From assembly GCF_016744155.1 (NCBI RefSeq), contig NZ_JADGEW010000005.1:1-64000 (forward strand): a stretch of 64,000 bases of DNA, written 5' to 3'. Source of the stretch: Amphritea sp. (GTDB taxonomy: Bacteria; Pseudomonadota; Gammaproteobacteria; Pseudomonadales; Balneatricaceae). Under the pieces are notes generated by a model. The model was not told the origin of the DNA and ran no database searches. It worked only from the letters and a program-made list of their open reading frames with translations. Positions 1-64,000 of this stretch are shown one piece after another. How positions within the stretch are numbered: position 1 is the stretch's first letter; each line of letters starts with the position of its first letter. Position numbers and translations under genes: made by a program.

Positions 1-14
1 AGTCCTAGGTGATA

Positions 15-1436
15 ATGATAATTAATACTGAGTTGAAGGTTTTAGCAATAGGCCGAGTTTTTCAGGTTGTTATTGCACTTGCTATCATAAAAGTTGCAAC
101 GCAACTGCTAGATGCAGCTGAGATGGGTAATTTTTATTTAATAACAAGTGTAACAGGTTTTTTTGGGCTTTTCCTTGTTAATCCCATAGGGCAGTATATT
201 AATAGAAAAACTCATCGGTGGTTTGATGAATCGAAGTTGTTGAATGTTCTCTTTTTATATAATATTTATTTGTTGTTTATTTCTTTTTTTTCAGTGTTAG
301 TTGTTTGGCTTTTGTTTTATCTTGGCGTTGGTAGAGGTTTCGATTTATTTCATATGTCAATTTGTGTTGCAGTGTTTGTTTATTTTAATTCATGCAATCA
401 AACTTTGATTCCTATGCTTAATATGCTCGGAAAACGGCTTCCATTTGTTTTGTTTACTTTAATTTCCCAATTGCTCTATTTAATTATTGCTTATGCACTT
501 GTTATTGTATTTGAGGCTAAAGCTGTTTATTGGTTTTTAGGCCAAGGCATTGCCTTTGGAATATCTGCTATTGGTTCTTATGTATATTTCGTTAAGAAAG
601 TACAGTATAACTTTTCTTTTGCTAATGCTGTTAAAATGATTAATCTTTCCAGTTTTTCTTATATTTATAAATTCTCATTTCCTCTTTCAATAGGCGTATT
701 GTTTTTTTGGCTTCAAACCCAATCATATGGAATTTTAGTTGAGAAATATTTGGGATCTGAATTTCTCGGTTTTTTGGGTGTAGGGTTAGTTGTTGCTATG
801 GCTGTTTCTTCTTCTTTTGAATCTTTAACCATGCAATATCTATATCCGAAAATTTATAAAAGTATGGATAATGATCTTGAGTTTTCAGTTATGATATCGA
901 AGGTGATTAACTTGATAGTCCCTATTTACTTTTTCCTGGCTATATTTTTATCATTTCAAGCTTTGTTTTTAGTTGCTATTCTTGTTGATGAAAAATACGT
1001 TGGCTCCTATGTATATACAATATTTGGAGCTTGGATTGCTTTCTTTACAATGTCATCAAATATATTAGCCAATATTGCTCATGCAAAATTAAAAACTAAA
1101 GAGTTAATTTATTCACATGTCACGGGCGGTATTACCGCAGTTGTTTTCTTAATTATTTCTGTTGATTCCGGTAATTATGAATTATATGTACCTTCGTCTT
1201 TGCTTTTTGCTAGCGCTCTTGCTTTTATAGTAATGTTGTTTCGTATGAATAAAATAGTGAAAGTTTGTATAAAAATTAGTAGTTTTTTCTATGCTATTGT
1301 TTTTTCTATGCCATTTTCTTTGTCTTTAGCTTTATATGATTTTTCTGGAGATGTCTTTTACTTGATGAGTGTTTTGTTTGTATTTGGATTGTATTTTTTA
1401 TTAATGCTATATGTCTGGATAAAGAGAAATGGATAG
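15..1436 (+). CDS. Wzx-like polysaccharide flippase (MATE/PST superfamily)
   Basis: This is an integral membrane protein of about 473 residues made almost entirely of hydrophobic segments (roughly 12-14), with short charged loops. That is the pattern of O-antigen/lipid-linked oligosaccharide flippases (Wzx), which move undecaprenyl-PP-linked repeat units to the periplasm. No single motif proves the family; the call rests on topology, length and the three glycosyltransferases that follow. An in-frame GTG exists at 9, but the ATG at 15 has an AGGTG Shine-Dalgarno-like stretch just upstream and is preferred. The DNA is very AT-rich compared with the core genes further on, which is typical of transferred O-antigen genes. 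The stop overlaps the next start by 8 bases. Confidence 0.75.
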   Translation: MIINTELKVLAIGRVFQVVIALAIIKVATQLLDAAEMGNFYLITSVTGFFGLFLVNPIGQYINRKTHRWFDESKLLNVLFLYNIYLLFISFFSVLVVWLLFYLGVGRGFDLFHMSICVAVFVYFNSCNQTLIPMLNMLGKRLPFVLFTLISQLLYLIIAYALVIVFEAKAVYWFLGQGIAFGISAIGSYVYFVKKVQYNFSFANAVKMINLSSFSYIYKFSFPLSIGVLFFWLQTQSYGILVEKYLGSEFLGFLGVGLVVAMAVSSSFESLTMQYLYPKIYKSMDNDLEFSVMISKVINLIVPIYFFLAIFLSFQALFLVAILVDEKYVGSYVYTIFGAWIAFFTMSSNILANIAHAKLKTKELIYSHVTGGITAVVFLIISVDSGNYELYVPSSLLFASALAFIVMLFRMNKIVKVCIKISSFFYAIVFSMPFSLSLALYDFSGDVFYLMSVLFVFGLYFLLMLYVWIKRNG

Positions 1437-2439
1437 TTTGATTGAAGCTCCACTAGTTTGTATTTGTATCCCAAATTACAACAACGAAACTACTTTATCA
1501 CAGACTTTGGATAGTCTTGTAAATCAAACTTATAAGAATATTATTATTCAAGTATTTGATAATGCATCTACTGATAAAAGTGTCTGTATACTACGAAAAT
1601 ATGAGGAAAAATATACTAATATTGAGGTCTTCTATAATGAAAAAAATATAGGAGGTGAAGCAAACTTCTCTAAATGTATTGAACATATGAAAGGTGATTT
1701 CTCTGCTATCTATCATAGTGACGATGTTTATATGCCAACTATAGTAGAAGAGGAAGTATTGGCTCTTTTGGAACACGATATCAGTGCTGTATTTACTGGA
1801 GGGTGTGTTATTGATGGAAGCGGAAGGGTAACTGGGAATATTAAGATTCCAAAAGAGTTTATGCATACTGATGGGTTTTTTAAGCTGTCTTTTATCGAAC
1901 TGATTTTCTCAAATTTGAAAAATGATAATTTTTTAATTTGCCCAACGGCTATGGCTAAAACAAAAGTATATACGGATGTTATTGGGCAATGGGATGGTCG
2001 TAATTATAAGACAGCCGCTGATGTTGATATTTGGCTTCGTTTTGCAGAATTAAATTCCATTGGTGTAATTACAAAACATCTCATTAAGTATCGACTTTCA
2101 AAAAATAGTTTCTCATTTAGGCGTTTAAAAACAAGAGTTTCTTCTAAGGACTTTTTTTTGGTGATGGATGACTATATTTCTAGAACTGATGTTAACAAGA
2201 AAGTTAGTAAACGATTACATGACAATTATTGTTTTTTGAAGTTTAAAGATCATGTCGTGATTGAAAGGAATAGTATCATAAATGGTATTGTAACTTCTAA
2301 TAACATTGACATTGACTTCGTTGTTATGAAACAGTCTTTTGATAGTTTTAAGAATTTTTTATGTGTCTTTGCCGCTATTTTATTTAAGGTTTTCAATTAT
2401 AATAAATTATTATCAAGATTTGTTCGGTTGTTCAAATGA
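1429..2439 (+). CDS. GT2 family glycosyltransferase (GT-A fold)
   Basis: A 336-residue cytoplasmic glycosyltransferase. The N-terminus has the GT2 signature CICIPNYNNETTLSQTLDSL (residues about 10-29), and an SDD-type nucleotide-sugar/metal-binding motif (YHSDDVY) lies near residue 97. It probably adds one sugar of the surface-polysaccharide repeat unit onto a lipid-linked acceptor. Donor and acceptor cannot be read from the sequence. Its start overlaps the flippase stop and its stop overlaps the next start (ATGA), so it is translated as part of one operon. Composition is AT-rich like its neighbours. Confidence 0.85.
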   Translation: MDSLIEAPLVCICIPNYNNETTLSQTLDSLVNQTYKNIIIQVFDNASTDKSVCILRKYEEKYTNIEVFYNEKNIGGEANFSKCIEHMKGDFSAIYHSDDVYMPTIVEEEVLALLEHDISAVFTGGCVIDGSGRVTGNIKIPKEFMHTDGFFKLSFIELIFSNLKNDNFLICPTAMAKTKVYTDVIGQWDGRNYKTAADVDIWLRFAELNSIGVITKHLIKYRLSKNSFSFRRLKTRVSSKDFFLVMDDYISRTDVNKKVSKRLHDNYCFLKFKDHVVIERNSIINGIVTSNNIDIDFVVMKQSFDSFKNFLCVFAAILFKVFNYNKLLSRFVRLFK

Positions 2440-3212
2440 AAATTTCTATAATTATCCCTCTGTATAATTCAGAAAAATCTATTGTTCGAGCATTAGATAG
2501 TGTTGTAAATCAAATAAAACATGGATTTGATGTTGAGATAATAGTAATTGATGATGCCAGTGATGATTGTTCTTTTAAACTAGTTGAATTGTTTATTTCA
2601 AATTATTCTGGTGAGTTTACTTTCAAGGTAGTAAAAAACTCTCTTAATCAGGGTGTATCTAAGTCTCGAAATTTGGGGGTTAGCCTTAGTTCAGGAGACT
2701 ATATTGCCTTTCTCGACTCGGATGACCGATTTCATGAGAATAAATTAGCTATAATTGAACCGCTGCTAGCCAATAATTCAATTGATTTTCTATTCCATTC
2801 ATTTAGTCATGAAAGTTCAGTGGTAAATAAGGCTTCTGCTCTATCATTTGTTAAGTTAAATATGTTTTTCCCTTTTGTGAATCTGGTTAAGAATTTAATT
2901 TGCACTCCTTGTGTTATTGTAAAGAATAATACTGATTATCGGTTTAATGAATCAATGACTCATATGGAAGACCTTGAGCTTTGGACTTCGATTATGTTAA
3001 AGCCTAAAATCAATATCTATCAATTAAAAGAAAAATTGACCATACTCGGACATGTGGCTAATGAAGGGGATGGGCTTTCCTCAAATCGTTCTGCTATGAG
3101 AAGTATGGAGTTAGTAATGTTTTTGTCTTTAGCAAATAAATTTTTATCAGTGAAGTTATTGTTGCCAGTGTATTATATTATACATAAAATCAAGTCTATT
3201 CTTAAAGATTGA
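2436..3212 (+). CDS. GT2 family glycosyltransferase
   Basis: A 258-residue GT2 enzyme opening with IIIPLYNSEKSIVRALDSV (from residue 5), followed by the ASDD loop and the LDSDD motif (near residue 93) that coordinate the metal and nucleotide-sugar diphosphate. It is expected to transfer a sugar during assembly of the O-antigen or capsule repeat. The start codon overlaps the previous stop in an ATGA arrangement, so translation is coupled. It is shorter than the upstream GT2. About 160 AT-rich bases with no visible gene separate it from the next gene, which may carry its own promoter. Confidence 0.85.
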   Translation: MKISIIIPLYNSEKSIVRALDSVVNQIKHGFDVEIIVIDDASDDCSFKLVELFISNYSGEFTFKVVKNSLNQGVSKSRNLGVSLSSGDYIAFLDSDDRFHENKLAIIEPLLANNSIDFLFHSFSHESSVVNKASALSFVKLNMFFPFVNLVKNLICTPCVIVKNNTDYRFNESMTHMEDLELWTSIMLKPKINIYQLKEKLTILGHVANEGDGLSSNRSAMRSMELVMFLSLANKFLSVKLLLPVYYIIHKIKSILKD

Positions 3213-3372
3213 AAATTTAAAGACTTGAGAATTGTTTAGAGAGTTTTCGAGTTATATTTTTCTTAACACAGTTTGATTATCCATATGTTTAAGTAATCAT
3301 GTGATGATTGAAGCGGTTTTTATATATAAATACTAGTGTTTCTGTTGGTGCTTTTTATTAAGGTTTACGATA

Positions 3373-4143
3373 ATGGATCATATGTACATCTCTATTGTTT
3401 CTCATGGGAATGATGATGATATAATTGATAATTTGAATCTGAAAGAAATTAACTCTCTTTCTAATGTGACTGTCATTATTCGGGATAATCTATCAAGTCA
3501 GAGGTTGAGTAAATATTGTTCATCCAATAATTTTGAATACAATTCTTCTGATTTGTGCTTGGGATTTGGTTCTAATAATAATATTAATTTTAAAGTTTCT
3601 CGTGATCTTGGTATGAGTGATAATGATTGCTTTGTTGTATGTAATCCTGATCTAAATATATCTGCAAAAATGATTAATGATCTGTTTTCTCGCATTAGTG
3701 GCCAATCTAGTCAAATCTACTCAATTAATCTTTTCTTTGATGATGAATTTTCCATTATGGAATATTCGATCAGAAAGTTCCCAACATTTCTTTCCTTTTT
3801 TAATGTTTTAAAAGGTAAGTCTTTCACTGATCCGTACGATAAAGCTGATTTGGAAGATGGTTCAATAGTCGATTGGGCTGCAGGTTCATTCTTAGTTTTT
3901 GATGCTGGTCTTTATGAGAAATTAGGTGGGTTCGATGAAAAATATTTCATGTATTTCGAAGATGTAGATATCTGTTATAGAGCTAAGAGAGTATTTTTTC
4001 AGGATGTTGTTTATTTGAGAGATATTATAGCTACTCATCAAGGTGGCTATAAAAATCGAAATATTTTTTCAAAGCATTTTAGATGGTATTTTTCTAGTCT
4101 TTTTAGATTCTTGTTTAAAAGTACATTTGGAATAATGAAATGA
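3373..4143 (+). CDS. GT2 glycosyltransferase, WbbL/rhamnosyltransferase-like
   Basis: A 256-residue glycosyltransferase. It differs from the two upstream GT2 genes: it has CNPDLNIS in the donor-binding region (near residue 95), the WAAGSFLVF segment, and the GGFDEKYFMYFEDVDICYR motif (about residues 187-206) typical of WbbL-type rhamnosyl and related transferases. The sugar transferred is not certain. The AAGG at 3360-3363 is correctly spaced for ATG 3373; the ATG at 3382 is an alternative. The stop overlaps the next start (ATGA). AT-rich composition continues to this gene and then fades. Confidence 0.82.
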   Translation: MDHMYISIVSHGNDDDIIDNLNLKEINSLSNVTVIIRDNLSSQRLSKYCSSNNFEYNSSDLCLGFGSNNNINFKVSRDLGMSDNDCFVVCNPDLNISAKMINDLFSRISGQSSQIYSINLFFDDEFSIMEYSIRKFPTFLSFFNVLKGKSFTDPYDKADLEDGSIVDWAAGSFLVFDAGLYEKLGGFDEKYFMYFEDVDICYRAKRVFFQDVVYLRDIIATHQGGYKNRNIFSKHFRWYFSSLFRFLFKSTFGIMK

Positions 4144-5090
4144 AAATTTTGTTAACTGGATCTACGGGTTTTCTAGGTAGCGCCCTACTATCTGAATTGG
4201 TTAATAGAGGTGCTGAATTAATTACAATTGGTCGCGACAAAAATAAACAAAAGAGTCATGATTATATTTATACAGAAAATCTTTCTTCAGAATCTCAGTT
4301 CAATCTAGATGCTCATAAATGTGATGTCGCTATTCATTGTGCTGCCCGTGTTCATGTAATGAACGAAAGCAGTATCAATCCTCTTGATGAATTTCGTAAA
4401 GTGAATGTTTACGGAACCCTATTTTTAGCCCAACAAGCTGCAGCTTCAGGTATTAAGCGTTTTATATTCATTAGCTCAATAAAAGTTAATGGTGAATCTA
4501 CTAGTTATTTACCAGCCTTCACTGAGTACTCTGCTCTCGCGCCAGAAGACCCATATTCTATTTCTAAAAAGGAGGCCGAAGATGGTTTGCGCAAAATATC
4601 ACGTGATACAGGCATGGAAGTCGTTATACTACGACCTCCACTTGTTTATGGTCCGGGAGTAAAGGCGAATTTTTATAACTTATTGAAATTAGCAAATACG
4701 GGTTTTCCGTTGCCTTTTGGCGCTGTGCATAACTTTCGAAGTATGATTTACGTAGGCAATTTGGTTGATTTTATTTTAACGTGTATTGATCATCCAGCTG
4801 CGGCAAATCAAACGTTTTTGCTTTCAGATCGAAGGGATTTGTCGCTTGCAGAGTTGTTAATTTTATTACGTAAAAGTATGGATAGACCTATTCGATTGAT
4901 ACCCGTTCCTATTTTTGTATTTCGTGTTGCAGGTTTTGTTACAGGTAAAGGTGCCTATATCGACCGTTTGGTAGGGTCGTTACAACTTGATGGCAGTAAG
5001 TCGCAAGAATTATTAAATTGGCAACCGCCATTCTCGGTCGAACAAGGAATTAAGGCGACAGCTGACTATTTTTTAAAGGGTGAAGAGTAA
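4140..5090 (+). CDS. NAD(P)-dependent 4-keto-sugar reductase/epimerase (WbpV/WreQ-like SDR)
   Basis: A 316-residue extended short-chain dehydrogenase. It shows the N-terminal Rossmann motif GSTGFLGSA (residues 7-15), a serine followed by the catalytic pair in DPYSISKKEAE (YxxxK), and the LRPPLVYGPG segment of the sugar epimerase/dehydratase family. Together with the downstream phosphoglycosyl transferase and WbpM-type dehydratase this matches the wbpV/wreQ position in QuiNAc loci, where the enzyme reduces UDP-4-keto-6-deoxy-GlcNAc to UDP-QuiNAc. That assignment is by family and context; a C4 epimerase role on a different sugar is the alternative. Its start overlaps the preceding stop. Confidence 0.8.
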   Translation: MKILLTGSTGFLGSALLSELVNRGAELITIGRDKNKQKSHDYIYTENLSSESQFNLDAHKCDVAIHCAARVHVMNESSINPLDEFRKVNVYGTLFLAQQAAASGIKRFIFISSIKVNGESTSYLPAFTEYSALAPEDPYSISKKEAEDGLRKISRDTGMEVVILRPPLVYGPGVKANFYNLLKLANTGFPLPFGAVHNFRSMIYVGNLVDFILTCIDHPAAANQTFLLSDRRDLSLAELLILLRKSMDRPIRLIPVPIFVFRVAGFVTGKGAYIDRLVGSLQLDGSKSQELLNWQPPFSVEQGIKATADYFLKGEE

Positions 5091-5091
5091 T

Positions 5092-5640
5092 ATGCTACGT
5101 ATGCTAGATGTTTTTTTTGCATTACTGGGACTTTTTTTCGGTTTCCCTGTGTTATTGCTTATTTATATTATTGGTTTGTTTGATACTGGTTCTCCTCTTT
5201 TTCGTCAAGAAAGACTGGGGCGCTTTCAAAAGCCTTTTGTCTTAATTAAGTTCCGGACCATGAAGTTGAATACTGTATCTGTTGCAACGCATTTGGCTAG
5301 TCGTTCCTCAATTACCAAGTTTGGAAACTTTCTTCGTCGAACGAAGTTGGATGAGCTTCCGCAACTATGGAATGTTTTGAAAGGTGAGATGAGCTTGGTG
5401 GGCCCGCGCCCGGGATTGCTTACTCAGAAAGAGTTGATCATCGAGCGGGATAAATTAGGTGTTTATGACGCTCGTCCAGGTATTACTGGAATGGCTCAGG
5501 TTAATAAAATTGATATGTCGACTCCTGAGTTGTTAGCAAAATTTGACAAAAAAATGATAGTGTCTATGTCGTTAAAGGATTATTTTAGGTATCTGTTCCT
5601 GACAGTGCTAGGACATGGTTCTGGCGATAGAATTCAGTGA
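5092..5640 (+). CDS. Short phosphoglycosyl transferase, initiating (PglC/WreU-like bacterial sugar transferase)
   Basis: A monotopic phosphoglycosyl transferase of about 182 residues with one N-terminal hydrophobic re-entrant helix (about residues 5-28), followed by LFRQERLG, KFRTMK, LDELPQLWNVLKGEMSLVG and GPRPG. These are the family's catalytic Asp-Glu pair and phosphate-binding elements. It should transfer a sugar-1-phosphate, plausibly QuiNAc-1-P or its keto form, to undecaprenyl phosphate and so start repeat-unit synthesis. It is the minimal-length (PglC-like) version, without the extra N-terminal domain of WcaJ/WbaP. A GTG at 5080 is in frame, but ATG 5092 has better upstream context. 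Confidence 0.88.
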   Translation: MLRMLDVFFALLGLFFGFPVLLLIYIIGLFDTGSPLFRQERLGRFQKPFVLIKFRTMKLNTVSVATHLASRSSITKFGNFLRRTKLDELPQLWNVLKGEMSLVGPRPGLLTQKELIIERDKLGVYDARPGITGMAQVNKIDMSTPELLAKFDKKMIVSMSLKDYFRYLFLTVLGHGSGDRIQ

Positions 5641-5669
5641 TTTTCTAGTTTATAGATTGGGGTTTAACT

Positions 5670-7589
5670 TTGCTTCAGAAGTTGCTTGATTCTAAGCGTA
5701 AGCTTAAAAAAACCATATTTGTCTTATTGGATCTGGTTTTATTGCCGATATGCTGCTGGCTCAGTTATGCGCTTCGTTATGGTGATTGGACAGCTAATAA
5801 TTTTGTTCATTGGCCTGCATATATACTTGCCCCTATTATCTTCATTCCTATTTTTATTAGGATGGGAATGTATAGGGCGGTTATACGATACATAGGTTAT
5901 CGTGCACTTTGGACTGTTGTAAAGGCGGTGACTCTATCCTTATTAATTTGGGCTGTAGCTACTTACTTGCTGGGGCTTGAGTATAATACCCCTCGCTCGG
6001 TTATTTTGATTTTCTGGATTGTCTCTATTTTAGTCATCGGTGGTAGTCGTATGATTGCGCGCTGGCTTATATTGCATCAATTTCCTGGTGGTGAAGGTAA
6101 CGCAAAACTCTCTACTGAGCGTGTGCTTATTTATGGTGCTGGCTCTGCGGGGCGTCAGCTGGCAACAGCGCTTTATCATTCCAACGAGTTTTCTGCTATT
6201 GCGTTTATAGACGATGACAACTCTCTCTCAGGAATGGACATTAACGGGGTTCGAATTTATAAGTCTGTAGATATTCCTGCGTTAGTCGAGCGCTTTGATA
6301 TTGATTCTGTTTTGTTGGCTATCCCTTCTTCTTCAAGGCGTAGACGAAAAGAAGTTATTGATTCGCTTAATGAGCTCCATATACGAGCTCTGACACTTCC
6401 AGCCTTATCTGATATTGCTGGTGGTAAGATCAGTATGAGTGATGTTCGTGAGGTTGATATTGCCGATCTGCTTGGGCGTGAAGAGGTTCAACCCGATAAA
6501 GCATTGCTTGATGCCTGTATTCATGATCAGGCAGTGTTGGTTACAGGAGCAGGTGGGTCTATCGGTTCTGAGCTCTGTCGTCAGATTATTAAGCAGAAAC
6601 CTCGCTGTCTTGTGTTTTTCGAACAATCCGAGTTTGGTCTATATAGTATAGAGCGAGAAATAACTAAGCTTGCTGGGTCTGGTGTCCGCGTTATTCCTGT
6701 GCTCGGCTCTGTTCTTGATTTAGCTCATCTGATTAAGGTAATGCAGCAGTATAGTATTGATACTGTTTACCATGCGGCCGCATATAAGCATGTACCTTTA
6801 GTAGAGAGTAATATGATTGCTGGAGTGCGCAATAACCTTGTAGGGACTTGGAATGCAGCAGAAGCAGCAATTAAGTGTCAGGTTAAAAACTTTGTGCTGA
6901 TATCCACGGATAAAGCGGTACGACCAACCAATGTTATGGGTGCAAGTAAGCGTTTTGCTGAGCTTGTTTTGCAAGCATTAAGCAAGCGTGAACAGGACAG
7001 TGATATCCGCTTCGCGATGGTTCGCTTTGGTAATGTGCTGGGGTCTTCTGGATCCGTAATTCCACTGTTCCGTCAACAAATAAGTGAAGGGGGGCCTGTT
7101 ACGGTTACTGATCCTGAAATAACCCGGTATTTCATGACGATTCCTGAAGCTTCTTCTCTTGTTATACAGGCTGGATCAATGGGGTGTTCTGGTGATGTGT
7201 TTGTTTTGGATATGGGGGAGCCGGTTAAAATAAAAAACCTTGCCAGGCAGATGATTAATCTGACCGGTCTGTCAGTGCGTGATGTCAATTATCCAGATGG
7301 TGATATTGAGATTATTTACACAGGTATACGTGATGGTGAGAAGCTCTACGAAGAGTTGCTCATAGGTGACAATGTTCAGAAAACTGATCACCCTATGATT
7401 ATGTGTGCTGAAGAAGTGATGGTTGACTGGGTTCTGCTAAAATTAATTATCGAGCAGATGGAGTGTGCCCTGAATAACTTTGATTATGAGAAGGTTAGAT
7501 CAATACTTCTTGAGACAGTTAATGGCTATAACCCGCAGCATGAAATCAAAGATCCCATGTATCAGCAGTCATCTTCTTCTATTTCTTAG
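5670..7589 (+). CDS. wbpM: Membrane-bound UDP-GlcNAc 4,6-dehydratase, WbpM/FlaA1-CapD type
   Basis: A 639-residue protein with about four N-terminal membrane helices (residues 15-125), a first nucleotide-binding domain (LIYGAGSAGRQL, 153-164) and a C-terminal SDR catalytic domain (TGAGGSIG, 292-299; STDKAVRPTNVMGASK, in which Met takes the place of the usual catalytic Tyr, as in WbpM). WbpM converts UDP-GlcNAc to UDP-4-keto-6-deoxy-GlcNAc, the precursor of QuiNAc and FucNAc. As in many Pseudomonas O-antigen loci it sits last in the cluster. Translation appears to begin at a TTG (5670) about eight bases after GGGG; no better start is visible upstream. Confidence 0.92.
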   Translation: MLQKLLDSKRKLKKTIFVLLDLVLLPICCWLSYALRYGDWTANNFVHWPAYILAPIIFIPIFIRMGMYRAVIRYIGYRALWTVVKAVTLSLLIWAVATYLLGLEYNTPRSVILIFWIVSILVIGGSRMIARWLILHQFPGGEGNAKLSTERVLIYGAGSAGRQLATALYHSNEFSAIAFIDDDNSLSGMDINGVRIYKSVDIPALVERFDIDSVLLAIPSSSRRRRKEVIDSLNELHIRALTLPALSDIAGGKISMSDVREVDIADLLGREEVQPDKALLDACIHDQAVLVTGAGGSIGSELCRQIIKQKPRCLVFFEQSEFGLYSIEREITKLAGSGVRVIPVLGSVLDLAHLIKVMQQYSIDTVYHAAAYKHVPLVESNMIAGVRNNLVGTWNAAEAAIKCQVKNFVLISTDKAVRPTNVMGASKRFAELVLQALSKREQDSDIRFAMVRFGNVLGSSGSVIPLFRQQISEGGPVTVTDPEITRYFMTIPEASSLVIQAGSMGCSGDVFVLDMGEPVKIKNLARQMINLTGLSVRDVNYPDGDIEIIYTGIRDGEKLYEELLIGDNVQKTDHPMIMCAEEVMVDWVLLKLIIEQMECALNNFDYEKVRSILLETVNGYNPQHEIKDPMYQQSSSSIS

Positions 7590-7771
7590 CTGCCGCTTCT
7601 TTTGGTTCATTGCCAGGCTGTAGGGTTTTCCTTGGTGTTACTGATTCATAAAATGCTTCTAGTTAAAGTTTGATGGGTATTTAAATTAGAGCCCGTTCCG
7701 TCACTATAGCTAAGCCTTTTCTCCTGCTAATTGAGAAAGAGAACGCTTTTAGAATAGGTACTTGTACAGGG
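7590..7771. other. Gene-free spacer after the polysaccharide locus
   Basis: I see no convincing coding region, tRNA-like sequence or strong terminator in this stretch. It separates the wbpM-like gene from the tRNA-derived repeat tract. Both neighbours point toward it, so it is a convergent junction. Confidence 0.5.
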
Positions 7772-8135
7772 GGAGTCTTGCGGGTATTGAACCTGCGTCC
7801 TGCTCAGTTCTCATAGAGAATGAGTTGGATATATTTTTATAAGGGTGTGGCTTGGGGGCTTGAACCTGCGGCCCGCTTAGCTCTTATAGAGAATGAGTCG
7901 GATGCATTTGTATAAAGGTGTGGGCCTTGCGAGACTTGAGTCTGTGACAGGTCTATCCCTATTGCAGGTGAGTCTTGTTTGATTTAGAGGGGTGGTGGGA
8001 CTTGAACCTGCGACCTGCTCAGTTCATATAAAGAGTGAGTCGGATGCATTTGTATAAAGGTGGTGGGCCTTGCGAGACTTGAGCCTGTGACAGGTCTATT
8101 TCTATTGCAGGTGAATCTTGTTTGATCTGAAGGGG
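7772..8135 (-). repeat. Tandem array of degenerate tRNA-derived copies downstream of tRNA-Ile2
   Basis: Five imperfect repeat units lie directly 3' of the intact tRNA gene and are read on its strand. The T-arm block GACTTGAACCTGCGACCTGC (plus-strand reading) is exact in the unit at about 7994-8061 and decayed in those starting at about 7772 and 7851. Units at about 7921-7992 and 8062-8134 keep the CCA end, acceptor strand and T arm (TGGTGGGCCTTGCG-like) but then diverge. The two unit types alternate, giving a higher-order period of about 141-142 bases. Several copies retain GAGTCGGATGC from the anticodon arm. None can fold as a complete tRNA. Confidence 0.8.
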
Positions 8136-8212
8136 TGGTGGGCCTTGCGGGACTTGAACCTGCGACCTGCCGATTATGAGTCGGATGCTCTAACCAACTG
8201 AGCTAAAGGCCC
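8136..8212 (-). tRNA. ileX: tRNA-Ile2 (anticodon CAU, lysidine-modified type), CCA encoded
   Basis: The minus strand reads as a full cloverleaf: acceptor GGGCCTT pairing with AAGGCCC, D arm containing AGCTCAGTTGGTTAGAGC, anticodon loop CTCATAA with CAT at 8176-8178, T arm GCAGGTTCAAGTCCCGC, discriminator A and an encoded CCA. A CAU anticodon could mean Met or Ile2. The TTCAAGTCC T loop resembles E. coli ileX, which also lies beside rpoD, so Ile2 is preferred and tilS would modify C34. Elongator tRNA-Met is the alternative. Confidence 0.88.
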
Positions 8213-8249
8213 CCATGTGATATGACTTCTACGGTGTCAGTATAAATAT

Positions 8250-8274
8250 CAAAGCTTGTTCGCTTTGCTTTTTT
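8250..8274 (+). terminator. Possible plus-strand hairpin with T-run
   Basis: CAAAGC (8250-8255) and GCTTTG (8262-8267) form a 6-bp stem followed by CTTTTTT. It faces rightward and could stop transcripts arriving from the polysaccharide locus before they run antisense into rpoD. The stem is short, so this is a weak call. Confidence 0.35.
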
Positions 8275-8307
8275 ACCGAGGAAAGAAGCCACTCTCTTGG
8301 AGAGGAC

Positions 8308-8335
8308 GCCCATAATACCACAGGATATTATGGGC
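8308..8335. repeat. Perfect inverted repeat between rpoD and the tRNA
   Basis: GCCCATAATA and TATTATGGGC form a perfect 10-bp stem around an 8-base loop, just after the rpoD stop. There is no U-run on the minus strand, so it may be a processing or transcript-stabilising hairpin rather than a classical terminator. Confidence 0.6.
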
Positions 8336-8358
8336 GCAACGGTCTGATTTAAAAGATT

Positions 8359-10179
8359 TTAATGTTCGTCTAAGAAGCTGCGCAAATGGTCTGAACGGCT
8401 TGGGTGACGAAGCTTGCGGAGTGCCTTGGCTTCGATCTGACGAATACGCTCACGGGTTACATCGAACTGTTTACCAACTTCTTCCAAGGTGTGGTCAGTG
8501 TTCATGTTAATACCGAACCGCATACGCAAAACTTTAGCTTCACGAGCTGTCAATCCTGCCAGTACTTCCTTAGTCGCTTCACGCAGGCCTTCACCTGTCG
8601 CAGAGTCAACTGGGGAGTCGATAGTAATATCTTCGATAAAATCGCCCAGGCTGGAGTCTTCATCGTCACCGATGGGTGTTTCCATAGAGATCGGTTCTTT
8701 AGCGATCTTCAGTACCTTGCGAATCTTATCTTCAGGCATGTCCATGCGCTCTGCCAACTCTTCTGGAGACGGCTCACGGCCCATCTCCTGAAGCATTTGA
8801 CGAGAGATTCGGTTCAGCTTATTGATCGTCTCGATCATATGTACTGGAATACGGATAGTACGTGCCTGGTCGGCAATTGAACGAGTGATCGCCTGACGAA
8901 TCCACCAGGTTGCATAGGTGGAGAACTTATAACCGCGACGGTATTCAAACTTATCCACCGCTTTCATCAGACCGATGTTGCCTTCTTGAATTAGATCAAG
9001 GAATTGCAAGCCTCGGTTGGTGTACTTCTTAGCGATAGAGATAACCAGACGCAGGTTGGCTTCAACCATCTCTTTCTTAGCGCGGCGAGCACGAGCTTCA
9101 CCGATCGACATGCGACGGTTAACTTCTTTTATCTCGTTCAGAGTCAGGTGGATATCATGTTCCGACTGAACCAGCTTTTTCTGAGCTCTGCGAAGTTCGA
9201 TTTCGTGGCGCTTAAGTATGCGCGCATACTCGGAATCAGAGTTGATCAGTGCATCGAGCCATTCACTGTTGGTTTCGTTGCCCGGGAACTCTTTGATGAA
9301 CTGACGACGCGGCATCTTGGCGCGTTGAGTACAGATCTGCATGATCATCCGCTCTTGCTTACGGATGTTTTCAATTGAGCTGCGAACATTGGTAACCAGC
9401 ATGTCGTAATAGCGTGGAGCCAATTTAATCGGTGAAAATACTTCTGCAAGCTCAACGAAGGCTTTAGCTGCAGTTTTACTACTGCGACCGTCTTTCTCAA
9501 CAGCTTTCAGGTATATCTTATAGGCGTTACGGATAAGTTCAAAGCGGCGCTTGGCTTCCTCTGGATCAGGACCGCGCTCTTTCTCTTCTTCATCGTCATC
9601 GCTTTCGGCCTTAGCTGCAGCAGCTTCTGCTTGTGCAGCGGCTGATGGAATCTCTGTGCCGTCAGAAGGGTCGATATAACCGCTGAAAATATCGCTCAGG
9701 CGACCTTCTTCCTCGATGGTTACGTCGTAGGCTGTAAGAATCGCTTCTACAGATCCTGGGAAAGCGGCTAAGCCAGACATGACTTCGCGCAGACCTTCTT
9801 CGATTCGCTTAGCGATTTCGATTTCACCCTGGCGTGTCAGAAGCTCAACAGTACCCATTTCACGCATATACATGCGGACAGGGTCTGTCGTTCGTCCGGC
9901 GTCTGATTCGACAGCAGCCAGTGCGGCAACGGCCTCTTCATCGGCTTCAACTTCTGCAGAGTCGCCTTCTGTCATCAGCAGGGTTTCTGCATCAGGGGCA
10001 ACTTCGGTGACCGAAATGCCCATATCGTTGATCATACGAATGATGTCTTCGACTTGATCCGGATCGGCAATATCTTGTGGCAGATGGTCATTAACTTCAG
10101 CATAAGTAAGGTAGCCTTGCTCCTTACCCCGTGCGATCAGTTCCTTGAGGCGTGACTGCTGCTGGGAGGTATCTGACAT
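8359..10179 (-). CDS. rpoD: RNA polymerase sigma-70 housekeeping factor RpoD
   Basis: A 606-residue primary sigma factor, close to the usual length. Region 1.1 is at the N-terminus and an acidic non-conserved insert lies near residues 180-205. Region 2 contains [20 protein letters not shown] and [13 protein letters not shown] for -10 recognition and melting; region 3 follows; region 4 has the helix-turn-helix [20 protein letters not shown] for -35 binding and ends in [11 protein letters not shown]. It directs transcription of most genes. It lies downstream of rpsU, yqeY and dnaG in the classic macromolecular synthesis operon. The start follows an AGGG Shine-Dalgarno. The 218-base gap before it leaves room for an internal promoter. 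Confidence 0.99.
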
Positions 10180-10397
10180 AGTTGCCCTTCAATGATGACG
10201 AAAGTGGAAAAATTAGCCCGACATTATAGCGATTGTGGGTACTGAATTCTACAGACTGCAGGTCCTTATACCGATATTTCATCTATAAAAATAGACTATA
10301 TTTCAATGTACTGGGAAAGAAATATGAAAATACCGTTTTAGCCTGCTCTGTAGCTGAGTAAGTGGGGGTGAATTAAGAAATTTCAATGGTAAGCTGG

Positions 10398-12344
10398 TTA
10401 TTTTTCAGGCGTTTTTCTTAATCGGCTGCTGGCTTGCTGCATGATTAGTTTATTTAGCTGTTGTTTGTCTTCAGCATTGAGGTGCGGTTGGGATTTGAGT
10501 AGCAGGATTCTTCTGTCAAGGTGGCGTTCCTGTAGTCGGTTCAGGCAGTCAGTTAAGACTTGTTGTGCGTTGCTTGAATCGATAATGGGGGCTTGGTGAG
10601 CGATCTCGTTGAGTTGGTGAATCAGCGGTCTTAATTGTTCGTTATCCTGCCAATCCACGGCTAGGATACCTGGGGATACGCCAGGGTTATCCTGCAGATA
10701 GCGGCTCAGCTGGTAGAGAAGCTGTTCAGCATCATCGTCAGAGCCTGATAGTGTTTCAAGATCACCGCAATGGGGAGCCAGAGTCGGCAGGTGAAGTAAT
10801 ATGGAAACAGCTTTGGTGCTTGGGTTGAAATGCACGGCGGAGCCGCCGGGTGGGGCGGGGCGGGATTTTTTATTGCCCTTACCGAATTTGCGATCACTTT
10901 TGTTAAAGCTATTTTTCTGTTTGCTGTTGCCGTAATCCTGATGGGTTTGTTCAGCCTGATAATCGAAGTAACCATCTTCTTGGTATGCGGGCTCTTCAGG
11001 GTAGTAGTTATGCTCTGCAATAGTCGGAGGGCTGGTCGCTTCCTGCAGATTGTTAACGCTGATCAGTTGTTCCAGGCTGAGTCCGGTAAGTTCAGCAATT
11101 TTTTCCTGCATCATCTGCTTTAGTATGCCTGGCTGCATCTGATCAATCAGTGGGAGTGCTTCATTACTGAATCTGGCGCGGCCGTCCAGTGAGCTCATGT
11201 CAGCTCCCTCTTCAAGGCTTTTAAAGAAGAAGTCGGATAGTGGTAGTGCTTCCGTGATGCGCTGCTCGAATTTTTCGCAGCCCTCTTGTCTGACCAGGCT
11301 ATCCGGGTCTTCACCGTCCGGGAGGAAGAGGAATCTAGCTTGTTTGCCGTCAGTAATTACCGGCATGGTGGTGTCCAGCGCCCGCTTAGCGGCTTTGCGA
11401 CCGGCTTGGTCGCCGTCAAAGCAGAAAATTACCTCTGGTACCATTTTTAATAGTCGTTCCAGATGCTGGGCTGTTGTCGCTGTGCCAAGTGTTGCGACAG
11501 CATAGCCAATGCCGTACTGAGCGAGTCCAACGACATCCATGTAGCCTTCAACAATAATCAGTCGGGTAAGGCTTTGGTTGAATTTGCGTGCTTCATACAA
11601 GCCATAGAGTTCTCGGCTTTTATGGAAGGTGTCTGTTTCGGGTGAATTTAGGTATTTTGGTTTTTCGTCGCCTAGTACTCTGCCGCCAAAGGCGATAACA
11701 CGCCCGCGCATGTCTCGGATAGGGAACATGATGCGCTCCCTGAACCGATCGTAATAGCGCTCCGAATCCTCTTTGTTAATGAGCATGCCGGCCAACTCTA
11801 AGCGCAGCTTTGTGTCTTTATCGCTGGCGAGTTTTTTTAACAGATTATCCCAGCCGGGAGGAGCGTAACCGATACCAAATCGTGCGGCGAACTGGCCGGT
11901 AAGGCCTCGATTTTTCAGGTAGTTGACCGCGGTCTCTTTAGTGGAGTGCTCACGTAACTGCTGTTGATAATATTCAGAGGCTTCTTCAAGAATTGCGTAG
12001 ATATCCTTGATGCGCTGCTCACGCTGATGATCAACAGGTCCCTGGGTTTTAGGTAACTCGACGCCAGCTAATTTGGCTAACTCTTCAACGGCCTCGGGAA
12101 AGCTGAGGCGGTCATGTTCCATCAAAAAGCCAAGCGAATTACCTCCAGCACCACAGCCAAAGCAGTAATAAAACTGTTTTTCATTATTAACGGTAAAAGA
12201 GGGGGATTTTTCTTTGTGGAACGGACAAAGACCGGAATAGTTTTTACCAGTCCGCTTGAGCTTCACTCGTGCCTCAACAATATCAAGAACATTGACGCGT
12301 GCGAGAATATCATCGATAAAGGCTTGCGGAATACGTCCGGCCAT
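10398..12344 (-). CDS. dnaG: DNA primase DnaG
   Basis: A 648-residue primase that makes RNA primers for replication and binds DnaB helicase through its C-terminus. The N-terminal zinc-binding domain shows C40, H43, C61 and C64 (CPFH...CFGC). The catalytic core includes the Toprim segment VEGYMDVVGLAQYG and a downstream FCFDGDQAGRKAA metal-binding motif. A glutamine- and tyrosine-rich linker (about residues 455-500) precedes the helicase-binding domain. It lies between yqeY and rpoD on the same strand, as in the standard rpsU-dnaG-rpoD operon. Confidence 0.98.
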   Translation of the reverse strand: MAGRIPQAFIDDILARVNVLDIVEARVKLKRTGKNYSGLCPFHKEKSPSFTVNNEKQFYYCFGCGAGGNSLGFLMEHDRLSFPEAVEELAKLAGVELPKTQGPVDHQREQRIKDIYAILEEASEYYQQQLREHSTKETAVNYLKNRGLTGQFAARFGIGYAPPGWDNLLKKLASDKDTKLRLELAGMLINKEDSERYYDRFRERIMFPIRDMRGRVIAFGGRVLGDEKPKYLNSPETDTFHKSRELYGLYEARKFNQSLTRLIIVEGYMDVVGLAQYGIGYAVATLGTATTAQHLERLLKMVPEVIFCFDGDQAGRKAAKRALDTTMPVITDGKQARFLFLPDGEDPDSLVRQEGCEKFEQRITEALPLSDFFFKSLEEGADMSSLDGRARFSNEALPLIDQMQPGILKQMMQEKIAELTGLSLEQLISVNNLQEATSPPTIAEHNYYPEEPAYQEDGYFDYQAEQTHQDYGNSKQKNSFNKSDRKFGKGNKKSRPAPPGGSAVHFNPSTKAVSILLHLPTLAPHCGDLETLSGSDDDAEQLLYQLSRYLQDNPGVSPGILAVDWQDNEQLRPLIHQLNEIAHQAPIIDSSNAQQVLTDCLNRLQERHLDRRILLLKSQPHLNAEDKQQLNKLIMQQASSRLRKTPEK

Positions 12345-12386
12345 AATGAATAGCTACCTGCTGATTATGAGGGTCCAGCAGTTATT

Positions 12387-12836
12387 TTAACTATTTAGGC
12401 AGTTTTTGACGAGTTGGCTGATAGCACCCATGTCGGCGCGGCCTTGTACCTGAGGTTTGACCAGTGCCATTACTTTGCCCATGTCTTGCATACCTTGTGC
12501 ACCAGAGTCGGTTACGGCGGTATTAACAATAGCGGTAAGTTCGGCTTCTGTTAGCTGTTGAGGCAGGAACTCCTTGATGACAAGAAGTTCCTGTTGCTCA
12601 ATATCGGCCAGATCATCACGACCGGCAGCGCTAAACTGCTCGATCGAATCGCGTCGCTGTTTTTGCATTTTATCCAGCGTTGCGAGAACTCGCGCATCAT
12701 CCAGTTCAATACGTTCATCAATTTCGATGCGTTTAAGCTCTGACAGAATCATTCGGATAGTTGCTAAGCGCGGCTTATCTTTAGCGCGCATTGCTACTTT
12801 CATCTCATCACTGACGCGTTGCTTCAGTTCAGACAT
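12387..12836 (-). CDS. yqeY: GatB/YqeY domain protein
   Basis: A 149-residue all-helical protein beginning MSELKQRVSDEMKVAMRAKDK and matching YqeY, which resembles the tRNA-binding tail domain of the GatB amidotransferase subunit. The exact cellular role is not established; a tRNA-related function is assumed from the domain. Position between rpsU and dnaG is conserved in Pseudomonas-like genomes. The short spacing on both sides indicates co-transcription. Confidence 0.93.
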   Translation of the reverse strand: MSELKQRVSDEMKVAMRAKDKPRLATIRMILSELKRIEIDERIELDDARVLATLDKMQKQRRDSIEQFSAAGRDDLADIEQQELLVIKEFLPQQLTEAELTAIVNTAVTDSGAQGMQDMGKVMALVKPQVQGRADMGAISQLVKNCLNS

Positions 12837-12882
12837 TCCGATCTCCTGGCAGTGTATTGCTGTTTAATGCGTGGTGAAGATC

Positions 12883-13098
12883 TTAGTACAGACGAACGCG
12901 ACGCTGGTTTTCACGCTGAACTTTCTTCAGGTGACGCTTAACAGCTGCAGCAGCCTTGCGCTTACGGATAGAGGTCGGCTTCTCGTAGAATTCACGACGA
13001 CGTACTTCAGCCAGAACACCGGCTTTTTCGCAAGAGCGCTTGAAACGACGAAGAGCTACGTCAAATGGCTCGTTTTCTTTAACTTTAACTGCTGGCAT
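12883..13098 (-). CDS. rpsU: 30S ribosomal protein bS21
   Basis: The 71-residue product begins [20 protein letters not shown] and has the basic C-terminal tail [10 protein letters not shown] of bS21, which sits near the anti-Shine-Dalgarno region of the 30S subunit. The frame stays open 14 codons upstream, but the conserved start is the ATG at 13098, preceded by AAGGAAAGG. It is the first gene of the macromolecular synthesis operon, and the space up to tsaD holds the divergent promoters. Confidence 0.98.
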
Positions 13099-13314
13099 AT
13101 AAATACCTTTCCTTCTAAGAAAATTTGATGTCTGTTCCACTGAGTTTAGACTCAGCTGCCAATAAGGGCCGGTATTTTATTCTTATGGAACTGCAGTGTA
13201 AAGCCTAAATACGATGAAATGATTGTTAAATTGAAGGATAATGGCGCTCTTTTCAATAACCCAGTGACTTGAATCGCTGGCTTTTATCTGTATTTGTAGT
13301 GAGAGCAGTAACTG

Positions 13315-14349
13315 ATGCGTGTGTTAGGAATCGAAACCTCCTGTGATGAAACCGGTGTGGCTATCTATGATAGCGAGGCAGGGTTAGTGGGTGATGCACT
13401 TTATAGTCAAGTGGCGATCCATGCAGAATATGGTGGTGTAGTGCCAGAACTGGCCTCCCGGGATCATGTTCGTAAGCTATTACCCTTGGTGAACGAGGTG
13501 TTGGAATCTTCAGGGACAACGGCGGATCAGATAGATGCAGTCGCTTATACTGCTGGCCCTGGTTTGATTGGCGCTCTTATGGTGGGAGCCTCTACCGGCA
13601 GGGCGATGGCTCTGGCCTGGGGAGTTCCTGCCATAGGGGTTCATCATATGGAGGGACACTTGTTAGCTCCGATGCTTGAAGAGCACCCTCCGGAATTTCC
13701 TTTTGTCGCGTTGTTAGTGTCAGGTGGTCATACTCAGTTGGTTCAGGTAGAGGGTATTGGTGAATATACTGTGCTCGGCGAATCATTGGACGATGCCGCC
13801 GGTGAGGCTTTTGATAAAGCGGCGAAAATGCTGGGGCTCGATTATCCCGGTGGACCAGAAGTCGCTCGTCTTGCGGAAAAGGGCGATCGAAAGCGGTTTC
13901 GTTTTCCGCGGCCAATGACCGATCGCCCTGGTGTTGATTTTAGTTTCAGTGGTCTGAAGACCTTTACCCTGAATACTTCGAACAAGTACAGAGTGGATGG
14001 GGTGCTTTCGGAAACGGATCGTTGTGATATTGCTGCGGCGTTTGAAGAAGCCGTAGTTGATACACTGGCTATTAAATGTCGTCGTGCACTACAGCAAACC
14101 GGTTTCAAGCAGTTAGTCATTGCTGGCGGCGTCAGTGCGAATCAACGCTTACGTGATCGACTGGAAGAAATGGTGAAGAAAGAGCGCGCCCAGTTATTCT
14201 ATGCCCGCCCGCGTTTCTGTACAGATAACGGTGCGATGATTGCGTATGCGGGTTGTCAACGCTTGATGGCCGGGCAAAGCAGTGACCTTTCTATTCAATG
14301 TCAGCCGCGCTGGCCGATGGATACCCTGGAACCTATAACTCGGTCATAG
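13315..14349 (+). CDS. tsaD: tRNA N6-threonylcarbamoyladenosine transferase TsaD
   Basis: A 344-residue ASKHA-fold enzyme that transfers the threonylcarbamoyl group from TC-AMP to A37 of ANN-decoding tRNAs, working with TsaB and TsaE. It opens with the nucleotide-binding motif [14 protein letters not shown], has metal ligands in HHMEGH (H111 and H115), LVSGGHTQL, and the C-terminal [13 protein letters not shown]. Length is typical. It is divergent from rpsU, as in many gammaproteobacteria. Confidence 0.98.
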
Positions 14350-14361
14350 TCTTTCTTATAC

Positions 14362-14952
14362 TCAAAGGGGGCTTTCGCTGCCTTTCAATAACTTTCGAAT
14401 ATTCTGATGATGGGTTGCCAGAAGCAGGCAGCTCATTATTATAATCGGAAGCAAAACTTGTGGCGTTAATTGCCAGCTGATAATAGGGCTGACCAATGCC
14501 ATGCCAACCGCTGCCAGCGAAGACGTTCTGCGAACTGCAAGGAGAGAAAGCCAGATAGCGCAGAGCGCAAGGCCCAGTCGATAGTCAAGAAGCAGACAGC
14601 TACCTAGCATTGTAGCGACACCTTTACCTCCCCCAAAACGCAGAAAAATTGACCACACATGGCCTATCAATGCCGAGATGCCGACTAGAGCCTGGTTGAA
14701 TAGCCCCAAATCAAGCCTCTGGGCAATCCATACTGCCAGCATCCCTTTACTGAGATCACCCGTGAGCGTTAGGAGTGCTGCTGGTCGGTTTCCCATCCGT
14801 AATACATTAGTTGCACCAGGGTTGCCTGAGCCCTGTTGACGGGGGTCGCCTATCCCCATAGAGTGGCAAACTAGAATTGCCGTGGGAATGGATCCCAGCA
14901 AGTATGCCGCTAACATTACGGTCAGCGTTGTGAAGGCGTCCGCTGCGATCAT
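14362..14952 (-). CDS. plsY: Glycerol-3-phosphate acyltransferase PlsY
   Basis: A 196-residue inner-membrane protein with about five hydrophobic segments that transfers acyl groups from acyl-phosphate to glycerol-3-phosphate, the first step of phospholipid synthesis. The signature motifs LLGSIPTA near residue 18-25, GSGNPGATNVLR near residue 41-52 and FGGGKGVATM near residue 106-115 are present. It converges with tsaD with only 12 bases between stops. A start at the later Met13 is possible, but the upstream ATG keeps the full first helix. Confidence 0.96.
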   Translation of the reverse strand: MIAADAFTTLTVMLAAYLLGSIPTAILVCHSMGIGDPRQQGSGNPGATNVLRMGNRPAALLTLTGDLSKGMLAVWIAQRLDLGLFNQALVGISALIGHVWSIFLRFGGGKGVATMLGSCLLLDYRLGLALCAIWLSLLAVRRTSSLAAVGMALVSPIISWQLTPQVLLPIIIMSCLLLATHHQNIRKLLKGSESPL

Positions 14953-15057
14953 ATTCTTTACCGTGGTTATGGAGTTGTATTTAAATTGCTAAGACATTTT
15001 ATATAGCGTACTTAGGCTCAGGATGAAAGCTATTGGGTGCGTTTAAGGAGTTCAGGG

Positions 15058-15372
15058 ATGAATAAATGTATAGTTTTGATGCTGTTATTACTGGCTGAAA
15101 ATAGTATAGCTGGCTTTAGAATGGATGATGGTAGTCGAGTTGGTGCTGGTGATAATATCAGTCTTCTCTATGCTCAGTGGGGTAGGGAAGTGATGCGGGT
15201 CAGCAGCAAAAGAACCTGCAATCGTATTATTAAACTGAAGCGGGACTATTGCTCAACACGCCGGCTTATCTGGCAACGTGATGGCCGCTATATGATGGTT
15301 CAGGTTTCAGGTCAGATGATTATTAAAACGGGTTGGACCCGCTCGCAGAGAGAGCTTAAAACGGTTTTCTGA
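15058..15372 (+). CDS. Small secreted protein, DUF2845-like
   Basis: A 104-residue protein with an N-terminal signal peptide (MNKCIVLMLLLLAENSIA, cleavage after about residue 18) followed by a short exported domain beginning GFRMDDGSRVGAGD. The mature part, with two cysteines and several aromatic residues, resembles small periplasmic DUF2845-type proteins, but I recognise no function. A GTG at 15037 also opens the frame. The ATG at 15058 is preferred because AAGGAG lies seven bases upstream and it starts the signal peptide cleanly. Confidence 0.7.
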   Translation: MNKCIVLMLLLLAENSIAGFRMDDGSRVGAGDNISLLYAQWGREVMRVSSKRTCNRIIKLKRDYCSTRRLIWQRDGRYMMVQVSGQMIIKTGWTRSQRELKTVF

Positions 15373-15423
15373 TCCTCGCGAATGGACGTTTGAAATTAAT
15401 TGTAGTGTTGTAAGGGTTTTGTT

Positions 15424-15780
15424 TTGGATATTGTGTACATTGAGGGTTTAAAGGTAGAGACCGTTATCGGTATCTACGACTGGGAACGAGAGATTCGTCA
15501 GACAGTATGTCTGGATATTCAGATGGCAACTGATATTCAAGCGGCTGCCGCATCAGAAGATATCGACAGTACCCTAAACTATAAAACGGTATCTGATCGA
15601 CTCATAAGCTTTATTGAGACCAGTGAGTTTATGTTGGTAGAAACCATGGCTGAAGAGATTGCGCAGATTGTATTGAGCGAATTTGGTGTGCGTTGGTTGA
15701 AACTGAAACTGGGTAAGCCCGGTGCAGTACCTACCGCCATAGATGTGGGTGTAATTATTGAACGGGGAGAACGTTTCTGA
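15424..15780 (+). CDS. folB: Dihydroneopterin aldolase
   Basis: A 118-residue enzyme that converts dihydroneopterin to hydroxymethyl-dihydropterin in folate synthesis. It has the family start DIVYIEGLKVETVIGIYDWE with the substrate-binding region, LNYKTVSDRL, ETMAEEIA and the late KLGKPGAV segment with the conserved lysine. Translation begins at a TTG (15424) seven bases after AAGGG. Its stop overlaps the folK start (TGATG), so the two folate genes are translationally coupled. Confidence 0.95.
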   Translation: MDIVYIEGLKVETVIGIYDWEREIRQTVCLDIQMATDIQAAAASEDIDSTLNYKTVSDRLISFIETSEFMLVETMAEEIAQIVLSEFGVRWLKLKLGKPGAVPTAIDVGVIIERGERF

Positions 15781-16289
15781 TGGCTCAGGTATTTGTCAGT
15801 ATCGGTAGTAATACCGAGCGTGAATTCTATATTGAAAGTTGTCTTGATGCGCTGGATGCGCAGTTTGACAAGTTGGAGCTTTCTTCAGTTTATGAAAGTG
15901 AGCCCGTTGGATTTGACGGAGACAGTTTCTATAACTTGGTTGCTTCTTTTAAAACGGAGTTGTCGGTCGGCGAGCTAAGTAGGAAGTTGAAACAGATAGA
16001 GGACGAAAATGGTCGTTGCCGAACGTCGCCTAAGTTTAGTGGTCGTACGCTGGATATTGATATCCTTACTTACGACGCCCTGATTGGTGAAGTGGAGGGG
16101 GTTACTCTCCCTCGTGAAGAAATTACGGTGAATGCGTTTGTTCTGTGGCCATTAGCAGAACTTGCGCCGAAAGAGCGCCATCCGATTCTGGCAGAGACTT
16201 ATCAGCAACTGTGGCTGGATTACGATAAAGAGAAACAGTTATTACACCCGGTACCGTTTATCTGGCATGAGAAAGATCTTTCTGCCTGA
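15780..16289 (+). CDS. folK: 6-hydroxymethyl-7,8-dihydropterin pyrophosphokinase
   Basis: A 169-residue HPPK that transfers pyrophosphate from ATP to hydroxymethyl-dihydropterin, directly after FolB in folate synthesis. The sequence opens with VFVSIGSNTERE and carries SSVYESEPVGF for pterin binding. NGRCRTSPKFSGRTLDIDIL contains the family's RxxxxxxRxLDxDIL signature with the magnesium-binding Asp pair. The ATG overlaps the folB stop by one base. Confidence 0.96.
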   Translation: MAQVFVSIGSNTEREFYIESCLDALDAQFDKLELSSVYESEPVGFDGDSFYNLVASFKTELSVGELSRKLKQIEDENGRCRTSPKFSGRTLDIDILTYDALIGEVEGVTLPREEITVNAFVLWPLAELAPKERHPILAETYQQLWLDYDKEKQLLHPVPFIWHEKDLSA

Positions 16290-16326
16290 GTAACGATGCC
16301 AGCCTGAATGAATAAAGGAGTTTAAT

Positions 16327-16923
16327 ATGGGGACTGGATCACTCATTTTTTTAGTTGTTGTAGCAGCATTAGTCTTTTATGTTGTGGCGATCTATAACCG
16401 CCTGGTGACGCTTAAAAATCGATTTCAGAATAGCTTTGCACAGATCGATGTGCAGTTGAAACGACGCTATGACCTGATTCCGAATTTGGTTGAAACGGCT
16501 AAGGCTTATCTTGAGCATGAACGAGGCACATTAGAAGCGGTTATCGCTGCTCGTAACGAAGCGCTGGCGGGGCTTAAAGCTGCTGCTGCAAATCCTGAAA
16601 GCGCCCAGGCACTTGGGCAGCTGGCTAAAGCAGAGGGTGGGTTACAAGGTGCATTAGGTAAGTTGAGTATTGTGGTTGAGGATTATCCTGATCTTAAGGC
16701 TGATGCCAATATGCGCCAGCTAAGCGAAGAGCTGACCTCAACTGAAAACCGCGTATCATTCGCCCGACAGGCATTTAATGATGCTGTCACTGAATACAAT
16801 AGTTATAAGCAGACTTTTCCTCCGGTGATTCTGGCAGGGACTTTTGGTCATGTTAAAGATGCATCTTTACTAGAATTTGCCGATAAAGAGCAGCTGCAGG
16901 CTGCACCAAAAGTTAGTTTTTAA
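16327..16923 (+). CDS. lemA: LemA family protein
   Basis: A 198-residue protein with one N-terminal transmembrane helix (about residues 5-22) and a long helical cytoplasmic or periplasmic domain. It shows the LemA hallmarks NRLVTLKNRFQNSFAQIDVQ and LKRRYDLIPNLVETAKAYL. The molecular role of LemA is poorly known. Here it is followed 18 bases later by a membrane M48 protease, a pairing seen in many bacteria, so the two probably act together in envelope proteolysis. AAAGGAG precedes the start at ideal spacing. Confidence 0.94.
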   Translation: MGTGSLIFLVVVAALVFYVVAIYNRLVTLKNRFQNSFAQIDVQLKRRYDLIPNLVETAKAYLEHERGTLEAVIAARNEALAGLKAAAANPESAQALGQLAKAEGGLQGALGKLSIVVEDYPDLKADANMRQLSEELTSTENRVSFARQAFNDAVTEYNSYKQTFPPVILAGTFGHVKDASLLEFADKEQLQAAPKVSF

Positions 16924-16941
16924 TCACAATAGGTTCTATAA

Positions 16942-18834
16942 ATGAACTTTTATGCGGCTCAGGATCAGGCCCGCAAGAGTAGTCGCACGCTGTTGCTACT
17001 CTTTATTCTTCTTAATCTGGCAATGGTGTGTCTGATTAATCTGTTGTTTGCCTGGTATCTCTGGGTAAATGATGACCCCTTGTCTCTGCCAGATCGTGTG
17101 TTTCTTGATTACCTTAGTTGGGAGCGTATTTTTATTGTGGCGGCAGCGATTAGTCTGCTGTTGATCTTCGCTGCCTGGCTGAAATGGCTGGATGTAAAAC
17201 AAGGTGGAGGAGCCGTTGCCGAGCAATTTGGCGGCGAACAGATACTTCATTCGACGGCAGGTGCTGGTGAACGACGTTTACTGAATGTGGTTGAGGAGAT
17301 GGCGCTGGCTGCCGGTGTGCCTGTGCCACCTGTTTATGTGATGCGTCATGAAGCTGGAATTAACGCGTTTGCGGCCGGACTTGGGTTGACAGATGCTGCA
17401 ATCTGCGTGACTAAGGGAACCCTTGACGGACTTAATCGAGACCAGTTGCAGGGCGTTATAGCACATGAGTTCAGCCACATATTAAACGGTGATATGCGCC
17501 TTAATATGCGACTGTTGATTATGTTGCATGGCATGGTTTTTTTTGGCGAATTGGGGCGAATGTTTGCTAGTAGCAGAACCAGCTGGTGGGTCGATTCTAC
17601 TAAATCACGTAATTCTAGTCGTGGTTACTTGGTGCTATTAGGGCTGGGGCTAATGGCAATTGGTTGGTGTGGGGTCTTACTGGGTAATATGCTGAAAGCG
17701 GCTATTAGCCGTCAGCGTGAATTTCTTGCGGATGCATCGGCGGTGCAATTTACCCGTAACCCGGAAGGGATAGGTGGGGCGTTGAAAGTTATCGGGGGTA
17801 GCCGGTTTCAAGGGCATCTCAATCATCCGGATTGTCAGGAAGCCGGGCATCTATTTTTTTCTGCTGTGATGCCAAACTGGCTCTGGTCGACTCATCCTCC
17901 CTTGAATGTGCGGATTCGTAAGATAGAACCTCGTTGGGATGGTGAATATCTGGAGCCGGAACCGCTTCCGGAAGAACCTGAAATTAACCTCGATCGGGGC
18001 AAACCTAAACAGGAAGTGATTGATCGTTTAATTGGCACATTGGCAGGTGTCGAGCTGATGGATTATGCGTCAGCTGAGGATGTTAACCAAAAACAGTCGA
18101 CGGTTGTTGAGACTGATCTGTATGGCTTGGCGCGTGATCCCTATGATGCTCGGGTGGTGTTGTTGGGATTGTTGCTGGATGGCGATAGTAGCGTAAGAGA
18201 AAAACAGTTACAGCTTATTACTGTACAGGATAAAGGATTGGCTGAGCGGCTGACTAATTGTCAGTCGATGTTCTCAAGCCTGGCCCGTGAAGAGTACCTT
18301 CAGTTAATCGAGTTGTCTCTGCCCGCGCTGAAGGCCCAGTCCGCTAATCAGTATAAGGCGTTCAAGCGACTGTTATTACAGGTTGTTCAGGCTGATCAGC
18401 AGATAGATCTGTTTGAGTGGGTGTTGTATCAGCTAGTTAGTCGTTATTGTGATGCGCATTTTGGCGCGGTGCGTAAACGGGAGAATAGGAATAAGTCTCT
18501 AGATGCACTTAAAGAGCCTTATGCGTTGGTTATCTCTATGCTTGCTTACCACGGTAATAGTTCTGACGAAATTACTACAAAAGCCTTTACCCGTGGTGCC
18601 GGGGTTGCCGGGTTGTATACGCTTAAGCTTGTTGCTGAAGAGAAGTGTAATCGCGAGGCTTTAGCCAAAGCGGTGACTGAGTTGGCAGCGGCTACTCCGT
18701 TTTTACGCCAGCGATTATTGAAAGGGATGGTGCAGGTTGTGCGTCTCGATGGCAGGGTCTTGCCGGTTGAGCGGGAGTTGATTACAGCGATTGCTGCGAT
18801 AATGGAAAGCCCTCTGATTGGCCTGGATGATTGA
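16942..18834 (+). CDS. Membrane M48 zinc metallopeptidase with extra C-terminal domain
   Basis: A 630-residue HtpX-like protease. It has two N-terminal membrane helices (about 17-42 and 63-80), the zinc site HEFSH at residues 175-179, further membrane segments around residues 190-255, and the third ligand Glu in RQREFLADASA. Past the protease domain (about residue 330) is a further 300 residues with no zinc motif. The last part (KGMVQVVRLDGRVLPVERE) resembles a TerB-like helical domain. HtpX alone is about 290 residues, so this is a two-part protein. Coupled with lemA, it likely degrades or processes membrane proteins. Confidence 0.9.
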   Translation: MNFYAAQDQARKSSRTLLLLFILLNLAMVCLINLLFAWYLWVNDDPLSLPDRVFLDYLSWERIFIVAAAISLLLIFAAWLKWLDVKQGGGAVAEQFGGEQILHSTAGAGERRLLNVVEEMALAAGVPVPPVYVMRHEAGINAFAAGLGLTDAAICVTKGTLDGLNRDQLQGVIAHEFSHILNGDMRLNMRLLIMLHGMVFFGELGRMFASSRTSWWVDSTKSRNSSRGYLVLLGLGLMAIGWCGVLLGNMLKAAISRQREFLADASAVQFTRNPEGIGGALKVIGGSRFQGHLNHPDCQEAGHLFFSAVMPNWLWSTHPPLNVRIRKIEPRWDGEYLEPEPLPEEPEINLDRGKPKQEVIDRLIGTLAGVELMDYASAEDVNQKQSTVVETDLYGLARDPYDARVVLLGLLLDGDSSVREKQLQLITVQDKGLAERLTNCQSMFSSLAREEYLQLIELSLPALKAQSANQYKAFKRLLLQVVQADQQIDLFEWVLYQLVSRYCDAHFGAVRKRENRNKSLDALKEPYALVISMLAYHGNSSDEITTKAFTRGAGVAGLYTLKLVAEEKCNREALAKAVTELAAATPFLRQRLLKGMVQVVRLDGRVLPVERELITAIAAIMESPLIGLDD

Positions 18835-18859
18835 GCTCAGTTTAATGGCTTGAATTGTA

Positions 18860-19600
18860 TTAGTGGCTGTAGAGTGATTTGCCGCCATCAACGGCAATAA
18901 TCTGGCCGGTAATAAAGTTTTGGCGGGCTAAAAACAATACTGTTTCAGCAATGTCTTCCGGGGCGCCTGCGCGCTTCAAAAGTGTTTTTTCTAGTATGGC
19001 TGTTTGTTCCTCAGGACTAACCGCTGCTTGTTCTTCCGGCCAGAGAATCGGGCCAGGCGCAACACCATTGACTCGCACTTCAGGTGCCAGCTCTTTCGCC
19101 AGGCTGATAGTCATCATCTGTAAGCCCGCCTTGGCTATTGAATAGATAGGGTAACCCGGAAGCGCACGCTGCGCATGGATATCAACCAGATTTATGATGC
19201 TTCCCTGCTGCTGCCTTAATGTATCTGCCAGTTGAGCCGAGAGAAAGTAGGCTGCTTTAAGGTTGCTGTTGATTAGATCGTCCCATTGCCTCTCAGTGCT
19301 CTCTTGCAGGGGAGTAGGGTAGAAAGAGGAGGCGTTATTGATCAACAGATCTATCTGACCCCAACAAGCCTGTGCCTGTTCTGCAAGTTGAGAAACCTCC
19401 GCTGTGCTGTTGAGGTCTGCCTGAATCATCTTGGCGCTATTTGCTCTTTCTCGATTGAGTTGTTCTACCAGTTGCTCGGCATCTGAGATTGAGTGATTGC
19501 AGTGGATAATCACTCGGTAGCCCTGTAGCCAAAGCCGATGGGCTATCGTGGCGCCGATTCTTCGGGCTGCTCCGGTGATCAGGGCGACGGGGGTGTTCAT
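18860..19600 (-). CDS. folM: Pteridine reductase / FolM-type SDR
   Basis: A 246-residue short-chain dehydrogenase with TGAARRIG (the Arg-rich cofactor motif of NADPH-dependent pteridine reductases), NNASSFYPTPL, and catalytic YSIAK, ending near VDGGKSL. FolM/PTR1 enzymes reduce dihydromonapterin or dihydrobiopterin; the pterin context fits folB and folK nearby on the opposite strand. The frame is open further upstream, but the ATG at 19600 forms an ATGA overlap with the cca stop, which fixes the start. Confidence 0.85.
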   Translation of the reverse strand: MNTPVALITGAARRIGATIAHRLWLQGYRVIIHCNHSISDAEQLVEQLNRERANSAKMIQADLNSTAEVSQLAEQAQACWGQIDLLINNASSFYPTPLQESTERQWDDLINSNLKAAYFLSAQLADTLRQQQGSIINLVDIHAQRALPGYPIYSIAKAGLQMMTISLAKELAPEVRVNGVAPGPILWPEEQAAVSPEEQTAILEKTLLKRAGAPEDIAETVLFLARQNFITGQIIAVDGGKSLYSH

Positions 19601-20727
19601 TCGCAAGCCTCTTCTATCTGTTGCTGACAAATTTGCAATTGCGCCTGAGTTATTGCCTCTCCCAGCGCTTTCCCCTTGTAGCCTTGTTGCATCAGTTGTT
19701 GAGGACTGATCTGCTGTAATGTTTTGAGTAGTTCAGGGAGTTGCTCTCTTACTGTCAGTTCTTCGTCGCAGATCAGTGTGCAGCCTTGAAATAGCAGTGG
19801 CAAGTGTTCACTTCGGCGCAGGAGCCCTAAATCCGTAATGAGAGAAAGGCGTTCAGCCGCATCGAGTTGAGAAAACTGACATAGGTGGTCAGCCTGGGTG
19901 CAGAACTGAAGTGCCAAATCCCGATAAGCGTTGGGTACTCTGTGTTTTTCGCAAAATGTTTTGATTTTTTTGATATACAGACTGGTATGGGGCGCGTCTT
20001 CTGTGAAGGCGCTGCGGAGTAAAATAGCAAAGCGCACTTTGGTGTCGTCGGCTTTATTGATCGCTGCAAGTGTTTGCGAGTCATTAGCTGTCGCGCATAG
20101 TTCGGGAAAGAGCAGAGTCAGTGCGTTACATTGATTCAGGGCTATGAGAAAGGCTTCGGGTGATGCTTCGCCCAGTGCGCGTTGGAACTCCTGCCACACA
20201 CGTTCGGCTGTCAGGTGTTCTAATTCATCTCCGGCGGCCAGTTCCTGCATCAATGCCATAGTTTCAGGTGCAATACTAAATCCCATTGAAATGTAGCGGG
20301 CCAGAAAACGGGCCACTCTTAGTACGCGAAGGGGGTCTTCAGAAAAAGCGGGAGAAACGTGCCTCAGGGTCTTTGCAGTGAGGTCCTGTTGTCCGCCATA
20401 GGGGTCGATCACAGTGTTGTGATCGTCCATCGCCATAGCGTTGATCGTAAGGTCACGACGAATCAGATCCTGTTCCAGTGTGACATCTGGGCTGGCGTGA
20501 TACTGAAAGCCGGTATAGCCCTTTCCTGATTTGCGCTCAGTGCGAGCCAGTGCGTACTCTTCACCGCTGTCAGGGTGGATAAAGACCGGAAAGTCTTTTC
20601 CTACGGGGCGAAATCCCTGTTCAAGCATCTTTTCAGGTGTGGCGCCAACGACCACCCAGTCTCGGTCATAGATAGGATAGTCGAGTAAAGTATCCCGAAC
20701 GGCGCCTCCCACCAGAAAAGTTTGCAT
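19597..20727 (-). CDS. cca: CCA-adding enzyme (tRNA nucleotidyltransferase), short form
   Basis: A 376-residue class II nucleotidyltransferase that builds or repairs the 3' CCA of tRNAs. Visible are LVGGAVRD (residues 5-12), the catalytic DRDWVVVGAT, RRDLTINAMAMD, and DPLRVLRVARFLARY of the neck region. E. coli Cca is about 412 residues with a C-terminal HD phosphohydrolase domain. Here the HD motif is not visible: where a His-Asp pair would be expected the sequence reads AILLRSAFTED. This protein therefore probably has only the nucleotidyltransferase activity. Confidence 0.94.
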   Translation of the reverse strand: MQTFLVGGAVRDTLLDYPIYDRDWVVVGATPEKMLEQGFRPVGKDFPVFIHPDSGEEYALARTERKSGKGYTGFQYHASPDVTLEQDLIRRDLTINAMAMDDHNTVIDPYGGQQDLTAKTLRHVSPAFSEDPLRVLRVARFLARYISMGFSIAPETMALMQELAAGDELEHLTAERVWQEFQRALGEASPEAFLIALNQCNALTLLFPELCATANDSQTLAAINKADDTKVRFAILLRSAFTEDAPHTSLYIKKIKTFCEKHRVPNAYRDLALQFCTQADHLCQFSQLDAAERLSLITDLGLLRRSEHLPLLFQGCTLICDEELTVREQLPELLKTLQQISPQQLMQQGYKGKALGEAITQAQLQICQQQIEEACE

Positions 20728-20730
20728 GGG

Positions 20731-21051
20731 TCAGTCGCTGGAACACTGATCAGGTCGACTGCCCTGCCAGAGCTCAAAACCGCCATCAAGGCTGTAAACC
20801 TGATCAAATCCCTGTTGGATTAAAAGGCCGGCAGCTGACTGGCTGCTGAAACCGTGGTAACAGCATATAATCAACGGTACATCCATATCTGCAGACTGAA
20901 TAAACTCATGTAGTGAGTCGTTACTCAGGTGAATAGCATTGTTTATATGGCTCTGTTGATAACTTTGCGGATCGCGAATATCAGCGACAACTGCGCCTTC
21001 TGCAATCAGTTGTTCAGCCTGAGCGATATTAATACATTCGAAGTTATCCAT
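20731..21051 (-). CDS. glpE: Thiosulfate sulfurtransferase GlpE (single-domain rhodanese)
   Basis: A 106-residue rhodanese with the GlpE-type active-site loop CYHGFSSQSAAGLL; its Cys (near residue 65) carries the persulfide. It moves sulfane sulfur from thiosulfate to acceptors such as thioredoxin. It is shorter than two-domain rhodaneses. The ATG shares one base with the apaH stop. Its place beside apaH and cca is shared with Pseudomonas. Confidence 0.93.
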   Translation of the reverse strand: MDNFECINIAQAEQLIAEGAVVADIRDPQSYQQSHINNAIHLSNDSLHEFIQSADMDVPLIICCYHGFSSQSAAGLLIQQGFDQVYSLDGGFELWQGSRPDQCSSD

Positions 21052-21872
21052 CAGTTGCCATACCTCTTATTACTCTTTACAGAAATCAGTTCTTTGTCAT
21101 CCAGTCGCAGGGCCGTCAGCGTATTACCCCAGACGCAACCGGTATCTAAAGCAAATACGTTAGCTCTGTCTGCTTTTCCTTCCAGAGCAGCCCAGTGGCC
21201 AAAGACAAGATATCCCTTTTTTAGTGCTTTTCCTTCATGGTTAAACCAAGGCATAAAGCCTGATGGCTGGCTGGCCAGTGTGCCTTTGGCGGAAAACTCC
21301 ATCTTACCTTCGCTATCGCAAAAGCGCATTCGGGTAAAATAGTTAGTGATTGTTCTCAGGCGGTCCCAGCCTTTCAGTTCGCCAGACCAGCAAGCAGGCT
21401 GGTTACCGTACATGTGCCGGAAAAACTCGTTGGCTAAGGTGCCTTGTAATACGGTTTCAACTTCGCGGGCGCGCCGGTGCGCTTTTTTTAGTGACCATTG
21501 CGGCGGAATGCCAGCGTGCACCATTGTGAATCCCAGCTGTTCATCCGTAGCCAGGAGGGGCTGGTTGCGAAGCCACTTCATCAGCTTTTCAGCATCTGGG
21601 GCGACCAGAATGTCATGAAAAGTGTCGGATCGTTTGGCTTTCATTGCACCGCTATAGACGGCTAGCAGATGTAGGTCGTGATTGCCTAGTACCACGGTTA
21701 CCTGATCTCTTAGGGAGTGCAGGAAACGAAGAGTTTCTAAGGATTTAGGGCCTCGGTTAACCAGATCGCCAGCCAGCCATAGATTATCATTTTTGCTGAA
21801 ATTGACTTTTTTCAGTAACTCTCGAAGTTCGTCGTAGCAGCCCTGAATATCCCCGATTGCATAGGTTGCCAT
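21051..21872 (-). CDS. apaH: Diadenosine tetraphosphatase (symmetrical) ApaH
   Basis: A 273-residue calcineurin-like phosphoesterase that cleaves Ap4A to two ADP and removes Np4 caps from RNA. Metal-binding motifs are in order: AIGDIQGCYDEL (residues 4-15), AGDLVNRGPKSLE and VLGNHDLHLLAV. The frame runs 25 codons further upstream into apaG, but the conserved protein begins at MATYAIGDIQG (21872). It belongs to the lptD-to-glpE operon and is immediately followed by glpE. Confidence 0.97.
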   Translation of the reverse strand: MATYAIGDIQGCYDELRELLKKVNFSKNDNLWLAGDLVNRGPKSLETLRFLHSLRDQVTVVLGNHDLHLLAVYSGAMKAKRSDTFHDILVAPDAEKLMKWLRNQPLLATDEQLGFTMVHAGIPPQWSLKKAHRRAREVETVLQGTLANEFFRHMYGNQPACWSGELKGWDRLRTITNYFTRMRFCDSEGKMEFSAKGTLASQPSGFMPWFNHEGKALKKGYLVFGHWAALEGKADRANVFALDTGCVWGNTLTALRLDDKELISVKSNKRYGN

Positions 21873-21882
21873 CCAATGCTCC

Positions 21883-22269
21883 TTAGTGCAGTGCGTTCGG
21901 TTGAGCCAGGGTGAACGGCTCAATATCAGCATTAAAGGTCTGACCATCGTTTGTTTGCATCTGATAGTGTCCTTGCATGCATCCTACCCGGGTGCTTAGA
22001 ACTGTTCCGCTGGTATAGCTATAGCTTTGCTGAGGTTCAATTACCGGTTGTTCGCCGATTACGCCTTCGCCTTCAACTTCCTGAGCTTTCTCATCACCAT
22101 CAACGATCAGCCAGCGACGACGGAGTAATTGAACCGGTTGCTGGTCGTGATTAGTGATAGTGATGTGATAGGAAAAAACATAGCGTTTTTTTGCCGGGTC
22201 AGACTGATCCGGCAAATAGGCTGTTTCTACATTAATGGCGATATTGTGAGCTGTTTCTGAGTAGATCAT
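21883..22269 (-). CDS. apaG: ApaG domain protein
   Basis: A 128-residue immunoglobulin-like domain protein. It contains the family core YVFSYHITITNHDQQPVQLL, RRRWLIVDGDEKAQEVEGEG and the glycine-rich VIGEQPVIEPQQSYSYTSGT. Its biochemical role is unresolved. It sits in the conserved position between rsmA and apaH, separated from each by about ten bases. Confidence 0.96.
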   Translation of the reverse strand: MIYSETAHNIAINVETAYLPDQSDPAKKRYVFSYHITITNHDQQPVQLLRRRWLIVDGDEKAQEVEGEGVIGEQPVIEPQQSYSYTSGTVLSTRVGCMQGHYQMQTNDGQTFNADIEPFTLAQPNALH

Positions 22270-22280
22270 ATCACTTCGTT

Positions 22281-23087
22281 TTATAGTTGTTTGCTGCTCA
22301 GATAATCACTTATCTGGATAAAGTCTTGCAGGGCAAGTCGTTCAGGCCGTAGGCCGGGATCAATGCCAAGAGCTTCTATTTCATCTGCGGATAGCAGCGG
22401 CTTTAGATTGTTACGCAGAGTTTTTCTGCGTTGACCAAAGGCTGTACGAACAACGGTTGCCAGTTTTTCGATATCCTGAACAGGGTGTGGTAACTCTTTG
22501 TAAGGTATCAGGCGAACAATTGCTGAATCAACCTTAGGTGCTGGATCGAATGCATGAGGAGGTACTAGAAATAGAGGCTCTACATGGCAATAGTACTGAG
22601 CCATGATTCCCAGACGGCCATAGGCGCTGTCACCTGGCTGTGCAGCTAGTCGGTCTACCACCTCTTTTTGCAGCATAAAGTGCATATCTTCGATCTGATC
22701 AGCGTAGCTTAAAAGATGGAAGATGAGAGGAGTAGATATGTTATAGGGTAGATTGCCGACAACTCGTAGCTGTTCATCCTGTTGTTGAAGGGTGCTGAAA
22801 TCAAACTTCAGAGCGTCGCCCTGATGAATAGTGAACTTTTCCTCGTAGCTAAAAAATTTAGTGCGCAGGATCGGTATTAGGTCACGGTCAAGTTCTACTA
22901 CATCCAGGCGCTGGCAAAGCTCCAGTAATTCTTCAGTAATCGCACCCAGGCCTGGCCCTATCTCTACCAGGTGTTGAGTCTCGCGGGGGGCAATTGCCCG
23001 AACAATACGTCGAATAACACCCTGATCTTGAAGGAAATTCTGACCAAATCGTTTACGTGCTTTGTGGCCTGTTGGCTTGTTACTCAT
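22281..23087 (-). CDS. rsmA: 16S rRNA m6,2A1518/1519 dimethyltransferase RsmA (KsgA)
   Basis: A 268-residue SAM-dependent enzyme that dimethylates two adjacent adenosines in helix 45 of 16S rRNA. It shows [18 protein letters not shown], the SAM motif [26 protein letters not shown] and the catalytic NLPYNIST. The frame extends upstream, but the conserved start is [16 protein letters not shown] at 23087, overlapping the pdxA stop by eight bases. Confidence 0.98.
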
Positions 23088-24087
23088 TCGTTGTTCCGGT
23101 GTTGTAACGATTATTTGCCATTTCGGCAGCATAGTTGATAGCGGTTAGTAAGCTGCCGCAATCGGCTTGGCCACTTCCGGCAAGATCTAGAGCGGTACCA
23201 TGGTCAACTGAGGTGCGGATAACAGGCATTCCCAGAGTGATATTAACAGCGCGACCAAAACCTTTATATTTTAGTACTGGAAGTCCTTGATCATGATACA
23301 TGGCCAGCACCGCATCAGCAGTATTAAGGAACTTGTCAGTAAAGAGTGTATCAGCAGGAAGAGGATCGCTAAGGTTAAACCCCTGCTGTCTTAACCGGTT
23401 AATGACGGGCTGTATTACCTCTATCTCTTCTCTGCCCATGTGGCCACCTTCTCCGGCATGGGGGTTGAGTCCTGCAATCAAAATTCTGGGATTCTTAAGC
23501 CCAAAGCTTTCTTGCAGGTCATGCCGTAGTACTGACAGAACTTCTTCAAGTAGTGGTTGAGTGATGGCGTCTGGGACTTTAGCTAGCGGTAGGTGCGTGG
23601 TTGCTAAAGCGACCCGTAACCCTTCGGTTGCCAGCATCATCACGACTTTCTCTGTGCCGGTCAGCTGTTCGAGAAACTCAGTATGCCCGCTGAAAGGAAT
23701 CCCCGCATCGTTGATCACCCCTTTATGTACCGGGGCTGTGACTAAGGCGGCAAATTCTTTTTGCTGGCAACCTAGGGTTGCCCGGGTAAGGGTGTCCAAA
23801 ATATAGTTCGCATTAGCTGGGTTAAGCTGCCCAGAAGTGCTTTCTTCAGCGAGGTTAATCGGCTCTATCCAGAGGGTAGCTGAAGGCGTAGCACGGATTG
23901 GCTCATCAGCAGAGTAGGGTAGCAGGGTCAGGGGCAGGTTGAGTTGCTGAGCCCGTGCCTGCATCATCACCGGGTCGGCAATGATAACTAGCTGATGATC
24001 ATGTCCCTGCTGGGCGATCTGAATACAGAGGTCAGGCCCGATTCCGGCAGGCTCTCCCGGGGTTAGGGCCAATCGATAGGGTTGCAT
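23080..24087 (-). CDS. pdxA: 4-hydroxythreonine-4-phosphate dehydrogenase PdxA
   Basis: A 335-residue zinc-dependent NAD enzyme of pyridoxal phosphate synthesis that oxidises 4-phosphohydroxy-L-threonine. It carries [12 protein letters not shown] near the N-terminus, [34 protein letters not shown] and [11 protein letters not shown], which include the metal-binding histidines and Asp. It lies between surA and rsmA in a conserved order. Confidence 0.98.
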
Positions 24088-24092
24088 CAGGC

Positions 24093-25385
24093 TTACTTAA
24101 GCTCGATGTAAGCCTGGGAGCGAATTTCACGCAACCAGTTTTGCAGTTCTTCATTGAACTTACGTTGTCGTATCGTTGACCGGGCCTGATTTGTCTGCAT
24201 CTCATCACTCATGTCCTGCTCTCGGTCATCTTCTACTTTGAGAATATGCCAACCAAAGCGGGATTCAAAAGGGGAGCTGAGTTTACCTTTAGGAGTATTA
24301 AACATGACTTGTTCAAACTCAGGCACCATCTGTCCAGCCTGTGCCCAACCCAGGTCGCCGCCTAATGAGCCGCTGCCAGCGTCATCACTGAATTGTTTAG
24401 CTAACTCATCAAAAGGCACGTTTTCTTTAAGCTGCTGGTAAATTGACTCGATCTCACGACGGGTCTGAGCTGGAGAACGAATTTCATTTGGACTCAGTAG
24501 GATGTGTCGAACTTTTACCTGTTTGACCAGCTGAACACTACCGCCCTTTTTTCCGAGGACTTTAAGAATATGGAAACCGCTCGGGCTTCGCAAAGGCTCA
24601 CTAAATTCGCCAGTTTTGAGTTTTTTGGCAGCTGATGCGAACTCTTCAGGCATTTCATTGAGTTGTCGCCAGCCTATTGCCCCGCCTTTTAAAGCGTTTG
24701 GCCCTTTGGAGCGTGAAATCGCCGTTTCAGCGAAATTAGCACCGTTTATTAGCTGCTCAGATATTTCTTCAGCTTGCTGCTGGGCTGACTGGATCATCTT
24801 AGCCGTCGCCTGCAGTGGTACGGCAATCAGTATCTGAGAAAGGTTGTAGCTCTCAGCACTTAGCTGTTGTCCCTGTTCAGAATCAAGGTAGTTATTGATC
24901 TCTTGTTGGGAAACATTGATGCGGCTGTTGACGATACGTTGCTGAATTCGTTGGATCAGCATCTCGTTGCGAATCTGTTGTCGGGCCTGAGCGTAGTCCT
25001 GGCCTTCTGCGATCAGGGCTTCACGGAACTGCTCTAAAGTCAGGTTTGAGCCTGCTGCTATCCGCTCCATTGAGGTGTTCAGTTCGCTGTCGCTGATTCT
25101 GATTCCCCGCTCTTTGCCGATCTGCAGTTGAATATTGTCCAGTATCAGACGGTCGAGGACTTGATCCTGGAGTATCTTTTCATCAGGCAAGCTGCGTCCC
25201 TGAGCGCTGAGACGGGCTTTGATTATCGCTTCCCGATTACTTAGTTCGCTTTGCAACACAATATCATCATTGACGATGGCTATGATGCGGTCAATAGGAG
25301 TACCTACGGCGCTGGCCGAGACGCTAAACCCCAGTAAGAGGGCAGCCAAGCCTGGCTTGAGTTTATTTATGAGCTTAGTAGTCAT
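24093..25385 (-). CDS. surA: Periplasmic chaperone and peptidyl-prolyl isomerase SurA
   Basis: A 430-residue periplasmic chaperone for outer-membrane beta-barrel proteins. A signal peptide (about residues 1-27, ending SASAVG) precedes the N-terminal chaperone domain with [22 protein letters not shown], followed by two parvulin domains (the second with [13 protein letters not shown] and [20 protein letters not shown]). The start at 25385 overlaps the lptD stop; a nine-codon upstream extension would run into lptD. Adjacent lptD is a known SurA client. Confidence 0.97.
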
Positions 25386-28005
25386 TATTCTCTTCACGTT
25401 CTTTAAAGCCAAAAATATCTTCTAGGGCGGCACTGTCATTGCCAGCCTTACCTAGCCCTTTCAGGACAAATTGCAGGAATAGAGCGGTGTCTTCCTGACC
25501 ATCGCTATCATCCTCTATCCACTGTCGTGCAGCAACCCGAACTTTCCAGCAACAGCTGGCATATTCTAGTCCAAGCAGCGCTTCAGGTGTTTGTGAGTTT
25601 TCTAAATCTTTCTGCCACAGGCCCATTGCGCTCCATTCTGGCGATAGAGGCCAGATAAAGGAAAAGGCTGCCTGATTTCGCAGGTTTTCCCGGTAGCGAT
25701 AACTAAAGCTGATCGCTTTGTTGGGTGCCGGAAGATAGCGGATTTTTAAATTATTTTCCAATGGGTCGAGTGATTGCTTATCTAACTCAGTGTCAATTGA
25801 TAGCTGTAGATCCGAGTAGGGGCTCCAGCTAGCTTCCGCGGCAAAGTTAGATAGTGACTCAGTATCGACACTGGTATCGCCGTTAAGTTGCACGCTACGG
25901 TCAGCAAAGTAATAGGCTTGTGCCAATCCCAGTCGGGCTTTTTCGCTACCATCGCTTCGATAGAACGCCGAACTGATACCAAGCGACAGCTGTTGGTTGT
26001 CTCCAATCTTATCTAGCCCGGTAAAACGATTTTCCTGGAATAAGCTTTGATAGCTGAAATCAGTCTCGGCAGTATCAAAGTCAGGAATGCCTTGCTGGTC
26101 CACGTCCTCGCTGTAGAGTGCAAATAGTCGAGGCTCCAGTGTTTGAGTGTAATTGTCGGCCTGGCGTTCGAAAATCAAGCCTGAATCAACGCTAAATAAA
26201 CCTGCTGTACGGTTGATGTTGTCGTCTTGTCCGGCAACTTGATCTTCCAGATTATACTGACTAAGCCAGGCTGTTGCCTTTGGTGTCATGTAACCCCAAC
26301 TCCAGACTGTAGGCATGCTGAGAGATGGTTGCAGGTGGAGTCGAGTACCAGTCACCCGGTCAATACCTGCGAGATCATCGATATTACGATCAAATTGAGT
26401 CGCATCAGCGAGGTAGCTGAGGACAAACTCCTGTGATCGGTTATAAATGTGGCGTCCTTCCACCTGTAATTGCGGTATTCGCTGATAGGGGGACTTACTG
26501 TTATTAATAGTTTGATAACTGTGGGCTTTGAGTGTGGCAGACCAGTTATCTTCGCTGTAAGTTGCCTGAGCCTGTTGATCCAGATGGTTGGAGCGGTCGA
26601 CCTTTAGACTAGATCCCAGATCATCGAAGTATTTATCATCGCTGATAGCGTTGTAATCGACCAGAGTGCTCCAGCCTTCCTGGTGTCCTGTATGGTCTAC
26701 ACCAACAGCCCAGCGGTCTCGTTTAGTTTGATCATCCTTAATTAACAGACCGGTGCTGAGAGCCTGTTGGCCATAGTCGTTTAGGTAACGGAACTCATTT
26801 TCAAGTAATAGGCCGCGTTTAGTAAATACCTTGGGTGTCAGGGTGTCATCGTAGTTCGGTGCCAGATTGAAATAATAGGGTATAGCAATCTCAAGGCCGT
26901 CCTCATTTGAATGGCCGAATGATGGAAGCAGGAAGCCAGAGTGGCGCTGATCATCAATCGGAAATTCCAGATAGGGGAAATAGAAAACCGGTGTGTCAGC
27001 AATTTTAAGGGTGGCGTGGCGCGCGGTACCGAAACCACGATTGGGGTCCAGTACCAGAGAATCTGCTGCTAATTCCCAGCTTTCATCGTTGGGCGGGCAG
27101 GTAGTATAAGTACTTTGTTCCATCCTCAATCTATTGTCCTGCATGCGGATGATTCGGTGAGCATCACCCCGCAGGGATTGTGCATGTACTACATAGTCGG
27201 CACGACTAACAACGGTCTCACCGGTTATTGCATTGGTTTGCGCTTGGGTGCCCCGCAATAACATTCCAGGTTCTCTGAATTGTACATTGCCGATCATGTT
27301 GACCTGATTGGATATCTGATCAAATTCAGCTGAGTCGCTACGCAGATAGCGACCTTGTTGACGTAACTCAACATTCCCTTCGAGGCGGGTCAGACCGCCC
27401 AATTGGGTCTCCGAGCGATCCGCATCGATTTTTAATTTGTCCGGGCTTACAGATGAGCCTTGTCCGGTATCGCTTTGAGTCTCAGGTTCAATATATACAC
27501 CATGGCAAGCTTTTGATGCTTCGGCTATTGGGTACCAGTCCAGATTGGCGTATCGTTTATCTGCGAGGTTGGCTGTTTCAACCGGACTCTTTATAGGAGC
27601 TGAAAGGGTGTTGAGTCCTGTTGTTGTCTGAACGTCAGATGCAGTAACTGGTTTTGCCGTGACCGATGATGCTGAAATTGCCTGATTATCAAGGCAGGAC
27701 CAGCCGCCGGAGGCATTTGTTTCGCATACCCAAGCACCGTCAATCTGTTGAATAGGTTTGACGGAAGCATATTCTGCAGGCTGTATTTTATCAGTGCCGC
27801 TGGTGGCATTTTGTGCCGCAGCTTCCGATAGTTGGTTATTTCCCTTATCAGGGTTATCACATTGCCAGTCCTGGCCATTTTCCATTGTGCAGGTCCATAG
27901 CGCATTTTGGATATCTGAATCCAAATTGGCCGCGTGCAGGATCGCAGGCATTGTGGCGATGACCGCCAGTGTCAGTGTGTAGGAAGAACGTCTTGAGAAC
28001 GGCAT
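25375..28005 (-). CDS. lptD: LPS-assembly outer-membrane protein LptD
   Basis: An 876-residue outer-membrane translocon component that, with LptE, inserts LPS into the outer leaflet. A signal peptide (about 1-25) is followed by a cysteine-containing N-terminal segment with two WTC/WSC motifs. Next comes the OstA/LptA-like periplasmic domain (from about residue 190, LKIDADRSETQLGGLTRLEGNV), and then a long beta-barrel with DDQRHSGFLLPSFGHSNEDGLE. It begins the lptD-surA-pdxA-rsmA-apaG-apaH-glpE-cca-folM run. Confidence 0.96.
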   Translation of the reverse strand: MPFSRRSSYTLTLAVIATMPAILHAANLDSDIQNALWTCTMENGQDWQCDNPDKGNNQLSEAAAQNATSGTDKIQPAEYASVKPIQQIDGAWVCETNASGGWSCLDNQAISASSVTAKPVTASDVQTTTGLNTLSAPIKSPVETANLADKRYANLDWYPIAEASKACHGVYIEPETQSDTGQGSSVSPDKLKIDADRSETQLGGLTRLEGNVELRQQGRYLRSDSAEFDQISNQVNMIGNVQFREPGMLLRGTQAQTNAITGETVVSRADYVVHAQSLRGDAHRIIRMQDNRLRMEQSTYTTCPPNDESWELAADSLVLDPNRGFGTARHATLKIADTPVFYFPYLEFPIDDQRHSGFLLPSFGHSNEDGLEIAIPYYFNLAPNYDDTLTPKVFTKRGLLLENEFRYLNDYGQQALSTGLLIKDDQTKRDRWAVGVDHTGHQEGWSTLVDYNAISDDKYFDDLGSSLKVDRSNHLDQQAQATYSEDNWSATLKAHSYQTINNSKSPYQRIPQLQVEGRHIYNRSQEFVLSYLADATQFDRNIDDLAGIDRVTGTRLHLQPSLSMPTVWSWGYMTPKATAWLSQYNLEDQVAGQDDNINRTAGLFSVDSGLIFERQADNYTQTLEPRLFALYSEDVDQQGIPDFDTAETDFSYQSLFQENRFTGLDKIGDNQQLSLGISSAFYRSDGSEKARLGLAQAYYFADRSVQLNGDTSVDTESLSNFAAEASWSPYSDLQLSIDTELDKQSLDPLENNLKIRYLPAPNKAISFSYRYRENLRNQAAFSFIWPLSPEWSAMGLWQKDLENSQTPEALLGLEYASCCWKVRVAARQWIEDDSDGQEDTALFLQFVLKGLGKAGNDSAALEDIFGFKEREENNDY

Positions 28006-28137
28006 TCAGATAGTCCATTAGGCGGAGAAGAAAAACATCTATTTCTCTTATCGCTAAACCTTGATTCGAGTAACATACCTCATAGAGGGTGGCATGATAA
28101 AACATTCAGCTATAACAACGCTAGGGGATTGATAAAT

Positions 28138-30717
<2,580 letters not shown>

Positions 30718-30744
30718 TGGTTCGAGTGAGTGGTATAAAAGAAA

Positions 30745-31806
30745 TCAGCTTCCAGGGGCGAGTTCCATCGGCTCAACTTTAGGCATTGCGGGTGATTTTT
30801 CTGCCTGTCTATCGATAATCCGGTTTTTTAAAATGCCTCGCAGCTGTCGGGTAAGCCATAGAGGTTCTCTCCGCGGGTCATTAGTGCGCTGATTCAGACG
30901 TATTTGCTGATAGCCGTTATTGCCACTTCGGCGAATAGTGCGCTTGCGTAGTGCTGCTTGCTGCTGCTTAACTTGATTGCTGTTAAACCATAGATCCAGT
31001 ACTGGGGCCTTGGTTTCAGAGAGCATCTCAATCAACTTTGGCGCTGAGCTGTCTATAGGTTGAACCGGATCAAGCAATACTAAATAACGATCCTTTTGGT
31101 TTTCATCCTGAGAAAAGTAGTGCATGGCCCAGGTCGCTCCTTCACCAATCCCGAGTATGACGGTCAAGTTTCCATCCAGATTCTTGAGCTGGTCAGAGGC
31201 TAGCTGCCCCAGCTCGGTAACTAGTTTGTTGTAGTCAGAATCATTGATTTCCTCAGAGGCATTTGTTGACGTTGTTTCCGGAGTTGAAATTGTATCTTCA
31301 ACCGGTGATTCTGGCGGCTCTTCAGCACCCTCAGTTGTCGTTTGAATCTGACTTCTCTCCTGCAGGACCGGGAGTGTGCGCTCTGGGATAGCCTTAGCAG
31401 GTTGTTCTGGCAAGGTTAGGCTCAGGGTGTTCCAGTCGTATTCAGTCATTTGAGTGCGAAGAGGACGCACTATTGATGGCCAGTCTGCGCCGGTATCTCT
31501 GTCAGGAAAGATTAGAATGCTACCGACAGGTGATGGACTTGCTGCTTTCTGCAGTAGGGCCAGCTGTTTTTGATCGTTGAGTTCCAGCCATATTACTGCT
31601 GTCTCAGAATCTTGTGCTTTAGCCAGGTCTGTCTGGCGTTGTTGCGCAGGATCAGGCATGGCGCGCGCAGGTGTAGTATCAGCCTCACTGTTTTCAATGC
31701 TATCTGAGGCGGGTACTGAATTTTCTACAGCGGTATCCTCTGCTGCAGGCAGTGCGGTTACAGAGCTTAAAAAAAGTGTAAAAATCAGTGGCTTAATCAG
31801 TTTCAT
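30745..31806 (-). CDS. DUF3530 family alpha/beta-hydrolase-like exported protein
   Basis: A 353-residue exported protein with an N-terminal signal peptide (about 1-22). A low-complexity Ser/Thr/Glu/Pro-rich stretch is interrupted by a core with an alpha/beta-hydrolase look: ILIFPDRDTGADWPSIVRPL and the nucleophile-elbow-like ILGIGEGATWAMHYF (G-x-G instead of the usual G-x-S-x-G). The missing serine at the elbow suggests it may not be a conventional esterase. It converges with djlA. Function unknown. Confidence 0.8.
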   Translation of the reverse strand: MKLIKPLIFTLFLSSVTALPAAEDTAVENSVPASDSIENSEADTTPARAMPDPAQQRQTDLAKAQDSETAVIWLELNDQKQLALLQKAASPSPVGSILIFPDRDTGADWPSIVRPLRTQMTEYDWNTLSLTLPEQPAKAIPERTLPVLQERSQIQTTTEGAEEPPESPVEDTISTPETTSTNASEEINDSDYNKLVTELGQLASDQLKNLDGNLTVILGIGEGATWAMHYFSQDENQKDRYLVLLDPVQPIDSSAPKLIEMLSETKAPVLDLWFNSNQVKQQQAALRKRTIRRSGNNGYQQIRLNQRTNDPRREPLWLTRQLRGILKNRIIDRQAEKSPAMPKVEPMELAPGS

Positions 31807-31922
31807 GTTTCGATTATTAAAGAGCCAGCAGATATTAGCAAGAACAAAGCTGGTTGAGTTTCAAAGCGGGGAAAGTACAATAGCCGGATTCTTCTCTCTC
31901 TATTACTTTCCGAGTTATGCTA

Positions 31923-32591
31923 ATGGCTGATTATAAGATTGCTCCATCTATTCTATCTGCAGATTTTGCCCGTCTGGGTGAAGAGGTAGATAACGTCCTT
32001 GCCGCCGGTGCTGACTACGTACATTTCGATGTAATGGATAATCACTATGTACCTAACCTGACGATCGGTCCTATGGTATGTAAAGCATTGCGTAATCATG
32101 GCATTGAAGCGCCGATTGATGTGCACCTGATGGTGAAGCCAGTGGACCGTCTGATCGGTGACTTTATTGAAGCTGGCGCCAGTATTATTACTTTTCATCC
32201 TGAGGGTTCTGAACATATCGATCGTTCATTGCAGATGATTCGCGAGGGTGGCTGCAAGTCTGGATTGGTGTTTAATCCGGCAACGCCATTGAGCTATCTG
32301 GATTACGTAATGGATAAAGTTGATATGATTCTGCTGATGTCAGTAAATCCGGGTTTTGGCGGTCAAAAGTTTATTCCGGCGACCCTGGATAAACTGAAGC
32401 AGGCCCGTAAGTTAATTGATCAGAGTGGCTACGATATCCGTCTAGAGGTTGACGGTGGAGTTACAGTGGCCAATATTGCTGAGATTGCTGCGGCGGGTGC
32501 AGATACCTTCGTCGCGGGCTCAGCAATATTTAATACGGATGACTACCAAGCGACTATCGATAAGATGCGTGCTGAGTTGGCTACAGTCTGA
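31923..32591 (+). CDS. rpe: Ribulose-phosphate 3-epimerase
   Basis: A TIM-barrel enzyme of 222 residues that interconverts ribulose-5-P and xylulose-5-P. It has [36 protein letters not shown] with the metal ligands, HLMVKP and [12 protein letters not shown], and ends with the phosphate-binding VAGSAIF region. ATG 31917 is also possible; 31923 (MADYKIAPS) matches family N-termini and has better spacing to GAG. It precedes gph, as in Pseudomonas. Confidence 0.97.
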
Positions 32592-32605
32592 ACAAGATAG
32601 CGGCA

Positions 32606-33295
32606 TTGAAATCGCTATTTAAGGGGGAGTTACCCCAGCTGGTTCTCTTTGACCTTGACGGTACTCTGCTGGACAGTGTCCCTGATCTGGCGCTAGCTGT
32701 TGATCGGATGCTGACCGCTATGGGGATGCCGGAAGCGGGTGAAGACAGAGTACGTAACTGGGTCGGCAATGGCGCTCAGATGCTAGTGAAACGTGCTCTG
32801 GTCGGCCTCGACTCTCCTGTGGGAAGTGAGCCTGAGCTTGCACTTGCACTGTTTGATCGGGCGTTTCCACTATTCTTACAGCACTATAGCGCCTGTTGTT
32901 CAGAAAAAAGCAAACTATATTCAGGTGCTATTGAGCTGTTGACTGCTTTGCAGTCAGCACAGGTAGAGATGGGGCTGATTACTAATAAACCGATCAGCTT
33001 TACTGAAACGCTGATGGATGACTTTGGCCTTAATGACTATTTTCCAATCATCTTAGGTGGTGATAGTCTGACTGAGAAAAAGCCACATCCTTTACCTTTG
33101 CTGTATGCGATGGAAAAGGCGGGTGTCGGCCCTGAAAAAACCTTAATGGTGGGTGACTCCCGCAGCGATATTGAAGCGGCCCAGGCAGCAGGCTGTAAAG
33201 TGGTCGCTGTTACCTATGGTTATAATCATGGCGAACCGGTTGCCCGTTATGCTCCAGATCTGATTGTTGATAACCTGGCAGAGCTGATTAACTGA
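32606..33295 (+). CDS. gph: Phosphoglycolate phosphatase (HAD family)
   Basis: A 229-residue HAD hydrolase that dephosphorylates 2-phosphoglycolate, produced notably during DNA 3'-end repair. The nucleophile motif is LFDLDGTLLDSV, followed by LITNKPISFTETLM, KPHPLPLLYAM and the Mg-binding VGDSRSDIEAAQAAG. Translation seems to start at TTG 32606, since no in-frame ATG precedes the HAD motif. It lies 14 bases after rpe. Confidence 0.94.
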   Translation: MKSLFKGELPQLVLFDLDGTLLDSVPDLALAVDRMLTAMGMPEAGEDRVRNWVGNGAQMLVKRALVGLDSPVGSEPELALALFDRAFPLFLQHYSACCSEKSKLYSGAIELLTALQSAQVEMGLITNKPISFTETLMDDFGLNDYFPIILGGDSLTEKKPHPLPLLYAMEKAGVGPEKTLMVGDSRSDIEAAQAAGCKVVAVTYGYNHGEPVARYAPDLIVDNLAELIN

Positions 33296-34210
33296 TCAGT
33301 TATTTACAGCTTCATCCAGTTCATCGAAAAGAGCCGTTCTGGCTGAGTTACATACCGCAAGTACTCCGGGATGACTGACCCTGCGTTCCAGTGATATGGC
33401 ATAAAACCTTTCCCGTATATCATCCATACGACCGATAACTTCAACGCCATATTGGCGGGTCATCTGTTGGGCTATAACCGTTGGCGCACAAAAAATACCG
33501 GCACCGGAAAGTCCAAAGGCTTCAATCAATGCCGTATCGGCACACTCTACCTGAATATCTGGTCGGATTTTGTGACGCTCAAACCAACGTTTAAGGCCTA
33601 TTCCCCGTTCAGTTTCGGCTGAAGGCATGAGCATCGGAGCGCCTTCAAGAGACGCTGGGAAGTTTGCCCGGTAAGTTGCCGCAACGTCCGGAGTGGCAAA
33701 GAAACTAAGACCACATTCGCCTAAGAGATGGTTATAACCACGAATATGAAAACTAGCATCTAAGGGACGGTCAGCCAGTACCAGATCCAGCTTTTGGGTT
33801 GCCAGATCAGCCAAAAGGCTGGGTAGTGGCCCTTCTTCGCAGATTAACCGGCTGGGGTCACTCTGCTTTAAAGCTGGCTCTAAAAGATGATAAGTAATTA
33901 ATTTTGGCAGTACATCGGCAATGCCAATGTTAAAGCGCTGTTGCTTGAGGGTAGCCGGGTTATGGATACTCTGTTTTAGTTCATCTCCTAATAGAAATAT
34001 ATCCTCAGCATAGTTAAGTGCATGCTGTCCGGCTTTAGTTAACTTCAGGTTTCGCCCGCGTTTTTTAAATAGAGGGGCTCCCAGCTCCTGTTCGAGTAAT
34101 TTTATCTGGCCACTGATCGTTTGAGGGGTTAGATGAAGTTTCTCGCTGGCCCGGTTAATACTGCCTTCCTGAGCAGCTACAAGAAAGTAACGCAGATGTT
34201 TGAAATTCAT
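33296..34210 (-). CDS. nhaR: NhaR-like LysR-family regulator
   Basis: A 304-residue LysR regulator. The winged helix (INRASEKLHLTPQTISGQIKLLEQEL, LFKKRGRNLKLTKAG) and the effector domain (GIADVLPKL, LLGECGLSFF, ALIEAFGLSGAGIFCAPTVIA) match NhaR, the Na+-responsive activator of nhaA in E. coli. No Na+/H+ antiporter gene is next to it here, so its targets are elsewhere or different. Its stop abuts the gph stop within the palindrome AACTGATCAGTT, and the long gap to trpE lies upstream of its start. Confidence 0.8.
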   Translation of the reverse strand: MNFKHLRYFLVAAQEGSINRASEKLHLTPQTISGQIKLLEQELGAPLFKKRGRNLKLTKAGQHALNYAEDIFLLGDELKQSIHNPATLKQQRFNIGIADVLPKLITYHLLEPALKQSDPSRLICEEGPLPSLLADLATQKLDLVLADRPLDASFHIRGYNHLLGECGLSFFATPDVAATYRANFPASLEGAPMLMPSAETERGIGLKRWFERHKIRPDIQVECADTALIEAFGLSGAGIFCAPTVIAQQMTRQYGVEVIGRMDDIRERFYAISLERRVSHPGVLAVCNSARTALFDELDEAVNN

Positions 34211-34296
34211 AGGAGTGCCAGTTATTAAGAAAATTACTTCGTAAAAATCTTACTATCTTTATAGTAAATTCGTATTTTATTTATGATTTACTCGAC

Positions 34297-34508
34297 TATA
34301 CTGTGACTTATCGAGTTTGTCATGACCTCTCTGGTTCTCCCCTAACAGGTCAGGGTAAGCGAGTTGTTAGCAAGGATGTAAAGGTTAAGATTGTAAAAAG
34401 TTGTTAAGTAAGTTGTTGTAAGCAAGTTGTAAGGTTTTCCTCATGCCTTAAAGTAAGTGGACTCTCATCCAAACATTATCCCGGCTCCCAAGGCCGGTTT
34501 TTTTTGCC
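34297..34508 (+). ncRNA. Candidate small RNA with promoter and intrinsic terminator
   Basis: This stretch has no ORF but has a TATACT -10-like hexamer (34297-34302) and ends in a hairpin followed by eight T residues (CCGGC...GCCGG, about 34483-34507). Between them are several AAGTTGTTAAG/AAGTTGTTGTAAG/AAGTTGTAAGG repeats (about 34371-34435). The -35 is weak and no known RNA family is recognised, so a leader of the trpE transcript or an unexpressed relic are alternatives. Confidence 0.35.
34483..34508 (+). terminator. Intrinsic terminator upstream of trpE
   Basis: A GC stem (CCGGC/GCCGG) is followed by T8 and then by a second hairpin, GCCTGTTT/AAACAGGC (34506-34527). It lies about 430 bases before trpE, so it most likely ends an upstream transcript rather than acting as the trp attenuator. 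Confidence 0.65.
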
Positions 34509-34752
34509 TGTTTTTTAGTAAACAGGCGTGGGCTGTGTTTCTCAAATGAGAAAGCGAGATATAGCTTTCGGCTATCTTTTTATTTCGCACGCTGCCTATT
34601 TCCTTGCCCGCATAGAGTCGGCTGGACTCATTTGCATCCTCACAGCATTTAGTTGGATTAATAAAGTTACTCTGGTGCTCTTGTCTCAGTTGATTCAGGG
34701 GTGAGGCTGCTATAAAGTTGAGACTCTGAATTAACGATTGTCTGGAAACACT

Positions 34753-34830
34753 GTGTCAGATTTGCTAGCCCCCATTGAGATAATTCTGCTTACCCGTTAT
34801 GGCGGTGAGCGTTGGCGATGGCGTAACTGA
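34753..34830 (+). CDS. Putative trp leader peptide (Trp-Arg-Trp)
   Basis: A 25-codon reading frame from GTG 34753 to TGA 34828 ends in the residues RWRWRN, that is two Trp codons separated by one Arg. It begins ten bases after a GGA and lies about 105 bases before trpE. Leader peptides with closely spaced Trp codons control trpE by attenuation in enteric bacteria and in Pseudomonas putida. I do not see a textbook U-run attenuator right after it, though hairpins such as TGCTT...AAGCA (near 34860-34875) are present. Too short for certainty. Confidence 0.45.
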   Translation: MSDLLAPIEIILLTRYGGERWRWRN

Positions 34831-34934
34831 GCCCCGCATATCAGTTATTACATCCGGCCTGCTTTGAAAAAGCATACGGAATATATTTCAAATATCCTGT
34901 TGATCAAACCTCAGGATAGCGACGAGTACAAACC

Positions 34935-36419
34935 ATGAATCCTGAACAATTTGCAGAGTTATCAGCTCAAAACTTCAACCGTATCCCTGTTGTTCGTGAA
35001 GTATTAGCGGATCTGGATACCCCTTTGTCCACTTATATGAAGCTGGCAAACCAGCCCTATAGTTATCTGCTGGAGTCAGTTGAGGGCGGTGAGAAGTGGG
35101 GGCGGTATTCCATTATCGGTCTGCCTTGCAGAACCGTTCTTAAAGTATTTGGCCATAGCATTCGGGTAGAAACTGACGGTGAAGTTGTTGAGCAAGCAGA
35201 GGTTTCTGACCCTCTTGAGTTTGTTGAGCAATTCCAGGCCCGTTATCGGGCGGCGGAATTACCGGGCCTGCCTCGTTTTAACGGCGGGCTGGTGGGTTAT
35301 TTTGGCTATGACTGTGTTCGTTATGTGGAAAAAAGACTGGCAGAGAGTGTTCCAGAAGATGTAATTGGCACACCTGATATTTTACTGATGGTATCCGATG
35401 AAGTCGTAGTGTTTGATAACCTCAGTGGCAAACTGATATTGATCAGTCATGCAGACCCAGCAGTAGAAGATGCTTTAGGTGAAGCTGAGTTGAGGCTGGA
35501 TGAGCTGGTAAGTCGCTTACGTTTTTCTGTGCCTCACCAAGATACCCAACCGACAGAGCGCCGTGAAGTTTCTGAATCAGAATTTAAGTCCAGTTTCGGT
35601 GAGCAGCAATATAAGGATTCAGTTGATCGCATCAAAGAGTACATACTCGCCGGTGATGTGATGCAGACCGTTATATCTCAACGAATGACTATCCCTTTTA
35701 CCAGCAGCCCTCTGGATCTTTATCGCGCACTGCGTTGTCTTAATCCTTCGCCATACATGTATGTTTTGCATCTGGGAGACCATCATGTAGTGGGATCATC
35801 TCCTGAGATTCTTGCACGGGTAGAAGATAGATTAGTCACGGTGCGGCCAATTGCCGGAACTCGTCCACGGGGAGAAACCGAGGCCGAGGACAAAGCGTTA
35901 GAACAAGACCTGCTGGCTGATCCTAAAGAGATCGCTGAACACTTAATGCTGATCGACCTGGGACGTAATGATGTAGGTCGTGTTGCGGAGATTGGCAAAG
36001 TTGAACTGACCACTCAGATGGCTGTAGAACGTTATTCACACGTAATGCATATCGTTTCTAACGTGATAGGCCATCTGAAACCGGATGTATCGGTTATGGA
36101 TGTATTGCGTGCTACCCTGCCTGCCGGCACTTTGAGTGGAGCGCCTAAGGTGCGGGCCATGGAAATCATAGATGAATTGGAACCGGTAAAGCGCGGTATC
36201 TATGGTGGTGCTGTTGGTTATCTATCATGGAACGGTAATATGGATACGGCTATAGCGATTCGTACCGCTGTGATTGAAAACGGTCAGCTGCATATACAAG
36301 CAGGCGCCGGTATTGTTGCTGATTCTGTGCCTACCTCCGAGTGGGATGAAACTATGAATAAGGGTCGGGCTATCTTTAAGGCTGTGGCCATGGTCGAACA
36401 AGGGTTAGACAATCTCTGA
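34935..36419 (+). CDS. trpE: Anthranilate synthase component I
   Basis: A 494-residue chorismate-utilising enzyme that makes anthranilate from chorismate with ammonia delivered by TrpG. It shows the tryptophan feedback site segment [21 protein letters not shown] (LLES). The catalytic domain has [54 protein letters not shown] and [19 protein letters not shown]. No trpG follows in this window, so the trp genes are split, as in Pseudomonas. Confidence 0.98.
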
Positions 36420-36438
36420 TTGCTGTTTTGATCGATAG

Positions 36439-36462
36439 AAAACCTCCTTTTGGAGGTTTTTT
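36439..36462 (+). terminator. trpE intrinsic terminator
   Basis: AAACCTCC-TTTT-GGAGGTTTTTTT forms a clean hairpin with T-run 20 bases after the trpE stop. Confidence 0.9.
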
Positions 36463-36813
36463 TATTGTTTGTTATCAGGGTTCATAATATTTTCTTCAGA
36501 CATGGTTCTATTTCTAGAGGTGTACCCATTTTGTTTTTTTCTTTCCAGATTAGGTTCTTGTTAGTGTTTTATAAACACTTGTTTTGTATGAGATTAATAT
36601 TTACTGAAACAATGTTTCGTTCCTAACTATCTGATTTATAAGAAAACCCAACTTGGGTAGTGGTTTTCTTTTCATCTGTTTTCGCTACTCGTAAACTTTA
36701 GTTGTGTCATGGCTTGGGGCATAGATTGAATGTATCAGGGAGTGGTATTTAGGTATTTTCAGGGAACGCCATAACAGTGGGGGGGTGCTCATCTTTATGT
36801 AGAGGTAAAGAAG
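36463..36813. other. AT-rich intergenic stretch with two inverted repeats
   Basis: No gene is visible here. AGTGTTT-TAT-AAACACT lies near 36564-36580, and AGAAAACC...GGTTTTCT (36641-36668, with CCCAACTTGGG inside and TTTTC after) could be a weak terminator. The rest shows nothing I recognise. A promoter for the following small lipoprotein would be expected here. Confidence 0.4.
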
Positions 36814-37077
36814 ATGAGAACTTTAGGCATACTCTTTGTAGCTGTTTTAATGGCTGGGTGTGCGTCAAACAGATCTCAATATAGCGCCTGGCAAGAGGGT
36901 GTTGGGTTGGGAAACGCACAATCAGGTGGATGTGGTATTGCTGCTTCTGTAATGATGGATAAACGTTCAGTTTTCGATTTTAGCGTACTTCGATCATATG
37001 TTAAGTTTAGTGATGAAGAGATAAAGATCGGTTTTTTCCGGCAAGCTAATTGTATCCCTAAGCGGGAGCTGTGGTAG
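36814..37077 (+). CDS. Small predicted lipoprotein
   Basis: An 87-residue protein starting with a short signal sequence and the lipobox LMAGC (Cys16), so it should be lipid-anchored after cleavage. The mature part is about 70 residues with a glycine-rich segment (GVGLGNAQSGGCGIAAS) and no family I recognise. GAGGTAAAGAAG precedes the ATG, which supports translation. It is isolated between two long intergenic regions. Confidence 0.55.
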   Translation: MRTLGILFVAVLMAGCASNRSQYSAWQEGVGLGNAQSGGCGIAASVMMDKRSVFDFSVLRSYVKFSDEEIKIGFFRQANCIPKRELW

Positions 37078-37346
37078 CCGTCGCTGAGAAACTATTTGCT
37101 CTCTGTATGCTTTATATAGCGCTTCAAGTTTTTGAGGCTGGTGGTTCTTAAAACCTTCAAAAGGCATACAGATTGGCTTTTGGCTCAACGAGTTCGTAAT
37201 TCCCTTATCTACATCAGTTAGATATAGATTTAGTTTAGAATCGCTTCATTATGATGTCTTCGTACCAAGCACTCACTGTGTGTATCTGGATATTAAAATT
37301 GCCCTATTTTATTGCTACCGGCTTTATAGTTGTGACGAAAAAGTAT
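37078..37346. other. Intergenic region upstream of the zinc-regulated GTPase
   Basis: No gene is supported. CTGTATGC (37103-37110) and GCATACAG (37164-37171) form an 8-bp inverted repeat around 53 bases that contain smaller hairpins; this may be a structured terminator region of the preceding lipoprotein gene. Confidence 0.4.
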
Positions 37347-37371
37347 TAATTTGTTATATTATAACAAATTA
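37347..37371. promoter_or_regulatory. Zur operator (zinc-uptake regulator box)
   Basis: A perfect palindrome with 12-bp arms around a single central T: the inner arm is AATTTGTTATA and its exact complement follows. The core GTTATA-T-TATAAC equals the GTTATAnTATAAC core of gammaproteobacterial Zur sites. It ends about 20 bases before the start of the COG0523 gene and overlaps the likely -10, so zinc-loaded Zur would repress that gene. Confidence 0.85.
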
Positions 37372-37391
37372 GCCAGTCGCAGACCTTTCCT

Positions 37392-38411
37392 ATGTTTAGT
37401 CAGATTCCTACCAATATAATTACCGGGTTTCTCGGTGTCGGTAAAACCACCGCGATTCAGTACCTTCTCGCTAATAAGCCTGACAATGAACGCTGGGCGG
37501 TGTTGGTGAATGAGTTTGGTGAAGTGGGTATAGACGCGGGACTGATGAATAATGAAAGTGAGGTGCCGGGAGTCTTTATAAAAGAGGTGCCTGGTGGCTG
37601 TATGTGTTGCACCGCCGGTGTGCCTATGCAAATTGCGTTGAATCAGTTGATTCGCCAAGCCCGTCCTGATCGTTTACTGATCGAACCTACTGGATTGGGG
37701 CATCCTAAAGAAGTGATCGCGACACTACAGCAGCCAGAGTATGCCGATGTGTTGGATCTTTGCACTACGGTTACGCTGGTAGATGCCCGCAAGTTAGAAG
37801 ATTCACGTTATACCGAGCATGAGACCTTTAATCAGCAGATTAAGATTGCTGATCTGGTGGTCGCCCATAAGACTGATCTTTATCAGGGAGCCGAAGCTGA
37901 GCGGTTATCTGAATACCTGATGACGCTGGATTGCGATGCTGCGGTCACGAATTGTAGTAACGGTAAACTTGAACCTGAGTGGTTGATTGCTCCTTCTAGA
38001 CATAAAATAGAAATAAGTACTGATATAAGTGCAGTGATAAAAGAGGGACGCAGTCAGGAAGGGCATAATCATATGACTGCAATGCAAGAGCCTGACTGCT
38101 TTCCCGAGTGCGGTTATCTGCGTAAGGATAATCAAGGTGAGGGTTTTTTCAGTAGTGGCTGGGTATTTAGTCCAGAATTCGAGTTCAGCTGTAGCGCCAT
38201 GGAAAGCTTGTTTATGGGACTGGATGTCGAGCGACTGAAGGCGGTAATGATTAGTGATGAAGGTGTTTTTGCGTATAATCTGGCTGATTCAGTACTTAAG
38301 GTCCAGGCGCTCGACGAAGTAATGGATAGTCGTCTTGAAGTCATCGGCCAGAAACCGGAGAGTTGGCTGGATCTGGAAACTCAGCTACTGAAGCACAGCA
38401 TACGTCTCTAA
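37392..38411 (+). CDS. COG0523 family GTPase, putative zinc metallochaperone (CobW/ZigA/YeiR-like)
   Basis: A 339-residue G3E GTPase with Walker A GFLGVGKTTAIQ (residues 11-22), NEFGEVGIDAGL, the metal-binding GGCMCC (CxxC-type) loop, IEPTGLGHP and a histidine-containing C-terminal segment (EGHNHMTAMQ). COG0523 members insert or deliver metals. Despite CobW relatives, its Zur-type operator points to zinc allocation under zinc starvation, not cobalamin. It is monocistronic. The ATG at 37392 lacks a strong Shine-Dalgarno. Confidence 0.9.
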   Translation: MFSQIPTNIITGFLGVGKTTAIQYLLANKPDNERWAVLVNEFGEVGIDAGLMNNESEVPGVFIKEVPGGCMCCTAGVPMQIALNQLIRQARPDRLLIEPTGLGHPKEVIATLQQPEYADVLDLCTTVTLVDARKLEDSRYTEHETFNQQIKIADLVVAHKTDLYQGAEAERLSEYLMTLDCDAAVTNCSNGKLEPEWLIAPSRHKIEISTDISAVIKEGRSQEGHNHMTAMQEPDCFPECGYLRKDNQGEGFFSSGWVFSPEFEFSCSAMESLFMGLDVERLKAVMISDEGVFAYNLADSVLKVQALDEVMDSRLEVIGQKPESWLDLETQLLKHSIRL

Positions 38412-38440
38412 ATCCTTAAATTAAGCGCCTGCTTTAAAGT

Positions 38441-38950
38441 CTAGGCTTGTTTATCTTTAGTGTTGCAGGACTGGTTTGATGGTGCTGCAATGTCCAGCAG
38501 TGGTGCTGCATCCAGACCTTCGGCATCCATCATGCTGGCGATATGCTGCAAGGATGACAGGATCTGAGTTTGTTCCCAATTCTCCAGGTTATCCAATCGA
38601 TCAATAAAGGCCTCATGTAGCAAGGGTGGGGCGCTTTCAAGTACGGTATCCCCTTCCGCTGTCAGACGAGCATTTACTATCCTTCTATCGCTGGTGCTGC
38701 GTACCCGCTCTACCAATTTTCGATCTTCCAAACGATTCAAAATAGTTGTCACTGTTGCCTGGCTCAGGGACACCTCGTCGGACACTCTTTTTACGGTTAC
38801 ATCACCTAAGGTTTTAATTGAACGTAACACCATTACCTGAGGGATTGTCAGGCTACAGGCCTTTACGACTCGTTTAGACTGCAAATCAGTTGCCCTGATA
38901 ATACGTCGCAGGGAGATAAGTATTTCTTGCCAGTATGGTGTGTTATTCAT
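38441..38950 (-). CDS. MarR family transcriptional regulator
   Basis: A 169-residue winged-helix regulator: VKRVSDEVSLSQATVTTILNRLEDRKLVERVRSTSDRRIVNARLT is the MarR DNA-binding core with the wing DRR motif. It is transcribed divergently from the betaine-type ABC importer, and their shared 166-base spacer contains two near-identical 16-base direct repeats, so it probably controls the importer and itself. The ligand is unknown. Confidence 0.9.
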   Translation of the reverse strand: MNNTPYWQEILISLRRIIRATDLQSKRVVKACSLTIPQVMVLRSIKTLGDVTVKRVSDEVSLSQATVTTILNRLEDRKLVERVRSTSDRRIVNARLTAEGDTVLESAPPLLHEAFIDRLDNLENWEQTQILSSLQHIASMMDAEGLDAAPLLDIAAPSNQSCNTKDKQA

Positions 38951-39000
38951 ATTTGTTATCAGTTAGTTACTTCAGTCGGGATTAAGTAAGCATAATCTAA

Positions 39001-39046
39001 AATATTAGTGCTGTAATAGTTTGAACTCTAAATATTAGGGCTGTAA
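39001..39046. promoter_or_regulatory. Paired direct repeats, putative MarR operator
   Basis: AATATTAGTGCTGTAA (39001-39016) and AATATTAGGGCTGTAA (39031-39046) differ at one base and are exactly 30 bases apart, about three helical turns. Each includes a small CTAA...TTAG inverted repeat. Position between the divergent regulator and importer genes suggests a binding site. Confidence 0.6.
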
Positions 39047-39116
39047 GATGATTAGATCAACGCTAAAAATTTAAATAATTAAAAATATAAATTTCCTAAG
39101 CAGGACTGGAGGCAAC

Positions 39117-40124
39117 ATGAAGCGAATGGCTAAAACAGCATTATTAGCTGCGGCACCGTTTTTACTGGCAAGCTCATTTACACAGGCAGCTGATGATTGT
39201 GGCAAAGTGACGATTGCCGATATGAACTGGAGTTCAGCCACTCTGATTGCTAACGTCGACCGTTTTATTCTGGAACACGGCTATGGTTGTGAAGCTGAAC
39301 TGGTGCCTGGCGATACAATGCCGACTGGTACAGCCATGATTGAAAAAGGTGAGCCGGATATAGCGCCTGAAATGTGGAGTAACTCCATGAAGGATGCGCT
39401 GGATAAAGGTGTTGCTGAGAAACGCTTGCGTTATGCCGGTAACTCCCTGTCTGATGGCGGCGAAGAAGGCTTCTGGGTACCTGAGTTTTTGGTAAATAAG
39501 TATCCTGAGCTGGCTACTATCGAAGGTGTAAAGAAACACGCTAAGTTGTTTACCCATCCTGAAGATCCAGACCGTTATGCATTCTACGGCTGTCCTGCTG
39601 GCTGGAACTGTCAGATCTCTGCAGGTAACCTGTTTAACGCAATGAAACTGGAAGATTCTGGTTTTGAGATGATCGATCCAGGTTCAGGTGCTGGTCTTGC
39701 GGGTTCTATCGCTAAAGCCTTTACTCGTGAAGAAGCTTGGTTTGGCTACTACTGGGCACCAACAGCCGTTCTGGGTAAGTACAAAATGGTGAAAGTGGAC
39801 TTCGGTTCCGGTGTTGATAAAGATGAGTTTGTTAATTGCACCTCGTCTGAAGACTGTCAGGATCCAAAGACGACTATGTATCCACCTTCAATCGTGCAGA
39901 CAGTAACGACTGAAACCTTTGCTGCTAAGTCGCCAACCGCATATGACTATGTAGCAAATCGTTCATTTACCAATAATCAGATGAACGGTCTGCTGGCCTG
40001 GATGGAAGATAATCAGGCTGACGGTGAAGTTGCTGCGGAGCATTTCCTGACAGAGTATGAATCAAGCTGGACTGCCTGGGTTAGCCCTGAAGTAGCCGCG
40101 AAAGTTAAAGCTGCATTGCAGTGA
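39117..40124 (+). CDS. Periplasmic substrate-binding protein of a quaternary-amine ABC importer (ProX/OpuAC-like)
   Basis: A 335-residue exported protein with a signal peptide (about 1-24, ending TQAAD) and an OpuAC-type domain: VTIADMNWSSATLIANVDRFIL, EPDIAPEMWSNSM, EGFWVPEFLVNKYPEL and GYYWAPTAVLGKY. Several tryptophans could form the aromatic cage that holds a trimethylammonium or dimethylsulfonium group. Substrate is inferred from family (glycine betaine, choline, proline betaine, DMSP are all possible). A hairpin after it separates it from the permease gene. Confidence 0.9.
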   Translation: MKRMAKTALLAAAPFLLASSFTQAADDCGKVTIADMNWSSATLIANVDRFILEHGYGCEAELVPGDTMPTGTAMIEKGEPDIAPEMWSNSMKDALDKGVAEKRLRYAGNSLSDGGEEGFWVPEFLVNKYPELATIEGVKKHAKLFTHPEDPDRYAFYGCPAGWNCQISAGNLFNAMKLEDSGFEMIDPGSGAGLAGSIAKAFTREEAWFGYYWAPTAVLGKYKMVKVDFGSGVDKDEFVNCTSSEDCQDPKTTMYPPSIVQTVTTETFAAKSPTAYDYVANRSFTNNQMNGLLAWMEDNQADGEVAAEHFLTEYESSWTAWVSPEVAAKVKAALQ

Positions 40125-40149
40125 GTTTAGTTTACACAGCCTGATCAAC

Positions 40150-40181
40150 AGCCCGGTTATCATTAGGTAACCGGGCTTTGT
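40150..40181 (+). terminator. Attenuating hairpin between binding protein and permease genes
   Basis: AGCCCGGTTA (40150-40159) and TAACCGGGCT (40168-40177) form a perfect 10-bp stem followed by a T-rich tail interrupted by G. Such a partial terminator would give more binding protein than permease. Confidence 0.75.
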
Positions 40182-40215
40182 TGTTATTAAACAGGTTGTT
40201 TTAAAGAGGTGTTGT

Positions 40216-41115
40216 ATGGCTGAAACAAGCTGGTTGAGTGAGATTCCTCAGCTGAGCCGGGGTGAGTTGCGGGATATCCGTAAAGGCCTTGATGGTATTT
40301 ATCGGGATTTCTCCCGGGAGTACGGTGAAACAATTGAAGCGTTGTTTGATCCGCTGCTTGCGTTTCTGGTGTGGTTTGAGAAGTTACTACTGGCGAGTCC
40401 ATGGTTTTTAGTTATAGCCGTTATAGCAGGTTTGGCATGGATAGCCAGCCGGTCCTGGAAACTCGTTCTAGGGGTCGTGGTTTCATTCTTTATGATCGGT
40501 TACTTCGGCATGTGGGACGATACCATGCGCACCATGAGTATCATTCTGGTGTGTACCATGATGGCCATAGCGCTCGGGGTTCCCATTGGTATTGCGATGG
40601 CCCGGTCCGACCGGGTTCAGTCAACCGTCACGCCGATGCTCGATATTATGCAGACCATGCCCGCATTCGTTTATCTGATACCTGTCGTTATGTTGCTGGG
40701 GATAGGTAAAATTCCGGGTGTTATTGCGGTAATCATCTACGCTATACCGCCGGTCATACGACTGACCAACCTAGGTATACGTTTGGTAGATAAAGATGTA
40801 CTGGAAGCTGCAACCGCCTACGGTGCAAATTCAGTGCAGCGGTTGATGGGCGTACAGTTACCTTTGGCGATGCCTACAATTATGGCCGGTATCAACCAGA
40901 CCATTATGATGGCCCTATCGATGGTGGTAATCGCCTCGATGATCGGTGTTAAAGGGTTGGGTCAACCGGTACTGAAATCTATCACAAATCAGTACTTTAC
41001 TCTGGGTCTGTTGAATGGCCTGGCGATTGTTGCTCTGGCAATTATCTTCGACCGGGTATCGCAGGCTTATGCGAAACGCAGCCAGCAACATATGGAGGGT
41101 CTGGACAATGGCTGA
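40216..41115 (+). CDS. ABC importer permease (ProW-like)
   Basis: A 299-residue inner-membrane permease with about six helices and the ATPase-docking loop EAATAYGANSVQRLMGVQLPLAMPTIMAGI. An N-terminal cytoplasmic stretch of about 55 residues precedes the first helix, as in ProW. It transports the ligand brought by the preceding binding protein. Its stop overlaps the ATPase gene start by 8 bases. Confidence 0.93.
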   Translation: MAETSWLSEIPQLSRGELRDIRKGLDGIYRDFSREYGETIEALFDPLLAFLVWFEKLLLASPWFLVIAVIAGLAWIASRSWKLVLGVVVSFFMIGYFGMWDDTMRTMSIILVCTMMAIALGVPIGIAMARSDRVQSTVTPMLDIMQTMPAFVYLIPVVMLLGIGKIPGVIAVIIYAIPPVIRLTNLGIRLVDKDVLEAATAYGANSVQRLMGVQLPLAMPTIMAGINQTIMMALSMVVIASMIGVKGLGQPVLKSITNQYFTLGLLNGLAIVALAIIFDRVSQAYAKRSQQHMEGLDNG

Positions 41116-42361
41116 GGCTAAGATCGAAACACAGCCAACTGCGCTAATTAAGATAGAAGGTTTATACAAACTCTTTGGCAAAAACCCAAAGAAGTATATG
41201 CCGCTGGTTCATGAGGGTAAAAGCAAGGATGAGATTCTTGCGGCTACCGGTCATACCCTTGGCCTGAAAGATATCAATATGACCATCAATAAGGGCGAGA
41301 TCTTTGTGATTATGGGGCTTTCTGGCTCTGGCAAATCGACATTGATTCGTCACTTTAATCGCCTTATCGATCCCACCGAGGGGGTGATCGAAATGGAAGG
41401 CACCGATGTGATGAAGCTTGGGCCTAAAGAACTTGAGCAGTTTCGTCGTCATAAAATGTCGATGGTTTTCCAACGCTTTGGTCTTCTGCCCCACAAAACA
41501 GTTGTGGATAACGTTGCTTATGGTCTGTCAATTCAGGGTGTAAGCAAAAGCGAGAGCACCGCGAAAGCTAAAGAGTGGCTGGAAACCGTTGGTCTGGCAG
41601 GTTATGAAGAACAGTACCCTGCACAACTATCCGGTGGACAGCAACAGCGCGTAGGCCTGGCCCGCGCACTGTGTACTGATGCAGAAATTCTGCTAATGGA
41701 TGAAGCCTTTTCTGCTTTGGATCCATTGATTCGCTCAGAGATGCAGGATCAATTAATTGAACTGCAACAAAAACTGCAAAAGACCATTATCTTCATTACT
41801 CATGATCTAGATGAAGCACTGCGTATCGGTGACCGCATCGCGATTCTGAAAGATGGTGAAATGGTACAGCAGGGCGAGCCGGAAGAAATTCTGTTGAATC
41901 CAGCGACTGACTATGTCGAAGCTTTCGTTCGCGATGTAAACCGCGCCCGGGCACTGACGGTAGAAACGGTTATGAAAGATCCGGCTTATCGGATTACTGC
42001 AGATACTATCGAAGAAGCGCTGAAACAGATGCGCGGCTTCAAAGAGGACTACGGTTATTACATCAATGATGATGGCTATCAAGGAGTCGTTACAGAAGAG
42101 GCATTAGAAGATGCCTATGCTGAAGATAACAATGCTGAGATGACTTCCGAATGCTGTGAAGATCTGGATTCAATCTCGCCCGATGCCGTACTGGAAACCG
42201 TTATCCCCGAGACTCTGAACTCTGAGTATTCATTGCCTGTAGTGGATGAAGATGGAGAGTTTACGGGTATGCTTTCTAGAAGCACGCTTGCTGAGGTGCT
42301 GGGTAATGAAACTGCAGATTCTTCTGAGTCAGTGGAAGAGACTGAGAGGAAGGCGGGATAG
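41108..42361 (+). CDS. ABC importer ATPase with CBS domains (ProV-like)
   Basis: A 417-residue ATPase. Walker A GLSGSGKST, signature LSGGQQQR and Walker B ILLMDEAFSALD are intact. The N-terminus has the ProV-type KLFGKNPKKYMPL. The C-terminal third contains CBS-type sequence (VETVMKDPAYRITADTIEEALKQM) that in OpuA/ProV senses ionic strength. The frame opens earlier, inside the permease gene, but the ATG at 41108 (MAEAKIETQ) is the sensible start. An unusually acidic tail follows the CBS region. Confidence 0.95.
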   Translation: MAEAKIETQPTALIKIEGLYKLFGKNPKKYMPLVHEGKSKDEILAATGHTLGLKDINMTINKGEIFVIMGLSGSGKSTLIRHFNRLIDPTEGVIEMEGTDVMKLGPKELEQFRRHKMSMVFQRFGLLPHKTVVDNVAYGLSIQGVSKSESTAKAKEWLETVGLAGYEEQYPAQLSGGQQQRVGLARALCTDAEILLMDEAFSALDPLIRSEMQDQLIELQQKLQKTIIFITHDLDEALRIGDRIAILKDGEMVQQGEPEEILLNPATDYVEAFVRDVNRARALTVETVMKDPAYRITADTIEEALKQMRGFKEDYGYYINDDGYQGVVTEEALEDAYAEDNNAEMTSECCEDLDSISPDAVLETVIPETLNSEYSLPVVDEDGEFTGMLSRSTLAEVLGNETADSSESVEETERKAG

Positions 42362-42370
42362 CTAAATAAG

Positions 42371-42436
42371 TAGCTAGAACGTCGCTTCGCGACTTGCTCG
42401 TTGCTAGACGGAAAACTTCGTTTTTCTTGCTCGAAA
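42371..42436 (+). repeat. Dispersed two-hairpin intergenic repeat, copy 1
   Basis: The copy has GCTAGAAC, a first hairpin GTCGC-TTC-GCGAC, GCTAGAC, and a second hairpin GGAAAAC-TTC-GTTTTTC followed by TTGCTCGAAA. Related copies lie at 54147-54211, 45075-45140 and (minus strand, first half) 44274-44303. It sits directly after the importer operon. Confidence 0.75.
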
Positions 42437-42443
42437 AGCATTT

Positions 42444-42471
42444 TAAAAACCGCCGTAAGGCGGTTTTTTTT
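42444..42471 (+). terminator. Intrinsic terminator of the ABC importer operon
   Basis: AAAACCGCC-GTAA-GGCGGTTTTTTTT is a canonical hairpin with T-run. Its A-tract on the other side may let it also serve the convergent lipoprotein gene. Confidence 0.9.
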
Positions 42472-42485
42472 GAGGTTCTATTTCT

Positions 42486-43130
42486 TTATTGAATTATAGG
42501 CAAAAATATTGATGTTGAGTTGCCATCCCCTAGTCTATTTATAGATGAAAAACCTTGAGTATTTGCTTTGATAATTAAAGGATCGATAGAGGAGTACTTC
42601 TTATTAATAAGAGGTATATCTCTTTTTAATTCATCGTTATAGCTAACATTAACCCCAGTGACAGTTGCACCGATGCTCGACTCTCTTAAAAAATGGAAGT
42701 TTCCAATATAGAGTGCCTGTGCTGGTAGTATCTTAAATTTAATACTAAATGTATTAACTGGGAGTACCAATGCAGGGCCACTAGATACTGACCATGATGA
42801 AAACTCATAGTCCCCTTTCTCTAGTTCAACAGCAAATAAGTTACCCCTTAACCCTGGCTTTTCAATATCCCAATCCAGCATTCCTGGGGGGATCATCGAA
42901 GTGCCAGAACCTATCTTCAATTTACTCCAGTCTTTGCTACCAACCTTTCTGTATCTCATGGAGTAACCCGAATAACCTCCGTGGTATGTCAAAGAGGTCA
43001 ATAGAACACCTTTATCAGAATTGGAATTGAGGTTGTAGTTAATTGGTACGTTTTTTACGGAATTGCACCCGCTTAGCAACAATGTCGATAAGGTAAAAAT
43101 TCCAAGAATAAGTTTTTTAATTTGATTCAT
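42486..43130 (-). CDS. Predicted lipoprotein of unknown function
   Basis: A 214-residue protein with a signal sequence and lipobox LLLSGC (Cys about residue 22), then a soluble, mostly beta-looking domain with many Ser, Asn and Gly residues (YHGGYSGYSMRYRKVGSKDW). No family is recognised. Start 43130 follows GGATG at six bases; an ATG at 43142 is an alternative. The AT-rich composition differs from the surrounding genes and suggests acquisition by transfer. Confidence 0.65.
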   Translation of the reverse strand: MNQIKKLILGIFTLSTLLLSGCNSVKNVPINYNLNSNSDKGVLLTSLTYHGGYSGYSMRYRKVGSKDWSKLKIGSGTSMIPPGMLDWDIEKPGLRGNLFAVELEKGDYEFSSWSVSSGPALVLPVNTFSIKFKILPAQALYIGNFHFLRESSIGATVTGVNVSYNDELKRDIPLINKKYSSIDPLIIKANTQGFSSINRLGDGNSTSIFLPIIQ

Positions 43131-43387
43131 ATTTACATCCATTAAATGCTAGCCCTTGCAAGGTCACAAGGATTTCAAAGGGCATCAGTGAATTTGAGAT
43201 AAAAGCGACAGCTGCTACATTCTCGTCCCTGATAATGAGTAACTTATTGATTAGTCGTGACGTTGAGCACGTTTCCTTATTTTATTGATAGTGCCAAAAG
43301 ACCGTCGATCTGACAATTGATATAAGTCGGATGAACAGTATATAAGATACGAGAAGGTTTAAACGGCTCTTCCAGCTAGAAAGACCA

Positions 43388-43414
43388 TTAAAAAACCGCC
43401 GCTAGGCGGATTTT
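43388..43414. terminator. Bidirectional terminator between the lipoprotein and DUF817 genes
   Basis: AAAAAACCGCC-GCTA-GGCGGATTTTTTG can form a hairpin on either strand with a T-run on each side. It sits immediately after the stop of the minus-strand DUF817 gene and is therefore most likely that gene's terminator. Confidence 0.8.
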
Positions 43415-43418
43415 TTGT

Positions 43419-44249
43419 TTAATGATTGGCATCATTTATTGATACAGCTATTGCCGCTTTCTTAGTTCCGGTTTTCCGTATTTGGATATTGTTAATGATT
43501 GAAACTAAGACGAAACTCAGAAGCATCAGTAAGAACCAAGAGCTGAGTTTTGCTATTGATACCATCTGCCACTCAACTGTCTGATTTGGATAGATCCATA
43601 CGTTGGTATAGGTGGCAATGTTCTCAGCAAACCAGATGAATAAAGCCACCAGAAACCAACCGAGCAGGATTGGCATTTTACGGTGTGTATTTATAACTCT
43701 GAAGTAGATATCTGTCTTGTAAAAAAGAAGTACGGTGGCAGCTAAAAGTAACCATCTCAGGTCCCATATATAGTGATGGGTAAAGAAATTCGCGTAAATT
43801 AAGCTAACCAGCACAATAGTAGCCAGTCTAGAGGGGTAGTAGGAGTACTCAAATTCAAATATTCGCCATACCCGGGCGATGTAACTACCTACCGCACTAT
43901 ACATAAATCCAGTGAACAGAGGCACGTTGCCGATACCAAAGAAATACTCTTCAGGATAGGTCCATGAACCAATTGCGTCAGATGTTTTGAATAGCTCCAT
44001 GACCGTGGCAACGAGATGAAAAACAATAATCACGATGCTCTCTCGGCCGGTTTCAAATTTGAAGACTAAAAGAAATCCCTGGAAAGCGATGGCTGATAAA
44101 AAGATGAAGTCATAGCGATGAATACTGTCTAACGGATACCAGAAACTGGTTGTGATCATTACTGCCAGTAGGAAACCGCCAAAGATACAGGCGTTCGCTT
44201 GCTTTAGACCAAAAAGCCATAGTTCATGAATAAATGCTTTTATCATCAA
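43419..44249 (-). CDS. DUF817 integral membrane protein
   Basis: A 276-residue protein with about eight hydrophobic helices. The central segment [25 protein letters not shown] and the [18 protein letters not shown] region match the DUF817 family, whose function is not known. It starts ATG-ATG. Nothing nearby explains its role; the next gene upstream is a TSUP permease on the same strand, with a palindromic repeat copy between them. Confidence 0.85.
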
Positions 44250-44273
44250 TAGACGTATCTCTTTTTGTTTTTA

Positions 44274-44303
44274 TCGAGCAAGCGGCGAAGCCGCGTCTAG
44301 CAA
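44274..44303 (-). repeat. Dispersed two-hairpin repeat, partial copy (first hairpin only)
   Basis: On the minus strand this reads GCTAGACGCGGCTTCGCCGC followed by TTGCTCG, matching the first half of the repeat at 42371-42436 but with stem GCGGC/GCCGC instead of GTCGC/GCGAC. It lies between the TSUP and DUF817 genes. Confidence 0.65.
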
Positions 44304-44304
44304 C

Positions 44305-45060
44305 TTATCCAAGCCAGCCTGAAATTCCTTTATAGATAACAAAAATTGCCGAGACAGCTGAGACGGTTAAGAGTACCGGCTTGGCGCTTTCGGCGCGAAT
44401 CTTGCCATCTACTTTATGGGCCAGCCAGAAACCGATAAGTACGCCGGGTAGCATCTTAAGGCTTAGCATCGCTATTTCGGTATCGATGTTGCCCTGATGC
44501 ATGAGGGCAAGTATGGAGAAGGGTGTGCCGATTAAAAAGAAGGCGGCCAGTTCGTTACGGATGGTGATGCGGTTTTGTTCCTGATACACCAGCGCCATGG
44601 GCGGGCCACCGACAGATGTTGCGGTACCGATTAATCCGGAGAAGAAACCACCAATTATCAGGCTGATTTTTGAGGTCTGTACTTTGAATACTTTCCAGGT
44701 CAGTAGTACCGCTAATAGCAGTGAGGCACCGAACAGCAGACTCAGGCTCCAGGCTGGAATAGAGACCAGGAGCAGTGCACCTAGCCATGCGCCGGGTAAG
44801 CGGGCGATGATTGCCGGCGCTATTCTGCGCCAGTTCAGCTCACCCTGGTTACTCATCAGCGTTATCCGCGAAACGACTAATACAGATAGGCTGGTCCCTA
44901 AAATCAGAATCGGACCGGGTACATAAGAAGGATTAATCAGGAACAGCAGCGGCGCTGCCACCAAACCAAAACCGATACCAAACCAGGTTTGCAGCACAAT
45001 TCCGCAGGTCACAATCAACAGCGCTGTCAGTTCGGGAAAGGTATAAAGCATCGTATCCAT
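44305..45060 (-). CDS. TSUP (TauE/SafE) family permease
   Basis: A 251-residue membrane protein with about eight helices and a repeat-like two-half architecture. ALLIVTCGIVLQTWFGIGFGLVAAPLLFLINP and FFSGLIGTATSVGGPPMALVYQ are typical TauE/SafE segments. TSUP proteins export or import sulfite, sulfoacetate and other organosulfur or organic anions; the substrate here is unknown. The frame is open to 45153, but that extension is the translated copy of a palindromic repeat, so the start is MDTMLYTFPE at 45060 (or 45051). Confidence 0.88.
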   Translation of the reverse strand: MDTMLYTFPELTALLIVTCGIVLQTWFGIGFGLVAAPLLFLINPSYVPGPILILGTSLSVLVVSRITLMSNQGELNWRRIAPAIIARLPGAWLGALLLVSIPAWSLSLLFGASLLLAVLLTWKVFKVQTSKISLIIGGFFSGLIGTATSVGGPPMALVYQEQNRITIRNELAAFFLIGTPFSILALMHQGNIDTEIAMLSLKMLPGVLIGFWLAHKVDGKIRAESAKPVLLTVSAVSAIFVIYKGISGWLG

Positions 45061-45074
45061 ATCGAAAATAGAGT

Positions 45075-45140
45075 CGCTAGAACAGAGCCTTAGGCTCCAG
45101 CTAGTCGTTAGATGGAAAACTAGGTTTTCCTTGCTAGAAA
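45075..45140 (+). repeat. Dispersed two-hairpin intergenic repeat, copy 3
   Basis: CGCTAGAACA, then hairpin GAGCC-TTA-GGCTC, then GTTAGA and the perfect hairpin GGAAAAC-TAG-GTTTTCC, ending TTGCTAGAAA. The first stem has an entirely different sequence from copy 1 yet pairs perfectly. Confidence 0.75.
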
Positions 45141-45298
45141 GAACCAGCAGCATAGCTTGCTGTTATTAATGAAGCGAGGAGAAATTCAGATTATAACGTT
45201 CTCTACTATGAATGCTGGGCATTGAGTTTTCGCGAAGTGAGTCCGCAGCGACGTCTGGTTGTTCTAGCTCAGGAGGGTTTCTGCACTGTGATTTAGTA

Positions 45299-45346
45299 AT
45301 AAAAAAAGACCCCGCTTCCGATTGGTGCAAATCAGAAGCAGGGTCG
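45299..45346 (-). terminator. Strong intrinsic terminator of the DUF3726 operon
   Basis: Read on the minus strand, GACCCTGCTTCTGATT pairs with AATCGGAAGCGGGGTC (16 bp including two G-U pairs), followed by TTTTTTT. It lies about 75 bases after the DUF3726 stop. Confidence 0.92.
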
Positions 45347-45419
45347 TTTGTATCAAGTGATATCGTTACACCTCTATAGTATCGATAGCACCTAATTTTT
45401 AGCGAAGCAGAGTGTTAAT

Positions 45420-46169
45420 TCAGCGACCACCGGCTCCCTGTCGTGAACGGTCACTGTTTTCAACCAGCACCCCTTCACCGATTTTATTGATCCGGGCCCA
45501 CAGGTCTTCATCGATATCGATGCCGTGATCAACACTGTGTTCCTTGTTTAACTCAACCTGTTCAGCACTGATGTAGCTGGCATTGCGATTGCCCTTCGAA
45601 CGCTGCAAGGAAGAGGTTAGGTCGACCCGGGAGCTACAGATAATGGTCAACGCCTGCTTGTCTTCTTGATTAGAAGTCAGAGTCGTCATCGCTTCACTGT
45701 AGCTAGGGTAACGCTCACCTGCTTTGATCGCGGCGGTGTGCTCGGTTACCGTCTGGCTACCGTTCTGCCAGTAGGCAGCAACGCTGATACCACGGCGACC
45801 ACAATCGGTTAGCGCTTTAAGGATAAACATTCGATTATGGCAGTTATGCACCGTTACTGTAGCGATACCGTTTTCAAGTGCCTTGGCGTGAGCCAGGTCG
45901 ACGGAGGCGGCGATACAATTGAGTGCGCTGCGGCCATTACTATCGATAATCGCCGAAGTACTGTCTTCATAGATGACTGTGCTCAGCGGCTTAGTGCTGT
46001 CTTCACTGATGTAGGGTAGTGCCCGCTGCAATTCAGTCAGTCCATTGAGACCGTGCTTTTCCAGCCACAGAATCATATTGGCGGCATCTTCATAGTTACC
46101 AACATAGTAACCGGTGGCTTCAAAGCAGCGGCGCAGGGCAGCTTTCAGTTCGATCATAGAAACATGCAT
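45420..46169 (-). CDS. DUF3726-type protein, degenerate malate/L-lactate dehydrogenase-family relative
   Basis: A 249-residue soluble protein I associate with DUF3726. Its first 130 residues read like the N-terminal half of the Ldh_2 (malate/L-lactate/ureidoglycolate dehydrogenase, DpkA) family: WLEKHGLNGLTELQRALPYI corresponds to the RG..SHG..RL segment and GIATVTVHNCHNRMF to the V.V.NSNHFG segment. The His of SHG is Asn42 here and the NHFG motif is lost. At 249 residues it is also about 100 shorter than those enzymes. Its start shares one base with the stop of the 573-residue protein, so the two are made together. Family link is my reading, not a database result. Confidence 0.7.
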   Translation of the reverse strand: MHVSMIELKAALRRCFEATGYYVGNYEDAANMILWLEKHGLNGLTELQRALPYISEDSTKPLSTVIYEDSTSAIIDSNGRSALNCIAASVDLAHAKALENGIATVTVHNCHNRMFILKALTDCGRRGISVAAYWQNGSQTVTEHTAAIKAGERYPSYSEAMTTLTSNQEDKQALTIICSSRVDLTSSLQRSKGNRNASYISAEQVELNKEHSVDHGIDIDEDLWARINKIGEGVLVENSDRSRQGAGGR

Positions 46170-47890
46170 CAGAATTCTCCTTCCTGCTGTGGTGCCAGTG
46201 GCATAAACCAGTCGTCGTTGAATGTTCTACCGATATCTTCCAGCAGCGGCGCGCCCTGGAACATTGTGTTACGGACCCATAGCTTGGAACGTGGATCAAA
46301 CTTACCGACACCGAAGAATGCCAGTTTGGCACGTAACAGGTGCATCGGTAGGATCTCGCGGTCCAGCAGATTAGCCTGAATGTCGCCGTAGATGCAGCGG
46401 TTCATGCTCTGAATACGGCGTACGATACCGCGCAGTTTAGGTTGTGCAACCATAAAGCGGGCAGTGCTATGTTCAGGGTGCTCAGTCATATATTCAGACA
46501 GCTGGTCGTAGCATCTACGCACTGCGTAAGCGACACCCAATGCCATCTCTTTATCTTTACCATTCTCGTCGCGGATATCGCCCAGACGGGGCTCCATCTT
46601 CTCTTCCGAACGGTACCAGAAAGTATCCTTGGCACCTTCAGCGGCGAAATCGAACCCCAGGGCCCATTGATAGCGGTTCTCGATAACCTGTTTCAGCTCT
46701 TGCAGCGGCATTACCGGATCAAGATCCTGAAACTCTTCTGCGGAATGATAGTCTTCCAGGTCGTCGACCAACTCTGGATAGAGTTCTAACATCACCGAAA
46801 CTAACATTTCCTGGCCTTGCAGCGAGCAATTGATTTCGCTCCACTGAAGCAGTGCTTCCCAGCTATCGAAGCCGTTTCGGGTATGTTCGCGAATCGCGTC
46901 CAGGTCTTTCAGTACCTGCTGATTGTTGGCTGTTTGCCATTCATCTTCGGTAACCGTTTCTGCGGTGTGCACTGCGCAGCGCTCCAGCAGCTCAGGGAAC
47001 TGTTGCTGAATACGGTGATTGATGTTGCCGAGAACACGGACTCGAGCCAGTGCCAGTTCACGCATCTCGACCCACTGATTAATCAGTAATGGGTGGTTGA
47101 TCAGGTATGGCGCCATACCTAGGCCGGTGGAATTACCGATGCCGAAGAAACGCTTAATGTCAGGCTGCATCGGATTATAGCTTTCGGGTGTCTTGTGCTG
47201 TGCGATATGTTCCGCCTGCAGCAGGCTGAAGTTTCGCAGCATCAGGCAAACAAACATCTCAGCCGAAAAAGGGCGGGCAAAATCGGCATGGCGGCTAGCC
47301 ACTTTTTCCCAGTCGGCCATGCCCAGTTTTCCGCTGCCATATACGGCGGTGGTGCGGTATAGGTAACCTACTTTAGCGATCTGCGCCACATCCGGCTGTT
47401 TGCCGTTGGCCAACTGATCGACTACATAATCAAAGTTACGGGCGCTACGGTTGGCACGGGATAGAACAAAGACCCGGGCATCGACCCGGCCTGCTTCCTG
47501 TTTAGGCACATTCTGACGCAGTTTTTCCAGATAGATTTCATCAACTTCGCCGTCCACCAGGGCCATTGTCAGGTCCCACTTGGTGGCGATTACTCGGTCG
47601 TTACGCTCATCCGGCGAGAGATAATCGGAGAACAGTACAAAGCTGTAAAGCTTATTAGGTGTAGTGATCTCGTAGACGACAGTACCGTAGCCCAGCTCAT
47701 CCAGTTCAAAACGGGCTGGTTCAATCTGCCAGCGCTCGCGCATAATCCGACGCACCAGAGTACGCATAAAACTAAGTCGACTCTGATGGATAGCGCCCAG
47801 TCGTTCCAGGTCCATGACCTGGTTGATCGGGCGCAATGGTAGTGCGTTGTCGCCTCTCAGGGCAGCTTGTATAGCAGCTGGCGTGGTCAT
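46169..47890 (-). CDS. Unrecognised conserved-looking 573-residue soluble protein
   Basis: I do not recognise this protein. It has 573 residues, no signal peptide and no membrane helix. Notable segments are KWDLTMALVDGE (104-115), YRTTAVYGSGKLGMADW (178-194), the glycine-rich GIGNSTGLGMAPYL (250-263) and KFDPRSKLWVRNTMFQGAPL (530-549). The C-terminal half is helical and acidic. None is a cofactor motif I can name. It has clear GAGG Shine-Dalgarno, normal codon use and is translationally coupled to DUF3726. Its divergent neighbours (LysR, aldehyde dehydrogenase, M19-like, BCCT, Rid) suggest an enzyme in catabolism of an imported betaine-like compound. Confidence 0.85.
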   Translation of the reverse strand: MTTPAAIQAALRGDNALPLRPINQVMDLERLGAIHQSRLSFMRTLVRRIMRERWQIEPARFELDELGYGTVVYEITTPNKLYSFVLFSDYLSPDERNDRVIATKWDLTMALVDGEVDEIYLEKLRQNVPKQEAGRVDARVFVLSRANRSARNFDYVVDQLANGKQPDVAQIAKVGYLYRTTAVYGSGKLGMADWEKVASRHADFARPFSAEMFVCLMLRNFSLLQAEHIAQHKTPESYNPMQPDIKRFFGIGNSTGLGMAPYLINHPLLINQWVEMRELALARVRVLGNINHRIQQQFPELLERCAVHTAETVTEDEWQTANNQQVLKDLDAIREHTRNGFDSWEALLQWSEINCSLQGQEMLVSVMLELYPELVDDLEDYHSAEEFQDLDPVMPLQELKQVIENRYQWALGFDFAAEGAKDTFWYRSEEKMEPRLGDIRDENGKDKEMALGVAYAVRRCYDQLSEYMTEHPEHSTARFMVAQPKLRGIVRRIQSMNRCIYGDIQANLLDREILPMHLLRAKLAFFGVGKFDPRSKLWVRNTMFQGAPLLEDIGRTFNDDWFMPLAPQQEGEF

Positions 47891-48394
47891 TATTGTTTTC
47901 CTCGTTAAATAGCGATTCGAGACTGAGTGGAAACTATTGCGCTTGCCTGAACTTCGTTAAAAATAGTCTAAAAGTGCCTGTTTACAGCAGTAAACTCCGC
48001 ATTCTCGATTATTTTCGCCTCGCTCAGCCTTCGCTTATAACGTTTCCATACTTTCTCGGCACATCTTGTTTTTTTTATTAGCAGCATAGATGTGTTCGAA
48101 ACCTCTTTTTTATTTGCTCTGCTGGTTTCGTTTGTAATGGTTATATGCAGAGCTATACGAGGAAGGGTCAGGCTGTCTTATCAACATAGTAGATAAGTAT
48201 GGCTCAGTTCTGCGGATAGATCAGAATCTGAACAGCCAGCCTTCCGGTATGCCACTTATCATGGGGCAGAAAGCTGATCGCGCACAAATCAGAAGGTTAT
48301 ATCGCTTAATAAGAGAAACTTATCAAAATAGCTCAACCTATTATTTTTTCTATGTCTCCAGCCCTGTTGTAAATCGCCGCGGAGGTTAAAAATT
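47891..48394. promoter_or_regulatory. Regulatory spacer with GATAAG/CTTATC elements
   Basis: This 504-base gap lies between the LysR stop and the 573-residue gene and has no convincing ORF. It holds CTTATC-N9-GATAAG (48177-48197), a further CTTATC at 48253-48258 and ATAAG-AGAAA-CTTAT (48309-48323). The last has the same form as the palindrome in the LysR/aldehyde dehydrogenase spacer. It should contain the promoter of the leftward operon, with an unusually long leader if transcription starts near the palindrome. Confidence 0.5.
48309..48323. promoter_or_regulatory. Putative LysR operator (second site)
   Basis: ATAAG-AGAAA-CTTAT is a perfect 5-bp inverted repeat with a 5-base spacer and satisfies the LysR box T-N11-A. 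It shares spacing and half-sites with the palindrome at 49337-49355. Confidence 0.5.
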
Positions 48395-49297
48395 TTATGT
48401 TTTTGCTGGATTGTTACGCGCCAGAATAAAGTCGACCAGTGCTTGGGCCGGTGGTGTTAATGACTTATTAGTGAGCTTAACAATTCCGATGCGGCGCACC
48501 ACTCTTGGCGTACTTAATGGAATAAAGCACAGCGTTTCGCTGTCTTTGGGTACCGCATAGCGGGGTAAAGTGGTCACACCAAAGCCCGCTTCAAGCATCG
48601 CAATCAACGAGATCATATTTGAGATATAAAACTGGGAGTGGCCCAGTAGAGGTCTGGCTTCACTGTCTTCCAGCAGGCGGGAGGTACCGTTACTTATTAG
48701 CCGGTAGTTACGCAGTTCTTTCCAATGTAACTCTTTATGTTCAGCCAGCGGGTGATCTTTTGGGCAGACTACGCCGATCTGATCTTCCCAGATCGGGATA
48801 AAGGTTTTGTCACTATGTTCCTGTTCGTGGAACAGATGAGCGATACCGAAATCGACCTGTTGGTTTTCTACCATCTTGTAGACCGCATCGGAATTATCAT
48901 CAAAGAAGCTGATGTGCAATTCAGGCGTGTCGTTAACAAATTCAAGCAACAGTTCAGGTAATACCTGACTGGCAATAGAAGGTACAGATGCGAGTCGCAG
49001 ATGGCCGGTTTTGTGTTCCGCTAACAGGGTCATATCCTGGGATATACGATCGTGGTGTTCAATCAGCTCCTTTGCCTTGGGCAGAAAATACTGTCCGAAA
49101 GGGGTCAGCTCTGTCTTGGCGGTCTTAGCGTTGCGCTTTTCAAAGAGCGACTCACCCAGCTTGTTCTCCAAGTCACGAATCGACAGCGAGATTGCCGGTT
49201 GGGTGCGGTGGGCTTTCTCCGCTGCAGCATGAAATCCTTTCAGCTCAGAAACCCAGACAAAGTGACGCAATTGGGCAATCTTGAATTCCGGCAGCAT
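48395..49297 (-). CDS. LysR-family transcriptional regulator of the catabolic cluster
   Basis: A 300-residue LysR regulator. The helix-turn-helix is KGFHAAAEKAHRTQPAISLSIRDLENKLG (about residues 20-48), followed by LFEKR...ELTPFG, and a periplasmic-binding-like effector domain starts at about residue 90 (LRLASVPSIASQVLPELL). It is divergent from the aldehyde dehydrogenase operon with a 134-base spacer that carries a clear palindrome, and codirectional with the 573-residue/DUF3726 operon. It probably senses the substrate or an intermediate of the pathway. Confidence 0.93.
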   Translation of the reverse strand: MLPEFKIAQLRHFVWVSELKGFHAAAEKAHRTQPAISLSIRDLENKLGESLFEKRNAKTAKTELTPFGQYFLPKAKELIEHHDRISQDMTLLAEHKTGHLRLASVPSIASQVLPELLLEFVNDTPELHISFFDDNSDAVYKMVENQQVDFGIAHLFHEQEHSDKTFIPIWEDQIGVVCPKDHPLAEHKELHWKELRNYRLISNGTSRLLEDSEARPLLGHSQFYISNMISLIAMLEAGFGVTTLPRYAVPKDSETLCFIPLSTPRVVRRIGIVKLTNKSLTPPAQALVDFILARNNPAKT

Positions 49298-49336
49298 AAA
49301 GCCTCCTGTGATGATTTAGTAACGGTTACAAATTCC

Positions 49337-49355
49337 CGATAAGAAAACCTTATCG
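49337..49355. promoter_or_regulatory. Putative LysR operator between the regulator and aldehyde dehydrogenase genes
   Basis: CGATAAG-AAAAC-CTTATCG is a perfect 7-bp inverted repeat with a 5-base spacer and contains T-N11-A. It is centred about 86 bases before the aldehyde dehydrogenase start and 48 bases before the LysR start, the usual place for a LysR site. AT-rich promoter DNA follows on the dehydrogenase side. Confidence 0.7.
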
Positions 49356-49431
49356 CGGAATATTATTTATTAATTATTTTTATTAAAGCACAGGCCCTAT
49401 GATTGATCCATATACATGCAGGAGATCAAAA

Positions 49432-50877
49432 ATGTCTGATTCAGTTTTTCGTAATTACATTGCAGGTGAGTGGGTCGAAGGTAACAAAGGCTACGTGGCA
49501 AATATTAGCCCCGCCGATATCAGCGATGTGATCGGCCAGTATGCTCAGGCTGATAAAGCTCAGACTGAAGCGGCGATTGCTGCAGCAGCAGTTGGCCAGC
49601 TAGAGTGGCAAAAAAGTGGTCTGGAACAGCGCTACTCAGTATTAATGGCCATCGGTGATGAGTTGATCGCCCGTAAAGATGAACTGGGAGAACTCCTCGC
49701 TCGTGAAGAGGGTAAGACTCAGGCTGAAGGCGCGGGTGAAACTTATCGCTCCGGTCAGTTTTTCCATTACTACGCCGCGGAAGTTCTGCGTCAGATGGGT
49801 GAAACTGCTGATTCTGTTCGCCCGGGTATCGAAATTGAAACTCGCCGCGAGCCGGTAGGTGTTGTCGGTATCATCACGCCGTGGAACTTCCCAACGGCAA
49901 CCGGTGCCTGGAAGATTGCTCCGGCGCTGGCGTTTGGTAACGCTGTCGTTTGGAAACCTGCTAATCAGGTGCCTGCGTCTGCCTGGGCTTTGACTGAAAT
50001 TATCTCCCGTCAGGGACTGCCTGCCGGCACTTTAAATCTGGTCATGGGGCCGGGTGCGGAAGTTGGCGATGTGCTGATCAACTCTCGTGGTATCAATGCT
50101 CTGACCTTCACCGGATCTTTAGAAACGGGTCGTAAGGTTGCCGTGGCAACGGCGGTTAACCTGGTGAAGTGTCAATTAGAAATGGGCAGTAAGAATGCGC
50201 TGGTCGTTCTCGATGATGCAGATCTGGATAACGCTGTTGAGTGTGCCGTGGGTGGCGCGTTTGGTGGTACAGGGCAGAAGTGTACGGCATCTTCCCGACT
50301 GATCGTTACTGAAGGTATCCACGACCGTTTCGTTGAGGCGATGGTTGAGCGGATGAAGAAGCTGGTTGTGGGCCACCCACTGAAAGCGGGTGTACATATC
50401 GGTGCCGTTGCTGATGCCCGCCAGATGGAGCAGAACCTACGCTACCTGGAAACGGCTAAAACCGAAGGTGGCAAGCTGGTTTACGGTGGCGATGTACTGA
50501 CTGAAGAGACCGAAGGCTACTACATGCAGCCTGCGTTATTCACCGAAACCACTAACGCTATGACCATTAACCGTGAAGAAGCTTTTGCGCCGATCGCCTG
50601 CATTATCAAGGTTAAGGATTATGAAGAAGCGCTGGCGACTCTGAATGATACCAACTTCGGTTTGACCGGGGGTATTTGCACGCAGTCACTGAAATATGCG
50701 TCTGACTTTAAACGTAACGCCAAGACGGGTTGTGTGATGATTAACCTGGCAACTGCAGGTACCGATTATCACGTTCCATTTGGTGGCCGTAAGGATTCCA
50801 GCTTTGGCCCACGGGAACAGGGAACTTACGCCAAAGAGTTTTACACCGTTGTGAAGACAACCTACATCAGCGCTTAA
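49432..50877 (+). CDS. NAD(P)-dependent aldehyde dehydrogenase (alpha-ketoglutarate semialdehyde dehydrogenase-like)
   Basis: A 481-residue ALDH with TPWNFPTA (150-157), FTGS (226-229), the general base Glu250 in QLEMGSKN and the nucleophile Cys284 in GTGQKCTASSR, so it should be active. The closest resemblance I recall is to alpha-ketoglutarate semialdehyde/2,5-dioxovalerate dehydrogenases, which end the breakdown of hydroxyproline and some betaines; substrate is inference. An ATG at 49399 opens the frame, but the start at 49432 (MSDSVFRN) has AGGAGA correctly placed. First gene of the rightward operon. Confidence 0.92.
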   Translation: MSDSVFRNYIAGEWVEGNKGYVANISPADISDVIGQYAQADKAQTEAAIAAAAVGQLEWQKSGLEQRYSVLMAIGDELIARKDELGELLAREEGKTQAEGAGETYRSGQFFHYYAAEVLRQMGETADSVRPGIEIETRREPVGVVGIITPWNFPTATGAWKIAPALAFGNAVVWKPANQVPASAWALTEIISRQGLPAGTLNLVMGPGAEVGDVLINSRGINALTFTGSLETGRKVAVATAVNLVKCQLEMGSKNALVVLDDADLDNAVECAVGGAFGGTGQKCTASSRLIVTEGIHDRFVEAMVERMKKLVVGHPLKAGVHIGAVADARQMEQNLRYLETAKTEGGKLVYGGDVLTEETEGYYMQPALFTETTNAMTINREEAFAPIACIIKVKDYEEALATLNDTNFGLTGGICTQSLKYASDFKRNAKTGCVMINLATAGTDYHVPFGGRKDSSFGPREQGTYAKEFYTVVKTTYISA

Positions 50878-50913
50878 CGCTTTATTTACGAGCTTAGGCC
50901 AGGAGGTATTGCT

Positions 50914-51900
50914 ATGCATAACGAAATGATCGTAATTGACGGGCTCCAGTATTCCAACTGGAACCGCAAGATCTTCGAACAGCTACGCGAAGGTGGCGTA
51001 ACGATGGTGCATGCCACCATCGTTTACCACGAACAAATTCGTGAAACTCTGATGCGTATTTCCGAGTGGAATCGTCACTTTGAAATGAACAGCGATCTGA
51101 TCATGCCGGTCAGAAGCGCAGCAGATATCCGTCTGGCAAAGCAGCTGGGCAAAGTGGGCATCATGTTCGGCGCTCAGAACTGTTCTCCGATTGAAGATGA
51201 TATCGGTATGGTCGAGGTGATGCGTGAGCTAAACCTGATGATCATGCAGCTGACCTACAACAACCAGAGCCTGTTGGCCTGCGGTTGCTACGAAGCGGAA
51301 GACAGTGGTGTCACTCGCTTTGGTCGCCAGGCGATCAAAGAGATGAACCGGGTCGGCATGATTATCGATATGAGCCATAGCGGCGAGCGCAGCACTTTAG
51401 ATGCGATAGATATTTCTGAGCGTCCGATAGTGATCTCCCATGCTAACCCACTAAGCTTCCACGAAGCCAAGCGCAATAAGTCCGACAAGGTACTGAAGGC
51501 GCTGGGTGAATCCGGTGGTCTGCTGGGCTTCAGTCTGTATCCGTTCCACCTTAAGAACGGCCCGGATTGCACGTTGGACGATTTCTGCGACATGGTTGCC
51601 GGTACCGCTGATCTGATGGGTATTGAGCAGATCGGCATCGGTACTGACCTGTGCCAGGAGCAGCCACTGTCAATTCTGGAGTGGATGCGAAATGGTCGCT
51701 GGTCAAAAGCCATGGACTACGGCGAGGGCTCTAAGGCGAATGCCGACTGGCCACGTCCGTTGTCCTGGTTCCGCGATAGCCGTGACTTCCCGAATCTGAC
51801 TAATGGTCTTCAGGCGCGAGGCTTCAGCAATGAAGACGTGGCTAAGATCATGGGTCTGAACTGGCTTAACTTTCTCGATGAAGGGCTAAAGCCGCAATAA
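50914..51900 (+). CDS. M19 (renal dipeptidase)-like protein lacking the HxD metal ligands
   Basis: A 328-residue TIM-barrel amidohydrolase-like protein. In active M19 dipeptidases the N-terminus reads VIDGHxD; here it reads VIDGLQY (7-13), so the first two metal ligands are missing, and the bridging Glu region is FGAQN. The later histidines of IIDMSHSG (H155) and VISHANP (H176) and the GIGTDL segment remain. The IDGL...NWNR.IFEQLREGG pattern is what I recall for the dipeptidase-like gene in Pseudomonas glycine betaine catabolism clusters. AGGAGG precedes the ATG. Its role is unknown; a peptide substrate is unlikely. Confidence 0.85.
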   Translation: MHNEMIVIDGLQYSNWNRKIFEQLREGGVTMVHATIVYHEQIRETLMRISEWNRHFEMNSDLIMPVRSAADIRLAKQLGKVGIMFGAQNCSPIEDDIGMVEVMRELNLMIMQLTYNNQSLLACGCYEAEDSGVTRFGRQAIKEMNRVGMIIDMSHSGERSTLDAIDISERPIVISHANPLSFHEAKRNKSDKVLKALGESGGLLGFSLYPFHLKNGPDCTLDDFCDMVAGTADLMGIEQIGIGTDLCQEQPLSILEWMRNGRWSKAMDYGEGSKANADWPRPLSWFRDSRDFPNLTNGLQARGFSNEDVAKIMGLNWLNFLDEGLKPQ

Positions 51901-51920
51901 CCTTGTTTTTATAACCTATA

Positions 51921-51960
51921 TGGCTCAGTCCGTTGAGAGTTCAGTCTGAGCCATTGCTTT
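51921..51960 (+). terminator. Hairpin between the M19-like and BCCT genes
   Basis: TGGCTCAG (51921-51928) pairs with CTGAGCCA (51946-51953), followed by the modest T-rich tail TTGCTTT. It may attenuate or stabilise the transcript rather than fully end it. Confidence 0.5.
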
Positions 51961-52002
51961 ACCTGATAACTAATAAATATAAAGATCCGTCAGGAGACTA
52001 TA

Positions 52003-53583
52003 ATGAGTAATACAACACAGGCTGCTGTTGCCCGGCAACAGACAGCAACACCCGAGGCCTCTATGGCCAATAACAAATTTCTAGCAGGTGTCGACCTGCC
52101 GGTATTCTTTATTAGTGGTGGAGTACTGGTGCTGTTCGCCGCATTGGCTCTGTACGATATCGACATGATGTCTGGCTGGGTTAATAGCGCATTTGCTACC
52201 TCAACTAAATATTTTGGCGCCTACTGGCAGGTGCTATTACTACTGACCTTTGTGATCGGTCTGTTTCTGACTATTGGTCGTACTGGTTCTGTGGTTCTGG
52301 GTGGTGTTAAGTCACCGGAGATGCCAACCTTCCAGTGGATCTCAGTAATCATGTGTACCCTGCTTGCCGGTGGTGGCGTGTTCTGGGCTGCGGCTGAGCC
52401 GATGGCACACTTCACTTCAGCACCGCCATTATTCTCGGGTACTGAAGCAGGTTCTGTTGATGCCGCTTACAACGCGCTGGCACAGAGCTTCATGCACTGG
52501 GGCTTTCTAGCCTGGGCGATTCTGGGTAGTCTGACCGGTATCGTGTACATGTACCTGCACTATGAAAAAGGTCTGCCGCTGAAGCCCCGTACGCTGCTGT
52601 ACCCGGTGTTTGGTGACAAAGTTATGACCGGCCCATTGGGTGCTATCGTTGACTCAAGCTGTGTACTGGCAGTAGTTGCGGGTACGGTGGGGCCGATCGG
52701 TTTCCTTGGCCTGCAGGTGAGCTTCGGTCTGGAAAAACTCTTTGGTATTCCTAACACCTATATGACTCAGGTAATGATATTGGTCGGCTTGATCTGTATC
52801 TATACCATCTCTGCGGTTAGTGGTGTTACCAAAGGGATTCAGATTCTCAGCCGTGCCAACGTAATTCTGGCGGTTGTCCTGATGGCTTTCATTCTGATCT
52901 TTGGGCCTACCGCGTTTATTATTGACGGCTACCTGCATTCGTTCGGCATCTACTTAGATCAGTTCATTCCGATGGCAACGTTCCGTGCTAGCCCTGGCTG
53001 GTTGGACTGGTGGACAGTATTCTTCTGGGGTTGGTTCCTGGGTTACGGTCCACTGATGGCGATGTTCGTTGCGCGTATTTCTAAAGGTCGTACGATCCGT
53101 GAAATGATACTGCTGATCTCTGTTGTTGCACCGATTATCACTTGCTTCTGGTTCACTATTGTAGGTGGTAGCGGTCTGGCATACGAACTGGCTAATCCAG
53201 GCGTAATCTCTGAACCGTTCACCGGTTTTAATCTACCAGCAGCACTGTTGGCAATTACTGAACAGCTACCGATGGGCTTCATGATTTCGGTTCTGTTTTT
53301 AATCCTGACGACAATCTTTGTAGCCACTACCGGTGACTCCATGACCTACGCAGTATCGATGGTTATGACCGGTACCGATCATCCACAACCGTCTATTCGT
53401 GTGTTCTGGGGCATCATGATGGGTGTCGTTGCTGCACTGTTGATCTCTATCGGCTCCGGCGGTATCTCTGCGCTGCAATCGTTCATTGTAGTGACGGCGG
53501 TCCCTGTCTCTTTGGTGTTGCTACCATCGCTTTGGACGGCACCGCAGATCGCTCGCAAGATGGCCGACGAGCAGGGGCTTTAA
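52003..53583 (+). CDS. BCCT family transporter (betaine/carnitine/choline type) with altered aromatic box
   Basis: A 526-residue secondary transporter with twelve predicted helices. Family segments are GGGVFWAAAEPMAHF (123-137) and WWTVFFWGWFLGYGPLMAMFVARISKGRTIRE (336 on). By alignment to BetP FYWAWWISWSP, the substrate-box aromatic residues become F340, W344, F345 and Y348, so two of the three Trp positions are Phe and Tyr. It is expected to import a zwitterionic quaternary amine or sulfonium compound. CAGGAGA precedes the ATG. It follows the M19-like gene and belongs to the LysR-linked operon. Confidence 0.94.
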   Translation: MSNTTQAAVARQQTATPEASMANNKFLAGVDLPVFFISGGVLVLFAALALYDIDMMSGWVNSAFATSTKYFGAYWQVLLLLTFVIGLFLTIGRTGSVVLGGVKSPEMPTFQWISVIMCTLLAGGGVFWAAAEPMAHFTSAPPLFSGTEAGSVDAAYNALAQSFMHWGFLAWAILGSLTGIVYMYLHYEKGLPLKPRTLLYPVFGDKVMTGPLGAIVDSSCVLAVVAGTVGPIGFLGLQVSFGLEKLFGIPNTYMTQVMILVGLICIYTISAVSGVTKGIQILSRANVILAVVLMAFILIFGPTAFIIDGYLHSFGIYLDQFIPMATFRASPGWLDWWTVFFWGWFLGYGPLMAMFVARISKGRTIREMILLISVVAPIITCFWFTIVGGSGLAYELANPGVISEPFTGFNLPAALLAITEQLPMGFMISVLFLILTTIFVATTGDSMTYAVSMVMTGTDHPQPSIRVFWGIMMGVVAALLISIGSGGISALQSFIVVTAVPVSLVLLPSLWTAPQIARKMADEQGL

Positions 53584-53596
53584 TTAATAACTGAAG

Positions 53597-53740
53597 TCCG
53601 ATCGTTTCACTTGTCCGCTCACTGCGTTTGTCCGAGGTCCGAAAAAACGGACAGGCGCAGGGGGCGGGTTTCTGCTTTTAACGGACAAGTTGACTCCGGC
53701 AACGTCGGACAAGCGTAGCGTTCGGGCTTCGGATCTCTAT
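53597..53740. repeat. Complex palindromic element with repeated GTCCG/CGGAC blocks
   Basis: Between the BCCT and Rid genes the core TTGTCCG or its complement occurs repeatedly. ACTTGTCCG (53609-53617) and CGGACAAGT (53682-53690) form the outer arms. Inside them TGCGTTTGTCCG (53623-53634) pairs with CGGACAGGCGCA (53648-53659) with two G-U pairs. A further CGGACAAG lies at 53706-53713. This is a nested hairpin element, not a simple terminator; it may be a REP- or MITE-like insertion. Confidence 0.7.
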
Positions 53741-53761
53741 CTTTTATAAAAGTGAATTACT

Positions 53762-54139
53762 ATGAAACAAGCTGTAAAGACTGAACTGTTCGCCTCTAAG
53801 GCGCCACTGGAATGGGCTGTTATCGCTAACGGTCAGCTGTCTACTGCGCAGATTCCTATTAATGCTGAAGGCCAGGTTGTTGAAGGTGGCATTGAGGCGC
53901 AGGCACGTCAGACGATGGAAAACTTTAAGCACACCATTGAAGCGGCTGAGCTGACCATGGCTGATGTAACCCAGGTACTGATCTATGTGACTGATCGAAG
54001 CCAGTTACCAGTATTCAACAAAGTTTACGCTGACTACTTTGAAGCACCATACCCGAACCGTGCGGCGATGATTGTTGCCGGTCTGGCCCGTGAAGAGATG
54101 CTGTGTGAAGTTGTTGCCTATGCGGCAGTGCCTCGCTAA
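53762..54139 (+). CDS. Rid (RidA/YjgF) family protein
   Basis: A 125-residue Rid protein. LEWAVIANGQLSTAQIPIN, VTQVLIYVTD and PYPNRAAMIVAGLA lead to the catalytic Arg100 (equivalent of Arg105 in RidA) and Glu116 in CEVVAYAAV. RidA hydrolyses reactive enamines and imines to keto acids and ammonia. Other Rid subgroups act in specific catabolic pathways, which fits this operon. A nested palindrome precedes the gene, so expression may differ from that of the BCCT gene. Confidence 0.92.
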   Translation: MKQAVKTELFASKAPLEWAVIANGQLSTAQIPINAEGQVVEGGIEAQARQTMENFKHTIEAAELTMADVTQVLIYVTDRSQLPVFNKVYADYFEAPYPNRAAMIVAGLAREEMLCEVVAYAAVPR

Positions 54140-54146
54140 GCGGGAG

Positions 54147-54211
54147 TAGCTAGAACGTCGCTACGCTACTGCTAGTGGCTAGACGGAAAACTTCGTTGTC
54201 CTTGCTAGAAA
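54147..54211 (+). repeat. Dispersed two-hairpin intergenic repeat, copy 2
   Basis: It starts TAGCTAGAACGTCGCTACG, continues with GGCTAGACGGAAAACTTCG, and ends TTGCTAGAAA, closely matching copy 1 at 42371-42436. Its first hairpin (GTCGC-TAC-GCTAC) has one unpaired position, and the second reads GGAAAACTTCGTTGTCC. Confidence 0.75.
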
Positions 54212-54265
54212 CAGCGTTCTGGCTTTAGCGTTTTATCCCAGATTGTCCCTTGCCGATAGGCTGTT

Positions 54266-54297
54266 GGCGCATTGGTTAACCGGTGCGCCTTTTTTTG
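54266..54297 (+). terminator. Intrinsic terminator after the Rid gene
   Basis: GGCGCA-TTGGTTAACCGG-TGCGCC is followed by T7. The loop itself contains GGTTAACC, extending the stem. It closes the LysR-linked operon. Confidence 0.92.
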
Positions 54298-54489
54298 TGG
54301 ATCAAATATAGGTTTCTTAGTTATTTATAATGACTATTTGCATCTCCTTTTAAGTAAGTTTTTTTTATAAGCCATTGATAATGGTTGCAGATGAATAGAG
54401 CGTGATTGATCGTTAATTTTATTCATGGCTGTTGATATTGACCCCCCCGTCTCATCTCCCTAGAATGCACTCAGTTTTTGGTAATCCTG

Positions 54490-54680
54490 TTGTAAAATAG
54501 GATTTTAAACGGGAAGTTGGTGCGTACTGTTTTTTAGCAAGAATGCTTAAACAGGCAATGCCTACACTGCCCCCGCAACGGTAATCGAGTTAAGACATTA
54601 CAAAAGCCACTGTGTCATACATGGGAAGGCGTAATGTTGGGATTCTTTCCACTCGAAAGTCCGGAGACCGGCCTCAAACA
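54490..54680 (+). promoter_or_regulatory. Cobalamin riboswitch
   Basis: The leader of btuB carries the elements of the adenosylcobalamin aptamer in order: AACGGGAAGTTGGTGCG-type P3 entry (about 54508-54524), the TGCCCCCGCAACGGTAA core (about 54568-54584), AAAGCCACTG B12-box-like sequence (54603-54612), and the closing AAGTCCGGAGACCGGCC (54657-54673). It should reduce btuB expression, and probably the operon's, when cobalamin is plentiful. The expression platform lies between here and 54855. Confidence 0.93.
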
Positions 54681-54855
54681 CTATTCAGTCGGCATAGCGG
54701 AGGGCTAATGCAACGGCAGCACATTCCTGTGGTTTTCGTTCTGGCTTGTTAGCTAGTTCATGTCTTGCGGTTTTCGTGTTTCTGTTCATTCCTGCTTGTT
54801 AGTGCCGTTAATCTAATTGACGTGCGGCGGGCACGTACAGGACACCATCTGACTC

Positions 54856-56679
54856 ATGAAAAAATTATCCAGCGCCATTCTAGCAGCGGCGTGTTGTTAT
54901 TCCTCTTTGGTTGTAGCTCAGCAAACAACGACCCTCAATAAAGTATTTGTAACTGCTTCTCGTACTGCTCAGTCGGTAGATGAAACGTTGGCTTCAGTTA
55001 CCTTGATTACACGAAAAGATATTGAACGTTCACAGGCAATTACTGTGGCTGATATATTGCAGAAAACGCCAGGTGTCGTGATCACCAACAGTGGTGGTAT
55101 TGGTAAAGCGAGTAGTGTTTACCTACGCGGCACATCAACTAAAGATCTGTTGATTTTGATTGATGGCATCCGTATCGGCTCAGCTACGCAAGGGCAAGTA
55201 AATGTTCAGGAGCTTAACCTTAGTCAGGTTGACCGTATCGAAATTGTTCGTGGCCCACGTTCCTCTTTGTATGGTTCTGATGCTGCCGGTGGTGTTATTC
55301 AAATTTTCACTCGACGTGGTGCTGGTAAGCTTACACCTTCCTTTACTATTTCAGCAGGATCAGACAGTACCTCAATAGCAAAAATTGGTTTACAGGGTGG
55401 GGATCAGAACCGTTGGTTCAATGTAGCAGCATCAGGTATTGACACTGAGGGATTTGATGCGAAAACCTCGGGTGATGACGACGATGACGGTTACTATAAT
55501 AAGGGTTTGCTGCTGAGAGTAGGGCAGCGCTTTGATGGTGGTCATGAACTTGAAGGGCTTTTCACCATCACCGATTCCGCAAACGAGTTTGATGGTACTT
55601 ACGCAACAAGTCCCGATCGTGGCGATAAGCTAATTAAGGTGCTAGCTGCTAGTGGCACAATTGTTGTGTCTGACAGCTGGCTTGTTGACCTGTCGGCAGG
55701 TCGTAGTCTGAACCAAAGCACATCATTTACCGGTAACGTTTTCAAAAGCCGTTTTGAAACAATACGTGATTCTTTTAGTCTTCAAAATGATGTGCTTGTC
55801 AGTGATGATAATCAGCTTATTTTTGGTTTGGATTACCTCAAAGATCAGGTTGATTCGAACAATACTTATGCTGAGACTGAGCGCAGTAACTGGGCAGGTT
55901 TTGCCCAATATCAATTAGCACTGGGCACGTCTGATTTGCAATTCAGTGTACGTGTTGATGATAACGAGCAATTTGGCTCACATACGACAGGCGGATTCGC
56001 CTGGGGTATTCCACTTAACGATAATGTTAATGTTATCGCGTCATACGGCACGGCTTTTAAAGCCCCTTCTTTCAATGATCTGTATTACCCGGGTAGTGGC
56101 AATACTGAGTTGATACCAGAAGAGTCTGATACATATGAACTCAGTCTAAAAGGGAAGCGCAAAGGGGTTAACTGGCAGACTTCGATTTACCAAACATCCT
56201 TTGAAAATATGATTGCCTGGGCACCGATTGCTCCTGGTTCTTATACATGGAAACCTAGCAATATTAATTCAGCCCGCATCCGTGGTCTGGAACTCAGTGC
56301 TGATTATCAATGGCAGCAGTGGTCTTTAAATGGAAATGTCTCTTTCATTGATCCTGAAAACCGTTCAGGTGTAAATAAAGGTAATCGCTTAAAGCGTCGC
56401 GCCGATAGAATCGCGAATATAAATATCGACCGTGACTTTGGTGCGCTGGCGTTAGGTGCAACATTACATGCTGAAGGTCGCCGTTACACCAACGACAGTA
56501 ATACCGACTCTTTAGAAGGCTTCGGGACTGTAGATCTGCGTGCTGCTTATCAGTTAGCCGCTGCATGGCAAGTGCGGACAAAGCTTGGAAACTTACTAGA
56601 AAAACAGTACCAAACAGTTAGCGGTTATAACCAGTCTGGCTTAACCGCCTTATTTACACTGGCTTATCAGCCTCAATAA
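54856..56679 (+). CDS. btuB: TonB-dependent outer-membrane cobalamin receptor BtuB
   Basis: A 607-residue outer-membrane receptor for vitamin B12. Signal peptide about 1-21. A TonB-box-like VFVTASR follows, then the plug domain with ITVADILQKTPGVVITNSGG and the BtuB-type RIEIVRGPRSSLYGSDAAGGVIQIFT, and a C-terminal barrel. A calcium-binding-like acid loop (TSGDDDDDGYYNKG) is visible near residue 210. The riboswitch immediately upstream confirms the cobalamin role. Confidence 0.95.
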   Translation: MKKLSSAILAAACCYSSLVVAQQTTTLNKVFVTASRTAQSVDETLASVTLITRKDIERSQAITVADILQKTPGVVITNSGGIGKASSVYLRGTSTKDLLILIDGIRIGSATQGQVNVQELNLSQVDRIEIVRGPRSSLYGSDAAGGVIQIFTRRGAGKLTPSFTISAGSDSTSIAKIGLQGGDQNRWFNVAASGIDTEGFDAKTSGDDDDDGYYNKGLLLRVGQRFDGGHELEGLFTITDSANEFDGTYATSPDRGDKLIKVLAASGTIVVSDSWLVDLSAGRSLNQSTSFTGNVFKSRFETIRDSFSLQNDVLVSDDNQLIFGLDYLKDQVDSNNTYAETERSNWAGFAQYQLALGTSDLQFSVRVDDNEQFGSHTTGGFAWGIPLNDNVNVIASYGTAFKAPSFNDLYYPGSGNTELIPEESDTYELSLKGKRKGVNWQTSIYQTSFENMIAWAPIAPGSYTWKPSNINSARIRGLELSADYQWQQWSLNGNVSFIDPENRSGVNKGNRLKRRADRIANINIDRDFGALALGATLHAEGRRYTNDSNTDSLEGFGTVDLRAAYQLAAAWQVRTKLGNLLEKQYQTVSGYNQSGLTALFTLAYQPQ

Positions 56680-56700
56680 CGTGAACAAGAGATACTTGCC

Positions 56701-57279
56701 ATGATGAATATTTCACAACGGTCACAGTTGATGATCGGTACATTTTTGATTTTATTGATGGCGATTACCCGTGGCCATCACTTCGCATCTATCGAGCATT
56801 TGCCGAGTGCTTCCTGGGCTGTTTTTTTCTTGGCAGGTATTTACCTTAAACCTTTGTGGGCTTTTCCGTTGCTGATTCTGGAAGCGTTTTGTCTTGATTT
56901 AGCTGCGATCACTTTTGGTGGTGTTAGCTCGTTTTGCGTAACACCTACTTATATTATGCTTGTCCCAGCTTATGCGTCGATGTGGTGGGCAGGGCGTTGG
57001 TATGCGAAGCATCACCAGGAACGCTGGAGTAGTTTACTAACGCTTTTCAGTAGTTTGATGGTTGGTACTGCTGTCTGTCAGCTTATCTCCAGTGGCAGCT
57101 TTTACTTTTACTCTGGCCGATATTCTGATCCGACTATGGCTGAAATGGTTAATCGTTTAATTAAATACTCGCCTTCGCAATTTGAAGCGGTCTTTTTCTA
57201 TGTAGGTTGTGCTATTGCTGCACACTTGTTCTTGAGCTGGTTTAACCGTACTCGTCACTCCGGAACTGAAACGCTATGA
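56701..57279 (+). CDS. btuM: BtuM-like solitary ECF S-component for cobalamin
   Basis: A 192-residue membrane protein with about six helices and no ATPase partner nearby. The segment FGGVSSFCVTPTYIMLVPAY places a cysteine at residue 79 (or 78 if the second ATG at 56704 is used). BtuM of Thiobacillus denitrificans is a solitary S-component with a cobalt-binding Cys80 that removes cyanide from cyanocobalamin. The matching length, Cys position, riboswitch upstream and cobO downstream support the call. Its stop overlaps the cobO start (ATGA). Confidence 0.75.
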   Translation: MMNISQRSQLMIGTFLILLMAITRGHHFASIEHLPSASWAVFFLAGIYLKPLWAFPLLILEAFCLDLAAITFGGVSSFCVTPTYIMLVPAYASMWWAGRWYAKHHQERWSSLLTLFSSLMVGTAVCQLISSGSFYFYSGRYSDPTMAEMVNRLIKYSPSQFEAVFFYVGCAIAAHLFLSWFNRTRHSGTETL

Positions 57280-57917
57280 GTGATAAAAACTTGCCAGGCT
57301 CATCTGAGCAGTCTGAAGAGCAACAACGAGAAATGCGTTATCAGGCACGTATGAAACGTAAAAAAGAGGTGATAGATCAATCTATCGCTCGTGCTGATCA
57401 GGACCGCGGTGTATGCCTTGTTCATACTGGTAACGGTAAAGGTAAGAGTAGTTCTGCCTTTGGTATGGTCGCGCGGGCGTTAGGTCACAATATGCAGGTT
57501 GGTGTTGTGCAATTCATTAAAGGCGCTTTCAGTACAGGCGAAGAAGCATTTTTCAGACGCTTCCCCGAAGTACAGTATTACGTGATGGGTGAAGGATTCA
57601 CCTGGGAAACACAAGATAAAGAACGTGATATTGCCGCTGCAACTAAAGCATGGAAGCAATCTGAAGAACTCCTCAATGATGAGAATGTTTCTTTGGTTGT
57701 GCTCGATGAGTTGAACATTGCGCTTAAATATAAGTATGTTGATTTGCAGGTGGTTATTAAGGCAGTTGAAAGCCGTCCTGTGAATCAGCATGTGGTTATT
57801 ACTGGCCGTGGTGCCCCGCCAGCATTAATAGATATTGCAGATACGGTAACCGAAATGCAGGTTGTAAAACATGCTTATCAGGCGGGTATTAAGGCGCAAA
57901 AAGGTGTTGAACTGTGA
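57276..57917 (+). CDS. cobO: Cob(I)yrinic acid a,c-diamide adenosyltransferase
   Basis: A 213-residue CobA/CobO/BtuR-type enzyme that adenosylates the reduced cobalt of corrinoids using ATP. It has the P-loop-like VHTGNGKGKSSSAFGMVARALGH (about 49-70), VQFIKGAFSTGEE and VVLDELNIALKY. Placed between the importer-like BtuM and the CobB amidase, it can serve both salvage and synthesis. Start and stop overlap its neighbours. Confidence 0.95.
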   Translation: MSDKNLPGSSEQSEEQQREMRYQARMKRKKEVIDQSIARADQDRGVCLVHTGNGKGKSSSAFGMVARALGHNMQVGVVQFIKGAFSTGEEAFFRRFPEVQYYVMGEGFTWETQDKERDIAAATKAWKQSEELLNDENVSLVVLDELNIALKYKYVDLQVVIKAVESRPVNQHVVITGRGAPPALIDIADTVTEMQVVKHAYQAGIKAQKGVEL

Positions 57918-59278
57918 GTGATCAATTACTTAAGTTCTCACCTTCGAACGATGCTATTTCATGCCCTGCGTTATTTATTAGCGCACCCGCATCAGGCCAA
58001 GGAAAGACCACAGTGACGGCAGCATTAGCGCGGCTGCATCGTAATGCTGGGCGTAAAGTAATTGTTTTTAAAACAGGGCCTGATTTTCTTGATCCTATGA
58101 TTTTGGAAATTGCCTCGGGCGAACCTGTTAATGCATTAGATTTGTGGATGGTAGGCGAGGTCCAAAGCCGTGCTTTGTTACATGATGCAGCAAAGCGTGC
58201 TGACCTGATATTGATTGAGGGTGTCATGGGGTTATTCGATGGCGAACCTTCAGGCGCCGATTTAGCCCGCTTGTTTGATGTACCTGTATTGGCTGTCATC
58301 GATGGTTCTGCAATGGCGCAAACCTTCGCCGCTATTGCTCATGGCTTAGCGACATATCAAGATGACTTGCCGTTTTCTGGTGTATTAGCGAACCGCCTTG
58401 GCAGTGATCGGCATGCCGAAATACTACGTGATAGTTTGCCAGAGTCTATTCATTGGTATGGTGGCATCAAACGCTCTAAAGGTGTTGAGCTTCCAAGCAG
58501 GCACTTAGGTCTACTGCAAAGCAATGAAATTAATGATCTTGATGAGCGTCTGAATACAGCTGCAAAAATGATTTCAGCAACAGGGGCAAGTGAGCTGCCA
58601 CCTGCGGTATGCTTTGAAGCTAATCCACTGCCTACAGACGCCACTAATAACAAGGATGATTTGCTACGTGAGTTAAGTCCTACTTTGGCTGGCGTTCGTA
58701 TTGGTATCGCAAAAGATGAAGCATTTTCGTTTGTCTATCCAGCGAACATCACCTTGCTAAAACAGTTAGGTGCTCAAGTGGTGTTCTTTTCGCCGTTGCA
58801 GGATCAGGCTTTGCCGGATGTGGATAGTGTCTATCTACCGGGTGGTTATCCCGAGTTGTTTGCGCAAAAGCTTGCAGCTAATGATGCAATGAAAAGGGCC
58901 ATTAAAGCGCATGTTAATGCGAATAAACCTCTTGTTGCTGAGTGTGGCGGCATGCTCTATCTCGCTGAGTCACTCACTGATCTAACTGGAAACACTGAAT
59001 CCATGTTGGGGCTTCTTACAGGTAAGGTGACAATGCAGCCTCGATTAACCGCCTTGGCTATGCAAAGCGTAGCTTTACCAGAAGGTACAATCCGCGGGCA
59101 TACCTACCACCACTCCTCTTTTGAAACAGACGAAATAGCGGACTATCAGGGCTTGTGCCCTAACTATGCGCGAACATCTGAAGCGGTGTATAGAAAAGGA
59201 AACCTATACGCTAGTTACATTCATCACTATTTCCCATCAGCAGTGGATGCTTGTACTGCTCTTTTTAAGCCTGAATGA
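57914..59278 (+). CDS. cobB: Cobyrinate a,c-diamide synthase
   Basis: A 454-residue ATP-dependent amidase of the CobB/CbiA family. The N-terminal P-loop SAPASGQGKTTVTAALARLH and KTGPDFLDPMILE form the synthetase domain; IEGVMGLFDGEPSGADLARL follows. The C-terminal glutaminase domain has the nucleophile in VAECGGMLYLAESL and the late His in GHTYHHSSFE. It amidates side chains a and c of (hydrogeno)cobyrinic acid. A GTG start at 57914 overlaps the cobO stop. Confidence 0.95.
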   Translation: MSDQLLKFSPSNDAISCPALFISAPASGQGKTTVTAALARLHRNAGRKVIVFKTGPDFLDPMILEIASGEPVNALDLWMVGEVQSRALLHDAAKRADLILIEGVMGLFDGEPSGADLARLFDVPVLAVIDGSAMAQTFAAIAHGLATYQDDLPFSGVLANRLGSDRHAEILRDSLPESIHWYGGIKRSKGVELPSRHLGLLQSNEINDLDERLNTAAKMISATGASELPPAVCFEANPLPTDATNNKDDLLRELSPTLAGVRIGIAKDEAFSFVYPANITLLKQLGAQVVFFSPLQDQALPDVDSVYLPGGYPELFAQKLAANDAMKRAIKAHVNANKPLVAECGGMLYLAESLTDLTGNTESMLGLLTGKVTMQPRLTALAMQSVALPEGTIRGHTYHHSSFETDEIADYQGLCPNYARTSEAVYRKGNLYASYIHHYFPSAVDACTALFKPE

Positions 59279-60315
59279 TCAGCGCAACCATCATACTAGG
59301 CGTACTAATCGACTGGTTAGCAGGGGAGCCTAAACGCTGGCATCCTCTCATTGGTTTTGGTTGGATCGCGAAAAAAGTGGAGCGCGTATTTAACTTACAA
59401 AAAGTTAACTCACAAAAGCTGCACTCGCATGGGCCTGATTCAATTGAGCTTTTAGTAGAGCCTTCAGCTGAGTTGTTAATAGATGCATCGGTAATGAAAC
59501 GGTCTGCAGTAAAGCTTAAGTTATTGGGTGCGGTGGCCGTTGCTCTTGTGTGTTTACCCCTTCCGCTTATCCTGCATTATTGGCTACCTGAGATGTGGGA
59601 ATCATTTGGCGTATATAGTCTGTTAAATGCACTCCTCTTGTACCTTGCAATCGGCCATCGTAGTTTATGGGATCACATTCAACCTATTGCCGACGCTCTA
59701 TTTCGCCTAGATGATGCAAGCGCGCGCCACCATACAGCGATGATAGTAAGTCGTGATCCTGACGCGCTTAATATCGAAGTTTCAGCAATTGAGTCTGTTT
59801 TAGAAAATGGCAGTGATGCTATTTTTGGCGCTATTTTTTGGTTTGTGATTGCCGGGGGGGCGGGAGCTATCTTTTATCGTTTAGTGAACACCTTAGATGC
59901 TATGTGGGGGTATCGTACTGAGCGTTATTGCCATTTTGGCTGGGCTGCTGCAAAACTAGATGACCTACTTAATTATTTCCCCGCACGCTGCACAGCGTTA
60001 AGTTATGCCATTTTATCTAATTATACTAATGCCCTGATGTGCTGGAAAAAACAAGCGTCTGCGCATGCTAGCCCCAATGGCGGGCCTGTTATTGCAGCGG
60101 GGGCAGGTGGCCTGGGAATATTGTTGGGAGGCCCTACGCGTTATCAGGGTATTTGGCATGATAAGCCTTTGCTGGGCACTGGAGCGCTTCCCAAAGCGGC
60201 TGACATACAACGGGCCATGCGGCTGGTATCACGTAGTTTAATACTCTGGATTTTTTTGATCAGTAGTGCCGAGCTTTTATGGTTTTTCTTCCTCAATAAT
60301 GGAGGAATGCTATGA
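59275..60315 (+). CDS. cbiB: Adenosylcobinamide-phosphate synthase CbiB
   Basis: A 346-residue inner-membrane protein that attaches aminopropanol phosphate to adenosylcobyric acid. It opens with ATIILGVLIDWLAGEPKRWHPLIGFGWI, then ARHHTAMIVSRDPDALN, ENGSDAIFGAIFWFVIAGGAGAIFYRLVNTLDAMWGYR and the end GPTRYQG region, all typical of CbiB/CobD. A 60-residue segment after the first helix is longer and less conserved than usual. Overlaps both neighbours. Confidence 0.94.
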   Translation: MISATIILGVLIDWLAGEPKRWHPLIGFGWIAKKVERVFNLQKVNSQKLHSHGPDSIELLVEPSAELLIDASVMKRSAVKLKLLGAVAVALVCLPLPLILHYWLPEMWESFGVYSLLNALLLYLAIGHRSLWDHIQPIADALFRLDDASARHHTAMIVSRDPDALNIEVSAIESVLENGSDAIFGAIFWFVIAGGAGAIFYRLVNTLDAMWGYRTERYCHFGWAAAKLDDLLNYFPARCTALSYAILSNYTNALMCWKKQASAHASPNGGPVIAAGAGGLGILLGGPTRYQGIWHDKPLLGTGALPKAADIQRAMRLVSRSLILWIFLISSAELLWFFFLNNGGML

Positions 60316-61349
60316 CGATAACTAAGCGAATTAGTAACCTTAAATCACCGTTTCATGGCGGGCGTTTGCACGAGGCGTCGCAGCAGTTTGGTATTCCTAT
60401 TGAGAGCTGGGTTGACCTTTCTACCGGTATTAATCCGCATAGTTATCCGTTACCAACAGTCCCTCAAGACGTGTGGCAGAAATTACCAGACGCAGGTGAC
60501 AACCTTTTGAACGTCGCGGCTACCTATTATGGTTCATCGCACCTACTTGCGGTGGCTGGCAGTCAGGCGGCGATTGAGGCTCTGCCAAGTTTGAGGTCTC
60601 ATTCACGCGTTGGGATCTTATCCCCCGCGTATGCTGAATATGCTCACCACTGGAGGCGCCATGGGCACGATGTTCAAGAGCTTAGTGTTGAGGCGTTAGG
60701 CGCTCAGATTGCGCATTTGGATGTAGTGATTGTTATTCGTCCAAATAATCCGACAGCAGAGTTTCCACATCAAACTCAGTTGATGTGTTGGTTAAAGATA
60801 CTTCAGCAGAATAGCGGCTGGCTGATTATTGATGAAGCATTCATTGATGCTTTTCCTGAAAGTGATGAGTTATCAATGATTACTCAAGATTCTGTACATG
60901 GGCTGATCGTGTTGCGCTCTGTGGGTAAGTTTTTTGGTTTAGCTGGTATTCGCTTAGGTTTTGTGTGGACTGAACCGGCTTTGTTATCAGTATTAGCAGA
61001 ACAACTAACAACCTGGTCTGTATCGAGCGTGGCTCGCTGGGCGGGAGCCGTTGCGCTGCAAGATGATAATTGGCAGTTATTGATGCGACAGCGTCTGGTA
61101 CAGGATAGCCGGCGACTCTGTGATCTATTAGCTAAATATGAGTTTGAATTTGTATCAACACCTCTTTTTTGCACCGTGCAACTTTCGACTACTCAGAGGC
61201 AAGCTGCTTTTTGTGCTTATCAGTACTTTGCAGAGCGCGGCATTCTTATTCGTAATTTTGAACATCTACAGGCATTTCGTTTAGGGCTACCCAAAAATGA
61301 GATGGCATGGCGGCAGCTTGAACAGGCGCTAAGTGAGTTAAAAAGATGA
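60312..61349 (+). CDS. cobC: Threonine-phosphate decarboxylase CobC (PLP-dependent)
   Basis: A 345-residue class I aminotransferase-fold enzyme. [18 protein letters not shown] and [14 protein letters not shown] at the N-terminus, [23 protein letters not shown] and the PLP lysine region [18 protein letters not shown] match the CobC/CobD group. It decarboxylates L-threonine-O-3-phosphate to give the aminopropanol phosphate linker. It directly follows cbiB, which uses its product. Confidence 0.94.
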
Positions 61350-62839
61350 AAAGCATTGGTACATTGATGGTACAGGGGACAACCTCTGATGCCGGTAAAA
61401 GCACTTTAGTGGCAGGGTTATGCCGTGTGTTATGGCGTAAGGCCTTATCGGTCGCGCCTTTTAAACCTCAGAATATGGCTTTAAATAGTGCGGTCACTGC
61501 CGATGGCGGAGAGGTTGGCCGTGCTCAGGCCGTACAGGCATATGCGTGTGGCTTAGCGCCGCACACTGATATGAATCCTGTCTTGTTAAAGCCTAACAGT
61601 GATACCGGCGCACAGGTCATTATTCATGGAAGGCCTCTGAGTAATATGGAAGCAACCGTTTATCACGATTATAAACAAGTGGCCTGGAATGCCGTTGAGT
61701 TATCGCATCAACGACTGCGTTCTGTATACGACTATGTCATTGTGGAAGGGGCAGGCTCTCCCGCTGAAATTAACTTACGTGAAAATGATATTGCCAACAT
61801 GGGTTTTGCTGAGCGGGAGGATTGTCCGGTCATAATCATTGCTGATATCGATAAGGGTGGCGTGTTTGCACATATTGTTGGCACCTTAGCGCTGTTATCA
61901 GAATCTGAGCAAGCCCGGGTTAAAGGTTTTGTAATTAACCGCTTCCGGGGTGATATTGCACTATTACAGTCGGGGCTGGATTGGTTAGAGGAATACACGG
62001 GCAAACCTGTGCTGGGCGTCCTTCCTTATTTACATGGATTTCACCTTGAAGCTGAAGATGCTGTTGCATTCCAGCAACCTGAGTATTCAGAACAAGCACT
62101 GCATGTGGTTGTCCCGGTGCTCCCTCATATTAGCAACCATACCGATTTTGATCCTTTACGTTTGCATCCATCCATTAAGCTAACCTACGTTGGGCCTGAG
62201 CAGCTAATACCTGCGGCTGACCTTATCATTTTGCCAGGTTCAAAATCGGTGCGAAGTGATTTGGAATGGCTACGAAAGCAAGGTTGGGATACTCAAATCA
62301 ATAAGCACCTTCGTTATGGTGGGAAAGTGTTAGGCGTATGTGGCGGCTTCCAAATGCTGGGTCATTCAATTGACGACCCCCATGGGATTGAAGGGGTGGC
62401 GGGTTGCTCCGAAGGGTTAGCCTTACTAACAATGGATACTCGTCTTTATCCAGAAAAAAAGTTATCCAATCAAATTGGTACTTTTAGTCTTGATGGTAAA
62501 GAGGCTATCGCGGTTGCTGGTTATGAAATCCATTGTGGTATTTCAACCGGTGATGCGCTGTCAGCACCAATGATACGTCTTTCAGATGATACAGCTGAAG
62601 GTGCAATTTCGAGCGATGGTCAAATTGCTGGAACTTATTTACATGGTTTATTTGAATCATCAGGTGTTGTGAATCAAGTATTGCAATGGGCAGGACTCAA
62701 AACGGCCGCTGATTTTGACTATCGCGACCGTAAAGATAGAGATCTTGATAGGTTAGCTGACTCGATTGAAACGCATTTGGATATGAAGGCTATTTACCGT
62801 TTATTAGATGCTCCTATTGTTCGGGAGAGTGCTGAATGA
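61346..62839 (+). CDS. cobQ: Cobyric acid synthase CobQ
   Basis: A 497-residue glutamine-dependent amidase that adds amides at b, d, e and g. The N-terminal [20 protein letters not shown] and [47 protein letters not shown], and the glutaminase part with [38 protein letters not shown] and YLHGLFE are intact. Start and stop overlap neighbours by four bases each. Confidence 0.97.
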
Positions 62840-63357
62840 TCTATTTTATTATTGGCGGCGCGCGCTCAGGAAAAAGCAGTTATGCAGAAAGCCTAGCTAA
62901 AAATAATGACTCAGATGTTATCTATATAGCAACGGCACAAGCCTATGATGATGAGATGCAAGGGCGCATAGAGCAGCATAAACAGCAGCGCCCGGGTGAG
63001 TGGCCAACTTTTGAAGAACCATTAGAAATAAGCAATGTTATTAATAATGAAAGTTATTCACATAACTGTTTGTTAATAGACTGTTTAACGCTCTGGCTTA
63101 CAAATTTACTCTGTGCAGATAAAAACATAGCAGGCTATAAACAGCAGTTGCTTGATGCTTTAAATAACGCAAAAGGCGACATTATATTGGTGAGTAATGA
63201 AACCGGTATGGGAGTCGTGCCTATGGGTGAACTAACACGTCGTTATTGTGATGAGGCTGGTTGGTTGCACCAGGAAGTTGCGGCGTTGGCAGACCAGGTT
63301 GTTTTGATGGTAGCGGGAATTCCCGTCGTTATTAAACCTATGTCTAGTGATCATTAA
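62836..63357 (+). CDS. cobP: Adenosylcobinamide kinase/guanylyltransferase
   Basis: A 173-residue bifunctional CobU/CobP enzyme. It has the P-loop [17 protein letters not shown], the [20 protein letters not shown] segment containing the guanylylated His, and [11 protein letters not shown] followed by [19 protein letters not shown]. It phosphorylates adenosylcobinamide and makes adenosylcobinamide-GDP for nucleotide loop assembly. Overlaps the cobQ stop (ATGA). Confidence 0.95.
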
Positions 63358-63398
63358 TACAAATTATAATGCATTCAATCGAAAGGCAGGCGCAGTAC

Positions 63399-64000
63399 AT
63401 GAATAGTCATATCCCATCGATCGCGTGGTTAAGCTCCTCTATTAAACCGTTAGATATGATGACGATGTATGCGGCTGTTGAGCATCAAAAGCAGCTCACT
63501 AAACCGGCGGGCTCTTTGGGTAAATTAGAAAACTTGGCCATCCGTCTGGCTGCTATGCAGGGCGTTTTATTTCCTACAGCTGACAATATTTCCATCGCTA
63601 TCTTTGCAGCCGATCACGGTATTGCAGAAGAGGGGGTGTCGGTATTTCCCCAATCGGTCACTGCTGAAATGGTTAAAAACTTTTCCCATGGCGGTGCAGC
63701 CATTTGTGTAGCAGCACGTTTCTTGAATGCTCCTATGACTGTTTATAACTTGGGTACAGTGTCGCCCACCGAAGGGCTGGCTAATGTTGTTAATTGTGCC
63801 ATTGCTCCGCAGACTGCCAGTTTTCTACGTCGGCCTGCTATGACTGAAACCCAGCTTGCGCAAGCGGTAAATGTTGGACGCCAGGCAGTATTAACGTCGA
63901 TAGAAAAACAGCTAGCACAAGGGCAGAAACTTGATCTATTTCTTGCCGGAGAAATGGGGATAGCCAATACCACATCGGCTACTGCAATCGCCTCGGTGCT
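63399..64000 (+). CDS. cobT: Nicotinate-nucleotide:dimethylbenzimidazole phosphoribosyltransferase CobT (3' end outside window)
   Basis: The first 200 codons of CobT are present and the gene runs off the window. Seen are KPAGSLGKLENLAIRLA, the AADHGIAEEGVSVFPQSVTAEMV active-site segment, FSHGGAAICVAARF and GEMGIANTTSATAIA. The enzyme makes alpha-ribazole phosphate, the lower ligand precursor. It starts 41 bases after cobP with an AGGC-type ribosome site; an ATG at 63369 is not in a better context. Confidence 0.93.
   Translation, partial: MNSHIPSIAWLSSSIKPLDMMTMYAAVEHQKQLTKPAGSLGKLENLAIRLAAMQGVLFPTADNISIAIFAADHGIAEEGVSVFPQSVTAEMVKNFSHGGAAICVAARFLNAPMTVYNLGTVSPTEGLANVVNCAIAPQTASFLRRPAMTETQLAQAVNVGRQAVLTSIEKQLAQGQKLDLFLAGEMGIANTTSATAIASV

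Follow-up and report, generated by a model that had tools for sequence, protein, structure and literature searches.

Which compound is taken up and degraded by a cluster of seven genes arranged in two units around a single LysR gene, and what is the role of U573, its 573-residue protein of unplaced family? The window, i.e. the whole stretch of 64,000 nucleotides of Amphritea sp. DNA analysed here, contains these genes at the positions given in Table 1. All seven ORFs of the initial annotation were recovered where it had placed them, and Pfam agreed with its family names for six of the proteins, with no Pfam match for U573. The terminators that it had described at both cluster ends were confirmed as the two strongest terminator-like sites within 44000-56000, one at each unit end. 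Since this interval contained 18 terminator-like sites versus 11.6 in shuffles, the weaker sites carry little meaning. The LysR gene is co-directional with the U573-DUF3726 unit (504-base gap) and divergent from the aldehyde dehydrogenase (ALDH) unit (101-base gap), and an alternative start of ALDH is possible at a Met 11 codons further in. The stop of U573 and the start of DUF3726 overlap in TGATG, preceded by AGGAAGGAG, and hence translational coupling of the two genes is plausible.

Table 1. Genes, terminators and candidate operators of the cluster, with positions in the window.
Feature	Position	Strand	Family or evidence
DUF3726 protein, 249 aa, degenerate Ldh_2-like partner of U573	45420-46169	-	PF12525, 77.6 bits vs cut-off 22.1
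U573, 573 aa, unplaced family, probable key enzyme	46169-47890	-	
LysR-type regulator, 300 aa	48395-49297	-	Pfam LysR_substrate and HTH_1
Aldehyde dehydrogenase (ALDH)	49399-50877	+	Aldedh, 509.2 bits
M19-like hydrolase with altered metal site	50914-51900	+	PF01244, 275.6 bits
BCCT transporter	52003-53583	+	PF02028 (BCCT), 502.7 bits vs cut-off 27
RidA-family protein, predicted imine/enamine hydrolase	53762-54139	+	PF01042, 74.7 bits
Terminator closing the leftward unit	45308-45345	-	16-pair stem and T-run
Terminator closing the rightward unit	54266-54289	+	
Palindrome AATAAGAGAAACTTATC, candidate LysR operator of the leftward unit, between LysR and U573	48308-48324		
Palindrome GATAAGAAAACCTTATC, candidate LysR operator, LysR/ALDH divergent gap	49338-49354		aligned

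The palindrome RATAAG-N5-CTTATY occurs twice in the 64 kb, compared to 0.02 copies expected, with one copy ahead of each unit. Judged from these sites, the seven genes look like one LysR regulon. Among relatives, the same palindrome was found near LysR in just 21 of the 81 loci that carry a LysR gene.

Co-occurrence of both units in other genomes had been set beforehand as a test, and was found across 108 loci with U573, comprising the best 80 of at least 581 U573 relatives, hand-picked plasmids and Ruegeria. DUF3726 was present in 107 of these loci, the M19-like protein in 102, ALDH in 89, LysR in 81 and BCCT in 66. These counts come from a six-frame census, which replaced an earlier picking of ORFs in which antisense ORFs had interfered where loci were G+C-rich; the only exception is formate dehydrogenase, of which the alpha subunit adjoined U573 above cut-off in three of 90 clustered loci. 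Recurrence of these gene families near relatives of U573 in many genera places the arrangement beyond chance.

U573 is widespread, with at least 581 relatives confirmed; no relative was confirmed in the viral contigs scanned. It had no match in Pfam, NCBIfam, PHROGs or PDB sequences at the limits used, and a profile search of the PDB gave weak matches only (best E 0.48). Hence, the protein is as unrecognised as the initial annotation had stated, and a characterised homologue, which would have counted against that annotation, was sought and not found in the libraries tried. Among 69 aligned sequences 75 columns are invariant, with Arg, Trp, Lys, His, Asp and Glu prominent among them. Natural fusions of U573 with DUF3726 occur in two genomes (L025 and L097); an alignment of the L097 fusion with the single proteins was left unused, as its DUF3726 row failed to fit the right half. 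We regard U573 as the probable key enzyme of the pathway.

The DUF3726 protein had been likened to the Ldh_2 family, which includes the imine reductase DpkA (delta1-piperideine-2-carboxylate reductase). Its match to the Ldh_2 profile (PF02615) is partial, spanning the first 127 columns with 35.8 bits, below the cut-off of 38.8. Residues 1-110 and 192-230 align with residues 1-115 and 295-333 of YiaK, and no other parts align. Of the Ldh_2 fold, DUF3726 thus keeps the first ~130 residues, the region in common with DpkA, and a segment at the C-terminal end, whereas the middle, and with it the complete two-part fold including the cofactor-binding part, is missing. Without most of the fold, a role as imine reductase was ruled out. 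A Ser-His pair that we take to be an Ldh_2 feature is also absent from DUF3726 by alignment; since no more than 11 of 15 Ldh_2 partners have the pair themselves, our rejection leans on the missing fold. The proposed link to DpkA stands in another form: the window's cluster has no Ldh_2 gene, but a DpkA-like enzyme is encoded in the clusters of relatives. A text search for DUF3726 found no paper within the literature searched.

HxD is a metal ligand motif of M19 dipeptidases. In the M19-like protein it is replaced by DxLQY, and Gln88 replaces Glu; both changes are conserved in 68 sequences. Two later His are retained, so that half of the dipeptidase metal site is missing, and the absence of HxD and of the bridging Glu rules out a true (membrane) dipeptidase. 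The closest solved chain is the M19 amidohydrolase 2i5g (252 bits), which is similar over its full length and shares the missing HxD and the Glu-to-Gln change. Its gene neighbourhood differs from that in the window: 2i5g is presumably PA5396 of P. aeruginosa, adjoining dimethylglycine genes. The reading of ALDH as KGSADH-like was not borne out, since its best NCBIfam model, KGSA dehydrogenase, gave 482 bits against an equivalog cut-off of 770; ALDH reached the cut-off of none of the curated NCBIfam models shown, that for alpha-ketoglutaric semialdehyde dehydrogenase among them. Compared with NCBIfam for a glycine-betaine equivalog, the BCCT transporter likewise scored below the cut-offs (NF047988, 338.9 of 650 bits; TIGR00842, 334.5 of 407.55).

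The mutual exclusion of Rid and Ldh_2 is a new observation, absent from the initial annotation. In total, 50 of the 108 loci carried Rid, 32 carried Ldh_2 and none carried both, while ~15 joint loci would be expected if the two were independent (hypergeometric 8e-12, to be read with the caveat that the loci are related and the counts not independent). The same held for the 71 loci with full flanks (Rid 39, Ldh_2 21, both 0); neither gene was present in 26 of the 108 loci, some of them cut by contig ends. A search of the 32 Ldh_2 loci gave no Rid match at E<1e-5; the Rid and Ldh_2 models used were trained on cluster members and could overlook a distantly related Rid there. Mapped on the tree of U573, the label Rid requires 12 changes (at least 9 forced) and the label Ldh_2 requires 11 (at least 9); this tree was made by a quick method, has long branches (L104, L136 and others) and was used solely for repeated interchange. 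One locus within the window's Rid clade (L035) has Ldh_2 at the position of Rid behind BCCT. Rid and Ldh_2 thus look like alternative enzymes for the same step in related clusters. As the two are never co-located yet interchange on the tree, the pathway probably runs through an imine, which would be hydrolysed here and reduced elsewhere.

The chemistry of both families fits such a step. In 51 cluster Rids the arginine of PNRAA and a glutamate are conserved, with the arginine in >90%, including the window's Rid; an active-site arginine is described as needed for imine hydrolysis by Rid (PMC4433059). The nearest solved relative of the Ldh_2 gene in the sister clusters is delta1-piperideine-2-carboxylate reductase (1wtj/2cwf/2cwh; 354.8 bits, next 232.2), and DpkA is reported to catalyse reductive methylamination of pyruvate (PMC6237917).

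SoxA/SoxB-like genes (N-methyl-amino-acid oxidases) lie within 9 kb in 8 of the 108 loci, none of them a Rid locus, and stem from several distinct sub-clades. MGD-like genes, whose identity as MGD is unproven, were found in 10 of 20 Ldh_2-type versus 4 of 21 Rid-type genomes (Fisher p 0.052). The window's genome has no MGD-like gene, the closest being a 35% SoxA relative, and no gln_synth_III above cut-off. Naming the SoxA-like neighbours N-methylglutamate dehydrogenase was not upheld: the Acinetobacter relative sits in a dimethylamine-type operon, but the 451-residue protein ahead of the Ruegeria MGD-like genes, a supposed methylamide synthetase at first, had no match among NCBIfam models at E 1e-20. 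Some Rid-type loci have other demethylase-like neighbours, a Rieske oxygenase (L019) and FAD enzymes (L021), and hence the N-methyl group may leave earlier. Glycine-betaine-type ABC transporters also lie beside the cluster in some relatives. Together with BCCT and the N-methyl-amino-acid oxidases, they back the earlier idea of a betaine or N-methyl-amine substrate.

From the gene content, co-occurrence, shared palindrome, Rid/Ldh_2 exclusion and family kinships we infer an order of steps, a complex, a chemistry and a substrate. On balance we favour one LysR regulon for the uptake and imine-based breakdown of an N-methylated betaine-type amine, with homarine as the likeliest substrate. BCCT would import the amine, and U573 and DUF3726 would act jointly, probably within a single complex, on the first step or another early one. 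The M19-like protein would then hydrolyse a C-N bond and ALDH oxidise the aldehyde released, leaving an imine or enamine of a 2-oxo acid. In the window's organism, Rid would hydrolyse this product to the 2-oxo acid and an amine (methylamine if the N keeps its methyl). In sister clusters, the DpkA-like Ldh_2 would reduce the imine to an N-methyl amino acid, which may be demethylated by a complex like sarcosine oxidase or N-methylglutamate dehydrogenase. With homarine as substrate, the ring would open, C6 would be lost as formate and oxidation would yield the N-methylimine of 2-oxoglutarate, and from there 2-oxoglutarate and methylamine (window) or N-methylglutamate (elsewhere).

Marine phytoplankton is rich in homarine and related betaines. 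Homarine is our best single guess for the substrate, a tentative one that is consistent with the gene evidence but unproven. U573 is present in 52 of 54 Ruegeria genomes, and all 10 Ruegeria loci read contain a six-gene set of LysR, ALDH, M19-like, U573, DUF3726 and Ldh_2. A homarine catabolism operon of marine bacteria has reportedly been described by Ferrer-Gonzalez et al. in 2026 (doi 10.1038/s41564-026-02313-7, as cited in PMC13390433). The six letters of the presumed operon name homABCDER, compared by name alone, equal the gene number of the Ruegeria set. The window has Rid where this set has Ldh_2. Mgd is reported to take part in homarine catabolism (PMC13390433), a difference from the window's genome with its lack of MGD-like genes. 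R. pomeroyi is described as drawing down homarine (PMC12817926), and growth of strain DSS-3 as poorer on homarine than on trigonelline (PMC8269262); U573 is absent from the R. pomeroyi megaplasmid, the replicon searched. A passage of the same paper states that homarine degradation genes had not yet been described in 2021 (PMC8269262). A bolder version, which we consider unlikely, is that U573-DUF3726 is a new two-part enzyme that opens the pyridinium ring in homarine or a similar betaine, with half an imine-reductase fold recruited as its partner subunit, and that the pathway has interchangeable endings, Rid giving methylamine and 2-oxoglutarate and Ldh_2 giving N-methylglutamate. In that case, the ending would determine whether a bacterium supplies methylamine to those around it.

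The same imine-based regulon might instead serve a different betaine, such as trigonelline or proline betaine, or else a demethylated cyclic amino acid; U573-DUF3726 would then act late and not on a pyridinium ring. The betaine transporters and the Rieske-type neighbours at some loci would suit this reading, as would the reduction of cyclic imines by the solved relative of the DpkA-like enzyme and the reported growth of R. pomeroyi on trigonelline (PMC8269262). The Rieske genes, however, lie outside the conserved set. Moreover, the trigonelline pathway, which degrades an N-methylpyridinium betaine as proposed here, is described as beginning with the oxygenase TgnA/TgnB (PMC8269262), whereas Pfam found no oxygenase family in the window's cluster, and we think another betaine improbable. 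Even less probable is a non-methylated amine or amino-acid derivative as substrate, with coincidental Sox neighbours. In its favour, S. meliloti, Variovorax and Alloyangia carry divergent relatives of U573 whose neighbours include IclR, M19 and transporters of other kinds, with SSADH and Rid genes nearby in two of these three; the window's branch, however, is dominated by betaine-type transporters and repeatedly has Sox-like genes from distinct sub-clades alongside. Finally, that U573-DUF3726 is a non-catalytic pair which regulates the hydrolase and ALDH or acts as their scaffold is very improbable: DUF3726 is a degenerate enzyme half and U573 matches no known enzyme, but the invariant columns of U573 have a residue mix typical of an active site, and the rest of the set offers no obvious first enzyme.

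DUF3726 and the M19-like protein show the re-use of a broken Ldh_2 and of a metal-altered M19, respectively, and caution against the automatic labels 'Ldh-like' and 'membrane dipeptidase'. If the favoured regulon for an N-methylated betaine-type amine is correct, a widespread family without a database name would be a key enzyme of marine betaine traffic. The presence of Rid or Ldh_2 would then be a simple gene marker of whether nitrogen is released as methylamine or retained.

U573, a 573-residue protein without a family name, had relatives in 16 of the 369 genomes drawn from the class. A search of 72,556 plasmid records gave 168 with a relative, and at least 581 stretches of the species-genome collection contained one; the 80 best of these were retained. 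The closest relatives among the matches listed (89 to 79% identity) came from Amphritea, Marinobacterium and Neptunomonas, and one was found in a Campylobacterota species, Poseidonibacter. Single matches in one Bacillales and one Anaerolineae MAG may be binning errors, and a scan of viral contigs confirmed zero relatives. Of the Ruegeria genomes, 52 of 54 contained U573; it was absent from the R. pomeroyi megaplasmid.

The seven genes form two units with strong terminator-like sites at the ends, and a scan for reading frames and terminators reproduced all positions of the initial annotation. LysR has the same orientation as U573 and its partner DUF3726, whose reading frames are joined by a TGATG overlap. 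The proposed family names agreed with Pfam for all genes, U573 alone lacking a Pfam family. U573 gave no match in NCBIfam and PHROGs at the limits used, none among PDB sequences with phmmer at E ≤ 10, and weak matches only in a profile search of PDB chains (best E 0.48). The leftward unit is followed by a TauE/SafE-family permease; some ten close loci have a relative of it at the same place, after U573-DUF3726. A cobalamin riboswitch in the window lies upstream of a TonB-dependent receptor-like ORF.

Positions of features in the window
Feature	Position	Strand	Remark
TauE/SafE-family permease	44305-45153	-	after leftward unit
DUF3726	45420-46169	-	partner of U573
U573	46169-47890	-	573 aa
RATAAG-N5-CTTATY site	48308-48324		before U573
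RATAAG-N5-CTTATY site	49338-49354		between LysR and ALDH
Cobalamin riboswitch	54462-54690	+	RF00174, 101.3 bits
TonB-dependent receptor-like ORF	54856-56679		

Six-frame profile searches of the sequence up to 9 kb from U573 were used to score the gene neighbourhoods of 108 loci: that of the window, 80 from genomes, 17 picked from the 168 plasmid records and 10 picked from the 52 positive Ruegeria genomes. DUF3726 was present in 107 loci, M19-like in 102, ALDH in 89, LysR in 81, BCCT in 66, Rid in 50, Ldh_2 in 32, SoxA and SoxB in eight each, and demethylase-type DMGDH in five. At the sole locus without DUF3726 (L075), the contig end cuts inside U573. In Mesorhizobium (L025) and Poseidonibacter (L097), U573 and DUF3726 are one fused protein of 814 and 802 aa, respectively. 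The census and the two fusions therefore indicate that the two units belong together. The core of the cluster is U573-DUF3726-M19. Three plasmid loci examined from a distant U573 branch (31-34% identity) kept U573, a small partner and M19, with an IclR regulator. These loci (L134, L135, L136) lie on S. meliloti pSymB, Variovorax and Alloyangia plasmids; L134 and L136 have SSADH and Rid genes. Upstream of the cluster in L044, L051, L052 and L054, a TPR-sulfotransferase protein recurs behind a protein of ~690-910 residues; the Sulfotransfer_3 Pfam match is that of the L044 protein.

The palindrome RATAAG-N5-CTTATY was observed twice in the 64-kb window, versus 0.02 expected. It was present both before U573 and in the LysR/ALDH gap in 11 loci, including the window, and at one of these places only in ten further loci. 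Within 300 bases of LysR it occurred in 21 of the 81 loci with LysR, and the motif is therefore confined to part of the family, i.e. Oceanospirillales-type, Pseudomonas, Marinobacter and one Halieaceae locus. This pattern suggests that the seven genes are one regulon with a putative shared operator.

Rid and Ldh_2 never occurred in the same locus (0 of 108), with ~15 joint occurrences expected from their single counts. When the count was restricted to loci with complete flanks (71), Rid was present in 39, Ldh_2 in 21 and both in none. The 32 Ldh_2 loci gave no Rid match of E < 1e-5, and the 50 Rid loci no Ldh_2 match over 40 bits. Both labels are intermixed on the U573 tree, requiring 12 changes for Rid and 11 for Ldh_2, with at least nine forced by well-supported branches in each case. 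Marinomonas L035, deep inside the window's Rid clade, carries Ldh_2 at the place of Rid; conversely, Sulfitobacter L021 and Phaeobacter L022 carry Rid within the Ldh_2 clade. The L022 plasmid (Phaeobacter inhibens DSM 17395 pPGA1_262) has two U573-matching places; the one read is Rid-type and adjoins genes annotated as DMSP demethylation. The Rids of the cluster retain the arginine described in PMC4433059 as essential for imine hydrolysis. The nearest relative of the Ldh_2 partner is delta1-piperideine-2-carboxylate reductase, an enzyme of the DpkA type, which performs reductive methylamination according to PMC6237917. Because Rid and Ldh_2 exclude each other, interchange on the tree and belong to families that both act on imines, we read them as two predicted fates of one imine.

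Nearly all of 68 M19-like sequences have DxLQY at the position of the dipeptidase metal motif HxD, and Gln88 instead of the Glu of GliJ, while two later histidines and a late aspartate are kept. The closest solved chain, the 'amidohydrolase' 2i5g, has identical substitutions. DUF3726 aligned to Ldh_2 enzymes over the first part and one C-terminal segment only.

Sarcosine-oxidase-like heterotetramer genes lay within 9 kb in eight of the 108 loci, none of them Rid-type, and slightly beyond 9 kb in L027 and TM1040. The SoxA-like neighbours split by sequence into more than one sub-clade. Those of Phaeobacter, TM1040, Shinella and Roseateles are true SoxA; those of HTCC2148 and Halieaceae form a second branch that scores below the SoxA cut-off. 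Genome-wide, this second branch was found in 10 of 20 Ldh_2-type versus 4 of 21 Rid-type genomes (p = 0.052), using a query from one of these 20 genomes. As counter-evidence, Rieske or FAD enzymes lie near the Rid-type loci L019 and L021, so that the N-methyl group may be lost earlier. In the Amphritea genome itself (GCF_016744155.1), the nearest SoxA relative reached only 35% and no gln_synth_III was found over the cut-off; this genome therefore gives no clear sign of an N-methylglutamate route.

Homarine fits as the substrate, considering betaine transport, the N-methyl group, the imine and the presence in Ruegeria. All 10 Ruegeria loci read contain a six-gene set, which matches in gene number the six-gene homarine operon homABCDER. 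In the proposed route, U573-DUF3726 would open the homarine ring, after which C6 would be lost as formate via the M19-like hydrolase, ALDH would carry out an oxidation, and Rid or Ldh_2 would finally act on the N-methylimine of 2-oxoglutarate. At three of the 90 loci clustered (L053, L062, L073), U573 adjoins a gene for formate dehydrogenase alpha that passes the cut-off, a weak hint favouring a formate-releasing route. PMC13390433 assigns N-methylglutamate dehydrogenase (Mgd) a role in homarine catabolism and cites the homarine paper of 2026. R. pomeroyi draws down homarine, as stated in PMC12817926, and according to PMC9723723 this species has no confirmed homarine transporter.

We conclude that the cluster is real, conserved, jointly regulated and catabolic, and that it holds a predicted, unplaced enzyme pair. 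It is already partly known if the homarine operon published in 2026 contains these families. New here are the exchange between Rid and Ldh_2 and the shared candidate operator.
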